42,455 bases of DNA from Candidatus Zhuqueibacterota bacterium (lineage in GTDB: Bacteria; Zhuqueibacterota; Zhuqueibacteria; Thermofontimicrobiales; Thermofontimicrobiaceae): contig JADHVV010000012.1 of the NCBI GenBank assembly GCA_016783825.1, forward strand, positions 1 through 42,455, given 5' to 3'. Position numbers and translations under genes: made by a program. The notes beneath the pieces are model-generated. The model did no database searches. It had not been told where the DNA came from and saw only the letters and a list, made by a program, of their open reading frames with translations. How positions within the stretch are numbered: the first letter of the stretch is position 1; every line of letters begins with the position of its first letter. Shown here one piece after another: positions 1 to 42,455 of the stretch.

Positions 1-435
1 CAGGGACTGGAGACACTTGTCTTGAGGATGGAACGGCATTGCGAAAACGCTCTTAAAGTAGCTGAATTTTTGAAAAATCATACAATGGTTGAATGGGTAA
101 ATTATCCAGGTTTACCTGATAGCAATTATTACTCATTGGCTCAAAAATATATGAAAGGGAAGCCTGCATCATTGGTAATGTTTGGCGTAAAAGGGGGGTA
201 TGAGGCTGGATTAAAATTTTATGACAATCTTAAATTGTTTAAAAGATTGGTCAATATTGGAGATGCAAAATCGTTAGCGTGTCATCCGGCATCAACAACG
301 CACAGGCAATTATCACCTGAAGAACAAGAAGCATCAGGGGTAAAACCGGAAATGATCAGACTTAGTGTGGGTATTGAGCATATTGATGATATTTTAGCTG
401 ATCTTGAACAAGCGCTGGAAGCGAGTCAGAAATAG
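1..435 (+). CDS. metY: C-terminal part of O-acetylhomoserine sulfhydrylase / Cys-Met metabolism PLP enzyme (5' truncated by window)
   Basis: Frame 1 is open from base 1 ([24 protein letters not shown]...). GLETL.LRMERH and the C-terminal [14 protein letters not shown]...[27 protein letters not shown] are typical of the Cys/Met PLP family. Confidence 0.9.
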
Positions 436-679
436 TTTCTAAACAGTGATCTTCTTGCACCGGGAAAAGAAATTTTAGTGACTTCAACTATAGTTAAAAA
501 AGGTCAATACCCTTCGGGCACAGGGATTAAGATCGAGATCAAGAAAGAATATCTTTTTTTTTCCTTAACCTTGATCTCGGCCTTGACCTGATTAAGCCAT
601 CTAATACAGTTTTTGGGAATTCCGGCTCGCCAAAGTTTAGGTAATACCAGGACATTTTCATATTTGAGGTGAATTAATA

Positions 680-1432
680 ATGAAAAAAACACGAATAACA
701 GTCTGGAATGAAAACATCCATGAACAACAGGATAAAGAAGTAATTGAAATATACCCGGACGGTATGCATAACGTAATCTCAAATTTTCTTTCTCAAAATC
801 CCGACTTTGAAGTACGCACCGCAACACTCGATCAACCCGAACATGGTCTAACAGAAGACATTCTCGGTAACACAGATGTATTAACCTGGTGGGGACACAA
901 GGCTCATGAACAGGTAAAAGATGAAGTTGTCGAGCGAGTTAAGATTAGAGTGCTTGAAGGAATGGGATTGATTGTTTTGCATTCAGCACATTATTCAAAA
1001 ATATTCAGAGCTTTATTAGGTACCAACTGCTCATTGAAATGGCGTGAAATCGGTGAAAAAGAACGGTTATGGAACATTGAACCGGGGCACCCGATTACCC
1101 AGGGAATCGGCGAATACATCGAAATTCCTCGCAATGAAATGTATGGCGAGCGATTTGATATTCCCACCCCAGACAAATTGATTTTTATTTCCTGGCTTGA
1201 AGGCGGCGAGGTTTTTCGCAGTGGCTGCTGCTGGGAACGGGGTCACGGAAGAATTTTTTATTTCAGTCCGGGGCATGAAACCTACCCAATTTTCTATAAT
1301 GAACAAATTCAAAAAGTGATTAACAATGCGGTGAGTTGGGCTAAACCGAGAGTAATAATCCCGGATTCATGTCCGAATGCGCAGCCGATTGAAAAAGTTG
1401 TAAACATTCACGATGCGTCAGCAAAGATATGA
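680..1432 (+). CDS. ThuA-like (trehalose utilization / glutamine amidotransferase-like) protein
   Basis: 250-aa [14 protein letters not shown] motif, [42 protein letters not shown] are ThuA family signatures. Confidence 0.85.
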
Positions 1433-1436
1433 CTAA

Positions 1437-1618
1437 AAAATCCCAACGGATGAGCAGCCAACGGATACGAATTTGAACTTTTAAAGAGCCTATAAGATTT
1501 TCTTCATTTAATGTCTGATGGTATTTTCCTTCAATCAATACTTATTTAGGAGACATTCTAATAAAAAATCTACAATACCCGGTAGCCAAAAACCGTTGGC
1601 TGCTCATCAGCCAACTGG
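1437..1618. repeat. Inverted-repeat element, CCAACGGATGAGCAGCCAACGG family, starting a few bp after the ThuA stop codon
   Basis: ATGAGCAGCCAACGG at 1450-1464 is perfectly reverse-complementary to CCGTTGGCTGCTCAT at 1593-1607, with additional flanking similarity. The same family recurs at 33538-33978. Confidence 0.75.
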
Positions 1619-1755
1619 CTGACATAATTTTTTGATTTTCAACTGCGCGATCCCATTCTTTGTCTGCTAGATGAACGGTTACAAACAATTTCAATCCAGG
1701 AATCACTCATCCCGGATGGAAGAAACATAAATCATATTAGAAATGTATTTTTCGC

Positions 1756-1784
1756 TTGACAATTTAGCAAAACAATGCTATAAT
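1756..1784 (+). promoter_or_regulatory. sigma70-type promoter upstream of acyl-CoA synthetase
   Basis: TTGACA (1756-1761), 17 nt, TATAAT (1779-1784): exact consensus with optimal spacing, 110 bp upstream of the start codon. Confidence 0.75.
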
Positions 1785-1894
1785 AAATAATGTAATCCCT
1801 AGATTAAATGTTACAATCAAAACTTTTTTCTTCAGCAACTCTTAGTACACAAATACTAATTCACTAAAATCTTCTAATATAAAAGGAGTCAACA

Positions 1895-3688
1895 ATGTCA
1901 AATACAACATTGCCAAGTGTGTTTTTTGAAACTGTAAAAAATTACGGATCAAAGATTTCTTTACAAACAAAAACAGAAGGGGAATATCGAGGAATTAGTT
2001 ATGACGAAATGGGCAAAAGAGTAAAAAATTTAGCATTAGGATTAGCTTCATTTGGGATCAAAAAAGGAGACAAAGTTTCAATTTTAGCTGAAAACAGGGC
2101 AGAATGGGCAATTTCTGATTTGGCTATTCTATCCCTTGGCGCAATCAATGTTCCTATTTACCCGACGCTAACACCGCACCAGGTTGAATTCATCCTGAAA
2201 GATGCAGATGTAAAAATTCTTATTGCTTCGACCTCCGAACAGGTTGATAAAATCTCTCAAATATTCGACAATCTCCCCTTTCTTACAAGAGTTATTTACA
2301 TTGATAAATTTCCTAATCCACAAGAATATATGTCATATTTTAAATACATTAATGAAAAAGGAAGTGAATTTGACAAACAGAATCCCGGGTACTTCGATAA
2401 AACAATCAAGGCAATTGAACCGAACGATACATGTGCAATTGTTTACACTTCCGGAACCACGGGCAATCCAAAGGGTGTGATATTGAGTCATAATAATATT
2501 TTATCCAATGTGCAAGCCGGTGTTGACACGTTACATGTAAGATCCACTGATCAATTCCTATCCTTTTTACCTCTTTGCCATGTATTCGAACGTATGGCTG
2601 GGCAATTTTGTCCATTTTTAGCTGGATCAACAATTGCTTATGCCGAAAGCATCGAAACCGTAGCTCAGAATCTTATGGAAGTAAAACCAACCATCATGTG
2701 CAGTGTCCCCCGATTGTTTGAAAAAATTTATGTGCGCATTCTGGAAAATGCTGAAGCCGGATCGCCTTTAAAGAAAAGAATATTTTACTGGGCATTGAAG
2801 ATTGGACAAAGATATTCCGATGCAGAAAAAAAGGGAAGGATAAGCACGAATTTAAAATTAAAACACAATATCGCCAGTAAATTGGTTTTTAGTAAAATAC
2901 AAGCAAAAGTTGGCGGTAACTTAAGATACTTCGTTTCCGGCGGCGCACCGCTCTCAAAAGAGATCGGTCAATTCTTTGATGCTGTTGGAGTGAAAATTTT
3001 AGAAGGTTATGGGTTAACAGAGACTTCACCTGTCATTACTATTAATTTGGAAGAAAAATATAAGTTTGGCACTGTTGGCCCAGCTTTAACACAAGGTGGC
3101 GTTGAGCTAAAAATTGCTGATGATGGTGAGATTTTAACCAAAGGGCCACATGTGATGGAGGGATATTACAATAATCCGCAGGCAACACAAGAAATAATCG
3201 ATACTGACGGTTGGCTGCACACCGGCGATATCGGCTTTCTTGATGAAGATGGATATTTGACCATTACCGACCGCAAGAAAAATATTATTGTAACCGCAGG
3301 TGGGAAAAACATCGCGCCTGCGCCGATTGAAAACCGCCTGGTAAGCAGTCCGCTCATTGAACAGGTTTTAATTGTTGGTGATAAGAAAAACTATCTTTCT
3401 GCGCTCATTGTTCCTAATGTGGAAATGTTGATGTCTCATGCAAAAAATCAAAATATCAATTTTGATAATATTAAAGAGTTAGTTGAAAATCCGGAAGTAA
3501 TTCAGTACGTAACCGGTGTTATTGAAAAATTAACTCCCGACCTGGCGCAGTTTGAACAAATAAAAACCTTTAAATTGGTGCCAAATTTATTTACAATTGA
3601 AGATAATGAGCTAACTCCCACACTTAAAATCAAACGCAAGGTCGTTGAAGAAAAGTATGCGGATTTGATTGATCAGATGTATGAGTGA
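1895..3688 (+). CDS. AMP-dependent long-chain fatty acid--CoA ligase
   Basis: 597 aa; AMP-binding motif YTSGTTGNPKGVILSH, GYGLTETSPV, GWLHTGDIG, DRKKNIIVTAGGKNIAPAPIE. RBS AAAGGAG upstream. Confidence 0.93.
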   Translation: MSNTTLPSVFFETVKNYGSKISLQTKTEGEYRGISYDEMGKRVKNLALGLASFGIKKGDKVSILAENRAEWAISDLAILSLGAINVPIYPTLTPHQVEFILKDADVKILIASTSEQVDKISQIFDNLPFLTRVIYIDKFPNPQEYMSYFKYINEKGSEFDKQNPGYFDKTIKAIEPNDTCAIVYTSGTTGNPKGVILSHNNILSNVQAGVDTLHVRSTDQFLSFLPLCHVFERMAGQFCPFLAGSTIAYAESIETVAQNLMEVKPTIMCSVPRLFEKIYVRILENAEAGSPLKKRIFYWALKIGQRYSDAEKKGRISTNLKLKHNIASKLVFSKIQAKVGGNLRYFVSGGAPLSKEIGQFFDAVGVKILEGYGLTETSPVITINLEEKYKFGTVGPALTQGGVELKIADDGEILTKGPHVMEGYYNNPQATQEIIDTDGWLHTGDIGFLDEDGYLTITDRKKNIIVTAGGKNIAPAPIENRLVSSPLIEQVLIVGDKKNYLSALIVPNVEMLMSHAKNQNINFDNIKELVENPEVIQYVTGVIEKLTPDLAQFEQIKTFKLVPNLFTIEDNELTPTLKIKRKVVEEKYADLIDQMYE

Positions 3689-3797
3689 TGTGGTTTTATC
3701 TACTGCGAGAAAATACAAAGAATAAAAAAAATGACTATTGACTTTTTTAAGAAAAATCATTTTATTGGAATACTGAAAATTTTTTAGAGAATTCTTG

Positions 3798-3993
3798 CTA
3801 CCAGACACTTTTTTAAAAGGTGGATTTTTTGATGATTTGTCATGCCCGAATGCCTGTACAGTTACATTATATTATAAGGAAATACAGACTGTGCTTCTAT
3901 CGGGCGTCCATTTGATTAAAATTGAGGAGATTCCCGCCAAAAACATGCGGGAATGACAGCCTTTCCATACAAAATATAAAAAGTGTCCGGTAG
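3798..3993. repeat. Three-level nested inverted-repeat element
   Basis: Outer CTACCAGACACTTTTT (3798-3813) / AAAAAGTGTCCGGTAG (3978-3993), 15/16. Middle GTCATGCCCGAATG (3839-3852) / CATGCGGGAATGAC (3944-3957), 12/14. Inner mini-element CCTGTACAG...GACTGTGCTT (3853-3895). Confidence 0.75.
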
Positions 3994-4031
3994 TGAAAGA
4001 GAATTATACATCTATTTAAGAGGATGACAGT

Positions 4032-5237
4032 ATGTTAAAAAAACACATAAATATTGTATTATTGGTGAGTATTATATTGATTTGTTTTTTCTTTTTGGAA
4101 CTATTTGTTCGTTTTCTCGGCACTCATGAAATTGATGGCAATTTTGAGTTTCGTAATATAAGATTAAAACCTTATCAGCTTCCCACAAAACGAATAGAAA
4201 ACATACTCAAAAATCACCTGACTTCCACCAATACAATAGGAGTGTATGACTCTATACTTGGTTGGTCTCCCAAACCAGGCAGAAAAGGTGATTTATATAG
4301 TTACAATTCACTAGGTATCAGGTCTGCTCCCACTGAATATTCAATATCCCCCTCAAAAGATGTTTTACGAATATGTATCTTTGGTGATTCATTTACACAT
4401 GGAGATGAAGTCGTTTTTGAAAAAACATGGGGAAATTATTTGGAACGTAACCTAAAAAAAATTGACTTTAATTCAGAAGTTATTAATTTTGGTTTTGGGG
4501 GATATGGCATTGACCAGGCATTTTTGCGATGGCGAGAAATTGGCGCCAGGTTTTCTCCTGATCTCGTTATCCTTGGTTTTCAGGGAGAGAATGTAAAAAG
4601 AAATGTAAATATTTTTAGAGCAATTTATATGAAACATACCGCTTCACCTTTTTCCAAACCAAGATTTATTATGGAGAATGATTCATTGCGGTTGATTAAC
4701 AGCCCAACTGTTCCCATATTAAAAATTGTTGATACGATGAAAAATTTCGGTGAATGGGAATTATCAAAATATGAATATTTTTTCAATCCTAATGACTACC
4801 AAACGGTATTTTGGAAAAAGAGCAGGTTACTATCCTTTATTTATTCTGAAGTAAATAAGATCGCACAACCTGAGGATAAAAAACCGTTCTATTCAATTGA
4901 AAAAGAGCCGGCTTTGCTTACCTTGAAAATCATTCAAGAATTTAAAAAGTCTGCAGAAAAAAATGGCGGGCGCTTTATGATCGTACATCTTCCCATACAA
5001 AGTGATATCTTAAATTTATTGCATGGAAAAGAACTTGTGTATTCAGAACTTTTGCAAAAAATTGAAAAATCCAGCGACATTGTTTTTCCTGAATTAGAAA
5101 TGGTTGAAGCTGCAAAGATTTCCTCTGTTGATTCGCTATTTGGGATCACCCATTACTCTGATGAAGCAAATAAAATTGTTGGTGATGTATTGGCAAAATA
5201 CATATTTTCCCACATTGATGGAACAGGCATAGAATAA
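4032..5237 (+). CDS. Membrane-anchored SGNH/GDSL-like hydrolase
   Basis: N-terminal TM helix; IFGDSFTHGDEV (block I), NFGFGGYGIDQ, and C-terminal block-V-like D-x4-THYS. RBS GAGGA upstream. Confidence 0.75.
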   Translation: MLKKHINIVLLVSIILICFFFLELFVRFLGTHEIDGNFEFRNIRLKPYQLPTKRIENILKNHLTSTNTIGVYDSILGWSPKPGRKGDLYSYNSLGIRSAPTEYSISPSKDVLRICIFGDSFTHGDEVVFEKTWGNYLERNLKKIDFNSEVINFGFGGYGIDQAFLRWREIGARFSPDLVILGFQGENVKRNVNIFRAIYMKHTASPFSKPRFIMENDSLRLINSPTVPILKIVDTMKNFGEWELSKYEYFFNPNDYQTVFWKKSRLLSFIYSEVNKIAQPEDKKPFYSIEKEPALLTLKIIQEFKKSAEKNGGRFMIVHLPIQSDILNLLHGKELVYSELLQKIEKSSDIVFPELEMVEAAKISSVDSLFGITHYSDEANKIVGDVLAKYIFSHIDGTGIE

Positions 5238-5288
5238 AAAATATTTTTGCTCTTTGGGCAATAAAAAAAAACAAATTGATTTGGCTAT

Positions 5289-5320
5289 AAAAAAAAGCCC
5301 CACTAAAAAGCAGGGCTTTA
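5289..5320 (-). terminator. Rho-independent terminator of fumarase gene (minus strand)
   Basis: Minus-strand AAAGCCCTGCTTTTTAGTGGGGCTTTTTTTT: GC-rich stem followed by a T-run, just 3' of the fumarase stop. Confidence 0.75.
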
Positions 5321-5343
5321 TCTAACTATTCATTACTAAACAT

Positions 5344-6861
5344 TTATTTCAACAAACCATTCAACTTATCCTTTGACAAATCCATCAAATCCTTGTGCAG
5401 AGAATTTCCGTGCGAATCCATTGTAACCACTGCTGGAAATCCTTGCACCTGAAATTCCCAAACTGCTTCCGGGCTGCCAAATTGTTCCAAATAAACATTG
5501 GGAATTTTTTTCACGCATTTGGCATAAATTTGCGCAGCGCCGCCAATGGCATGCAGGTAAACACAGCCATATTTCTGGCAGGCTTCCAAAGTTTTAGCGC
5601 CCATGCCGCCTTTTCCGATCACTGCTTTAATTCCGAACTTCTTCATAACATCGCCCTGGTAAGGTTCTTCCCGGATTGAAGTTGTTGGACCGGCAGCCAT
5701 GGTTTTATATTCGCCATCTTCTTTTAAAATTACCGGTCCGCAATGGTAAATGATGCCGCCTTTAATCACATCCAATTCACCGCCCTCGTGTAAATATTTG
5801 TGCACGGCATCGCGCCCGGTGAACACCGTTCCATTGATGACGACATTATCACCAACTTTTAGTGATCGGATATCTTCCTCTTTGACCGGTGTATTTAAAA
5901 CTTTCACACCCTCGGAGCTAATCGTAAAATCGTCAGGAAAATCGACCTCTTTTTCAAATTCACCTGCTGTTTGATAGAGCCATTCGACAACATCTCCGTC
6001 CTGATTCAGTACCAATCCACGACGGCGGTAAGCCCAACACATATATGCCACCGATACAAAAAATGAAGCAGGCAGCCTGTTTTGCAAACCAATTTTACAA
6101 CACCCGACTGATAATTTCCCTCCAAAGCCCATGGGACCGATTTCCAATCTGTTAGCCTCCTCCATAATTCTACTTTCCAATTCTGCTAATTCCGGGATTG
6201 GATTGGTATCGTCGATCTCGCGTAATAGCTGGTATTTTGCCCAATCATAACCTTTGGCGCGATCTCCGCCAATACAAGCGCCAAGGAAACCGGGGCTGCA
6301 CCCTTTGCCCTGTGCCTGGTAAACTGCATCGAGTAAACAGGCACGCACTCCTTCCAAATCGCGTCCGTACTTTTTTCCGTTGAATTCAGCCGGCAATTTA
6401 TATTGCGCACTCATGTTTTCACATCCGCCGCCTTTCTGCACCAGGCGGATATCCAAATTTGAATCTTCAACTTGAGTAAACTTAAACACCGGGCTGCCCG
6501 GCCCTAAATTGGTGCCGGAATTTTTCCCGGTCAGGCTGTCAACTGAATTTTGACGTAAATAACCTTTTTGTGTGGCTTCAACGACTGTGTCCTCAATTGC
6601 TTTTTGCAGCTTAATTTGATCGACTCCGACGGGACACTTAATAAAGAAATTGAGCAAACCGGTATCCTGGCAAATGGGTAAAGAGCGGCGTTTTGCCAGC
6701 CCGATATTTTGCAGAACCAAATCCAAAGCAAAATCTGCCTTTGAACCGGTGGCTTCCATTTTCTTTCCCAAAGCGATAACCTGCTCCACATCATTTGGCA
6801 AATAGGTTGATGTGCGGCGAATTAATTCGAGAATATTTTCTGTGAATTTTGCAGTATCCAT
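5344..6861 (-). CDS. Class I (iron-sulfur) fumarate hydratase, fused alpha/beta form
   Basis: 505 aa; LPICQDTGLLNFFIK, NSGTNLGPGSPVF, KGGGCENMSAQYKLP, SVGCCKIGLQNRLPASFFVSVAYMCWAYRRRG, and C-terminal GKGGMGAKTLEACQKYGCVYLHAIGGAAQ. RBS AGGAGGTG upstream. Confidence 0.92.
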   Translation of the reverse strand: MDTAKFTENILELIRRTSTYLPNDVEQVIALGKKMEATGSKADFALDLVLQNIGLAKRRSLPICQDTGLLNFFIKCPVGVDQIKLQKAIEDTVVEATQKGYLRQNSVDSLTGKNSGTNLGPGSPVFKFTQVEDSNLDIRLVQKGGGCENMSAQYKLPAEFNGKKYGRDLEGVRACLLDAVYQAQGKGCSPGFLGACIGGDRAKGYDWAKYQLLREIDDTNPIPELAELESRIMEEANRLEIGPMGFGGKLSVGCCKIGLQNRLPASFFVSVAYMCWAYRRRGLVLNQDGDVVEWLYQTAGEFEKEVDFPDDFTISSEGVKVLNTPVKEEDIRSLKVGDNVVINGTVFTGRDAVHKYLHEGGELDVIKGGIIYHCGPVILKEDGEYKTMAAGPTTSIREEPYQGDVMKKFGIKAVIGKGGMGAKTLEACQKYGCVYLHAIGGAAQIYAKCVKKIPNVYLEQFGSPEAVWEFQVQGFPAVVTMDSHGNSLHKDLMDLSKDKLNGLLK

Positions 6862-6886
6862 CTCACCTCCTGAATAAATTAGTTAC

Positions 6887-7183
6887 TCAACAGTTAATTT
6901 GTTGCTCAAAGATTAAAAATAGTTTTTGTCGATACCTGGCAAAAGCCAGCTTGTTTTCCACCTGAATTTCTAAATCGATAATTTCGCTGTTAAGATTGCT
7001 CCAACTCATCATAACTTTTGTTAAAAACTTTGCCAGGGTATTTTTATCAAAAACCTGACCATCAAGCGTGTAAAATTTGAAGTCCCTAGATCCGTGTCTA
7101 ACAAAGCTCTCAAAATCTTTATTATCAAAAGAAGCTGAATAGCTATTTATTAAATTTTCTATTTTTTTTTCATCATGGGGAAT
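6887..7183 (-). pseudogene. ATG-less ORF resembling a SnoaL/DUF4440 NTF2-like protein; possibly degraded or frameshifted
   Basis: My own minus-strand translation: IPHDEKKIENLINSYSASFDNKDFESFVRHGSRDFKFYTLDGQVFDKNTLAKFLTKVMMSWSNLNSEIIDLEIQVENKLAFARYRQKLFLIFEQQINC*. The upstream ATGATG is followed by A9 and an immediate TAG; one additional A would put it in frame. Confidence 0.4.
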
Positions 7184-7582
7184 TCAACTTGTGAATTGCA
7201 GTATAATATTATTAGAAAAAATGGAAGGATAAAAGGTGCAGCTTTTATTTTCATATTGATTTATCCTATATTTGATAAAGAAAATAGAGAATCAAATTCA
7301 AGAGAATTTTACTAAACCTAATCAAGGTTTAGTAAAGCTATTATTCAAGTAAAGAAATATAACTTAGAATATATTAAAATTCAAGAGAATTTTTATTTTT
7401 TTTTGAAGCACATTGGCACAATTTTTCTGTCATTTTGACACAAGAATTCCTGTATGTCAAATTTTCATAACTTCCGCGTTGGATTATTTTTCGGATAAAA
7501 CCGGTTAATGGTTTGATTAACAATAAGTTATTATGATACTTTATTTATGGCATGTAATTTGCGAAGTTTCTTCAAATGAATT

Positions 7583-7772
7583 CCTAATTCCGCAATCCTA
7601 AATCCGAAATCGAGATGTCAAAATTATTGTCTTGCTTGATTGAGAATTAAGATATTTCGATTTCGGAATTGCGAATTCGGATTTCGGAATGAAAAAATGG
7701 AACGGAGAAAAAAATTAGATTCAATCGTAAGACAAAATAATTCCGCAATCGGAAATCGTAAATCCGAATTCA
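7583..7772. repeat. Inverted/dispersed ATTCCGCAATC..AAATCCGAA motif cluster upstream of lon
   Basis: Three motif copies in alternating orientation: TTCCGCAATCCTAAATCCGAAATCG, CGATTTCGGAATTGCGAATTCGGATTTCGGAAT, AATTCCGCAATCGGAAATCGTAAATCCGAATTC. Confidence 0.65.
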
Positions 7773-7865
7773 AAAATACAAGAGTCATCAACCATTAAAT
7801 ATATACAAAACCTTTTACAAAAAAAAATAACTGATAATACTATATAACGCCAGGGGCATTAAAAC

Positions 7866-10235
7866 ATGAGTGAATACAAAAAAGAATTTACCTCTACTAT
7901 TCCTTCAATTTTACCTGTAGTTCCTTTGAGAAATGAAGTTCTGTTTCCGCAACAATTCCTGCCTATTACGGTGGCTCGTGACAAATCACTCAGATTATTA
8001 TCTGACACGGATAAGCAAAATAACATCGTGGCGATTTTAACACAAAAAAAAGCATCCACTGAGAATCCCAAAACTAAAGAATTGCAAACTATCGGGACAG
8101 CAGCGAAAATTATGCGCACGATTGATATGCCGGACGGCAGCAAGACAATTCTCATCCAGGGTTTGTATCGAATAAAGCTGATCACTTTTATTCAGGAAAA
8201 GCCATATTTTAAAGCTATTTTTGAGCCCATAAAAAATGAAGATTTAACTATTGACGAGCCGGCGCGCGTAGAAGCGTTGTCAGCAAATTTGCGCAATATA
8301 TTTAAAAAAGTTGTTGACTTGTCGAGTGATATTACCTATGAACAACTCGTAATGGTCTCCAATATTAAAGAACCGGGCATGTTAGCAGATATGACGATTG
8401 CTTTCTCCAATATCCAGTTGGAGGATAAACAAGATATTTTAAATACTTTTAATATTACCAAGCGGCTGAACAAAGCGAATGTTTTGATAAATAAATTGTT
8501 ACAGACATTGGAATTAGGAGAAAAAATTCAATCGGATATTCAGGATAAGATTGGCAAGACACAACGAGAAATGTATTTGAGGGAACAATTAAAAGCGATT
8601 CAAAAAGAGTTGGGTGAAGACGCAGACGGAAGTGAAATGGGTGAATTGAAGAAAAAAATTAAAAAGGCGAAAATGCCAAAAGAAGCGAAAAAAGTCGCCG
8701 ACAAAGAACTGAAACGTTTAGCTCAAATGCATCCATCCTCTGCCGAATACACCGTGGCAAGAACTTATGTGGACTGGCTCGTTGATATTCCCTGGAGCAA
8801 AACAACAAAAGATAATCTGAATATCAAGTCAGTGCAAAAGAAATTGGATGCAGACCATTATAATTTGGAAAAAGTTAAAAAAAGAATTTTAGAATATCTT
8901 GCCGTCCGAAAACTAAAAAATGATATGAAAGGACCAATCCTTTGTTTTGTTGGACCTCCCGGGGTTGGGAAGACATCGCTTGGAAAATCAATCGCTCAAG
9001 CAATGCGTAAAAAATTTATTCGTATTTCCCTGGGCGGTATTCGGGACGAAGCTGAAATTCGCGGTCACCGAAGAACTTACATTGGCGCCCTGCCTGGAAG
9101 AATAATTCAGGGACTAAAAAAAGCCGGTTCCAATAATCCTGTTTTTATGTTAGATGAAATTGACAAACTCGGCTCTGATTTTCGCGGGGATCCGTCATCA
9201 GCATTGCTTGAAGTTTTGGACCCCGAGCAAAATTTTTCTTTCAGTGACCATTATCTTGATGTCGCATTTGATCTTTCAAAAGTGATGTTCATTGCCACAG
9301 CAAATATAATGGAGCCAGTTCCGCCTGCCCTGAAAGATAGAATGGAAATAATTGAAATTCCCAGCTATGTTGAGGAAGATAAACTTCACATCGCCAACAA
9401 CTTTCTAATTCCAAAACAAATCACAGAACATGGACTAACAAAAAAAATGATCTCGTTCAGAAATGACGCCATAAAGCTGATGATAAATTCGTACACCCGG
9501 GAACCCGGTGTTAGAAATCTTGAACGACAAATTGCCAGTGTCTGCCGGGGCGTTGCCAAGGATGTTGCCATGGCGGAAGATATAAAAACCGTAAAAAAAA
9601 CAAACATTACTGCAAAAAGGATTGAAGAATATTTAGGACCAAAAAAATTCTTTTCTGAAACAGCCGAACGCATCAAAGAAACAGGTATTGCAGTTGGTTT
9701 AGCATGGACTTATGTTGGAGGAGATATTTTATTCATTGAAGCATCAAAGATGGCAGGAAAAGGCAAGTTAACTCTCACCGGGCAATTAGGTGATGTGATG
9801 AAAGAATCTGCTCAAGCTGCGCTCTCCTACATTCGTTCAAAGTCGGACGTGTTTAAAATTGAGGATGGATTTCATGAAAATTGTGATATTCATATCCATA
9901 TCCCTGCTGGCGCTGTGCCAAAAGATGGACCGTCTGCCGGTATCACACTTTTTACAGCTTTACTCTCTTTATTATCCGATCGCAGAGTGAGAGATGATAT
10001 CGCGATGACAGGTGAAATTTCACTTCGGGGGCATGTATTGCCGGTTGGCGGCATCAAAGAAAAAGTATTAGCCGCAAATCGGGCTGGTATTAAAAATATT
10101 CTGCTGCCAAAGAAAAATGAAAAGGACCTGGTAGAAATTCCCGATCAAATCCGTGATGAAATGAAATTCTATTTTCTGCAGGAGATGAGTGATGTTTTGA
10201 ATTTGGCGTTTGAGCCTGCTGTTAATGAAAATTAA
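7866..10235 (+). CDS. lon: ATP-dependent endopeptidase Lon (LonA)
   Basis: 789 aa; Walker A GPPGVGKTSLGKS, LDEIDK, and the catalytic Ser motif PKDGPSAG with downstream Lys (GGIKEKVLAA). Confidence 0.98.
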   Translation: MSEYKKEFTSTIPSILPVVPLRNEVLFPQQFLPITVARDKSLRLLSDTDKQNNIVAILTQKKASTENPKTKELQTIGTAAKIMRTIDMPDGSKTILIQGLYRIKLITFIQEKPYFKAIFEPIKNEDLTIDEPARVEALSANLRNIFKKVVDLSSDITYEQLVMVSNIKEPGMLADMTIAFSNIQLEDKQDILNTFNITKRLNKANVLINKLLQTLELGEKIQSDIQDKIGKTQREMYLREQLKAIQKELGEDADGSEMGELKKKIKKAKMPKEAKKVADKELKRLAQMHPSSAEYTVARTYVDWLVDIPWSKTTKDNLNIKSVQKKLDADHYNLEKVKKRILEYLAVRKLKNDMKGPILCFVGPPGVGKTSLGKSIAQAMRKKFIRISLGGIRDEAEIRGHRRTYIGALPGRIIQGLKKAGSNNPVFMLDEIDKLGSDFRGDPSSALLEVLDPEQNFSFSDHYLDVAFDLSKVMFIATANIMEPVPPALKDRMEIIEIPSYVEEDKLHIANNFLIPKQITEHGLTKKMISFRNDAIKLMINSYTREPGVRNLERQIASVCRGVAKDVAMAEDIKTVKKTNITAKRIEEYLGPKKFFSETAERIKETGIAVGLAWTYVGGDILFIEASKMAGKGKLTLTGQLGDVMKESAQAALSYIRSKSDVFKIEDGFHENCDIHIHIPAGAVPKDGPSAGITLFTALLSLLSDRRVRDDIAMTGEISLRGHVLPVGGIKEKVLAANRAGIKNILLPKKNEKDLVEIPDQIRDEMKFYFLQEMSDVLNLAFEPAVNEN

Positions 10236-10249
10236 TTGTGTTTGTGAAA

Positions 10250-10497
10250 AGTAGCAGTAGAAGGAGAGTGGGAGACAAGGTGATAGGGAGAACGGGAGAA
10301 AACGTCATCGTATGTATTTCCTGAAAGTTGGTAATAGGGGTAAATATTAAATGTAATTTAAAACTGCTGAAGCAGTTCACAAATAAACTTCTCTTCTTGG
10401 TTTAAAGCAATTCTGACTTGTGCAGGTTAAGTTGTTCATCTACTTACATTATCTCCCCATCTCCCACTCCCCTTGTCTCCCTCTCTCCCACTCACCG
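10250..10497. repeat. Purine/pyrimidine inverted repeat between convergent lon and rlmD
   Basis: GTAGCAGTAGAAGGAGAGTGGGAGACAAGGTGATAGGGAGA... paired with TCTCCCCATCTCCCACTCCCCTTGTCTCCCTCTCTCCCACTC. Confidence 0.6.
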
Positions 10498-11922
10498 TTC
10501 AAGCAACACAACCGTTTCACAATGCGCCGTATGGGGAAACATATCAATTGGTTGAACACGCTTGATCCGAAAAGCTGATTCACACAATACTTTCAAATCC
10601 CTGGCAAGTGTGGCAGGATTGCAGGAGACATAAATAATTTTTGTTGGATTTAGTTGAATGATTTTTTCCGGCAGTTTCGGGTGCATGCCTGAACGAGGCG
10701 GATCGATGATCACTACGTCCGGTGTTTCGTACTGCTTTACAAAGCCCCCCGCATCTCTCAAAACTTTTAATAAATCACCCTGGATAAATTCACAATTGTT
10801 GATATCATTTATTAAACAATTCGTTTTCGCGTCTTCAATTGCCTGTGGAACAAGCTCAATACCAACTATTTTTTTCACAGCGTCAGAGATAAAAATTCCA
10901 ATGCTGCCGGTCCCGCCATATAAATCATAAACAACCTGTCTTTTATCAAACGCTCCCCATTCTTTTATCAACTGAAACATTTTTTCAGCCCCCAATGAAT
11001 TGGTTTGAAAAAATGAATTTGTCGAGATGCGGTATATTTTGTCTCCAAACTTTTCTTCAATATACCCTGGTCCGAAAATAATTCGTTCTGTTTCTCCAAA
11101 CGCAATCTGGGCTTTTTTTCGATTCACATTGTGAACGAACGTCGTAATAAAAGGGAACGTTTCTTTTAATGAACCGGCAAGCTCAACAGTAAGTTTTTCA
11201 CCTTCATGGTTTTCCGCAGTTACCAGGTTGACCATAAACTGCCCGGTTGTTTTTGCTTCCCGGAAAACAAGAAAGCGGTAAAAACCGGTGTGTCCTTTTG
11301 AAGCGTAAAGTCGCATCCCACTATCCCTGGTGAATGTACGAACAAAATTCAAAATCTCATTGCTGCGCTCCGACAACAAAAAACATTGATTTATATCCAG
11401 AACTTTGTCATACCTGCCAGGGATGTGTAAACCCAGCGCATAATTATTTTTAATGATTTGCGAACTTTGAATTTCTTTGTTAGTAAGCCAACGCTGATCA
11501 GAAAAGGAATATTCCATTTTATTTCGATAGAAAAATGTCTCAGGGGAAGGAAGTATTTCCTCCATTTCAATATCTGAAAATCCGCCAATGTGGATCAATG
11601 TCTCTTTAACCTGGCGCTGTTTCTGATTTAATTGTTCTTCATAAATCATATTTTGTAAACGGCATCCGCCGCAGGTGCCAAAATATTCACATCGGGGAGT
11701 TACTTCAAATGGAGAATGGAATAAAATTTTTGTAAGCCTTGCTTCTGCATAATTTTTTTTATTGCGCGTTATTTGCGCTTCCACCTTTTGAAGGGGTAAA
11801 ACGCCTTTGATGAGAATGGTAAAACCATCTATATGTGCAACTCCGGATCCGCCAAAAGCAAGTGATTCAATCGTTGCTTCTACTATTTCATTTCTTTTAA
11901 ATTTTGCTTGCATGCCACCCAC
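10492..11922 (-). CDS. rlmD: 23S rRNA (uracil-C5)-methyltransferase, RlmD/RumA family
   Basis: 476 aa; TRAM domain, Fe-S Cys motif CEYFGTCGGCRLQ, VYDLYGGTGSIGIFI, VIIDPPRSGMHPK, YVSCNPATLARDLKVL. Confidence 0.93.
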   Translation of the reverse strand: MGGMQAKFKRNEIVEATIESLAFGGSGVAHIDGFTILIKGVLPLQKVEAQITRNKKNYAEARLTKILFHSPFEVTPRCEYFGTCGGCRLQNMIYEEQLNQKQRQVKETLIHIGGFSDIEMEEILPSPETFFYRNKMEYSFSDQRWLTNKEIQSSQIIKNNYALGLHIPGRYDKVLDINQCFLLSERSNEILNFVRTFTRDSGMRLYASKGHTGFYRFLVFREAKTTGQFMVNLVTAENHEGEKLTVELAGSLKETFPFITTFVHNVNRKKAQIAFGETERIIFGPGYIEEKFGDKIYRISTNSFFQTNSLGAEKMFQLIKEWGAFDKRQVVYDLYGGTGSIGIFISDAVKKIVGIELVPQAIEDAKTNCLINDINNCEFIQGDLLKVLRDAGGFVKQYETPDVVIIDPPRSGMHPKLPEKIIQLNPTKIIYVSCNPATLARDLKVLCESAFRIKRVQPIDMFPHTAHCETVVLLER

Positions 11923-12264
11923 TTGTATTCAGTTGATACACTGTCTCGCGATAAAACAATTATAAAATTATATTTTTAAAAAATAATAACATAACCACTT
12001 ATTTTATTAATTGATATTTTCTTTATTTTGAAATTACTTTTATTTTCAAAGGGTTATGCCCGAATTTATGCTGTTTTTTTTCGGCATTGATTTTGTAACG
12101 TAATAAGCACCCTTATAAATTTCCTGGTTTAACATCTTTGAAAAAACATCTGTGATTAAAAATTAAACCAGGAATAAGTATTAATTAAGTGGAGATTTTT
12201 AACAAAATCTATCCAAATTAACAGCGAATTTGACCCGAATTCTTGCTGTTCCGCAATACGAGTT

Positions 12265-12315
12265 TGGGTTCTTTAGCAATCCCCTGTTGAAGAACCCATT
12301 TTTTTTAGGGGATTG
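12265..12315 (+). other. Interleaved inverted repeats: H-type pseudoknot or terminator/anti-loop structure
   Basis: Stem 1 TGGGTTCTT (12265-12273) / AAGAACCCA (12290-12298) is followed by T8. The stem-1 loop holds CAATCCCCT (12277-12285), perfectly complementary to AGGGGATTG (12307-12315). Confidence 0.6.
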
Positions 12316-12404
12316 GATTAAATAACTTGGACATTTTCAATTTCCCTAATATTGATAAAAAATGATTTGTGAGATCAAAATGTGTAGCTTATTTTATCCC
12401 CCCC

Positions 12405-15400
12405 TTATCTTGCTACTACTAATTTACCGATAGCCTCATCTTTTAAAGCTTTTTCCTGGTCTGTTGATTTTGCAAAGATTTTGTATAGGTAAACGCCATT
12501 TGCAAGAATGTCACCTTCCCTGTCCAGTCCATCCCAAAAAAAATGATTTAATCCTGAAACGCCGGGTAAATCTTCCAATGTCTGAACAAGGATTCCCCGC
12601 AATGTGTAAATCTTAATTTTTATTTCGCTGGACCGGCTGAGGACAAAAGTGAATGTTGTGTTGGAAGTAAATGGATTGGGGTAATTAAGCACATTTTTGA
12701 TTTCTAAAATATCTTCAGATATAACAGTGAAGTATGCGGTTGTCACAGAGGAATTGTTAAAATTGTCCCAGGCTTTTATGGTAATTTCATGATTGCCCTT
12801 GGGCAAGCCGAGATTTTCTTCGGTTAAACTTTCTTCCGATTGAGTTGTAGCGCTGTTTTTATAAGTCGAAAAATCATAAACCACTTTTCCTGCTTTATAA
12901 TTTCCTTCAAAATAATTAAAATAATCGGTCAGCATTATTTTATCGTTCTCATTTCCATCGATGACCATGGTGATGTTATGCCCGATATCGCCCACAATAT
13001 TTATCCCACTAATACTATCGGCGACTTCAACTTCCAACACTGACTTACTGCCGACTAAATTCCCATCAGCAAAATTTTGTCCCTGAAAACCAATTTTTAT
13101 GATTGGACCTTGCGCATCGGTCAAAATTGATGTGCCGCCGACAGCAAGTGAATCGCGGTAACCGATGCCATGATTTTGCTCATTTGCAAAATAAATTGAA
13201 ACTCGTCCCAGGTTACCGCCATAAGAAATATCTTTGGGCACAATAAATTTGCCGGTAAAATTTCCCTGACGCACTGAAACAGCGCCTCGGAAAATCGTAT
13301 TGCCTGGAGAGACATAATGAATCGGAGAAATTTCCTCCGTATCGTATGTTTTGCTTTTTCGCGAGTCAAGCACTCTTAATAAAGCTTTACCTTCAAAATC
13401 ATTAACATTCAATACCTGCCCGGTTACTTTTATTTGGCTCAAAGCTTTGAGCGTATCCGGTTCAAGAGATTTAATTTTTGCCTGGTAATGCGGCGCTGCC
13501 AACCGCATTGTCGGATCTCCGTAAATATGATATTTTTGGTCATTAGTGGAACTATAATTCCTGATTTTCGCTTTCATCAAAGCGACGCCAATTCTCTCTG
13601 TCGGTTCATTGGAATTATTAAATAGCTGATTGTAAAATTCCCTGTTCAAAGCAGTATTGTCCGAAGCATAAGCTAACCGGGCAGAAGTAAGGAAAGCAAT
13701 GCCACCGCGTCCTTTTGCTGCGAATAGTTTTTCAGCAAGGCCCTGCTCTAATGGATCGTCAAACCTGCCAAAATCACACGTTGCAGCCAACCACAGGGGC
13801 AGCTTATTTTCATTTTGAATTCGCTCGAAATCACGGCTTTCTTTTAAAACACGTTCATGCGCCCACAATGGCGGCGCTCCATGTCCAACATAATTTATGA
13901 TTAAAGTGCCTTTGTTTATTCTGCTTAATAGCGCTTCATTAGCTGCCGGTTTCATGATTCCAGAAGTGGACGGATCCTTTTCTGCCGGATATTCTATTAA
14001 ATAGATCTTCTCTTTCTCGAATGAATTGGGAACATAATTTTCAATGATGTATTCAGCATCCCGGGTGTGTATCGTTTCATTATTACTGTTACTGGTTAAT
14101 TCGTCATCGCCAACCATGGTTACAACGTTTCGCCAATCATCAAGAAAAAGTGATTGCTCTTCACTCCAATACGGTGTTTTTTCATAATTCAAAATTTTTT
14201 CAACAACGTTCTCTGTTTCTTCGGCAGATTGGACGGGGAACCTGCCAATCGCGAGATCGGGATTGCTATCATATCCACTGACAGTTACGAACCAATCATC
14301 TGATGTCCGGTTGCTGTTTTCGTTAAGCTCGGTTGTTTGATAGGGTGGCAGCCAATTCAGATCCGCATCCGCTTTGATGTTTAGGTAATCATAATCGCCA
14401 TCTCCGCAAAGCAGCACATATTTTGGGGATGGATTCCAATTTTCATAGGCAAATTTAATGAAGTCTCTCATTGCAGTTACATCAACCAATCCCCAAGAAA
14501 ATTCATTGTAGATATCAGAAATATTAACCACTTCTGTTTGTAAATTATCGCGTTGTTCTCTGTGCTGTTTAAGCGGCAAAACAGCTTGATAAAAATTTTC
14601 GTGGGTGATAATGATAAAATCAGCGCCTTTGTCAGCAGTGCGTAAATTAGCAAATGTAACCTGCTCGATGCTTTCGGGAGTACGAAAGGCTTCTGCTGAA
14701 ACAGCAATGTATCGATGCCTGGGAAACCCGGTTTCATCAGCCATAAAAGTAACAGTCCCCGAAGTAATCTCTGTATTGGTGAAAAATTTCATCTGCGTCC
14801 GATCGGTAACATCATAAATATCTATTTCATTACTGGTAAAATTTGTGATACGGTATTTCTGTTCACCATCCTCAAATTGAGAGAACCATAAAAAATCTTC
14901 TTCAGCAACGTATTGTTTTCGATACTGAACTTCAAACCAGTCCAAATAAGCCTGGCTCTCCTGTGTGTCGCCATTATACTGAATCTTTAAATTATTATAA
15001 CCTGACTCGGCTAATTGTAATGTTGTTGTCTTTTCAAAAGAATATAATTGATGACCGCTAAATGAGAATGAGCCAAACTGAACATTATTAAAAAATAAAT
15101 TAAAGCGATGTGTTCCTGAAGTCATGCCAAGACACCTAATTCGGAAATAAACGTTTTCATTTTTATTGCCGGCTTCAGGCAGATACAAACTGTAACCCTG
15201 TTCCTGGTGACCACCTGCCATTAACCTCCCGAACCAATCCAATCCCGACTCCAAAAAATTATTAAGATTATCCTCATCTTTGTAACGCCCCCAAAAACTA
15301 AAATTGGCATCCCTGTCCGGATTTGTAACCGCAGTTTTGGTTTCCACCCGTTTACCGTTTTTTCCGCTTCCCCAGGTCAGCCAATAGACATTCTCTTCAG

Positions 15401-16424
15401 TGTAATGATTAATATAATGCGCATAAAAATTACTGGTATCATGAAGCGGTTGCCAAAAATTCACCGGCACGCCATAAAATAAAATGTAATCAGAGATGCT
15501 GAAATTGTTATCATCTTCACCAATTACCCTGACCGCATTTTCGATAAGGCTGTCGGATCTGCTTGTTCTTATATCTCTGGGTAACTCCAAACCACCGTTA
15601 TTATAAATACGTAATGTTTTCGGATCGATAGAATTGATATCCACGCCTTTGCCTGTTAAATCGCTGCCGGAAATTTTGTAAATTCCTTCATTTTTAATTT
15701 TGATCTTAAACCAATTTTCGCCTTCAAAAAATGCTTTACTTCGATGGAGTTTCCGGGGGTGATCTTTCAACCAGTTTTTGGATACGGAATAATTTTCGAT
15801 TAATCCCTGGTAAAACTCATCATCTTTGGTGTCATTTATTTTATTTGAGGGCGCCGTATCGCCGATAAAATCAATCCTGAATAATATTTTATCGAGTACG
15901 TTGATGCTGTTGTTTGCAGGTATAAATTGTAAAGTATTTATCTTGATGGGAACTATTCGTTGATCACGAACAAAAGCCGGTTCTTCCAACTTCAAAATTT
16001 GTAAAGGAAAAGAATTAGAGCTGTTATAAATTTCCGAATTTGTTTCGTAAAAATATTGACCCTCACGGTTTATAACCGGCGCTGGCAATAGCTTACCATC
16101 CATTTTATGAAAATTTGTTGAAAGAATACTGGATTTAACTTCGGCATTAAGCGGGATACCGATGTTCACAATTTTTATCGGAACCAGTGGTTCACCCGGT
16201 TCACCGGATAATCTTGTCCGGTTGTTATTTATTCTAAAATATTTTTCATTCTTTAGCTCGACCGTGTCGATGAAATCAATTGTTGGCTCATAAAGAATGG
16301 TAACACCGTTACTTGTTGATTCAACAATTTTTAAATTTTCTTTTCCAAATATTTCTGCTGATGTTACCAAAAATAATATTATAAAAATTGTGTATTGCAT
16401 GTGGTTTCTTTTCAATTCTTTCAT
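12405..16424 (-). CDS. PorU-like C25 (gingipain-family) peptidase with FlgD-Ig/T9SS C-terminal domain (copy 1)
   Basis: 1339 aa; signal peptide; GDGDYDY, NYVGHGAPPLWAHERVL (His) and ATCDFGRFDDP (Cys); C-terminal LNYPNPFTSNTTFTF...KIYTLRGILV...FWDGLDREGDILANGVYLYKI. Confidence 0.85.
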   Translation of the reverse strand: MKELKRNHMQYTIFIILFLVTSAEIFGKENLKIVESTSNGVTILYEPTIDFIDTVELKNEKYFRINNNRTRLSGEPGEPLVPIKIVNIGIPLNAEVKSSILSTNFHKMDGKLLPAPVINREGQYFYETNSEIYNSSNSFPLQILKLEEPAFVRDQRIVPIKINTLQFIPANNSINVLDKILFRIDFIGDTAPSNKINDTKDDEFYQGLIENYSVSKNWLKDHPRKLHRSKAFFEGENWFKIKIKNEGIYKISGSDLTGKGVDINSIDPKTLRIYNNGGLELPRDIRTSRSDSLIENAVRVIGEDDNNFSISDYILFYGVPVNFWQPLHDTSNFYAHYINHYTEENVYWLTWGSGKNGKRVETKTAVTNPDRDANFSFWGRYKDEDNLNNFLESGLDWFGRLMAGGHQEQGYSLYLPEAGNKNENVYFRIRCLGMTSGTHRFNLFFNNVQFGSFSFSGHQLYSFEKTTTLQLAESGYNNLKIQYNGDTQESQAYLDWFEVQYRKQYVAEEDFLWFSQFEDGEQKYRITNFTSNEIDIYDVTDRTQMKFFTNTEITSGTVTFMADETGFPRHRYIAVSAEAFRTPESIEQVTFANLRTADKGADFIIITHENFYQAVLPLKQHREQRDNLQTEVVNISDIYNEFSWGLVDVTAMRDFIKFAYENWNPSPKYVLLCGDGDYDYLNIKADADLNWLPPYQTTELNENSNRTSDDWFVTVSGYDSNPDLAIGRFPVQSAEETENVVEKILNYEKTPYWSEEQSLFLDDWRNVVTMVGDDELTSNSNNETIHTRDAEYIIENYVPNSFEKEKIYLIEYPAEKDPSTSGIMKPAANEALLSRINKGTLIINYVGHGAPPLWAHERVLKESRDFERIQNENKLPLWLAATCDFGRFDDPLEQGLAEKLFAAKGRGGIAFLTSARLAYASDNTALNREFYNQLFNNSNEPTERIGVALMKAKIRNYSSTNDQKYHIYGDPTMRLAAPHYQAKIKSLEPDTLKALSQIKVTGQVLNVNDFEGKALLRVLDSRKSKTYDTEEISPIHYVSPGNTIFRGAVSVRQGNFTGKFIVPKDISYGGNLGRVSIYFANEQNHGIGYRDSLAVGGTSILTDAQGPIIKIGFQGQNFADGNLVGSKSVLEVEVADSISGINIVGDIGHNITMVIDGNENDKIMLTDYFNYFEGNYKAGKVVYDFSTYKNSATTQSEESLTEENLGLPKGNHEITIKAWDNFNNSSVTTAYFTVISEDILEIKNVLNYPNPFTSNTTFTFVLSRSSEIKIKIYTLRGILVQTLEDLPGVSGLNHFFWDGLDREGDILANGVYLYKIFAKSTDQEKALKDEAIGKLVVAR

Positions 16425-16459
16425 TTCAGTTGAACTCCATTTCAGTTTATACTAATCTT

Positions 16460-16786
16460 AAAGTGGTTTTGGTATTCATATTTAAAAATTGATTTTGGAG
16501 TGATGCGCAATCCATAAACAAGCTGTCCAAGAACTTGATTTTTCAGTTAAATTTGATGGGCTAAAGCCCATGCTTCTAGTGGTTGTTAAATCCCCGCCAT
16601 AAATGACGGGGTTAGTCAATTGATATTATGGTAGTTAATAACCATGACTATCCCCACCCTTCAGGGTGGGGTTTAAACAACTCATAACTTTCTGGGGCTT
16701 TTAGCCCCAAAATTTAAGCAGTAACCAAGTTCTTGGACAGCTTGTAAAAGGATTACATTCCAAAAGATAACACTCAAAACCACTTT
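16460..16786. repeat. Three-level nested inverted-repeat element upstream of PorU-like copy 1
   Basis: Outer AAAGTGGTTTTG (16460-16471) / CAAAACCACTTT (16775-16786). Middle 19-bp perfect TIR CAAGCTGTCCAAGAACTTG (16519-16537) / CAAGTTCTTGGACAGCTTG (16726-16744). Inner GGGCTAAAGCCCA / TGGGGCTTTTAGCCCC and CCCC-rich palindromes. Confidence 0.8.
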
Positions 16787-16829
16787 TGTATTTAAAACCT
16801 TAGTAACAAGCAAAATCTAAAAGTACCAT

Positions 16830-16873
16830 AACCTTATTACCTTATTTGACGAAAATAATAAGGTAATAAGGTT
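16830..16873. repeat. 17-bp perfect-stem hairpin
   Basis: AACCTTATTACCTTATT (16830-16846), 10-nt loop, AATAAGGTAATAAGGTT (16857-16873). Confidence 0.75.
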
Positions 16874-17075
16874 AAAATGTGTGGTTTATTATTATTTACT
16901 AAGGTTGAAAAGACCAAAAATAAGGTTTCAAAGATATTTAGCATTATAAACAATTTTTATATCTGATACTGGTGAACGATTAAGAAAATATTAATTTTTT
17001 GTGGTAACTCATAAATATTCACTACCTTGCGTCTCTGCGTCTTTGTGGTGAAAGAATTATTCATGTTAAAGAAAA

Positions 17076-20000
17076 TCACCTAACAACAACACACTTTTGT
17101 ATTTCATGCCTGAACAGACGCTGAGTTCCATTTGAACTGCGGGCAGATAGTTTATATAAATAGACACCATTTGCCAAAAGATCCTGATCCTGATCTAATC
17201 CATCCCAATAAAAATGGTTAAAACCCGAAAGCGCCTGCAAATTATTGATTGTACGGATCAATCTGCCTGATAGCGTATAAATTTTAATTTCAACATTACT
17301 ATCCAAATTGATCCAAAACGTAAATTCAGTCCCATCGGAAAATGGATTGGGATAATTCAATAAATCGCGGATCACCAGTTGATCGTCTGCAACAACTGTA
17401 AAATTTGTTTCAGTAAAAGAAGAATTATTGTTATTATCCCATGCCTTAATCCTGATTTCATGGCTTCCTTCATTAATATTCATCATGGGATAACGTATTT
17501 TGCCAACCGTATAGCTATCCAAATCGTACTGAAAATAATCTGTCACGTCAATTTTTTCGTTATCATCTAACATTAAAATAATTTTATGCCCAATATCCCC
17601 GGCGATATTAATGCCGCTTATTTTATCTTCAATTTTTATTTCTAATTCTGAATTGGGGGATACTAAACCGCCCGGCAAAAAATTTATACCAGTGAAGCCA
17701 ATATTTATAAGCGGACCTTGTTTGTCAACAAAGTTGGTTTCTGTGCCACCCACTGGAATCCCATCAACAAATCCAGAGCCTGCTTTGCTCTCATCCCAAT
17801 AGAGAACACTAAATCTTCCCTCATTACCACCGTAAGTAATATCTTTAGGAACGATAAATTGGGACACAAACTCATTATTCGTTTTTGAAACCGCGCCGCG
17901 AAAGATAGAATTTCCGGGTAATTTGTATTTGAAATAACGATTGCCCGTTACATGATAATTCCTTTCAATACGTGAATCATAGGCAGTAAAGATCAAATTC
18001 CCATCTGAAGATGAGTTTATACTTGACAAACTATCCATTGCCCCCTGTACTTTCATCTTTGTTAACGCCCGGATTGAGTCGGGAGAATAATCTGTTATTT
18101 GTAACTTCAGGGTTGGCATATTTAAGGTAAGCGTGGGATCTCCCAACAGGTGGTATATCTGGTCGTTTATGTAATTGCCCCTGGAATTTTTTGCAGCCAT
18201 TACCGCGTCCCCCAAACGCACCTGCCTGGTACTGGAAAACAATTGGTCATAAAAATTTCTATTCAGGCTGACACTTGGATCCGGATAAGCATTGCGGCAT
18301 GATGTGAAAGTTGCAATGGCGCCTCGACCATCCGCATTGATCAGTTCTTCGGCAAAGCTTTGGGAATATGGATTATCCCACTTGCCAAAATCACAAGTAG
18401 CAGCAATCCACAAAGCCTGGTGGGAGCCATTTTCAATACGGGGAAAGTCATCTGAAATGTGCAGCAGTCTTTCGTGAGCTAATAAATCCTCATTCGCATG
18501 CCCAATGAAATTAAAGATCAGACAACCATCATTGATTTGCCTTAATAATGCTTCAGTCGCTTTAGGTTTACGAATCCCGGAAATTGAAGCGCTTTTCACT
18601 GCCGGGTATTCGGTTAAATAAATTTTCTTTATGTTAAAACTTTTTGGAATATAATTCTCACACGTATATTCTGCTGTGGGGATGTGATCCGTAATTGGAT
18701 CAAAGCTCAAACCCTTCCAAAATTCATCATCAGCAGCCATTACAATGGTGTTGCTCCACTCGCCGAATTGCGGGTTATTTTTATACTCGATAATTTTCTT
18801 CACAACATTTATTGCCTGGTCAAAACTCTTTGCCGGAATTCTACCGATTGCCAGATCCATTAAATCATCATCCCCGGAAACACACACATACCAATCGTCT
18901 CGCGCCCGGCTGGTGTTTTCATTCAATTCTGATGTTTCAAAGGGTGGTATCCAATTGGGGTCATTGGGCGTAAGGTAATTTTTATAATCATAATCACCAT
19001 CGCCAAACAGCAAAACGTAAGCCGGTCTTGGCTGCCAATTTTCGAATGTAAACTTTATGAAATCACGAATAGCTGTTGGATCGGTCAAACCACAGGAGAA
19101 TTCGTCAAACACATCGCTGATTTTTACAACCACGGTTTTGAGGCTGTCGCAGTTTTCCCGCAAACTTTTTAACGGAAGTACAGCGTCATAAAAGTCATCA
19201 TAAGTGATAATGATAAAATCGGCGCCATCCTGCCAACTGCGCCAATTGGATGGAACATCTTTTGTAATATTCAACACCTTTTTAAATTTTTCAGGGGTGA
19301 CAGTTAGGTATCTTTTGGGAATGTTTGTCGAGGTTGTATCAAAGAATTCTACCGTGCCGTTATTTATGGTAGTGTTTTGGATTTGACTAACATCATTGAA
19401 TAAAGAAACATCGAATACAAAAATGTTGTCCGTTGAAAACGATTGGACAGAATACTTAAAAATTCCTGTTGAATCCGGGCTGTAAAATTCAAGCAAATCA
19501 TTGACTGCCATTAATTGCCGGTAGTAGTCCAGTTCAATCCAATCCATATAAGCCAGGCTGGCATCGTTCGTTATTTGGTAATCAATTTTTATTTTATTGT
19601 AACCATCAACAAGACCGGAATTAATTGTTGAGGAAAAATACTTTTTATTGACAATCACTTGCTCACGGGTGGACCCGTAAAAACCGGGACTTCTCTCAAA
19701 ATATACGTCGTTACAATAACAAACAAATTGATGATAATGATTGGAAATTCCTGCGACTTCCATTCGGATTGCTGTCGGTCTGTTGGGCACAGCTCCTTTT
19801 AAATTAAATTGGTAGATCCTTTGTCGCGCCTCTGTACTGAAATAATTTCCCAGCCAGCATGTTCCTGAATTAAGTAAATTTTTAAACTCGTTTTCGACAT
19901 AAATAAAATCAAGGAATTCTGTTACATTGGTAACTGGCAAAGTTGTGAAAACATTTCTTTTTTGTATGCGCTTCCCGGGATTTAAATCCTGCCAGTCTAA

Positions 20001-21053
20001 CCAATAAATATTCTCCCGCGTGTATGAATGCAAATAGTGACTGAACCGACTGCTATCTTGATCATATTTCCATCCCTTAACAGATTTGCCAAAAAACAGG
20101 ATGTAATCATTTTTTTCAAACGACCCGTCTCCTCCGTCCTCGACCAAAATTGAGTTTTCAATCAGACCGTCCGGTCGGGGATCATGCAAATTTTGCGGGA
20201 GTTGAAGTCCGCCATTGTTATAAATTTTTATCGTACCCGGATTGACATTATTTAGAATTAAACCGGCTTCTTCTAATTCGCTGCCGGAAATTTTATAAAT
20301 CCCATCTTCGTTAACATAAATTTTATAAAAATTTCCCCAATATTTTGTTTCTGATTGTTTGTGAATTCTTTTTGAACGTTTTCGCCACTTTGCCGCCTGG
20401 GTGGGATTAGCCAGAATATTATTATATAAAAATCTGTCTTCACTCCTTTCAACAATATTGGTTTCCTGTTTTCCATCCAAAAAATTTACACGTACTACAA
20501 GTTGCCGGTAAAGATAAATTTTCTCACTTAATGGTTCAAACTGAACAGGATACAGCGTCAGTGTGATTACCTGCAAATCACGCATAATTTTCGGAGAGGA
20601 AATTTCTGCTGTTTGAGAGGGAAGGATTGAATTTGATTGATAGGTTGAAGCATTTTCCTGAAATTGAAAATTTCCAAGTCCATCACCCCCTATTTGCGGA
20701 ACAGGAAGTATTTTGCCATCGAGTGTTTTTTTTATAAAGTTATCTTGAATTTCTAAACTGACTTTCGATTCAAATGGGATCCCGATCAGTACTGTTCTGA
20801 TTGGAAATTCCGGATTGCCGGGGACAGGAATAGAATTGCTATTTTTAAAATCCAATTTGTAATATGGATTTCCGGATTTTGTTTCGGGAAGAATTCTCCA
20901 ATCCTGGGGTGTAAATACAATTGTCAAGCCATGGTCAGATTGATTTTTAACGACAATATCATTTGCCAACAAATTATTTATATTTGTAAAAATAAGTAAG
21001 CTTAGTAAAACAACAAAAAATTTTTTGGTTTTTTTCAATAGATTGTTTGCCAT
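17076..21053 (-). CDS. PorU-like C25 (gingipain-family) peptidase with FlgD-Ig/T9SS C-terminal domain (copy 2)
   Basis: 1325 aa, collinear with copy 1 along its length; GDGDYDYKNY, NFIGHANEDLLAHERLL, ATCDFGKWDNP; C-terminal LNYPNPFSDGTEFTF...YWDGLDQDQDLLANGVYLYKL. Confidence 0.85.
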   Translation of the reverse strand: MANNLLKKTKKFFVVLLSLLIFTNINNLLANDIVVKNQSDHGLTIVFTPQDWRILPETKSGNPYYKLDFKNSNSIPVPGNPEFPIRTVLIGIPFESKVSLEIQDNFIKKTLDGKILPVPQIGGDGLGNFQFQENASTYQSNSILPSQTAEISSPKIMRDLQVITLTLYPVQFEPLSEKIYLYRQLVVRVNFLDGKQETNIVERSEDRFLYNNILANPTQAAKWRKRSKRIHKQSETKYWGNFYKIYVNEDGIYKISGSELEEAGLILNNVNPGTIKIYNNGGLQLPQNLHDPRPDGLIENSILVEDGGDGSFEKNDYILFFGKSVKGWKYDQDSSRFSHYLHSYTRENIYWLDWQDLNPGKRIQKRNVFTTLPVTNVTEFLDFIYVENEFKNLLNSGTCWLGNYFSTEARQRIYQFNLKGAVPNRPTAIRMEVAGISNHYHQFVCYCNDVYFERSPGFYGSTREQVIVNKKYFSSTINSGLVDGYNKIKIDYQITNDASLAYMDWIELDYYRQLMAVNDLLEFYSPDSTGIFKYSVQSFSTDNIFVFDVSLFNDVSQIQNTTINNGTVEFFDTTSTNIPKRYLTVTPEKFKKVLNITKDVPSNWRSWQDGADFIIITYDDFYDAVLPLKSLRENCDSLKTVVVKISDVFDEFSCGLTDPTAIRDFIKFTFENWQPRPAYVLLFGDGDYDYKNYLTPNDPNWIPPFETSELNENTSRARDDWYVCVSGDDDLMDLAIGRIPAKSFDQAINVVKKIIEYKNNPQFGEWSNTIVMAADDEFWKGLSFDPITDHIPTAEYTCENYIPKSFNIKKIYLTEYPAVKSASISGIRKPKATEALLRQINDGCLIFNFIGHANEDLLAHERLLHISDDFPRIENGSHQALWIAATCDFGKWDNPYSQSFAEELINADGRGAIATFTSCRNAYPDPSVSLNRNFYDQLFSSTRQVRLGDAVMAAKNSRGNYINDQIYHLLGDPTLTLNMPTLKLQITDYSPDSIRALTKMKVQGAMDSLSSINSSSDGNLIFTAYDSRIERNYHVTGNRYFKYKLPGNSIFRGAVSKTNNEFVSQFIVPKDITYGGNEGRFSVLYWDESKAGSGFVDGIPVGGTETNFVDKQGPLINIGFTGINFLPGGLVSPNSELEIKIEDKISGINIAGDIGHKIILMLDDNEKIDVTDYFQYDLDSYTVGKIRYPMMNINEGSHEIRIKAWDNNNNSSFTETNFTVVADDQLVIRDLLNYPNPFSDGTEFTFWINLDSNVEIKIYTLSGRLIRTINNLQALSGFNHFYWDGLDQDQDLLANGVYLYKLSARSSNGTQRLFRHEIQKCVVVR

Positions 21054-21080
21054 ATTTTATATTTTTTTAATTAATTTTTT

Positions 21081-21274
21081 GGGCTAAAGCCCAGCAACTT
21101 ATTGGCATTGATATCCCCACCATACCTGTATAGCCACATTATAAATATAAGGAAGTACAGGCTATGAATGGTGGGGTTAGTCAATTGATATTATTGTAAT
21201 TAGGCAATATGGCTAACCCCACCCTTCAGGGCGGGGAACAAACATAAAGAGAGTATCCGGGGCTTTAGCCCCAA
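21081..21274. repeat. GGGCTAAAGCCC-family palindromic element upstream of PorU-like copy 2, with inserted 43-bp mini-element
   Basis: GGGCTAAAGCCCA (21081-21093) ... GGGGCTTTAGCCCCAA (21259-21274). Shares GGGGTTAGTCAATTGATATTAT and CCCCACCCTTCAGGG with the 16519-16744 element. CCTGTATAG...CAGGCTATG at 21125-21166. Confidence 0.75.
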
Positions 21275-21453
21275 TGGCATTAACTTAAGACCAAAAGGAA
21301 TATTATTTTCATTCTCAATTCTCAATTGGTTGTTCACAATTCTCAATTATTTTTTGGATAAATTTTGAATTTAATTGAGAATCCGCCGAAAAGATGTCGG
21401 GCGTTCCGTTGATAATTGCGAACTGCTAATTGTGAATGATCAAAATTATCACA

Positions 21454-21867
21454 TCACAACACCCGCACAACCCGCGCATGAACCTCACCTGATTTACCAA
21501 TTTTCCGGTCATAGAAAACAATACCAATAAAAGTTAAAACCATCATTCCCAGGCTGCCCAATATTCCGGCTCCTTCAGTTGGCAGAGCTAACTTTGTCAA
21601 ATAATTAACACCCAGGAAATATCCCAGCACTAATCCAAAAACCGGCAATAAAAATACAATTGCCGAATGCTTCACAACTTTTTGGGGATCAATTTCAACT
21701 TCGACCCTGTCTCCCACTTTTGCAGTTGTCTCGTTCCGCGCGATCAATTCAGCGCTGCCTTCTCCAAATGCGCTGCATGCTGTGCAACCCTGGCAATGCT
21801 CACCTTTGATAACTGTTACCCAGGCTTTGTCGTCTATTATTTTATTTATTACGCCGCTTTCTGTCAT
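21454..21867 (-). CDS. rseC: SoxR-reducing system protein RseC / MucC family
   Basis: 137 aa; MTESGVINKIIDDKAWVTV, Cys cluster CQGCTACSAFG, two TM helices, VKHSAIVFLLPVFGLVLGYFLG. Confidence 0.85.
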   Translation of the reverse strand: MTESGVINKIIDDKAWVTVIKGEHCQGCTACSAFGEGSAELIARNETTAKVGDRVEVEIDPQKVVKHSAIVFLLPVFGLVLGYFLGVNYLTKLALPTEGAGILGSLGMMVLTFIGIVFYDRKIGKSGEVHARVVRVL

Positions 21868-21897
21868 TGTGTCTTTCCTGATATAACATCACTATTG

Positions 21898-22041
21898 AAA
21901 AGGAGTAATGGAGTATTGGATCATCCGCCAGTTGGATGAGATGCGCTTCTGGTGCATTGATGAGAAAGGTTTCAACAATGCGACAAGTCGCATTCGCCTG
22001 GGCACGATCCATCGCTCCATTAATCCAACACTCCTTTCCTT
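21898..22041. repeat. Inverted-repeat element GGAGTAATGGAGTATTGGAT / ATTAATCCAACACTCC
   Basis: AAAAGGAGTAATGGAGTATTGGAT (21898-21921) versus CTCCATTAATCCAACACTCCTTTCCTT (22015-22041). A related unit occurs at 22392-22420. Confidence 0.55.
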
Positions 22042-22139
22042 CAACTTTTTGATTCTGGTTTTTCCAGGTTGAATTTAAATATTTATTAACACGGTTATCC
22101 ATTTTGCTCCGCAAATGTATAAAACCGAAGATTCAAAAG

Positions 22140-22228
22140 TCCCCCTTTGAAGGGGGATACAGGGGGATGTTATCTTAACTATTTGTAATTTAATGACATC
22201 CCCCCTGGCCCCCCTTCAAAGGGGGGAA
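22140..22228. repeat. C/G-rich inverted repeat (TCCCCCTTTGAAGGGGG family)
   Basis: TCCCCCTTTGAAGGGGGATACAGGGGGATGT (22140-22170) pairs with ACATCCCCCCTGGCCCCCCTTCAAAGGGGGGAA (22196-22228). Confidence 0.8.
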
Positions 22229-22481
22229 CTATGCAACCTACATTTTATAAATAACTTTTGTTTTCGGAGCTAAATGGATAACCGTGATTTATTAAACTTT
22301 ATTGTATAAAATGAGTTCATATATATTTACATTTTTTTGTTTACCCGTAAATCCGAGTGTCAGCCTAAAAAGGTACATTCGTCCACTGGCGAACTCCAAT
22401 ACTCCATTAATCCAACACTCAAACCACTCCTTTTTGTTCAATGAAGTCCGAAAAAATCCCCGTTAGCCAATATCACGAAAC

Positions 22482-22515
22482 AAAAAAAGCCCTCACAATT
22501 AAATGAGGGCTTTTT
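22482..22515 (-). terminator. Rho-independent terminator downstream of rpoD
   Basis: Minus-strand AAAAAGCCCTCATTTAATTGTGAGGGCTTTTTTTG: GCCCTCA/TGAGGGC stem plus T-run. Confidence 0.85.
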
Positions 22516-22535
22516 AATTAAAAAAACAGAGAAAC

Positions 22536-23396
22536 TTATCCGAGATACTTCCTCAAAGGCTCCAGCCTGGAACGGTGTCGGAGTCTTCGTAAAGCTTTTT
22601 CCTTGATCTGGCGAACTCTTTCGCGCGTGAGTTTGAAATGTTCTCCAATCTCTTCCAAAGTTAATGGGCGGTCACCTTCAAGACCGAAATAGAGGCTGAT
22701 GATTTCCGCTTCCCTCGGTTTAAGAGTATGCAACACCTTTTCAATTTCCACTTTAAGCGATTCACGCATCAGTGGATTATCGGGTGGGGCATATCGATCA
22801 CTTTTAATCACATCTAGCAGACTATTTCCGTCTTCTTCTTTAAAAGGTTCATCAAGCGAGAGATGACGCGCAGATGTTTTCACAACATCAGCGACCTCGA
22901 AAGTGCTCATTTCCATTTTAGTTGCAATTTCTGCCATGCTGGGTTCCCTGCCATAAGCTTTTTCAAGTGATTCCAGCGCTCTGCCGATTTTATTAATAGC
23001 GCCCACGCGGTTCAGCGGCAAGCGCACAACCCGGGACTGCTCAGCTAAAGCCTGCAGAATTGACTGGCGGATCCACCAAACAGCATACGAGATAAATTTG
23101 AATCCGCGCGTCTCATCAAATCTTTGTGCGGCTTTAATCAAACCCAGGTTTCCTTCACTGATTAAATCGGACAACGGCAGTCCTTGTCCCTGGTATTCTT
23201 TTGCTACACTGATCACAAAACGGAGGTTTGCTTTCACCAATTTATCCAGCGATTCTTCGTCACCTTTGCGAATTCTTCGCGCAAGGTCAATTTCTTCTTC
23301 CGGATGTAATGGTGAGAAACCACCGATCTCTTCCAAATACTTTTCGATTGAATGTTTCGTCTTTGTACCGACAACTTTTTTTTTCTTTACAGCCAT
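22536..23396 (-). CDS. rpoD: RNA polymerase primary sigma factor (short RpoD/SigA lacking region 1.1)
   Basis: 286 aa; region 2 [36 protein letters not shown] and region 4 [30 protein letters not shown]. Confidence 0.92.
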
Positions 23397-23606
23397 TTAC
23401 TACTCATTAATTATTTGAATGTTTTGCCATCTATTAGATTACTTAGATAGCGAAATTATTCACATTTTTTTTAATTTTGTTAAAATAAATTTGGAAACAA
23501 ATTGTTTGGAAAATTGTGAGGCACTTAAAAAATAATTATTCTTTTCCATCAAGTTCACACAAATCGTTACGGAAAAGATGATTAAATATTAAAAATAAAA
23601 TAACCA

Positions 23607-23813
23607 TTAATACTGGGGAGATCCATATCTATCCGACATACGACTCTGACGACGGATAGCCTTGCTATGTTTTATTCGTTTCTTCAAACTTGGTTTTAAA
23701 AAATAGCTATTTTTTCTGTAATCACGCAACACACCGGCTCGCTGGCACTTCTTCTTAAAACGTATTATTGCCCGTTCAATCGGTTCTTTTTCTCCGACAA
23801 CAACTGATATCAT
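23607..23813 (-). CDS. rpsU: 30S ribosomal protein S21
   Basis: 68 aa; VVVGEKEPIERAIIRFKKKCQRAGVLRDYRKNSYFLKPSLKKR. Purine-rich GAAAGGA upstream of ATG. Confidence 0.93.
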   Translation of the reverse strand: MISVVVGEKEPIERAIIRFKKKCQRAGVLRDYRKNSYFLKPSLKKRIKHSKAIRRQSRMSDRYGSPQY

Positions 23814-23848
23814 TATTCATCACATCCTTTCGCTCCATAAGTTGAATT

Positions 23849-24061
23849 ATACTCGTTAAGGTTTATTTTTTAATATATAAAACATTACTTTTCTTTAGTA
23901 ACAATGGTTGTCAACAAAAGCAAGGCGCATAGAGCATGGCGCTAAGTGCATGTTTTACCGCCATGCGCCCTGCTCTTTGCGCCATGCTTTTATGTTAACA
24001 GATAAAAAAAGCTAAAATAAATATTTTTGTTGAGAGTTACATTTTAACCCTTAACGAGTAT
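23849..24061. repeat. Nested inverted-repeat element upstream of rpsU
   Basis: 13-bp perfect TIR ATACTCGTTAAGG (23849-23861) / CCTTAACGAGTAT (24049-24061), enclosing the GCAAGGCGCATAGAGCATGGCGC / GCGCCCTGCTCTTTGCGCCATGC palindrome (23920-23988). Confidence 0.75.
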
Positions 24062-24194
24062 ATTTTCACAGAATTAAAATTTACTTTGTTAATATACTCT
24101 CACTTCAGCTTAAAGTTCCTGAATTAATATAACAAATAAATACGGAGAAGTCAAGCGGTTGCGGAAAAAAAATTAACTTTTTTTTGTTTTTTTT

Positions 24195-25967
24195 TTATTT
24201 TCCGGGTAAAAATACCAAAAAGGCGCTTCCGATTCCCTGTGAACTCTCAACTTCGATTCTGCCGCCATGTTCATCAACAATCTGTTGAGCAATAGAAAGC
24301 CCTAAACCGGTTCCTCCTTCTTTGGTTGAATAATAAAAGTCAAATATTCTATTCAACTGTTCTTTTGTCATTCCCTTACCGGTATCGCTAAATTTTATGA
24401 CGATCCACAGTTGTTGATTTTTATCAAGGGGCGAATTTGCGGAGTCCAACTCGATGGTCAGGTTACCGCCACCCGGCATAGATTGTACAGCATTCAAAAA
24501 AATGTTTAAAAAAACCTGCCTGATTTTTCTTGCATCTATTAATATTTCTAATTGTGAAATTTGATAACGTCTTATAACGCGCACACCGGATTGCAGTGCA
24601 TCGGCTTGTTGCGAGATGATTAAATCATCCAATATCTTTTTGATATTAATTGGTTTTCTCTCCAATCGCTGTGGTTTTGCAATCAATAAAAAGTTGTTCA
24701 CCAAATTATCAACGCGCTGAATTTCGCCTGCCACTATTTCCAAATAATGCCGCATTTTGTCAATTTGGGGAGATGGCTTTTTAAATTCCCTTTCAATGAT
24801 GCGCATGTTGATAACCATTGCATTTAAAGGATTCTTTATTTCATGTGAAAGTACAGAGGCTAATTTGCTCAACGTTTCAGCTCGTTCACCTCTTTTTAAT
24901 TTGTCCTGAAATATTGTTAGCTTTTCTGCCATTTCATTGAACTGTTCAGCAAGCGTAGAAATTTCATCCCTGCCCAGTTTGGGCATGCGGTATTTCAAAT
25001 TACCGGCTGAAAATTTATCTATCCCAGAAATCAATTGGTTAACCGGAGTAACAATCCATCGCGTATAGAGAAATGCAATGAATGAAGATAATAAAATACT
25101 TACCACAACGAACCATAAAATTAAAATTTTCATTTTATGAGACACAGCAAAAGCTTTTTGAGTCGGCTGCTGTATAACTACCCACCAGCCCAATTTAGAA
25201 ATGGGAACACACGCTGCTACCATTTCAATTTTCTCCCGGTTGACATACAGAGTTTGCCCTTCATCTTCCAAAGCAATTTTATTAAAAATTTCCGGCTCCT
25301 GGAATTTCTCTCCCAAATAAACTCTTTTCCTTTCCGAGTGGGCAATATACCTGCCGCTTTTATCAAAAACAAATGCCTGCGCGCCTTCTCCCACCACACT
25401 GCTTTCAATTAAATCCCACATTTCTTTTAAATTGACCTCTGCTACCAGAATTCCCACCAGTTCTTCCAACTTAAGAATCGGTTTTGCTATTTTTATCAGT
25501 GGTAATTTATCTTCCGAAAGAAATACTTCGGATTGATATTCTGTTTTTGAAAATATTGTCTCTAACAAATCCTTATCAGGATACCTGGTTGAATCCTCGA
25601 TAAATGAGGTTGATACCACCACGTAACCCGAATCATCCAACAACTTCAAACCTCTGAAAATATGAAATTCATTTATAATTTCGTTTATAAGAAGTTCCTG
25701 TGTTATTCGATTTCCCCAAATGTTAAGAATATTGGAAGTATTAAGCGCTAAAATTTTTTCAGCATTTTCCCAAACCATGGTAATATTTTTTTCCGAATGA
25801 CGCGCCAATTCAATAATGCGGTCTTTAAAATTTTGTTCAACCGTTTTCCGCGCTGTTTTGATCAGAACAAACCCGGTAAAAATAATTGGGATGGAGGCCA
25901 ACAAAATGTGTGATATTAACAGCTTGGTCACAAATCGATGTTGTATTTTTATTTTTGGTTTGGGCAT
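24195..25967 (-). CDS. Membrane sensor histidine kinase (extracytoplasmic Cache-type domain, HAMP, HisKA, HATPase)
   Basis: 590 aa; two TM helices; HAMP RWIVTPVNQLISGIDKFSAGNL; H-box LSHEIKNPLNAM; N/G boxes FLNAVQSMPGGG, FSDTGKGM, GGTGLGLSIAQQIVDEHGG. Confidence 0.92.
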   Translation of the reverse strand: MPKPKIKIQHRFVTKLLISHILLASIPIIFTGFVLIKTARKTVEQNFKDRIIELARHSEKNITMVWENAEKILALNTSNILNIWGNRITQELLINEIINEFHIFRGLKLLDDSGYVVVSTSFIEDSTRYPDKDLLETIFSKTEYQSEVFLSEDKLPLIKIAKPILKLEELVGILVAEVNLKEMWDLIESSVVGEGAQAFVFDKSGRYIAHSERKRVYLGEKFQEPEIFNKIALEDEGQTLYVNREKIEMVAACVPISKLGWWVVIQQPTQKAFAVSHKMKILILWFVVVSILLSSFIAFLYTRWIVTPVNQLISGIDKFSAGNLKYRMPKLGRDEISTLAEQFNEMAEKLTIFQDKLKRGERAETLSKLASVLSHEIKNPLNAMVINMRIIEREFKKPSPQIDKMRHYLEIVAGEIQRVDNLVNNFLLIAKPQRLERKPINIKKILDDLIISQQADALQSGVRVIRRYQISQLEILIDARKIRQVFLNIFLNAVQSMPGGGNLTIELDSANSPLDKNQQLWIVIKFSDTGKGMTKEQLNRIFDFYYSTKEGGTGLGLSIAQQIVDEHGGRIEVESSQGIGSAFLVFLPGK

Positions 25968-26038
25968 TTGTTTTGCCGATCATCTTTACGTTTTTTCTAC
26001 AAAAGCTTTAAGATAAATTAATCAGTATTATTAAAAAA

Positions 26039-26281
26039 GTAGCAGTGGCAGTAGCAGGATTTAAAAAATTGGTAATAGTTCACCACCCTAAACTGATGCT
26101 GTCATTCCGGCATGTTTTTAGCCGGAATCTCCTGAAAATTTATACTGTTTGCACAAAACAAGCGCCCAAAAGTTGTATTATGGAGATTCTGGCATTCCGC
26201 TTCGCTCCAGCCGGAATGACAGGTGAACTATTACAAAAATTGTACGATTTAGACTGCCACTGCCTCTGCTACTGCGACTTG
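26039..26281. repeat. Nested palindromes: GTAGCAGTGGCAGTAGCAG outer, GTCATTCCGGC 13-bp TIR inner
   Basis: AGTAGCAGTGGCAGTAGCAGG (~26039) versus ACTGCCACTGCCTCTGCTACTGCGACT (~26253-26279). Inner CTGTCATTCCGGC / GCCGGAATGACAG perfect inverted repeat (~26098-26222). Confidence 0.7.
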
Positions 26282-26296
26282 TCGTTTCAGGGATTA

Positions 26297-27514
26297 TTAC
26301 TTAAATCTCCATTCGGTAAATGGGAGTAACTCTTTTTTCTTTGTTACGAAATTTTCGAATTTAGCCCTATTAACAAAAAAGCGTTCAAGCCAAAGGAAAA
26401 ATAAAAATGCAGCCGGATGGTCTTTATTGATTTGATTTTGGATTGCTTGAAGCATCAATTTTTGGGATGCAGCGGAATCCATACTTTTATGGGATTTGAT
26501 ATATCTATCGGTAGTTCTGCTATTGTAAGCCAAAAAATTATTCTGACTTTTGGACATAAAATTTTCACTAAAACTTTTAATATTATCCTGGAAAAGGTTA
26601 TTCATTAACATAACATCATAATCTTTGCCTGCGAGATTGGCTTTCATTTCATCTTTTGTCATGGGGGTTCTAATCACATCCACGCCTAATTTATTCCAGT
26701 CAATTTTTATTCTTCTCGCAATTTGTTCTTCTAACAGCACACCTTTTTCGTAAGCCAAATTAATCCGTAATGGCATTGTATTTTTCTCAATAATTCCATC
26801 GCCATTTTTATCCACCCAACTCTCATCTCGTAATAATTGAAATGCTTTTCTTGGATTAAATTTATATGCTTCCAGATTGGAAACATGAAATTTTGAGTCG
26901 CCTGAAATCGGGCCATCAGCAAAGTTGGCTTGAGTCTTTAGTATATTTTTTCTAATGTATTCACGATCAATAGAGTAGGTCAGCGCTTTACGAACGTTTT
27001 TATTTCTCAAAATGAAGTGTCCATTATTGTAAGCCAACATCTTTACGAAATGCGGTTTTTTAAAACGAAAATGGATGAAAAATGCTCCTGTTGCATTGTG
27101 TATTTCCTGGGCAATTTCATTGCTTTCGGTAATCGCAAAATCTATTTTATCAGTGATGATCGCTGCCGCTAAACTTTGTTCCGAATCAAAAAATTTGAAT
27201 ACGATCCTTTCCGGGTGGTCTGTGGACCAATAGGACGGGTATTCTATTCGATATATTACTTCTCTGCTTGTTCTCTTTTCTAATCTATAAACGATATTCT
27301 TGTTTTTGCTGATCGTTGGATAATAATTAGTCCGCATGAGTTGATCCAAATCATCAGGATCAACCCTGCCAAGTAATTCACCGACAATAACATCCCGCGT
27401 TCCATTTTTGGAATATTTTTCAGGGCTGTTAGCAAATGCTAATAGAGGTAAACAAGAATTCATCCAATAAAAAGTGAGAATAAAACATAGTATTCTTTTA
27501 CCATTTTTATACAC
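26297..27514 (-). CDS. Peptide/nickel-type ABC transporter solute-binding protein (SBP family 5), orphan
   Basis: 405 aa; signal peptide; VRKALTYSIDREYI, FNPRKAFQLLRDESWVDKNGDGI, RRIKIDWNKLGVDV, DYDVMLMNN are SBP_bac_5 signatures. Confidence 0.8.
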   Translation of the reverse strand: MYKNGKRILCFILTFYWMNSCLPLLAFANSPEKYSKNGTRDVIVGELLGRVDPDDLDQLMRTNYYPTISKNKNIVYRLEKRTSREVIYRIEYPSYWSTDHPERIVFKFFDSEQSLAAAIITDKIDFAITESNEIAQEIHNATGAFFIHFRFKKPHFVKMLAYNNGHFILRNKNVRKALTYSIDREYIRKNILKTQANFADGPISGDSKFHVSNLEAYKFNPRKAFQLLRDESWVDKNGDGIIEKNTMPLRINLAYEKGVLLEEQIARRIKIDWNKLGVDVIRTPMTKDEMKANLAGKDYDVMLMNNLFQDNIKSFSENFMSKSQNNFLAYNSRTTDRYIKSHKSMDSAASQKLMLQAIQNQINKDHPAAFLFFLWLERFFVNRAKFENFVTKKKELLPFTEWRFK

Positions 27515-27836
27515 GTTTGAATTCCCCTACTTTAATAAGTAATCAATACTTTTCATACAAGTAACATATTATTCAATATGAAAAAATCAGGTCACGGAAA
27601 TGAATATCTCACAGAAATTTTATTTTTTCTTCTGTGACGTGTTCTATTTCTGAGGGCTAATAAAAATTATTTATCTTGTAACTTATATTGTAATATTTTT
27701 ATTTCACAATTTCAAGTAAAAAATTTTTTTCTGTGAAAAAGGTTTAAATTTACAAAATTAAAATAAATCCATTAATCGTAAAAAATATCTTGACATTCTA
27801 AAAAAATATTAGTTAATTATTTTATATATTAAGGTG

Positions 27837-27926
27837 AAAGTGGTTTTGAGATTTTTTTCTTTTATAAACTCACCTAATTCCTCTCTTAAAAGAGATGATT
27901 AAAAGGTGAAATCTCAAAACCACTTT
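27837..27926. repeat. 90-bp MITE-like element with 18-bp perfect TIR
   Basis: AAAGTGGTTTTGAGATTT (27837-27854) / AAATCTCAAAACCACTTT (27909-27926). The outer arms at 16460/16775 share AAAGTGGTTTTG. Confidence 0.8.
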
Positions 27927-27975
27927 GCGATGAGTATAAATATGCTGTTCGCTGTATAAGCAAAAAGGGATAAGA

Positions 27976-29217
27976 ATGTTGACCAATAAAAAGCTAAATT
28001 TAATTTTTCTTTTAATTATTATCGTATTTTTATTTTGCGCCGACGAAACGCCTTATTTCCCTGAAGATGTTCCCGGCAGCATCGTCGGGCTGGTAAAAAA
28101 CCAGGATGTAATCGTGCAGGTTAACCTATTCCAGGGTAAATTAATTCAGTCCGTAAATAGTGATTCGCTGACAGGATATTTTGAAATAAAGAACGTTGAC
28201 TCCGGTGTGTACAACCTGGAATTTATTGCCAACAATTTTGGTCGTTATGTCCTCAACGAGGTTATTGTCTATGCTGGTAAAACAACAGCAACTGCTGATA
28301 TATATTTAAAACCTTTACCCGAACAAATTCTCTTTATTAACCCTGCGGATAATGTTTCCAACATATCGGTTGATTTTCCGATTGAGATTGAATTTTCCTC
28401 ACAAATGAATCAATCTTCCGTAGAGGAAAATTTTTCTCTCCAGCCTTCTGTTGATGGCTATTTCGAATGGATAAATTCCGCGAATCAACATAAAATAATT
28501 TTTCGTCCAACTGACCAGTATGCAACAGATCAAACTTATAAAATACAGTTATACAAAAACGCGGAAACGATATTTGGCGATACACTTGCTTTTTCTGTGT
28601 CTTCTTTATTTACGACCGAAAGTGTTAAAATTGTTTCTACAATTCCTGAAGATAACGCAACTTACATTTCTCCCCAAACGGAAATTTATATTGCTTTTAA
28701 TTCAAGAATGGATAGAGAAGCCACAGAAAGCAAAATCGTTTTGTCGCCTGAAACTGCCGGCGTTTTTCGATGGCTCGATTCACGAAAGGTCTTTTTTAGG
28801 CCGGGCGGATTTTTGGCGAGTAACACCGAATATGAGATCATTATTTTTCCGGGAGCAGCTGACATTTATGGCTCATTCTTTTTAACCGGGCATACAATCA
28901 AATTTAAGACTGAACCTTTAACAGTGATCTCTCACTATCCATCAAACGGGGCAACATCCGTTAACCGCTCAAATCCTATCGTAATAACGTTTAATACTTT
29001 CATTAACAAAACAAAGGCTGAAGGATCTTTTTCTATTAATCCGTCTGTTGAAGGGTGGCGTTTTCAGTGGAGCGACTTAACGCGGTTTCAATACAGTGGA
29101 TCGACAAAATTGCAGGCAAATACAAAATATACAGTAACTATAGATTCGACTTGTTCAGATTATTGGGACAATAAAATATTATCTAATTTCAGTTTTGAAT
29201 TTTTAACAGGGGAGTGA
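27976..29217 (+). CDS. Secreted protein with tandem bacterial Ig-like (Big_5/SbsA-type) domains and a carboxypeptidase-regulatory-like N-terminal domain
   Basis: 413 aa; N-terminal signal; three repeats of the form P.dn...s...pI.I.Fs..M...s.e..fsl.P...G.f.W. Confidence 0.75.
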   Translation: MLTNKKLNLIFLLIIIVFLFCADETPYFPEDVPGSIVGLVKNQDVIVQVNLFQGKLIQSVNSDSLTGYFEIKNVDSGVYNLEFIANNFGRYVLNEVIVYAGKTTATADIYLKPLPEQILFINPADNVSNISVDFPIEIEFSSQMNQSSVEENFSLQPSVDGYFEWINSANQHKIIFRPTDQYATDQTYKIQLYKNAETIFGDTLAFSVSSLFTTESVKIVSTIPEDNATYISPQTEIYIAFNSRMDREATESKIVLSPETAGVFRWLDSRKVFFRPGGFLASNTEYEIIIFPGAADIYGSFFLTGHTIKFKTEPLTVISHYPSNGATSVNRSNPIVITFNTFINKTKAEGSFSINPSVEGWRFQWSDLTRFQYSGSTKLQANTKYTVTIDSTCSDYWDNKILSNFSFEFLTGE

Positions 29218-29272
29218 AGTACGATAGCTGCCAACCTGTTATTAGTAACTATTTTAATGAGGGTAGATTTCA

Positions 29273-29341
29273 ACTAGCAGTGGCAGTTGCAGTCTTTTAA
29301 AACAGAGAATTTTTTACTGCTACTGAGACTGCTGCTACTCT
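29273..29341. repeat. GCAGT-rich hairpin between convergent genes
   Basis: CTAGCAGTGGCAGTTGCAGTCTTTT versus ACTGCTACTGAGACTGCTGCTACTCTAG. Same family at 26039-26281 and ~40525-40588. Confidence 0.6.
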
Positions 29342-30219
29342 AGTATATCCTGATAAATTTCTTCCCGGTCAGGATCTAAATTCATTAATTTTTCATAAAC
29401 ATCGCGATCATTGGATTTTTTAAACAGGTCAACAATTTCCATATAATGCGCATTTATAAATTTTTCAACACGGGTATATTTAGGGTCTTCTTCGTTTTTG
29501 ATTTTTTCTAACATGGAAACTGCTTCCTTAATATATTTTTTCGCTTTTGTTGGATCTTCATTGGCAAAATAAAGCCCATAAAAATAGAAATCCTTCATCT
29601 CGCGAAATTTCTTATATTTTTCAGCAAGAAGATAATCGATCATTTCAACCCGAAGATCCCAGCCATCGATAAAATGACCCATGCCAAATTTTGCTTGTTC
29701 GGCAATTACTTTGGCTTTTTCATAATATGGTGTTCCCAGCAGATTACCAAATTTATCCATTTCTTCAGCAATGATGATATTGGTAAAGAAATCTAATAGA
29801 CTCGTTAGTGAATCCCAATTATTTTCACTGTGCATGGGAATTTCACCTTTTTGATACGCCATACGGCAGCGCTTGTCCGCATATTGAATATCTGAAGATG
29901 AAATGATGAATTGCGTTTTATAGCGATCTTCATAATTAACGCTGATATCCTGCAGCATCATTTTTAAACCAATTGGGAGTTCGCCCTGAAACTCATCCTG
30001 TGTCCACTGGAAATTGTTGAAATAGTCTTCAAGCACTTGTTTGAAATTAATGAGCTTTTCACGTTTTTCATCAGGCAAAGCATCAAGCTGTAGCTCAACA
30101 GTTACGCGAACTTTTTGCGCGTAAAGGTTATTTACTCCATATTTAAAAATTGGAAAATAATTTATCAATAAAATGAAAATGAGGCTATATAATAATGAAG
30201 AATTATATTTTAATTTCAT
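29335..30219 (-). CDS. DUF4835 family protein (T9SS PorD-like)
   Basis: 294 aa; signal peptide; VTVELQLDALPDEKREKLINFKQVLEDYFNNFQWTQDEF, LTSLLDFFTNIIIAEEMDKFG..GTPYYEKA, FINAHYMEIVDLFKKSNDRDVYEKLMNLDPDREEIYQDI match the DUF4835 layout from memory. Confidence 0.7.
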   Translation of the reverse strand: MKLKYNSSLLYSLIFILLINYFPIFKYGVNNLYAQKVRVTVELQLDALPDEKREKLINFKQVLEDYFNNFQWTQDEFQGELPIGLKMMLQDISVNYEDRYKTQFIISSSDIQYADKRCRMAYQKGEIPMHSENNWDSLTSLLDFFTNIIIAEEMDKFGNLLGTPYYEKAKVIAEQAKFGMGHFIDGWDLRVEMIDYLLAEKYKKFREMKDFYFYGLYFANEDPTKAKKYIKEAVSMLEKIKNEEDPKYTRVEKFINAHYMEIVDLFKKSNDRDVYEKLMNLDPDREEIYQDILE

Positions 30220-30250
30220 GACAAACTCCAGTTAAATTTTTAATTGATTT

Positions 30251-30376
30251 ATGAATCCACTCTAAAAACCACTAATTACACTAATTGCACGAATTTAAAT
30301 TACACTAATTTCAATATAAAATCAATTAGTGTAATTCGTGAAATTAGTGGTTAAAATCTTTTTAGAATTGACTCAT
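30251..30376. repeat. Inverted repeat CCACTAATTACACTAATTGCACGAATT family in divergent intergenic region
   Basis: CTCTAAAAACCACTAATTACACTAATTGCACGAATT versus CAATTAGTGTAATTCGTGAAATTAGTGGTTAAAATCTTTTTAGAATTG. Confidence 0.75.
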
Positions 30377-30429
30377 TGATAATTCAATATTAAAAAATAA
30401 TTAATTTTTCAAACATAAGCAAGAGAATA

Positions 30430-31269
30430 ATGAACTCAACTTTTAAAACGAAAAAATTTTCTGTGATTTTATTCCTTATTATCTCTTTTTACTTCTCAAA
30501 AAGTTTTGCCAGTTTCGAGCTAAAAGGATATGGCGCTCGCTCCCGGGCTATGGGTCAGGCTTATGTTGGACTGGCAAATACACCGGATGCTCTATTCCTC
30601 AATTGCAGCGGGACAAGCCAAATTTTTAGCCCATCTTTTTCTTTTTTCATTACCAGACCGTTTGGTTTAAAAGAACTTACTTATTTCTCATTTGCCGGCG
30701 TCCTGCCAACATCCATCGGAAACTTTGCAACCGCTATTAGCGAATTTGGAAATGAGATTTACCAGGAACAGTCAATTGTTTTAAATTACAGCCGTCTCCT
30801 GAATGAAACCATATCTTTGGGTCTTAATTTGCATTATATGAAACTACACATCAAGGGATATGGTTCAGATTTTTCTTTGGGATTGGACTTTGGGTTTTTG
30901 GTTAAATTAAATTCCAAACTCAACTGGGGATTTTTTACAACAAACATCAACCGCGCGGGATTAGGCCAATCAAATGATAAACTGCCGCAAACTTTTGTAA
31001 CCGGTGTCAGTTTTATTCCACTTGATAATTTAACGATCAATTTTGATTTATATGAAGAATTGTCTTTTCCGCTTGAATTACGCGGCGGGGTTGAATATGT
31101 TATATTTGACAAATTAGCTTTGCGCAGCGGTTTCATCACAGAAACAGGGGAATTTTGTTTTGGACTGGGTTTTATTTCAAACAAATTCAGTTGCGATTAT
31201 GCTGTCAACACTCACCCTGATTTAGGATTGACGCACCAGTTTTCTTTGCAAATTGTTTTGAAAAAATAA
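30430..31269 (+). CDS. PorV/PorQ-like outer membrane beta-barrel protein (UPF0164-like)
   Basis: 279 aa; signal peptide; GARSRAMGQAYVGLANTPDALFLNCSG...; alternating beta-strand pattern through C-terminus. Confidence 0.65.
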   Translation: MNSTFKTKKFSVILFLIISFYFSKSFASFELKGYGARSRAMGQAYVGLANTPDALFLNCSGTSQIFSPSFSFFITRPFGLKELTYFSFAGVLPTSIGNFATAISEFGNEIYQEQSIVLNYSRLLNETISLGLNLHYMKLHIKGYGSDFSLGLDFGFLVKLNSKLNWGFFTTNINRAGLGQSNDKLPQTFVTGVSFIPLDNLTINFDLYEELSFPLELRGGVEYVIFDKLALRSGFITETGEFCFGLGFISNKFSCDYAVNTHPDLGLTHQFSLQIVLKK

Positions 31270-31396
31270 AAAAATACTTTGCGCGATAAGTTACATAAAA
31301 AATTTCACCGCTAATTTCATGATTTACGCTAATTCATAAACAAGTAGTAACTTTTCAGCGAGCCATGTGAACTATTAAAAACACAGAATTAAAATT

Positions 31397-31463
31397 GTAG
31401 CAGAATAATTTATAGCAGAATAATAAATAGAAAGCATCATTCTGCTAAAAATTATTCTGCGAA
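31397..31463. repeat. GCAGAATAATT inverted repeat
   Basis: GTAGCAGAATAATTTATAGCAGAATAATAA ... TCATTCTGCTAAAAATTATTCTGCG. Same family at ~38733-38906. Confidence 0.7.
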
Positions 31464-31531
31464 ATATTTTTTTATCGTGCTATATTGCCAGAATTGTTTT
31501 TTGCTGAACAGTTACAACTGATAAACAAAAT

Positions 31532-33535
31532 ATGAACATACTTCTTTCAAAAATTTTCCTTTCACTTATGTTTGTTGCGCTGTGTTCAGCAGCTGTAATC
31601 GCCCAGGAAACAGAGATAGAAAATATTTTGGAAGGAAATGAGGAATATTCTGATGTTTCCTACTTGATGGAACTGTTAACCGAATTGGAAAATAAGCCGC
31701 TTGATTTAAATGCTGCAACTGCAAAACAGCTCTCCCTGTTACCGTGGATTTCAGACGTATTGGCTCATGAAATTGTGGAATATCGCTTGCGATTTGGCGA
31801 TTATAATTCAATCCAAGAACTGGAAAAATTCTCCCAAATTGATAAAGAAATTTTACCTTTATTGAACAAATATCTTACTGTTTCATATCAAATCATTCCA
31901 AGAGATTTTTCATTGAATTTAAAAATGCGCGCCAGTCGGAAATTACAACAAAGCGAGGGATTTAAAACCGGCTATTATTATCCGTCACCGGAAAAAATTT
32001 ACAATCGACTTATTTGCCACTACGGGGAAGATATTAAATTTGGAATATTGTTGGAGAAAGACAGTGGTGAAAAACAATTAAATGATTTAACTTCCTACTT
32101 CATCAAATATTCGAATGCAGACAAAAACTATGAACTCATTTTTGGCAACTATTTTTTGGAAACCGGTCAGGGACTAATTTTCTCCAATCCTTATGGCGCC
32201 CGAAAAAGCAGCAACCCGATCTATGCCGCTAAAAGGAAATCCAGGAATGCGCGTGAATATACATTGGTGGATGAAAATGCTTCACTTTTTGGGATAAGTG
32301 GAAAAATTGATTTCTCTGTTCTGCAATTGTTGCTGTTCTATTCTTCCAATAAAATTGATGCTTCTTTCAATGTGGAAAATGGAAACGTAACTAATTTTTA
32401 CACTTCAGGTTATCACAGAAATGAAAATGAAATAAATAAAAAAGACCAACTGACCGAACAACTTGCCGGATTACGATTGGAATTTAAACCTCGCTCGAAC
32501 ATCTTATTTGGAATGACAGGTTATCAATCGCGTTTTAATTCTTCCTTTTTTAATGATAATCTCATTCGCAACAGATTTGCTTTTCAGGGAAAAATAAACA
32601 GTCTTGTCGGTTGTGATTATAATTTGACATTGGGTTTCTTTAACCTGTTCGGGGAATTTGCCCTGTCCCGCAATCGTGGATTTGCTGTGCTGTCCGGTAT
32701 TCTGCTGGATTCAAAAGACGTCAAATTGACGTTGTCATTTCGAAACTATGGCAAAGATTTTATTAGTTTACATGGGAACAGCTTCGGTGAAAATAGCGGC
32801 AATCCCATGAATGAGCGAGGATTTTATTTTGGATTGAAAATAAATCCGTTGAAAAATTTAAAATTATCTTTCTATTTTGATACATTCAAATTTCCCTGGC
32901 GCACATATCTAATTCCCATGCCTCAAAACGGTAAGGAATTATTTGCTGCTATTAAATATAAACCGATGAAAAGACTCTGGCTTTATTTTCAGTTGCGAGC
33001 CAAACAAAAAAATAATTTAGTTACGCAATATGATCAAACAAATTTGGAAAAGAAAATAATTATTCCCAGGGACCAATTAAAGACACGGTTTCAAATAGAA
33101 TATCAACCACATAAAAAAATAAAGCTGCGCCATCGAATTGAAAAAAATTGGACTTACTATAAAAAAAACAAAGGTGAGCAAATCGACAAAAAAAATCTTT
33201 ACTCAGGGATTCTGTTTTATCAAGACATTCAATATAAATTTTATTCAAAAGTTGGAATATCGTACAGAATTGTATTTTTTGATACGGATGGTTATGAAGC
33301 CCGGTTATACGAATTTGAGCGGGATGTTCCCGGGATTCTCACCAATCAGATGCTGTATGGCAAAGGTTCAAGATGGTATTTGTTTGCGAAATGGAAAATC
33401 AATTCGTTTATATCCCTGTCTTTGAAATATAGTTCCACTCATTATTATTTCACGAATCACATCGGGAGTCAAGCTGATCAAATTTCGGGTGACCAGGTAA
33501 ACGCGATTAACTTTCTGGTTGAAACAAAACTTTAA
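31532..33535 (+). CDS. Secreted helix-hairpin-helix (ComEA-like) domain protein with large C-terminal beta-strand-rich (probable outer-membrane barrel) region
   Basis: 667 aa; signal peptide; PLDLNAATAKQLSLLPWISDVLAHEIVEYRLRFGDYNSIQELEKFSQIDKEI is a double HhH; the remainder alternates amphipathic strands. Confidence 0.75.
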   Translation: MNILLSKIFLSLMFVALCSAAVIAQETEIENILEGNEEYSDVSYLMELLTELENKPLDLNAATAKQLSLLPWISDVLAHEIVEYRLRFGDYNSIQELEKFSQIDKEILPLLNKYLTVSYQIIPRDFSLNLKMRASRKLQQSEGFKTGYYYPSPEKIYNRLICHYGEDIKFGILLEKDSGEKQLNDLTSYFIKYSNADKNYELIFGNYFLETGQGLIFSNPYGARKSSNPIYAAKRKSRNAREYTLVDENASLFGISGKIDFSVLQLLLFYSSNKIDASFNVENGNVTNFYTSGYHRNENEINKKDQLTEQLAGLRLEFKPRSNILFGMTGYQSRFNSSFFNDNLIRNRFAFQGKINSLVGCDYNLTLGFFNLFGEFALSRNRGFAVLSGILLDSKDVKLTLSFRNYGKDFISLHGNSFGENSGNPMNERGFYFGLKINPLKNLKLSFYFDTFKFPWRTYLIPMPQNGKELFAAIKYKPMKRLWLYFQLRAKQKNNLVTQYDQTNLEKKIIIPRDQLKTRFQIEYQPHKKIKLRHRIEKNWTYYKKNKGEQIDKKNLYSGILFYQDIQYKFYSKVGISYRIVFFDTDGYEARLYEFERDVPGILTNQMLYGKGSRWYLFAKWKINSFISLSLKYSSTHYYFTNHIGSQADQISGDQVNAINFLVETKL

Positions 33536-33537
33536 AA

Positions 33538-33978
33538 ATTATTCCCAACGGATGAGTTGCCAACGGATTTTAGTTACCATTTAATTAAGAATTCTTGTAA
33601 TACGAATTTTTAAAGTTTAATGCAGAATATGATGTAACTGAACGAATACACTATCAAACTCGAAATGAAGACAATTATTTAGGTTTATTAATTCTACTTT
33701 GTCACATTACAAATTATGTCACTCCCGAACGCCTGTACAGTTACATTTTTATTAAAGGAAATACAGACTGTGCTTTTATCGGGAGTCCATTGCTAAAGTT
33801 TTGTGGATTCCCGCTAAAAACATGTGACCGAAGGGAATGCCTGTGGTGCGGGAATGACACACGAGTGTAACTCAAAATCATTGTTTCATTCTGTTTATTT
33901 CTAATCTGACAAAGTACAATTAAAAGCTCTAATTTGAATCCGTTGGTTGCTCATCCGTTGGAATTCTTTAATTTTTAT
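33538..33978. repeat. Four-level nested inverted-repeat element
   Basis: (i) CCCAACGGATGAGTTGCCAACGGATT / GAATCCGTTGGTTGCTCATCCGTTGG. (ii) TACTTTGTCACATTA (33695-33709) / TAATCTGACAAAGTA (33902-33916), 14/15. (iii) GTCACTCCCG / GCGGGAATGAC (~33718-33858). (iv) mini-element CCTGTACAG...GACTGTGCTT (33732-33775). Confidence 0.8.
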
Positions 33979-34034
33979 CTTTACCTGATCCAACACTCCG
34001 TTTCTGTTACTTATTAATTTTCCTTATTTTGTTA

Positions 34035-34063
34035 TTGACATGAAGAAAAATTTTAATTATATT
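34035..34063 (+). promoter_or_regulatory. sigma70-type promoter
   Basis: TTGACA (34035-34040), 17 nt, TATATT (34058-34063), 42 bp upstream of the 34105 ORF. Confidence 0.65.
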
Positions 34064-34104
34064 AGAATTCTTTGAATGGTTCACCACTTATTTTATAGAT
34101 TAAG

Positions 34105-34659
34105 ATGCGAATTATGGAAAAAATAGTAACTTCATTTTTGAAACTCTCAGCAAAAATAAAAAAAAGCCAGGGCGTGGTTGATTTTGGTTCCGCTCTGGCA
34201 TCGGCAAAATCGTTATTGTTAATTATGCCCGATAATCCAGATCACTTTGGCATTGCGCGAAATTATATATCTGAAATAAAAAATGATTTTGCAGGTGCAA
34301 AATTCGTATTTTTGACCAGGGAAAATAATAAAAGTTTACTCGATGTAAACCAACCACATGGCACAATTTTTGTTTCTTCAGAAGACATCAACCGTTTAGG
34401 TCTCCCAAAGAAAAATTTGCAGCTGCGAATTTTAGCAACAGACTTTGACATCGTTATTGACCTCAATTTTGATTTTCATCCGTTGAGCACATTATTGTGC
34501 AAAATATCTCATGCACCAGTAAAAATTTGTTTGTACAACCGGGATCGTGAACCGTTTTATAATTTTAGTTTCCGAACAACTTCCCGGAAAAATTTGGAAG
34601 AAAAATACCAGGTATTAACGAATTACCTTGGTGTTTGCGCGCAGTCAACTCATGGCTGA
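34105..34659 (+). CDS. Hypothetical protein resembling N-terminal half of ADP-heptose:LPS heptosyltransferase-like / DUF6913-type proteins
   Basis: 184 aa; SLLLIMPDNPDHFGIARNYISEIKNDFAGAKFVFLTRE, FDIVIDLNFDFHPLSTLLCKISHAPVKICLYNRDR resembles the GT9 N-terminal Rossmann half. Confidence 0.5.
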   Translation: MRIMEKIVTSFLKLSAKIKKSQGVVDFGSALASAKSLLLIMPDNPDHFGIARNYISEIKNDFAGAKFVFLTRENNKSLLDVNQPHGTIFVSSEDINRLGLPKKNLQLRILATDFDIVIDLNFDFHPLSTLLCKISHAPVKICLYNRDREPFYNFSFRTTSRKNLEEKYQVLTNYLGVCAQSTHG

Positions 34660-34675
34660 AAGGGAAATAGGAAAT

Positions 34676-34885
34676 AAGGTAATTAGGTAACTTGGTAATT
34701 AGTTTAGGGACGTGAATTAATTAAGCTGATCAAGTGCACCGAGCTAAATCCTACAAAAACAGTGCTTGAAAAAATACAAATGGTCAAGTTATTTAATTCA
34801 CAGTCCTTATTGAGTAATTGGGAACTCAATAATGCTGAATAATTTTTTATTACCCAATTACCTTATTACCAAATAACCTTTGAAG
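34676..34885. repeat. Inverted repeat AAGGTAATTAGGTAACTTGGTAATTAG / ATTACCCAATTACCTTATTACCAAATAACC
   Basis: Read by eye; related in motif to the 16830-16873 hairpin. Confidence 0.55.
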
Positions 34886-34965
34886 TGCTCTTTTTTTGCC
34901 CAATGGACTACAGATGAATTTTTTAAATACGAATATCCTAATCTATCAACCCGGAGATAAAATAA

Positions 34966-36141
34966 ATGGCGGATAGTTTTAATTCCACAAAAAACGATTT
35001 CGAGAACCTACAGGACATGTTTCCTGAAATCGAAAAAATGAGCCAGGGTCTGAACCACCGGCTGCTGGAATTATATTCCCTATATCAAATTGGATTAGCA
35101 CTCAGCACGACCCTGGATCTTGATGAAATTTTTAACATGTTCCAAAAAATATTCCAGCAGACATTAAAAGTGGATCGTTTCGGAATTTTTCTGGTTGACC
35201 ATTCATTTTCGACTTTAACTTTACATACATCATTTGGCTCGCCTAAAAACATGGGTAAGGCTAAAACATCTTTCAAGTTAGGCGAAGATATTTTTGGTGA
35301 AGCGCTCATGATAAAAAAAACCATTCACGTCCCTGATATTAAAAAACAAAAAAGGTATAAATATTACAATGATGGAACTAACAGCGGCTCATTTTTGGTC
35401 ATTCCACTTTTATTACGCAAAAACCAACAGGTCGGTGTTATCAGCTTATATCGAAAAAAAACCGGCTCTTTTAAGAAAACGGAAATTTCCTTGTTCAACA
35501 AAATCTCCAATGAAATTTCCAAAGTCATTGATAAAACTTTATTATTCAGACACACAAAAGAATTATCGGTTACAGACGATTTAACAGGTTTGTATAACCG
35601 TCGTTATTTTAATGATCGCATTGAAACGGAAGTACAGAGATCGAGCAGGTATAAGCGCTCATTGACAATCTTAATGATTGACATTGACTATTTTAAAAAT
35701 TACAATGATATTAATGGTCATCTTATGGGAGATGAAATTCTAAAGCGGGTTGGACATATCCTTGAAGACAACGTTCGCAAAGCTGATATATTAGCCAGGT
35801 ATGGCGGTGAGGAGTTTGTGGTCATCCTTCCCGAGATCGATAAAGCGCAGGCGCTGCAGGTTGCTGAAAAATTACGTTCCACCATAGAAGCAAAAAAATT
35901 TCCTCGTGAAGAAAATCAACCCCGCGGTAAACTTACCATCTCGCTCGGCATCGCCTCATTGTATGATGATTCTTTTAAAACCAAAGAGTTGGTTGATTTT
36001 GCAGATCGGGCGTTATATAAAGCAAAGGCTGAAGGACGCAACAGGGTTGTTGCTTATAATTCTTCGATAGATAAAAACAGACCCCAAAATACTCTATATC
36101 TGAATGCTACTACCTATGATACGGTTTCATCAAAAAAATAA
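34966..36141 (+). CDS. GAF domain-containing diguanylate cyclase
   Basis: 391 aa; GAF region (DRFGIFLVDHSFSTLTLHTSFG...); GGDEF domain with intact GGEEF (ARYGGEEFVVILPE) and I-site RKAD five residues upstream. Confidence 0.92.
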   Translation: MADSFNSTKNDFENLQDMFPEIEKMSQGLNHRLLELYSLYQIGLALSTTLDLDEIFNMFQKIFQQTLKVDRFGIFLVDHSFSTLTLHTSFGSPKNMGKAKTSFKLGEDIFGEALMIKKTIHVPDIKKQKRYKYYNDGTNSGSFLVIPLLLRKNQQVGVISLYRKKTGSFKKTEISLFNKISNEISKVIDKTLLFRHTKELSVTDDLTGLYNRRYFNDRIETEVQRSSRYKRSLTILMIDIDYFKNYNDINGHLMGDEILKRVGHILEDNVRKADILARYGGEEFVVILPEIDKAQALQVAEKLRSTIEAKKFPREENQPRGKLTISLGIASLYDDSFKTKELVDFADRALYKAKAEGRNRVVAYNSSIDKNRPQNTLYLNATTYDTVSSKK

Positions 36142-38569
36142 GGTTTCCCATCGTTACTATATTCTGAGCGCAATTATAGCGATTTTTTTCTTTATAATTT
36201 GTCCGTCTTTAACATCTGCATTTGAAAAAAACTACGATGTCCAACACATTAAGTTAAATTTACAATTTGATGAACAAGCAAAATCCATGACCGGCCAAGC
36301 CACAATAAAGGCTATTTCACTTATCAATAATTTTGAGTTATTAAAATTACATGCCAGGGACATGGAGATAAAAGGTGTGAAATTTGAGAATTTTTCATCG
36401 CTGCCTTTTGAAGCTGATAGTCAAACCGTTTCAATATTTTTTCCACAGCCTTTTAGTTGTTTTGATACGATAGCGGTTCAAATTTCTTATTTCACAAAAC
36501 CGACAAGAGGAATTTACTTCAACAATCCCTGCGCAAAGTCACCAAACCATTCGGGGCAAATTTATTCACACTCGGAACCGGAGCATGCCAGGTACTGGTT
36601 TCCCTGCTATGACAAGCCGGATGAAAAATTCACCAGCGAAGTAATCGCCACGGTTCCGGAAAATTATTTTCTTCTCTCGAACGGCGAACTGGTCTCAACA
36701 AAACACAATCGGGAAGAGTGGACGAAAACTTTTCACTGGTCGCAAAACAAGCCGCACAATTCATATTTGGTTTCCATCACGGCTGGTGAATATTTTGAAA
36801 TCAAAGATTTTTCAAACAGGATTCCGCTCTATTATTATGTTTATGAAAGTCAAAAAAACGATGCGATGAACTCATTCGCCGGCACACCAAAAATGCTCTC
36901 CTTTTTTGAAAACATTTTTGGCTATCCCTACCCCTGGAATAAATACGCGCAAATCGTTGTTGATAATTATAAAGCCGGCGGCATGGAACATACTAGCGCC
37001 ACCACCTTAAACGATTACACGATTCATGACCGACGCGCTCATTTGGATAGAAATAGTGATGACTTGGTTTCCCATGAACTCGCCCACCAATGGTTTGGGA
37101 ATTTAATAACTTGCAAAGATTGGAGTCACCTCTGGCTGAATGAGGGTTTTGCAACTTATGCTGAAATTTTGTACAAAGATTTTGACTTAGGTAAAGATGA
37201 AGCACAATATGCCAATTTCGTTGATCAGCAATATTATTTAGACATAGTCGATGAAGATTTTTTCCAGCCAATCGTTTATGAGAATTACCGTGATCCTGCT
37301 GATATGTTCAATTACATCACTTATCAAAAAGCAGGACAGGTGCTGCGCATGCTTCATCATATTATTGGTGATTCTTTATTCTTTGAAAGTCTAAAATTTT
37401 TCTTACACCGACATGAATTTGGCGCGGTTGAAACAACAGATTTTCAAAGAATTCTTGAGCGTGTTAGCAACAAGGATTTTTCCCGGTTTTTTGACTTGTG
37501 GCTTTTTTATGGAGGACATCCAAAGTTCAAAATTCATTCTCACTGGGATTCAAAAAACAATAATATTTATCTTTTTGTTAGACAGGTACAGGAAGATTCA
37601 CTTGGATTAGTTCCTGAAGTTTTCCAAATGCCGGTTGAAGTTGAAATTATTGGTAAAAATGAAATTTTATCAAAAAAAATATTTACGAAAACACGCAGCG
37701 ATACTTTTAAGTTTTCCTTTGACAGCCGACCGCTTAACATTCGCTTCGATAAAGAAAACTACCTGTTGAAAGAGATGGATTTTTTTAAGACGGAGAACGA
37801 ATGGATTTATCAATTATTAAACGATCAAAACGTTGCTGCCCGTTTGAATGCAATTGATCAACTTGAAACGGAAACATTAGATACACTTCAAACAGCCGAA
37901 GCGCTTGAACACTGTTTGATTTATGATCCATTCTGGGCTGTGCGTGAAGAAGCCGCTTATCTTTTAATTGATTTTTATCGTCCTGAAACAAAAGAAGTTT
38001 TGAAGAAAGCCTGTAATGATTCCAACTCAAAAGTCAGGGCAGCTGCAGTTAACGCGCTTGGTAATTTTTACAACATAAAATACAACCAGCTTTTCAGGCA
38101 AATGGCAAAAAGTGATTCCAGTTATAAAGTTGTTGCCGCTGCGTTATATGCCTTGTCCCATATTGATGATGAATTCAGTTTTGATTTTTTAAGCGAATTT
38201 ATTGAGGTGGAATCAGATCGTGATGTGGTGGGCAGCGCTGCATTTCAATCTCTTTATTATTTGAAAGACAAGAGATCAATTCCAATCGCCATTCGATTTG
38301 CACGTGATACAACTGAAAGCAATTATCGGCGATCAACAGCGCTTTCATTATTAAAAGAAATTGGCAGCGATAACGCAGAAGTAGAATCTGTGCTCATTGA
38401 TTTATTAAACGATCCGGACCATCACATCAAGAAAAAAGCCATTGAAGCGCTTGGCTCATTTAAAACAGAAAGAACATTGTTTGCGCTTAAAAAATTATCC
38501 GGGGAAAATTTGCCAGATGATATTTTACGTAGGGCCAAAGTTTCTATTGGGAAAATTTCTAGTGAATAG
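36104..38569 (+). CDS. M1 family metallo-aminopeptidase with C-terminal HEAT repeats
   Basis: 821 aa; GGMEHTSATTL, HELAHQWFGNLITCKDWSHLWLNEGFATYAE (HExxH-x18-E); C-terminal HEAT-like repeats (VRAAAVNALGNF, IKKKAIEALGSF). Confidence 0.92.
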   Translation: MLLPMIRFHQKNKVSHRYYILSAIIAIFFFIICPSLTSAFEKNYDVQHIKLNLQFDEQAKSMTGQATIKAISLINNFELLKLHARDMEIKGVKFENFSSLPFEADSQTVSIFFPQPFSCFDTIAVQISYFTKPTRGIYFNNPCAKSPNHSGQIYSHSEPEHARYWFPCYDKPDEKFTSEVIATVPENYFLLSNGELVSTKHNREEWTKTFHWSQNKPHNSYLVSITAGEYFEIKDFSNRIPLYYYVYESQKNDAMNSFAGTPKMLSFFENIFGYPYPWNKYAQIVVDNYKAGGMEHTSATTLNDYTIHDRRAHLDRNSDDLVSHELAHQWFGNLITCKDWSHLWLNEGFATYAEILYKDFDLGKDEAQYANFVDQQYYLDIVDEDFFQPIVYENYRDPADMFNYITYQKAGQVLRMLHHIIGDSLFFESLKFFLHRHEFGAVETTDFQRILERVSNKDFSRFFDLWLFYGGHPKFKIHSHWDSKNNNIYLFVRQVQEDSLGLVPEVFQMPVEVEIIGKNEILSKKIFTKTRSDTFKFSFDSRPLNIRFDKENYLLKEMDFFKTENEWIYQLLNDQNVAARLNAIDQLETETLDTLQTAEALEHCLIYDPFWAVREEAAYLLIDFYRPETKEVLKKACNDSNSKVRAAAVNALGNFYNIKYNQLFRQMAKSDSSYKVVAAALYALSHIDDEFSFDFLSEFIEVESDRDVVGSAAFQSLYYLKDKRSIPIAIRFARDTTESNYRRSTALSLLKEIGSDNAEVESVLIDLLNDPDHHIKKKAIEALGSFKTERTLFALKKLSGENLPDDILRRAKVSIGKISSE

Positions 38570-38596
38570 GTTATTAGTTTAATCTTTTGTAAAGAC

Positions 38597-39091
38597 AAAG
38601 AAAAATTCCAAATCACAAATTCCAAATAAATTCCAAAATCCAATATCCAAACTTTGCAAAAGCTTTTGGTTGTAAACCTATAATTTCGGACATTAAAGTT
38701 ATAGAATTTAACAAAGAGATTCTTAAATTCGCAGAATAATTGATAGCAGAATAATTTTGATTTATGGTGTTAATTATATAATTACAATAAGTTATTAATT
38801 GATAACTTTGACCTATTATTCTCTTTGACAACTTGGATGTCGATAATGTACTACTTATCATTTTTCTGTTTTTTTATTATTCTGCTAAAAATTATTCTGC
38901 TATTTAAAAAATGATCAGAATTAATAAAATTACTCTATTAAGTCTATAATTTTATTTTACAATAAAACAACTAGTTACAATTGTAAAAATTCTTCAATTC
39001 AATTCCGAAATTATAGAATTGCACCCAAACTTTTTGGAATTTGAGATTAGGAATTTATTTGGATTTTGGTGCTTGGAGCTTGGAATTTTTT
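38597..39091. repeat. Nested inverted repeats flanking the M1 peptidase / acsC intergenic region
   Basis: Outer AAAAATTCCAAATCACAAATTCCAAATAAATTCCAAAATCCAA versus TTGGAATTTGAGATTAGGAATTTATTTGGATTTTGG..TTGGAATTTTT. Inner GCAGAATAATTGATAGCAGAATAATTTTG versus TTATTCTGCTAAAAATTATTCTGC. Confidence 0.65.
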
Positions 39092-39155
39092 CTAAACAAG
39101 CAATACAAATTTAAATTAACCACAAACACTGTATTTAAAAAAAGGAAACTAAAAA

Positions 39156-40490
39156 TTGGCACTCTCTGGCTTACAAATTCAAAAACTTCTACCAAAAACA
39201 AACTGCAAAGAATGTGGATCAAACACCTGTCTTGCGTTTGCCATGAAACTGGCGGCGAAAAAAGCAGAACTATCTTTATGCCCTTATGCATCTGAAGAAG
39301 CAATACAGGTGTTGGGTGCAGCCAGTGAACCGCCTGTTAAAGGCATTGAACTGGGCGCGGACAAATCATTAAAATTAGGTGAGGAAACCGTTCTCTATCG
39401 GCACGAAAAAACATTTGTCAACCAAACAGCCTTTGCGGTTAATATTAATGATACTGATCCGCCTGAAAAAATTGAAAAAACGTTGAATGCAGTCAAGGAC
39501 TATCAATTGGAACGTGTCGGGGAAATTCTTGAAATTGATATGGTGGCTGTAACGCAAAAAGATAACGATGTCGAGAAATTTGTTGAAATTGTGAAAAAAG
39601 CTTGGGATATGACCAAGCGTCCTTTGGTAATTCGAAGTAACGATCAAAAATCACTCACAGAAGTAGCAATTGCTATCAAAGGTTCCAATAGTGTATTAGC
39701 CGGCGCCACACCAGAGACGATAGATGAACTTCAAGCTGTTGCAGCAGAAAACGGACACATTTTATCGGTAACCGCTGAAACATTGGATGAACTTGTAGCA
39801 TTAACCGCAAAAATAAAAAAAAGTGGATTTAATAACCTGCTTCTTCAGTTTCAAACCAACTCATTGGCTGAACAGTTTCAAGTCAGCTCGATTGCCAGAC
39901 GGGCTGCATTAAAAGACAGCTACAAACCGTTGGGTTATCCCAGCCTATTTTTCATTGAATCTGGTGATCTTTTGGAAGAAACAACCGTAGCCATCACGGA
40001 ATTATGCAAGTACGGCGGGATTTGTGTGTTGCCATCATTTGATCCGGCGCAAATGGCAGCGTTGATGACATTGCGCTTAAATATCTATACTGATCCACAG
40101 AAACCAATTCAGGTTGAACCAAAAGTTTACCCAATCGGAGAACCGAAATCCGACTCGCCGGTTTTCCTAACGACCAATTTCTCACTCACTTATTTTATCG
40201 TTTCCGGGGAAATCGAAAACAGCGGCACCAGCGCCTGGTTGGTCGTTCCTGAATGCGAAGGAATGAGTGTACTTACTGCCTGGGCTGCCGGGAAATTTTC
40301 AGGTCCGTATATTGCCAAATTTATCAAAGAATGTGGATTGGAGGAACAGGTAACAACCCGTGAAATAATCATCCCCGGCTATGTCGCTCAAATCAGTGGT
40401 GAGTTGGAAGAAAGCCTTCCCGGCTGGAAAGCGCTTGTCGGTCCCCAGGAAGCATCGGATATTGAGAGTTTTGTGAAAGCGCGTTTATAA
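39156..40490 (+). CDS. acsC: Acetyl-CoA decarbonylase/synthase complex gamma subunit; corrinoid iron-sulfur protein large subunit
   Basis: 444 aa, TTG start; N-terminal [4Fe-4S] motif C-x2-C-x4-C-x16-C (CKECGSNTCLAFAMKLAAKKAELSLCP); TIM-barrel and C-terminal corrinoid-binding region consistent with AcsC/CdhE. Confidence 0.88.
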   Translation: MALSGLQIQKLLPKTNCKECGSNTCLAFAMKLAAKKAELSLCPYASEEAIQVLGAASEPPVKGIELGADKSLKLGEETVLYRHEKTFVNQTAFAVNINDTDPPEKIEKTLNAVKDYQLERVGEILEIDMVAVTQKDNDVEKFVEIVKKAWDMTKRPLVIRSNDQKSLTEVAIAIKGSNSVLAGATPETIDELQAVAAENGHILSVTAETLDELVALTAKIKKSGFNNLLLQFQTNSLAEQFQVSSIARRAALKDSYKPLGYPSLFFIESGDLLEETTVAITELCKYGGICVLPSFDPAQMAALMTLRLNIYTDPQKPIQVEPKVYPIGEPKSDSPVFLTTNFSLTYFIVSGEIENSGTSAWLVVPECEGMSVLTAWAAGKFSGPYIAKFIKECGLEEQVTTREIIIPGYVAQISGELEESLPGWKALVGPQEASDIESFVKARL

Positions 40491-40633
40491 TAGCATGGCG
40501 CAGAGGGCTTGGCGCAAAAAGGCAAGTGGCAGAAGCAGTGGCAGTAATTATCGCCCACCCATTATTTTGCTGCAACTGCTACTTCTTGAATATTACTGAT
40601 TAATTTATCTTAAAAGTTTTGCCAAAAAAACAA

Positions 40634-40677
40634 AGCATAGTCTGTACTCCTATAAAAATATAAGGTAACTATACAGG
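40634..40677 (-). repeat. Fourth copy of the ~43-bp CCTGTAYAG mini-element (reverse orientation)
   Basis: Reverse complement CCTGTATAGTTACCTTATATTTTTATAGGAGTACAGACTATGCT aligns to copies at 3853, 21125 and 33732. Confidence 0.65.
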
Positions 40678-40859
40678 ACTTTACTTGTAATAATATAGCG
40701 CATGGCGTTTGTTCTCTTGAATTTCCGCATAACAAAAAAATTCTAAAATCCAAGCATCATCCCACCTTTGGCCTGATGGGATTTGGAACTTGGAATTTTA
40801 ATTTGATCTATACAGAGAAAATGGTAAATTTATAAATCGTAAAATCAAAGCGATGAATC

Positions 40860-42455
40860 ATGCCCAAAATCACATTCCAACCATCAGGAAAAACGATTGA
40901 CGTCAAATCCGGGACAGAACTGCTTGATGCAGCCCGGAAAGCCGATTTAAAAATCAATTCATCATGCGGAGGTGAGGGGACTTGTGGGGACTGTGTTGTA
41001 CGGATAATTTCTGGTTATCTCGAATCTGACAGCCCTGGGATTTTAAGTCACCAAGCCTTTGAAGAAGGATTTATACTCGCCTGTAAAACCCGGATAATTG
41101 AAGATGATGTTATAATTGACCTTTCCGAACAACTGGGAGACAAAGCTGGAAAATTCCTTGATAATCAAAAAAGCAAAAACCTCATTCAAAAAGAATTACT
41201 TCCAAAAAACTGGCAATTAAAACCACTTTGTTTTAGATGGGGAATCAATGTTCCACAACCACAGTTAGAGGATGGTCTCTCCGATCTTGACCGGCTCCTT
41301 AGGCGATTACAGCAAGATTTTGGAAATAAGGAGATCGTTTATTCCTTCCCTTTAATGCACAAACTGGCAGATACACTCCGTGCAGAAAACGGCAATATAA
41401 ATTTAATGTTAATTGAAGAACCTCACCAAATTCGAATTATTGATATTCAACCGGATAGCTGGGATCAGGGACAATATGGGATTGCCATAGACGTGGGAAC
41501 CACAACCGTTGCAGTTCAACTTGTTCACTTACCGCAAGCCAAAATCATTGATACACAAATCGATTACAATAGCCAAGTGGAATGTGGACTTGATGTCATC
41601 AGTCGAATAAATTATGCGCGCAAACCGGAACGGTTGAAAGAATTACGCCAACGTGTTTTAAAAACGATTAATGAACTGATACAAAAAACTACTAAAAACC
41701 AAAATGTTGAACCGGAGCACATTTACAATGCAGTCGTTTCCGGCAACACAACAATGATCCACTTGCTGCTTGGTCTCACGCCGGAATTTATTCGATTAGC
41801 GCCCTATACTCCAACAATACTTGAAGCTCCAAATATCACAGCAGCCGACGCCGGAATTAAAATCAATCCGCAATCGTGGATCTATTTCTCACCAGCAGTT
41901 GGAAGCTACGTCGGCGGCGATATTACAGCCGGATTATTGTGCACAGACATTTCCACTGACTCGGATGATGTGAACCTTTTCATTGACATCGGCACCAATG
42001 GTGAAACCGTACTTGGCAGCCGCGATTTTTTGTTGACCTGCGCTTGTTCTGCCGGTCCTGCATTTGAAGGCGGCGGCATCGATTGTGGCATGCGAGCTGC
42101 GTCCGGCGCCATTGAAAACGCTGAAGCCTGTCCCGAAACAGGAATGGCGACCTTCCAGACAATTGGGAATACAAAACCGATTGGAATCTGCGGGACAGGT
42201 ATTATCAATTTGATCGCTGATTTATTCATCTCTGGTTGGCTCGATTCAGCAGGAAAATTGAATCGCACAAAAAAATGTCAGGCTATAAAAGTTGAAGGCA
42301 GGCGCGCCCGGTATGTTATTGTTCCGGCAGAAGAAAGCGGCTCCGGTAAAGAAATTTATATCAACGAAACAGACATCGAAAATCTAATCCGAACAAAAGC
42401 AGCCATTTATTCTGCCTGTTCCCTGATGCTGAACCAGATAGATTTGAAATTTGAA
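40860..42455 (+). CDS. Ferredoxin / ASKHA-domain corrinoid activation protein (RACo/RamA-like), 3' truncated by window
   Basis: Open from ATG 40860 to the window end (532 codons), missing from the ORF track: MPKITFQPSGKTIDVKSGTELLDAARKADLKINSSCGGEGTCGDCVVRI... [2Fe-2S] Cys cluster; IAIDVGTTTVAVQL; VVSGNTTMIHLLLG; LFIDIGTNGETVLGSRDFLLTCACSAGPAFEGGGI. Confidence 0.9.
   Translation, partial: MPKITFQPSGKTIDVKSGTELLDAARKADLKINSSCGGEGTCGDCVVRIISGYLESDSPGILSHQAFEEGFILACKTRIIEDDVIIDLSEQLGDKAGKFLDNQKSKNLIQKELLPKNWQLKPLCFRWGINVPQPQLEDGLSDLDRLLRRLQQDFGNKEIVYSFPLMHKLADTLRAENGNINLMLIEEPHQIRIIDIQPDSWDQGQYGIAIDVGTTTVAVQLVHLPQAKIIDTQIDYNSQVECGLDVISRINYARKPERLKELRQRVLKTINELIQKTTKNQNVEPEHIYNAVVSGNTTMIHLLLGLTPEFIRLAPYTPTILEAPNITAADAGIKINPQSWIYFSPAVGSYVGGDITAGLLCTDISTDSDDVNLFIDIGTNGETVLGSRDFLLTCACSAGPAFEGGGIDCGMRAASGAIENAEACPETGMATFQTIGNTKPIGICGTGIINLIADLFISGWLDSAGKLNRTKKCQAIKVEGRRARYVIVPAEESGSGKEIYINETDIENLIRTKAAIYSACSLMLNQIDLKFE

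Follow-up and report, generated by a model that had tools for sequence, protein, structure and literature searches.

The intergenic region 33536-34104 of Candidatus Zhuqueibacterota bacterium (GCA_016783825.1, contig JADHVV010000012.1) holds a stack of small repeats that, judged from its sequence, was very probably built by nested, successive insertion of independent non-autonomous mobile elements. The layers are nested, not concentric. Positions refer to the window, the whole stretch of DNA analyzed (positions 1 to 42,455 of the contig; 42,455 nucleotides). The genome is a single MAG, 83% complete, and mobility is read from copies within this one genome, not from strains; the genome-wide view combines searches with a 0.74-Mb sample of stretches picked from match-bearing contigs. 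All layers of the 33538-33978 region recur across the genome, which excludes chance.

Architecture of the locus

The region separates two same-strand genes, one with an HHH_3 domain (31532-33535) and a DUF6913 gene (34105-34659). Farther along, at 39156-42455, the window carries a CdhD-type CO dehydrogenase/acetyl-CoA synthase subunit gene, followed by what appears by eye to be a ferredoxin-domain activator gene that runs off the window end.

The outermost layer, layer i, is a MITE-like repeat at 33545-33961 (no strand assigned) with ends CCAACGGATGAG..GCCAACGGAT, and it would measure ~185 bp without its insert. A repeat search places its arms at 33545-33576 and 33930-33961 (32 nt, 81%). The frame of layer ii occupies 33691-33920 (no strand assigned), has the ends ATTCTACTTTGTCA and TGACAAAGTACAAT, and gives arms at 33679-33714 and 33897-33932 in the same search (36 nt, 81%). 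It is bordered by TA at 33689-33690 on the left and at 33921-33922 on the right (both + strand), a target duplication according to alignment with empty layer i copies. Layer iii is a REPIN-like dimer, 33717-33859, composed of hairpin H1 (33717-33789, + strand, TGTCACTCCCGAACG ... CTTTTATCGGGAGTCCA) and its inverted partner H2 (33804-33859, − strand, reading TGTCATTCCCGCA...TGTTTTTAGCGGGAATCCA on the reverse strand). The loop of H1 is filled by K42 (layer iv), a 41-bp insert without target duplication at 33732-33772 (+ strand), which is matched by the sequence-only model R1 at 1.0e-12. Without its insert, H1 folds with an 8-bp stem (z = -4.0). H2 in turn carries M24, a 24-bp insert at 33823-33846 (− strand, CCACAGGCATTCCCTTCGGTCACA on the reverse strand), likewise without target duplication.

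A preliminary description had seen four nested layers here, all symmetric around one centre. The arms, the REP pair, and the mini-element are present, but M24 had been overlooked, and the mini-element, given as 43 bp, measures 41 bp at this locus. The common centre does not hold: the centres lie at 33753 (layer i), 33805.5 (ii), 33788 (REP pair), 33752 (K42), and 33834.5 (M24), a spread of up to 82 bp, and ii enters i near position 146 of 185. Elsewhere in the window, 1437-1618 holds layer i only, as had been claimed, and 3839-3957 does carry layers iii and iv, in an enclosing frame with CTACCGGACACTTTTT ends (3798-3993) that had escaped notice.

Empty sites and size classes of layer ii

Layer i is found by itself in L014, L025, L046:17361-17524, and at a site near window position 1443. 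The copies in L014 and L025, which contain nothing of ii, read GGCTTATTAAAAGC where the window reads GGTTTATTA[ii]TAAAAGC, and this comparison places a TA on each side of ii. TA flanks are also seen in L047 and in most of the ii copies fetched genome-wide. For the inner inserts, L005 and L002 are near-identical ii copies in which, relative to the window copy, H1 is shorter by 41 bp (by 42 in L002) and H2 by exactly 24 bp; the filled H1 site reads AACG[CCTGT...TGTG]CTTTTATC, and the empty site in L005 reads AACGCTTTTATC. A second, independent empty/filled pair comes from another frame (L027 and L055). Frame ii without a REP pair occurs in L047, L193, and L194, where the REP-pair boundary is not sharp. 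The successive insertion proposed earlier receives strong support: a single clean gap separates the empty from the filled form both for ii within layer i and for the K42 and M24 inserts of the REP hairpins; for the REP pair in frame ii the empty frames align, but the gap is less sharp.

Across the genome, paired ii ends sort into size classes, the contents of which were read directly in the fetched copies. Frames of 48-59 bp are empty, those of ~155 bp hold a REP pair, one of 178 bp (L188) a REP pair and M24, and those of ~198-200 bp (L189-L192) a REP pair and a K42 relative; the window copy, at 230 bp, has the REP pair, K42, and M24 and lies inside layer i. This ladder matches the prediction of stepwise insertion. 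L203 resembles an unfilled counterpart of L191, and in L195 a 16-bp palindrome, TCCGCCAACTGGCGGA, replaces one hairpin tip. The M24 insert is also present in L004, L008, L018, L020, and L188. By eye, L028 has two M24 units in tandem in a REP loop, and L029 has one M24 apparently inserted into another, TACCACAGGCACTT[...]CCTTCGGTCG.

The four-layer architecture is not the same everywhere, since ii copies vary and layer i occurs alone. As the preliminary description had it, the layers are found separately: i alone, ii empty, and the REP pair with K42 in unrelated frames. The order of insertion need not have been strictly outside-in. Because ii with a REP pair but without i exists (L002 and L005), ii and iii probably entered layer i as a unit. 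Insertion into the centre is a partly correct description: ii entered i off-centre, at a TA, the REP pair is located between the frame arms, and K42 occupies the loop of one of the two hairpins.

Landing sites of REP dimers and K42

REP dimers prefer palindromic frames. The 0.74-Mb sample contains 38 dimers, and 26 of them (68%) lie between inverted-repeat arms, compared with 26 of 355 random intergenic sites (7%; p = 2e-17), where framed means an inverted repeat of at least 12 of 13 within the flanking 80 bp (a threshold picked while viewing the data), the random sites excluded REP neighbourhoods, and the sample came from match-bearing contigs. The frames around these 26 dimers belong to at least nine unrelated sequence families, and collapsing the dimers by family leaves 9 of 21 framed (p = 2e-5; families counted by eye). 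The same frame can have different contents. Copies of frame D (TAGTGTCTGTCCGA ends) contain REP pairs, an CATTGCGAGCGA-type hairpin pair, or an CCCCCGGCCCCC-type palindrome, and frame E (GTAATAGTTCACC ends) is empty (L054:13247-13312), contains REP pairs, or contains a different palindrome.

Other nests are visible in the window. At 26072-26234, a REP dimer in an GTAATAGTTCACC frame is flanked by GTAGCAGTGGCAGTAGCAG and CTGCCACTGCCTCTGCTAC, forming a three-layer nest, and at 22090-22286 inverted arms CACGGTTATCCATTTTGCTCCGCAAA (92%) surround a CCCCCTTTGAAGGGGG palindrome pair.

The 82 distinct K42 junctions fall into 22 host clusters. The base to the right of K42 is C in 19 of the 22 (p = 6e-12), the flank being CTT in about half, and the right flank is AAT in the remaining clusters. 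K42 inserts without target duplication beside a short fixed sequence, as is characteristic of IS200/IS605-type elements. Apex insertion as a rule, raised in the preliminary description, fails for K42: 8 of 22 clusters place it in predicted hairpin loops compared with 73 of 264 displaced controls (p = 0.46), most host families have it in a stem or outside any hairpin, and restriction to hairpin apexes was dropped. K42 copies also form head-to-tail stacks in which neighbouring units are often different variants, and this pattern points to repeated insertion at the same boundary.

Insertion could instead be untargeted, occurring anywhere, with purifying selection keeping the copies that fell into existing junk. 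The observed landing sites are indeed intergenic repeats, and the lack of a significant hairpin-loop preference of K42 fits this account. The enrichment of REP dimers between both inverted-repeat arms and the sharp right-flank base preference of K42 do not, and we consider it rather unlikely that targeting played no part.

Several further K42 settings were observed. At least five units stand head to tail at a contig start (L019; G000:C83:1-208), and K42 arrays may break assembly. Another nest, at window positions 21054-21290, has GGGCTAAAGCCC arms that enclose CCCCACCATA|AATGGTGGGG; a K42 copy at 21125-21166, with the b variant ATAGC/GCTAT, precisely separates the two halves of the hairpin. 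The stretch 16509-16754, in which AACAAGCTGTCCAAGAACTTG arms surround GGGCTAAAGCCC-type and CCCCGCCAT..ATGACGGGG hairpins, looks like the K42-free counterpart of this nest. A 16-17 bp string, CACTAAAGTATTAAAA, recurs abutting K42 copies of this genome (G000; e.g. L037, L072, L103, and L122) and may be a further tiny insert. In the relatives G009 and G002, K42-like copies, few in number, also lie within palindromes.

Structure and distribution of K42

K42, the innermost element, is the newest part. Its copies are 41-46 bp long, and this genome gives at least 152 matches to a sequence-only model built from 30 of them. Within the same order, the model gives 1, 1, and 4 matches in three other genomes and no match in the remaining 8. 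A stricter exact pattern found none in 81 other genomes of the phylum; because it also misses the relatives' copies that the model finds, it says little about degraded copies. The lone match to the pattern in a contig collection (L101) was set aside as chance since the K42 layout is absent there; that scan may omit the genome of the window.

The unit reads C-CTGT-xxxGT-TAC...AAGGAA-x'ACAG-ACyyy-G, and the complementary segments at its two ends follow a swapped order, a b ... a' b', instead of the inverted one. Segment b (xxxGT) complements b' (ACyyy), with 99.5% of b cells paired across 83 distinct rows and four of the five pairs changing on both sides; in slid controls of the whole structure, only 16-53% are paired. 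The variants of b are ACA/TGT, ATA/TAT, ATC/GAT, CCA/TGG, and GCA/TGC. Shuffles do not remove relatedness, but with several independent variant pairs, common descent alone is unlikely to be the source of this covariation. Given the swapped order, and with a joined to b and a' to b' without a linker, simultaneous pairing would be difficult; we infer that a/a' and b/b' represent alternative registers, and on this reasoning a simultaneous H-type pseudoknot was rejected as unlikely. A central helix, c, is poorly supported, its pairing being weak (73% of cells).

The hairpins and K42 could alternatively be functional parts of RNA, such as terminators, mRNA stabilisers, or riboregulators, with the nesting incidental. 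The strong covariation of the K42 arms would be expected of such parts, and G-T type exceptions seem commoner than A-C type ones (counted by eye), a weak hint of a strand-specific structure. K42 nevertheless folds no better than shuffles (DNA z = 0.16), Rfam gave no match to it, it is nearly absent from relatives, and its tandem arrays and scattered hosts resemble a mobile element. We therefore regard a role in RNA as improbable. A more speculative proposal, which we hold with considerable doubt, is that K42 represents a previously undescribed class of very small mobile DNA that spreads via hairpin-rich repeats, register switching being part of its excision or integration.

A model for assembly of the locus

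On the preferred reading of successive insertion, a layer i element occupied the space between the two genes, and the TA-flanked, MITE-like frame ii entered it at an off-centre TA. Frame ii has a head-to-head dimer of TGTC-tagged REP hairpins between its arms, with K42 placed precisely in one hairpin and M24 in the other. DDE transposases that act on the end repeats may have mobilised frame ii and similar frames in trans. REP dimers could insert into palindromes in the form of single-stranded hairpins, through HUH/Y1 chemistry, and travel from then on as passengers whenever the frame is copied. K42 and M24 might use a similar single-strand insertion without duplication, just 5' of C, and the complementary segments at the ends of K42 might serve in its recognition. 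Stacks of this kind would be left in intergenic DNA by selection for landing sites that do no harm.

Counting against this mechanism, no transposase is tied to any layer. The genome has four Y1 matches, one of them broken by stops. By eye, the loci L158, L160, and L161 each have their own family of short hairpins alongside (GCAATGCATAAAGGCATTGCACTCCGAA at L160, for instance) in a REPtron-like arrangement, and none of L158-L161 lies beside the present REP family in this 83% complete MAG. Known Y1 substrates have strong hairpins, unlike K42, and we put forward a Y1-type route for K42 tentatively, as somewhat less than an even chance. A K42-like copy in the relative G009 (L086) sits in a hairpin similar to those at Y1 loci. 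Two DDE_3 genes are present; the ends of ii are absent from their fetched flanks in this incomplete assembly, and no link between them and frame ii was found.

That a single ancestral long palindrome was copied, with the simpler copies as deletion derivatives, is extremely improbable: inner elements do stand at fixed offsets within a frame family (E 28/13, D 28/16, C 40/35), which indicates that composites were amplified as units, but the same REP pair and K42 occur in unrelated frames, the same frames have unrelated contents, K42 is found in ~22 unrelated host contexts, and deletions would need to end exactly at element boundaries each time.

Comparison with known systems

MITEs of the IS630/Tc1-mariner type that target TA are short frames with terminal inverted repeats and a TA on both sides. 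Layer ii is likewise short, with terminal inverted repeats and a TA target duplication; it differs in that most copies carry a REP dimer and in that the parent transposase was not found. Together, the empty frames, those with one or two inserts, and the locus with all layers provide an unusually complete fossil series for the assembly of bacterial intergenic regions.

K42 is among the smallest high-copy mobile-looking elements, and its end architecture was matched to no known family in the searches made; in open-licence papers, no counterpart with swapped complementary ends was found. The small dispersed repeats of cyanobacteria, reportedly 21-27 nt long (Elhai and colleagues, 2008), are similarly tiny, dispersed, and mobile, whereas K42 is 41-46 bp and has the swapped ends. 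Yeast mitochondria contain GC42, a 42-nt palindromic repeat, and their small hairpin repeats merge into larger ones (PMC4478555). Unlike those GC clusters, which have AG/ACT flanking duplications (PMC4478555), K42 is AT-rich and lacks a flanking duplication.

MITEs and REPINs are established kinds of element, as are small repeats in nested arrangement, and REP dimers in palindromes were published in 2013 (PMC3733652). As with REPINs and their RAYTs (Bertels and Rainey 2011, PMC3116915), an inverted pair of REP hairpins is dispersed in intergenic DNA here, and Y1 transposase genes lie beside hairpin repeats in this genome; unlike a REPIN mobilised by a RAYT, the present REP family has no RAYT beside it at L158-L161, by eye.

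The closest likeness of layer iii is to CGTC-tagged REPs, which have a CGTC tag or its variant TGTC, an 8-9 bp stem starting with AT, a CCA tail, and mostly head-to-head dimers, and for which no dedicated transposase was found (PMC3733652). The units described here share the layout, TGTC-ATTCCCGC..GCGGGAAT-CCA with an 8-bp, AT-starting stem, although many copies end in TCT rather than CCA and the search pattern demanded TGTC, so that the frequency of the tag is not independent. Head-to-head dimers predominate here as well, dimers lie in palindromes, and no dedicated transposase was found for layer iii. The loops differ: those of CGTC-tagged REPs are 4-5 bp, with other lengths in a few species (Di Nocera et al. 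2013, PMC3733652), whereas unfilled loops here are ~9-11 nt and loops carry further inserts. Dimers within palindromes were described in A. variabilis (GTAG type) and H. neapolitanus (CGTC type), without empty frames (PMC3733652); in the present genome, a single one, there are at least nine unrelated frames, and empty frames exist. The position of REP dimers inside palindromes, mentioned in passing in earlier work on REPs, thereby becomes a quantified, testable targeting preference.
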